6,210 nt of DNA. Origin: JAWOFN01 sp046497505 [NCBI: bacterium] (GTDB lineage: Bacteria > Blakebacterota > Blakebacteria > Blakebacterales). This document shows, one piece after another, positions 1 to 6,210 of this stretch. The number at the start of each line of letters is the position of its first letter. Position 1 is the first letter of the stretch. The notes beneath the pieces are model-generated. The model was not told where the DNA came from and ran no database searches. It was given only the letters and a program-made list of their open reading frames with translations. The stretch covers positions 1 through 6,210 of the forward strand of contig JAWOFN010000129.1 of assembly GCA_046497505.1 (NCBI GenBank), given 5' to 3'. A program made the position numbers and the translations under genes.

Positions 1-140
1 TTTTCATTGGCTCGCCTCGCCCTGCCCCACCTTACCCGACCCACCGTCTGCTTCCTCTGACCGACCCGCGGCGACTTTCCGCAGATCCGGTGGAAGCGCT
101 GCGGGCGGAGTAGCCCTGTCTGCGCTCCCTGTCCGGGGAC

Positions 141-1349
141 CTACTCCCCGCGCATCTCGCTGGCCATGGTGAACAGCGGCTGCTTCAGGAAGGTGGTGTA
201 GGAGGGACGCAGCCGGGCGGTGTTGTAGTAGCGCTCGACGTCCACCATCTTCTTGGTGCCGCTGATCACCTCCAGGGGCACATGGTCGTAGACCCCGTTA
301 CGCAGGCTCACCAGACGGCCCGACTCCCCGTTCAGGATCAGGTCCAGGGCCAGGTTGCCGTAGGCCATGGGCACGATCGAGTCCAGGGCGTCCGGGTCCC
401 CGCAGCGCACCAGGTAACCCAGGCGCTGGTTCACCACGTTCACCTGTCGGCCCTCGTTGTACTTCATGCTCCGATCCTTCAGCAGATCGGAAAGGCGATC
501 GCCGATCCCGCCCAGCTTCTTGTGCCCGTACTGGTCGGTCTCCTGGCTCTCGAAGGACATCTCCCCCTCCTCCTTCAGGGTGGCCCCCTCGGAGACGAGC
601 ACGACGGCGTAGTTGCTGGGGTGGCGGTCCCGGTCGTAGATGAGCAGTTCGGTGAGCTGGTCGAGGTCGAAGGGGTGCTCGGGGATCACGCAGCGGTCCG
701 CCGCGCCCGCCATGGCGGGCATCAGGGCGGTGAAACCCGCGTAGCGGCCGAAGACCTCGATCACCAGGAAGCGTTCGTGGGAACCGGCGGTGGTCCGCAG
801 CTTGTGGGTGAGCTCGATGGTGCGGGTCACGCAGGTCGAAAAGCCGATGCAGTAGTCGGTACCCGGGACGTCGTTGTCCATGGTCTTGGGGATGGCGACC
901 ACCTTGACCCCCTCCCGGTGGAGCCGGGCGGCGTAGCTGAGGGTATCGTCCCCGCCGATGGGGATCAGGTAGTCCAGACCCAGGAAGTCGATGTGCTCCA
1001 GCACGCTGGGGGTCACGTCGTTGATCTCGTCCTCGTAGCGGTCCTGGAGGTGGGGAGGCGTGACGGCCATGGGCAGGTGGCTCGGCCGGGTGCGGGAGGT
1101 GTGGATGAAGGTCCCCCCGGTGCGTCCCGCCCGGTTGACCACGTCCTCGCTCAGTTCCTGGAAGGCGTGGCTGTTGTCCGCTCCCTCCTCGGGCACCAGG
1201 TCCACCAGGCCCGCCCAGCCCCGGCGGATCCCGATCACCCGGTAGCCCTCGCGCAGCGCTCTCACCGTGACCGCGCGGATGGCGGGGTTGAGACCCGGCA
1301 CGTCGCCTCCGCCCGTGAGGATGCCGATGGTCCCCTTCGTATCCGACAT
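141..1349 (-). CDS. pfkA: 6-phosphofructokinase, probably pyrophosphate-dependent type
   Basis: This cytoplasmic glycolytic enzyme phosphorylates fructose 6-phosphate to fructose 1,6-bisphosphate; the PPi-linked form works reversibly. The protein has 402 residues. Visible motifs are the phosphate-donor loop TGGGDVPGLNPAIR (12-25), GGDDT (132-136), PKTMDND (154-160, with catalytic-base Asp158), EVFGR (198-202, in place of the usual MGR), SEGA (253-256) and the sugar-phosphate segment GYLVRCGDPDALD (311-323). In E. coli numbering, Asp135 replaces Gly104 and Lys155 replaces Gly124. Both changes are the known signature of PPi-dependent enzymes, so the donor is inferred to be PPi and the symbol would then be pfp. 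The frame stays open upstream to an ATG at 1538, but those 63 residues are Ala/Pro/Arg-rich and lack PFK character. The ATG at 1349 has a strong ribosome site 8 nt away and starts the conserved fold, so I chose it. The gene is monocistronic as far as the window shows and divergent from the lipoprotein gene. The family is near certain; the donor is moderately sure. Confidence 0.95.
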   Translation of the reverse strand: MSDTKGTIGILTGGGDVPGLNPAIRAVTVRALREGYRVIGIRRGWAGLVDLVPEEGADNSHAFQELSEDVVNRAGRTGGTFIHTSRTRPSHLPMAVTPPHLQDRYEDEINDVTPSVLEHIDFLGLDYLIPIGGDDTLSYAARLHREGVKVVAIPKTMDNDVPGTDYCIGFSTCVTRTIELTHKLRTTAGSHERFLVIEVFGRYAGFTALMPAMAGAADRCVIPEHPFDLDQLTELLIYDRDRHPSNYAVVLVSEGATLKEEGEMSFESQETDQYGHKKLGGIGDRLSDLLKDRSMKYNEGRQVNVVNQRLGYLVRCGDPDALDSIVPMAYGNLALDLILNGESGRLVSLRNGVYDHVPLEVISGTKKMVDVERYYNTARLRPSYTTFLKQPLFTMASEMRGE

Positions 1350-1357
1350 AGCGGTCC

Positions 1358-1364
1358 CCCTCCT
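1358..1364 (-). promoter_or_regulatory. Shine-Dalgarno site of the phosphofructokinase gene
   Basis: The minus strand reads AGGAGGG, 8 nt before the ATG at 1349. This settles the start at 1349 against the in-frame upstream ATG at 1538. Confidence 0.85.
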
Positions 1365-1408
1365 GCGCTCGTGTTGTGGGAACGTCCGATCCTGCCGGCC
1401 CGGCGGCG

Positions 1409-1422
1409 GGCACGGTCGTGCC
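1409..1422. repeat. 14-nt perfect inverted repeat in the phosphofructokinase leader
   Basis: GGCACG-GT-CGTGCC is a perfect dyad, 60 nt upstream of the phosphofructokinase start codon. Its size and symmetry would suit a dimeric regulator, but no regulator gene is in the window and GC-rich DNA produces such dyads by chance. An operator role is a guess. Confidence 0.3.
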
Positions 1423-1661
1423 GCGGCAGCGGCCGCCGCGCTCCCGGTGACAGCGGCTCCCTGGACCCCGGGGGCGGCGGCTCTTCCGCCCGTGCCGGCA
1501 GCAGTCTCAACATATCCGGCCGGGAGCCGTGCCGCCACATCGCAGACCTTTCAGGTGATACGATCCTCCCGCTCCCGTCCGCTGCGGATCTTACGCGACG
1601 GGTCGGGCGGGCTGCCCTGCCCCGGGCTGCCGGAAGCCGTATGGCCTGCACGGGGAAGCTA

Positions 1662-1670
1662 TGGTATGCT
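1662..1670 (+). promoter_or_regulatory. candidate extended -10 promoter for the lipoprotein gene
   Basis: TGGTATGCT fits the extended -10 pattern TGnTATAAT with four of six core matches. The -35 position 17 bp upstream (TGGCCT) is poor, which extended -10 promoters tolerate. It would give a leader of about 60 nt before the start at 1737. This is a pattern match only. Confidence 0.3.
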
Positions 1671-1720
1671 CTGCTCCGCTCTCGCCTTGGCCCTTCCCGG
1701 CCCGTACTGTGCCCCTGAAT

Positions 1721-1726
1721 GGGAGG
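1721..1726 (+). promoter_or_regulatory. Shine-Dalgarno site of the lipoprotein gene
   Basis: GGGAGG lies 10 nt before the ATG at 1737 and just inside the alternative ATG at 1719, which has no purine-rich site of its own. It therefore favours the shorter product, which also has a normal signal-peptide n-region. Confidence 0.65.
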
Positions 1727-1736
1727 CTGGTTGTCT

Positions 1737-3308
1737 ATGTCAATACGTGGACTATGCGCGCTGGCGGCAGGTGTGCTGCTGCTCAGTGCGGCGTGCTCGG
1801 AACCGACCGATTACGACGATTCCATCTACCCCGACCCCGGCAACTCCGGGACCCTCGTGCTCAGCGATGTGCAGGAGAGCGCGCTGGTCCTGAGCTGGGG
1901 CGCCGCCATCGATGAGCAGACCGCCCAGGACCGGCTGGAGTACCGGGCCGTGCATTCCACCCGCGACGACATCGGCACGGCCGGGGCCGTGGCCGGTGCC
2001 TCCTCCCCCCTGTTGGACTGGACCGAGGACACCACGAGCGTCCCGGTGAGTGGACTGGCCGCGGACAGCACGTACTACTTCAACGTGGCGGTGCGTGACC
2101 ACGACGGGAACATGTCCGCCTACGTCATGACCGAGCGGCCGGTCCAGGTGCAGGACACCCTGCCGCCCACCGCCGGCAGCTCGGGGACCATCCTGCCCGT
2201 CCAGGTACACAAGACCGACGTGGTACTGGAGTGGGTGCCGGCGACCGACAACGCCACCGCCTCCGGGGACCTGAGCTACAAGCTGGTGCGCTCGAGTTCC
2301 TCGGACATCGGCACCGTGGCCGACGCCCAGGCCAACGGCACGCTGGTCCAGGACTGGTCGAAGGACTACACGAGCTGGACGGCCGGCGGCCTGACCATGG
2401 GCACCACCTACTGGTTCAACGTGCTCGTGCAGGACGAGGCGGGGAACAGGACCGCCTACCAGATGATGGAGGTGGAGACCTTCCAGCCGTATGTGTACTG
2501 GTCGGACTCCACGTTCGAACGGATGATGCGGGCCGATCTGGACGGCGATAAGGTGGAGACCGTGATCTCCTACGATGACCTGGCTGCCTATGGGGCCAGC
2601 GATCTCGACATCAACCCCGTCACCGGGAAGCTGTACTGGGCCCGATATGGTTCCAGTCAGATCTACCGCTCGAACCCCGACGGCAGCTACCTGGAACTCT
2701 TCCTGGACAGCACGGACGGGATGGACACCCCCCTTGGTCTGGCCATCGACTCCGGGCGGGGCCTGATCTACTGGGTCGACCAGGGCCTGGACTCGATCCG
2801 GCGGTCCTGGCTGAACGACTCGGGATCCGAGGCCGTCGTCACCGGTCTGACCGGGGGGCCTTTCGGGCTGGCCCTGGACCCGGAAGGGGAGAAGCTGTAC
2901 TGGACCGACTGGGGCGATGACACGGTCAAGCGCGCGGATCTGAACGGCACGCTCCAGGAGACCCTGCTGGACAACCCGGGCGAGGGGATCGACAGCCCGT
3001 ACGGCATCGACCTGGACCTGGACGCGGGGAAGATCTACGTCTCGCATGGCGTCGACGCGCGGGTCGTGCGCTGCAACCTGGATGGGAGCGGGTTCGAGGT
3101 GGTCGTCACCGGGGGCACCGGGCACCGCTACTTCGGGGTGAGCGTGAGTCCTTCCGACGGCATGCTCTACTGGTCGGACACGGAGACCGCTCAGGTCTGC
3201 CGGGTCCCGCTGGGGGTGACGGGCATCACCCACGACAACGCCCAGGTCGAGATCGTGGTGAGCGGTATCAACACCGTCCCCGAGTTCCTGCACGTGCTGG
3301 ACTTCTGA
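1737..3308 (+). CDS. lipoprotein with two fibronectin-III-like domains and a six-bladed YWTD beta-propeller
   Basis: The product (523 residues) is a predicted exported, lipid-anchored protein of unknown partner. The N-terminus MSIRGLCALAAGVLLLSAAC is a signal peptide ending in a lipobox-like LSAAC, with the lipidated Cys at 20. Residues about 38-138 and 141-248 are two FN3-like repeats that align with each other: both contain a DIGT motif, a DW turn, an STYYFNV/TTYWFNV strand and a DxxGNxxAY end. Residues 252-523 form an LDL-receptor class B type propeller with one motif per blade: VYWSD 253, LYWAR 299, IYWVD 344, LYWTD 387, IYVSH 433, LYWSD 477, spaced 43-46 residues. The C-terminal HVLDF strand probably closes the ring. 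Such modules usually bind proteins or glycans at the surface, and no catalytic motif is visible. An in-frame ATG at 1719 would add six residues. A terminator follows at 3419, so the gene seems monocistronic. Confidence 0.9.
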   Translation: MSIRGLCALAAGVLLLSAACSEPTDYDDSIYPDPGNSGTLVLSDVQESALVLSWGAAIDEQTAQDRLEYRAVHSTRDDIGTAGAVAGASSPLLDWTEDTTSVPVSGLAADSTYYFNVAVRDHDGNMSAYVMTERPVQVQDTLPPTAGSSGTILPVQVHKTDVVLEWVPATDNATASGDLSYKLVRSSSSDIGTVADAQANGTLVQDWSKDYTSWTAGGLTMGTTYWFNVLVQDEAGNRTAYQMMEVETFQPYVYWSDSTFERMMRADLDGDKVETVISYDDLAAYGASDLDINPVTGKLYWARYGSSQIYRSNPDGSYLELFLDSTDGMDTPLGLAIDSGRGLIYWVDQGLDSIRRSWLNDSGSEAVVTGLTGGPFGLALDPEGEKLYWTDWGDDTVKRADLNGTLQETLLDNPGEGIDSPYGIDLDLDAGKIYVSHGVDARVVRCNLDGSGFEVVVTGGTGHRYFGVSVSPSDGMLYWSDTETAQVCRVPLGVTGITHDNAQVEIVVSGINTVPEFLHVLDF

Positions 3309-3418
3309 GGCCGGCCGGGGGGACCGGGAGCCGGTTACGCTCAGGCACGCGGTCTCGTGTCGGCTGTCTTCCGAACCCCGCCCGATGGAGGGACGCTCGT
3401 GCCGGCAGTGCACCCGCA

Positions 3419-3462
3419 GGGCGGTTCATCCCGATTTCGGAGGTGAGCCGCCCTCATCTTTT
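3419..3462 (+). terminator. rho-independent terminator after the lipoprotein gene
   Basis: The arms 3419-3430 and 3442-3453 pair over 12 bp (two G-U wobbles), with GGGCGG matching CCGCCC at the base. They are followed by TCATCTTTT (3454-3462). The hairpin lies about 110 nt after the lipoprotein stop codon and separates that gene from the transketolase gene. The T-tract is interrupted, so termination may be incomplete. Confidence 0.7.
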
Positions 3463-3470
3463 CATATACT
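3443..3470 (+). promoter_or_regulatory. candidate promoter for the transketolase gene
   Basis: TATACT at 3465-3470 matches five of six bases of the -10 consensus and lies in the only AT-rich patch of the gap. The -35 position is weak: GTGAGC at 3443-3448, 16 bp upstream, inside the terminator's 3' arm. Transcription would start near 3477 and give a leader of about 140 nt. Confidence 0.45.
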
Positions 3471-3542
3471 GAGGTCCACTACTCTTGAATCCTCTCCGGG
3501 GATGGTCCGGACCGTGCGGGGCCTGGCAGGAACGGCTCTTTG

Positions 3543-3589
3543 GCCGGTCGCGGCACATCGCCCGGACAGATGCCGGTGACGGCAGCATC
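3543..3589 (+). repeat. imperfect direct repeat forming twin hairpins in the transketolase leader
   Basis: Two copies (3543-3559 and 3572-3589) share GCCGGT, GGCA and CATC in the same order, with 15 of 17 bases matching around one inserted base. Each copy folds as a short hairpin: GCCG-GTCG-CGGC in the first, TGCCG-GTGA-CGGCA in the second, where GUGA is a GNRA tetraloop. The second ends 13 nt before the Shine-Dalgarno site. A regulatory role is inferred only from position and repetition. Confidence 0.4.
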
Positions 3590-3602
3590 AATGAAGTGAA
3601 CC

Positions 3603-3608
3603 AGGAGG
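3603..3608 (+). promoter_or_regulatory. Shine-Dalgarno site of the transketolase gene
   Basis: A perfect AGGAGG stands 8 nt before the ATG at 3617. It selects this start over the TTG at 3485 that opens the same frame 44 codons upstream. Confidence 0.9.
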
Positions 3609-3616
3609 CTACTCCC

Positions 3617-5992
3617 ATGGCCGCACTACCTTTCGGGAAGCTGGAGCTGGACCCCCGGCGCAGCGTCTACCTCGACATCACCGACGCCCTCGGGGAGTTC
3701 CCGGTGCCGGATGAACAGATCCAGCTCTGGGAGGATTACGATCTGATCTACCGGACGCTCTGCGGCATCCTCTACAACTTCGTACCGAAATCGGGCCATC
3801 CCGGCGGCAGCGTCTCCAGCGGGCGGATCGTCTCCAGTCTTCTCTTCAACACGCTCGACTACCGCTTCAAGGACCCCGAGGCCCCCGAAGCGGACCTCAT
3901 CAGCTACGCCGCCGGCCATAAGGCCATGGGCCTCTACGCGATGTGGGCCCTGCGCAACGAAGTCGTGCGCGCCGCTTCCCCCGACATGCTCCCCGACGAT
4001 GAGAAGATGCAGCTCCGCCTGGAGGACATGCTGGGCTTCCGGCGCAACCCCACCCAGGAGACCCCCCTCTTCGCGGAATACCGCGCCAAGGCCCTGGACG
4101 GCCACCCGGCCCCCCTGACCCCCTTCATCAAGCTCTCCACCGGTGCCTCCGGTGTGGGGGTACCCTCCAGCTTCGGCCTGGGCTTCGGGGCCATGGACAG
4201 CTACCCGGACGACCCGCCCCTGGTCCACGTCCTCGAGGGCGAGGGCGGCATGACCGCCGGCCGGGTCTCGGAGGCCCTGGCCACGGCGGCCTCGGCCAAT
4301 CTCTGGAACATCAAGCTGCACCTGGACTGGAACCAGTCCTCCATCGACTCGGACAAGGTGTGCCGCGAGGGCGAGATGCCCGGCGACTACGTGCAGTGGG
4401 ACCCCAGGGAGTTCTGCTTCGTCCACGACTGGAACGTGATCTGGGTGCCGGACGGTTTCGACTACCAGCAGGTGCTCGCCGGCCAGCGCGCAGCGAAAGA
4501 GAAGATCAACGACCAGCCCACTGCGGTGGTCTACCGCACGGTGAAGGGCTGGCAGTACGGCATCGAGGGACGCAAGTCCCACGGTGCCGGCCACGGCTAC
4601 CTCAGCGAGGACTTTTACCAGACCCTCGAACCGGTGGAAGAGCGGTTCGGCGTGACCTTCCCCCGCCTGGAACCGGACGACGAGCCGGTGGCGGTGGAGC
4701 AGGCCTTCTTCGACACCCTCATGGTGGTGCGCCGCATCGTGGAGGAGAACGAGGAGCTGGCCTCCTTCTTCACCAGGCAGCTGAAGGACTCCGAGGAGCG
4801 CCTGGAGGAGAAGGGCCGCAAGCGCCGCAGCGACGGCCTTGAGCTGGAGGTCCTCTACTCCGGCGAGATCTCGGCCGAGGACGTGCCCGCCGAGCTCACC
4901 TACGAGCCTGGCAGCAGCCAGACCCTCCGTGGGGCCCTCGGTTCCGCCCTCGGTCATCTGAACAAGAAGACCGGCGGCGCCTTCCTGGGCGCTGCGGCCG
5001 ACCTGCTGGGATCGACCAGCATCTCCGACCTCAACGCAGACTTCCCCGAGGGCTTCTACAACGCGGTGACCAATTCCGGTTCCCGTCTCATCGCCGCCGG
5101 CGGGATCTGCGAGGACAACATGGGCGCCTTCATGACCGGGGTCTCCTCCTACGGAAGCCACATCGGCGCCGCCTCATCCTACGCCGCCTTCATCGTGGCC
5201 CTCGAGCACGTGGCGGCACGGCTCCACGGGATCGGTCAGCAGACGAGGAAGATGTACCTGGGAGCGCCGTACAACACCTTCATCATGGTCGCCGCCCACG
5301 CCGGTCTGAAGACCGGTGAGGACGGCCCCACCCATGCCGACCCCCAGGCGCTGCAGCTCGTCCAGGAGAACTTCCCGAAGGGGGTCTCCATCACCCTCAC
5401 CCCCTGGTCGGCGGACGAGGTCTACCCGATGCTGGTGGCCGCGCTGAAGAAGCGCCCCGCCCTCCTGGTGCCCTTCGTGACCCGGCCGTCCGAGAAGATC
5501 GCCGACCGCGAGGCCCTGGGACTCCCTCCGGCTTCCGCTGCGGTGGAGGGGGTGTACGCCATGCGCCGGGCCGACCCGGGGGCGGACGTCCACCACGGCA
5601 CCCTGGTCCTGCAGGGGAGCGGCATGACGAACACCTTCGTGCACAGCGTCCTGCCCCGCCTGGACGAGGAGGGGCTGAACATGAACGTGTTCTACGTCTC
5701 GAGCGCCGAACTCTTCGATCTCCTCCCCGAGGAACGGCAGGAGGAGATCTATCCCTCCCGCCTGGCGGACGAGGCCATGGGCATGACCGGCCTCACCCTC
5801 CCCACCATGTACCGGTGGGTGAACAGCCGTGAAGGGCGCCGGCGCACCGTGCACGCCTTCCGCAAGGGGCACTACCTGGGGAGCGGCAAGGCCCACAAGG
5901 TCCTGGAAGAGGCGGAGCTGCACCCCGAAGGACAGTGGCAGGCCATCAAGGAGTACGCGGAATGGATGGTCTCCCGGAGCGACGTACAGTAA
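3617..5992 (+). CDS. tkt: transketolase, long divergent form
   Basis: This thiamine-diphosphate enzyme of the non-oxidative pentose phosphate or Calvin pathway moves two-carbon ketol units between sugar phosphates in the cytoplasm. At 791 residues it exceeds the usual 620-680. The order is the pyrophosphate-binding domain (about 1-335), a charged helical linker (about 350-425), the pyrimidine-binding domain (about 431-600) and the C-terminal domain (about 650-791). By eye against yeast transketolase the key residues are kept: His61 (SGHPGGS), His101 (AAGHKAMG), His163 (DGHP), His322, Arg438, Ser466, activating Glu499 (GICEDNM), His561, Asp569 and His573 (GEDGPTH), and Arg623. Differences are GEG instead of GDG at 208-210 in the magnesium site, and Ile516 and Ala519 where yeast has the aromatic cofactor pocket. 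The TTG-initiated extension at 3485 is rejected because of the strong ribosome site. The gene probably has its own promoter behind the lipoprotein terminator. The family is secure; exact substrates are not shown. Confidence 0.93.
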   Translation: MAALPFGKLELDPRRSVYLDITDALGEFPVPDEQIQLWEDYDLIYRTLCGILYNFVPKSGHPGGSVSSGRIVSSLLFNTLDYRFKDPEAPEADLISYAAGHKAMGLYAMWALRNEVVRAASPDMLPDDEKMQLRLEDMLGFRRNPTQETPLFAEYRAKALDGHPAPLTPFIKLSTGASGVGVPSSFGLGFGAMDSYPDDPPLVHVLEGEGGMTAGRVSEALATAASANLWNIKLHLDWNQSSIDSDKVCREGEMPGDYVQWDPREFCFVHDWNVIWVPDGFDYQQVLAGQRAAKEKINDQPTAVVYRTVKGWQYGIEGRKSHGAGHGYLSEDFYQTLEPVEERFGVTFPRLEPDDEPVAVEQAFFDTLMVVRRIVEENEELASFFTRQLKDSEERLEEKGRKRRSDGLELEVLYSGEISAEDVPAELTYEPGSSQTLRGALGSALGHLNKKTGGAFLGAAADLLGSTSISDLNADFPEGFYNAVTNSGSRLIAAGGICEDNMGAFMTGVSSYGSHIGAASSYAAFIVALEHVAARLHGIGQQTRKMYLGAPYNTFIMVAAHAGLKTGEDGPTHADPQALQLVQENFPKGVSITLTPWSADEVYPMLVAALKKRPALLVPFVTRPSEKIADREALGLPPASAAVEGVYAMRRADPGADVHHGTLVLQGSGMTNTFVHSVLPRLDEEGLNMNVFYVSSAELFDLLPEERQEEIYPSRLADEAMGMTGLTLPTMYRWVNSREGRRRTVHAFRKGHYLGSGKAHKVLEEAELHPEGQWQAIKEYAEWMVSRSDVQ

Positions 5993-6009
5993 GGAGGCCG
6001 CGGTCTCCT
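5992..6009 (+). other. hairpin at the transketolase stop codon, no T-tract
   Basis: AGGAG pairs with CTCCT, and the inner bases extend the stem (one G-U) to a CGCG loop. No run of T follows, so it is not a convincing intrinsic terminator. No other terminator for the transketolase gene is visible before the intron end at 6063; a second small hairpin (CCAGG/CCTGG, 6039-6054) also lacks a T-tract. Confidence 0.35.
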
Positions 6010-6062
6010 GAGTCCCGGAGGCGTGCATGGGGCCCGAACCAGGCTCTCCCCTGGAGCATGAT

Positions 6063-6177
6063 ATCGGGTAGGGCGTGGCGCGTCGCACCGGTAGGCATGA
6101 CCCTTGGCTGTATCCGCCCTTTCCGGCTTCGTGCCCGTTTAGGGTCGGCCATGGGCCCGGCACGCCACCGCCCTCCC
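6063..6177 (-). ncRNA. group II intron domain VI with bulged branch-point A, unusually long
   Basis: Arms 6066-6080 and 6163-6177 pair over 14 bp, leaving one unpaired A (minus strand, plus-strand T6069) and one unpaired G opposite C6168. Nested inside are CCGG/CCGG (6088-6091 with 6157-6160), GGC/GCC (6094-6096 with 6148-6150) and GACCCT/AGGGTC (6099-6104 with 6141-6146). The bulged A is the predicted lariat branch site. At about 115 nt the domain is two to three times the usual size, and it contains no open reading frame of note. Confidence 0.62.
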
Positions 6178-6180
6178 ACA

Positions 6181-6210
6181 CCACCGGACATACGGTTCCG
6201 TATCCGGCGG
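6181..6210 (-). ncRNA. group II intron domain V hairpin (catalytic stem)
   Basis: The minus strand gives CCGCCGGA paired with TCCGGTGG (8 bp, one G-U), an upper TACG/CGTA stem with a GAAC loop, and a TG dinucleotide bulge on the 3' side. The 8-bp lower stem, 2-nt 3' bulge and a C-G-C triad whose G forms the G-U wobble match domain V architecture. At 30 nt it is shorter than the usual 34, and GAAC is not a GNRA loop. The hairpin ends exactly at the window edge, so its base could extend further. Confidence 0.65.

What the first reader, a model, noticed from the sequence alone, without database searches (positions are those of the whole stretch)
6063..6210. Unlabelled group II intron 3' terminus antisense to and downstream of the transketolase gene
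A non-coding stretch that looks empty folds on the minus strand into domain V (8-bp lower stem, 2-nt 3' bulge, CGC triad with G-U wobble) followed by domain VI. Domain VI has 14 bp, a single bulged A exactly 7 nt from an AT 3' end, and the terminal sequence CTACCCGAT. These independent matches are unlikely to occur together by chance. They predict a retroelement with its catalytic core, and perhaps a reverse transcriptase, just right of the window.
Basis: partly seen in the sequence, partly recalled or inferred. Interest (0 to 1): 0.75.

Follow-up and report, generated by a model that had tools for sequence, protein, structure and literature searches.

The report
Group II intron tail with portable module
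The end of this stretch is the tail of a self-splicing, self-copying RNA element, and that tail carries a small folded RNA piece that also sits at other places in quite different elements of the same broad kind, as if it were a plug-in part.

Summary
In detail: window 6063-6210, minus strand, is the 3' end (domains V and VI) of a bacterial group II intron. Rfam misses it at its curated cut-off (31.4 bits against 40): the window edge trims domain V and domain VI is unusually long. Six copies at six sites agree up to the same last base, CCCTACCCGAT, and then part. A relative carries a reverse transcriptase closest to the solved GsI-IIC enzyme right before domain V, so this is a group IIC retroelement. 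The core and RT "to the right" cannot be checked: the window ends in the first pairs of domain V and no genome is held.

Domain VI holds a ~65-nt structured RNA (6089-6153). A model trained only on copies in domains I and IV of other introns finds it in the window at 63.4 bits (E 1.4e-18). The module occurs in domain I of two other intron types, in domain IV of IIC and of a further type, and here in domain VI. Stems covary, internal loops are nearly fixed, some sister introns lack it. No Rfam family matched it; all 16 strong places found in Gemmatimonadota lie in group II introns. Its function, a docking handle for a shared partner, is inferred.

The parts
6181..6210 (-). domain V of a group IIC intron, cut by the window edge (about the first base pair is missing)
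   Evidence: RF00029 31.4 bits; 87-89% to plasmid-borne introns in the rows listed; fold
6066..6178 (-). domain VI, enlarged
   Evidence: fold z -3.82; RNAalifold on four copies
6069..6069 (-). bulged A, presumed branch point, 7th base from the 3' end
   Evidence: folds, invariant in the four rows of A1; role from general knowledge of group II introns
6063..6065 (-). last bases GAT of the intron; 3' splice site after 6063
   Evidence: six copies at six sites agree up to here
6089..6153 (-). portable structured RNA module inside domain VI
   Evidence: R3, trained only on domain I and IV copies, scores it 63.4 bits, E 1.4e-18; covariation
6116..6127 (-). apical hairpin of the module, GAAA loop (closing pair is G-G in the window)
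   Evidence: alignment A6, pair table
3617..5992 (+). transketolase-like gene next to the intron, opposite strand (neighbour, not part of the intron)
   Evidence: Pfam PF00456 and PF02779

Best explanation
The feature is the 3' end of a mobile group IIC intron (ribozyme plus, in relatives, a GsI-IIC-like reverse transcriptase) that inserted antisense and downstream of a transketolase-like gene. Shown: domain V, domain VI with the bulged A, an exact 3' boundary, and inside domain VI a ~65-nt RNA module that also occurs in domain IV of other IIC introns, in a domain IV-like place of one further intron type, in domain I of class E/F-like introns and in domain I of yet another type. Inferred: the module is a peripheral docking handle. 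Its nearly fixed internal loops are the binding surface for a partner common to these introns (a protein is favoured; an RNA contact is the alternative, given the GNRA-capped tip and receptor-like base), and binding helps the intron RNA fold, splice or be packaged for retrotransposition. Because it hangs on the outside of the ribozyme it can be moved between introns, by recombination or template switching of the reverse transcriptase, without breaking the core.
For: Identity of the intron. Same module across intron domains: R3 (13 domain I/IV copies; no domain VI copy, no window) finds 6 of 6 domain VI copies given (60.2-73.5 bits) and nothing else above 12.4 bits in the 20 loci searched. R1, built from four domain VI copies including the window, found 10 further strong places, 8 of them outside domain VI. 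Structure under selection: 18 sequences, 7 of 16 pairs change on both sides (1 of 500 shuffles as high), covariation 0.252 against 0.078 (0 of 500); without domain VI copies 7 of 15 pairs, 0.306 against 0.098 (0 of 500 for both). Portability: Cupriavidus and Paraburkholderia introns have it in a domain I hairpin where Bradyrhizobium, Microvirga and Alicyclobacillus relatives have only a short hairpin; seven other IIC introns read in G003, G326 and G286 have short domain VI without it. The RTs of a IIC host (L018) and of the class E/F-like host (L046) are 30% identical over the 192-residue aligned part. Context: the 16 strong places found in Gemmatimonadota lie in group II introns.
Against: No partner is known and no function was tested. 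The 16 places are not independent: the seven domain I copies are one intron family, 84-93% identical to L046; the domain VI copies are another; independent lineages number about five. The covariation counts were made on alignments fitted to the model, which lean towards its structure. Gapped percent identity is no help: the window module against single domain I or IV copies gives 0.69-0.80, but shuffled copies reach 0.76-0.81, so the case rests on the covariance model. A partner shared by Gemmatimonadota, Burkholderiales plasmids and a virus-collection contig would have to be widespread or brought along. The RT of the class E/F-like introns acting in trans is not favoured: among RF00029 hits read, domain V of that class appears in only one (G003) of the six genomes with domain IV or VI modules, though 3 of the 33 hits had no locus to read and the assemblies may be incomplete.
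Confidence: 0.5

Rival explanations
1. The module is a metabolite aptamer: a riboswitch-like sensor that lets the intron gate its own splicing or mobility by cell state.
For: Nearly fixed internal loops between covarying stems, as in ligand-binding RNAs.
Against: No Rfam riboswitch family matched it; no strong place outside group II introns was found, so no gene context points to a ligand; it sits in three different domains, which one gating mechanism would hardly fit.
Confidence: 0.2
2. The module is an RNA-RNA docking piece: the GNRA-capped tip and the receptor-like base (YAYGG / CCUA) dock with each other between arms of one intron or between intron molecules.
For: GNRA loop in all 18 sequences of A6 (17 GAAA, 1 GAGA); receptor-like flanks in many copies, the exact UAUGG/CCUAAG (recalled motif) in the diverged domain VI copies L086 and L089; the intron in L081 has a close copy in domain I and a weak match in domain VI.
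Against: The window's flank is CAUGG/CCUACC and its GAAA loop lacks a paired closing base pair; docking does not explain the conserved internal loops; no second copy was found in the IIC loci L018, L043, L044, L059 or L073.
Confidence: 0.2
3. No function: a neutral insertion spread by recombination or template switching between introns sharing a genome.
For: Some sister introns do without it; it sits in tolerant peripheral places; copies within one family are alike by descent.
Against: Stems covary while internal loops stay nearly fixed across intron types.
Confidence: 0.1
4. Chance hairpins, not an intron.
For: Rfam score below the curated cut-off.
Against: 78-80% identity over 136-148 of 148 nt in three Gemmatimonadota genomes and a common boundary at six sites; RT next to domain V in relatives.
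Confidence: 0.01

Closest known systems
Group IIC (class C) introns, e.g. that of GsI-IIC RT (PDB 6ar1); the Oceanobacillus iheyensis intron was recalled, not fetched
   Same: Domain V sequence type and 3' end CTACYCGAT shared with plasmid introns carrying RF02001/RF01998; RT stop at the start of domain V in L018 and RT closest to GsI-IIC RT.
   Different: Domain VI of the window has 99 nt where L001 has 21 nt between the same two motifs, and contains the module.
Class B introns with a 53-70 nt 3' extension, 'domain VII' (PMC3261151, abstract and section 6 read; PMC4424553, passages)
   Same: An extra RNA segment shared, even identical, between otherwise divergent group II introns.
   Different: That extension follows domain VI and moves the 3' splice site; here the module is inside domain VI (or IV, or I) and the 3' end is the ordinary one.
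Class E/F-like group II introns (RF02003 in domain I; domain V with a 4-bp stem and pentaloop by eye, the pattern PMC3494683 section 10 gives for classes E and F)
   Same: Carry the close module in domain I in Gemmatimonadota, and weak matches to it in domain VI.
   Different: Different class of intron; RT 30% identical over the aligned part.
Group II introns with extra 3' domains and alternative 3' splice sites (Clostridium tetani; PMC4424553, passages)
   Same: Variation at the 3' end of the ribozyme.
   Different: No duplication of domains V-VI in the window.

Membership tests
Group II intron | Domain V hairpin with conserved sequence and 2-nt bulge | tested here: met
   RF00029 31.4 bits, E 1e-4, truncated and below the curated cut-off; homologous introns; fold
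Group II intron | Domain VI with bulged branch-point A and AY 3' end | tested here: met
   Folds and boundary
Group II intron | Domains I-IV and GTGYG-like 5' end | not testable with these tools
   Window ends in domain V; no genome held
Group IIC (class C) retroelement | Class C reverse transcriptase upstream of domain V | tested here: inconclusive
   Outside the window; met in relative L018 (GsI-IIC RT best)
Group IIC (class C) retroelement | Insertion after a transcription terminator or attC site | not testable with these tools
   5' exon is outside the window; no terminator-like site in 5950-6210
Class B introns with 3' extension (domain VII) | Extension after domain VI, 3' splice site shifted 50-70 nt downstream | tested here: not met
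   Similarity of six copies ends at the ordinary end of domain VI
Any Rfam family for the module | Covariance model match to the module itself | tested here: not met
   At gathering scores, none in window, L043-L049, L058, L059, L062-L064, where intron models only span it as an insert; relaxed, none in L015, L018, L020 (E up to 1), and in the window (E up to 5) only a 3.4-bit lncRNA hit overlaps, besides the misplaced end of RF00029
11-nt GAAA tetraloop receptor | UAUGG/CCUAAG internal loop (letters recalled) | tested here: not met
   Window has CAUGG/CCUACC; exact motif in the diverged copies L086 and L089

The most novel reading that the evidence does not exclude
A previously undescribed, transferable RNA domain that several classes of group II introns have captured independently, in three different ribozyme domains, to be recognised by a common partner (protein or metabolite) that controls splicing or retrotransposition: a plug-in regulatory or packaging module for retroelements.
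Probability: 0.35. Interest if true: 0.8.

Novelty: new variant of a known kind. Interest (0 to 1): 0.6.

Why it matters
A conserved, covarying RNA module that appears in domain I, IV or VI of unrelated group II introns would be a clear case of domain swapping between natural ribozymes. It makes a direct test possible: what do very different self-splicing retroelements need in common? It also helps explain why this intron falls under Rfam's curated cut-off.

Tried and rejected
Rfam at curated cut-offs finds nothing in the window. Own-genome search is impossible. Phage records hold no similar DNA; E. coli genomes none for the L063 intron start. Viral contigs: 0 loci for a domain VI gap of 80-110, 10 for 48-78, which by eye are other elongated domain VI types without this module, 0 for an exact 23-mer of the window, and for module patterns 1, 1 (both L063) and 0. 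Of 9 genome-contig loci with a long gap, 3 (L015, L018, L020) have the module, 4 Lachnospiraceae or Hungatella loci have a different long domain VI, and L022 and L023 have tandem copies of domains V-VI.

Rows dropped: R1 hits of 22.1-26.5 bits (10 places, L050-L057, L060, L061) and R2 hits of 24.6-31.5 bits (4 places) were set aside as chance, because of the score gap (next strong hit 38.9 with R1, 65.2 with R2) and because the flanks printed look like protein-coding DNA by eye (10 of 10; 3 of 4, L077 not shown at the hit). No gene calls were made on them. Bacteroidota 0 of 247 and Bacillota 0 of 299, E up to 0.001, with the tool's stricter filters. Pseudomonadota genomes could not be sampled, only plasmids. 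both searched an order of 154 genomes and returned the same hits.

Results that weaken a side reading: in domain VI of class E/F-like introns outside Gemmatimonadota the matches are near noise (L119 13.7, L118 11.6, L120 9.7 bits, E 0.055-1.3; three hits of 9.3-9.8 bits lie elsewhere), and L121-L123 have none there. Percent identity between single modules does not separate real from shuffled.

A trans-acting RT of the class E/F-like introns was considered as the partner and is not favoured. A kink-turn or c-di-GMP-like reading of the internal loops was considered from memory and dropped without Rfam support. The host phylum of the window is not settled: its transketolase-like protein matches 11 of 150 Gemmatimonadota genomes at 47-54% (E up to 1e-50). 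In L043 no domain I was recognised, so the 5' end of a module-bearing domain VI intron stays undefined. Paper searches (two searches listed 15 of 99 and 12 of 43) showed no title or abstract start on such a module; they cover open-licence PMC papers only.

Full report
1. The observation. The minus strand of 6063-6210 reads as nearly all of domain V followed by domain VI. Rfam at its curated thresholds finds nothing in the window. With a relaxed threshold on 5980-6210, Intron_gpII scores 31.4 bits (E 1e-4, gathering score 40), cut at the window edge, and the model puts the end of domain VI in the wrong place because the real one is too long. Independent evidence is stronger. Plasmid-borne introns share domain V at 87-89% in the 20 of 31 records listed; of four fetched, L002 and L004 have an annotated group II RT ending just before it and L001 and L003 have none. 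In the three genomes behind L015, L018 and L020 the 148 nt match 1-148, 1-148 and 13-148 at 79, 80 and 78%. At six sites the copies agree up to CCCTACCCGAT and then part, so the boundary lies after window base 6063. The folds show a bulged A at window 6069. The intron lies antisense and downstream of a transketolase-like gene.

2. Class. All four plasmid relatives fetched carry RF02001 and RF01998 ribozyme domains. In L018 an RT frame of 265 codons, cut by the contig end, runs to the first bases of domain V; its best solved match is GsI-IIC RT, 263 bits, E 2.6e-77. L043 has an RT split over two frames with an internal deletion, ending at the same place, and L058/L110 in the same genome is similar only from about 110 nt before domain V, consistent with a truncated copy. 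Class C introns insert at terminators or attC sites (PMC4424553, passages); the 5' exon is outside the window, so this was not testable.

3. Within the domain VI stem lies a ~65-nt element, window 6089-6153. A genome-contig scan for this domain V type with 82-112 nt in that place gave 9 loci, 3 of them from Gemmatimonadota assemblies with a conserved version. A model of the element alone (R1, four domain VI copies including the window) was run on 298 Gemmatimonadota genomes: 12 strong places (38.9 bits or more), 10 of them new. With R2 (18 sequences, so most hits are its own training set) 12 of 395 genomes have 15 places at 65 bits or more, the next being 31.5. An order-level search gave 12 of 154 genomes, adding one genome and place: 16 places in 13 genomes in all, of which L073, L074 and L117 were in no training set of R1 or R2.

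4. Where it sits. Five places are in domain VI of IIC introns (L015, L018, L020, L043, L058; the window is a sixth copy). Three follow the IIC domain III directly, in domain IV (L044, L059 with RF02001 upstream; L073 by its flank). One, L062, lies in a domain IV-like place between a domain III-like stretch and an RT (by eye); its presumed domain V (L105) is not of the IIC type, so it is a further intron type. Seven are in domain I of class E/F-like introns (L045-L049, L074, L117; RF02003 in L045-L048), one family 84-93% identical to L046. Outside Gemmatimonadota the module is in a domain I hairpin of introns on Cupriavidus and Paraburkholderia plasmids and in a virus-collection contig whose intron is recognised only by alignment with these.

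5. Control for identity. R3 was built only from 13 domain I and domain IV copies. Run without filters on 20 loci it finds the window copy at 63.4 bits (E 1.4e-18) and the other five domain VI copies at 60.2-73.5 bits; the best anything else reaches is 12.4 bits. By contrast, plain gapped identity between single modules (window against L046, L044, L074: 0.77, 0.80, 0.69) is matched or nearly matched by shuffled copies (best of 500: 0.76, 0.80, 0.81), so the case rests on the covariance model and on the fixed positions.

6. Structure. Four stems: a short outer one, a 5-bp stem, a GGC/GCC stem and a GNRA-capped hairpin. In 18 sequences 91.6% of cells pair, against 80.6% shuffled and at most 51.1% with slid partners; 7 of 16 pairs change on both sides (1 of 500 shuffles as high), further pair types 13 (7 of 500), covariation 0.252 against 0.078 (0 of 500). 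Without domain VI copies 0 of 500 shuffles reach any of the five measures. The alignments were fitted to the model and one family supplies many rows, so these controls flatter. The loops between stems (about ACGGGCACGAAG and CGGANACNGCCAAGG) are nearly fixed.

7. Sisters without it. In alignment A5 four introns (L063-L066) carry the module where Bradyrhizobium, Microvirga and Alicyclobacillus introns have a short hairpin. Seven other IIC introns read in G003, G326 and G286 have short domain VI. In class E/F-like introns weak matches fall in domain VI in 9 of 10 loci (7.8-17.8 bits, E 0.0013-3.2, mostly one family); outside Gemmatimonadota such matches are near noise. That domain VI of that class is the module's older home is a guess.

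8. Mechanism. Shown: an intron 3' end, an insert, its fold, its recurrence in other domains and intron types. Inferred: an outward arm that is tolerated in three domains and keeps its internal loops is read by something. I favour a docking handle for a common partner, more likely a protein; an RNA contact through the GNRA tip and receptor-like base, and a metabolite aptamer, are live rivals. The simple idea that class E/F-like RTs act in trans on IIC introns is not favoured.

9. Known or new. The intron is a new member of class IIC. The nearest precedent for a shared extra segment is the 3' extension of class B introns, identical in some divergent introns (PMC3261151, abstract and section 6), which differs in place and effect. 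Seven paper searches listed nothing on such a module. Verdict: new variant of a known kind.

Noticed in passing
L022:1813-1930 (+) and L023:4045-4153 (-): Tandem duplication of domains V-VI in a Sphingobacteriales MAG and in Tumebacillus flagellatus, like introns with alternative 3' splice sites.
   Followed up: no
L016:7-131, L017:2415-2540, L019:823-947, L021:3466-3591: Lachnospiraceae/Hungatella introns of the same domain V type with a different long domain VI that contains a second 3' end-like stretch (CCCCTACTTGATTGCGCA or alike).
   Followed up: no
L064:2540-3500: On a Cupriavidus plasmid a IIC intron (RF02001, RF01998) appears interrupted after domain III by the start of a second group II intron that bears the module in domain I: a twintron or its remnant.
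   Followed up: partly
L001:2940-3570: A IIC intron with no annotated ORF inside, upstream of a DNA-binding protein gene (probably kfrA, recalled) of an IncP plasmid.
   Followed up: no
L005-L014: Ten virus-collection contigs carry introns of the same domain V type with domain VI elongated by about 28-31 nt relative to L001.
   Followed up: no
L083, L094, L104, L106, L107, L108: Another group II domain V type (GAGCCGAGTGGTGGAAATCTCC...) recurs in Gemmatimonadota genomes G002, G003, G119 and G326.
   Followed up: no
window 1719-3308 (+): Exported-looking protein (by eye) with fn3 and LDL-receptor class B matches between a phosphofructokinase and the transketolase-like gene.
   Followed up: no
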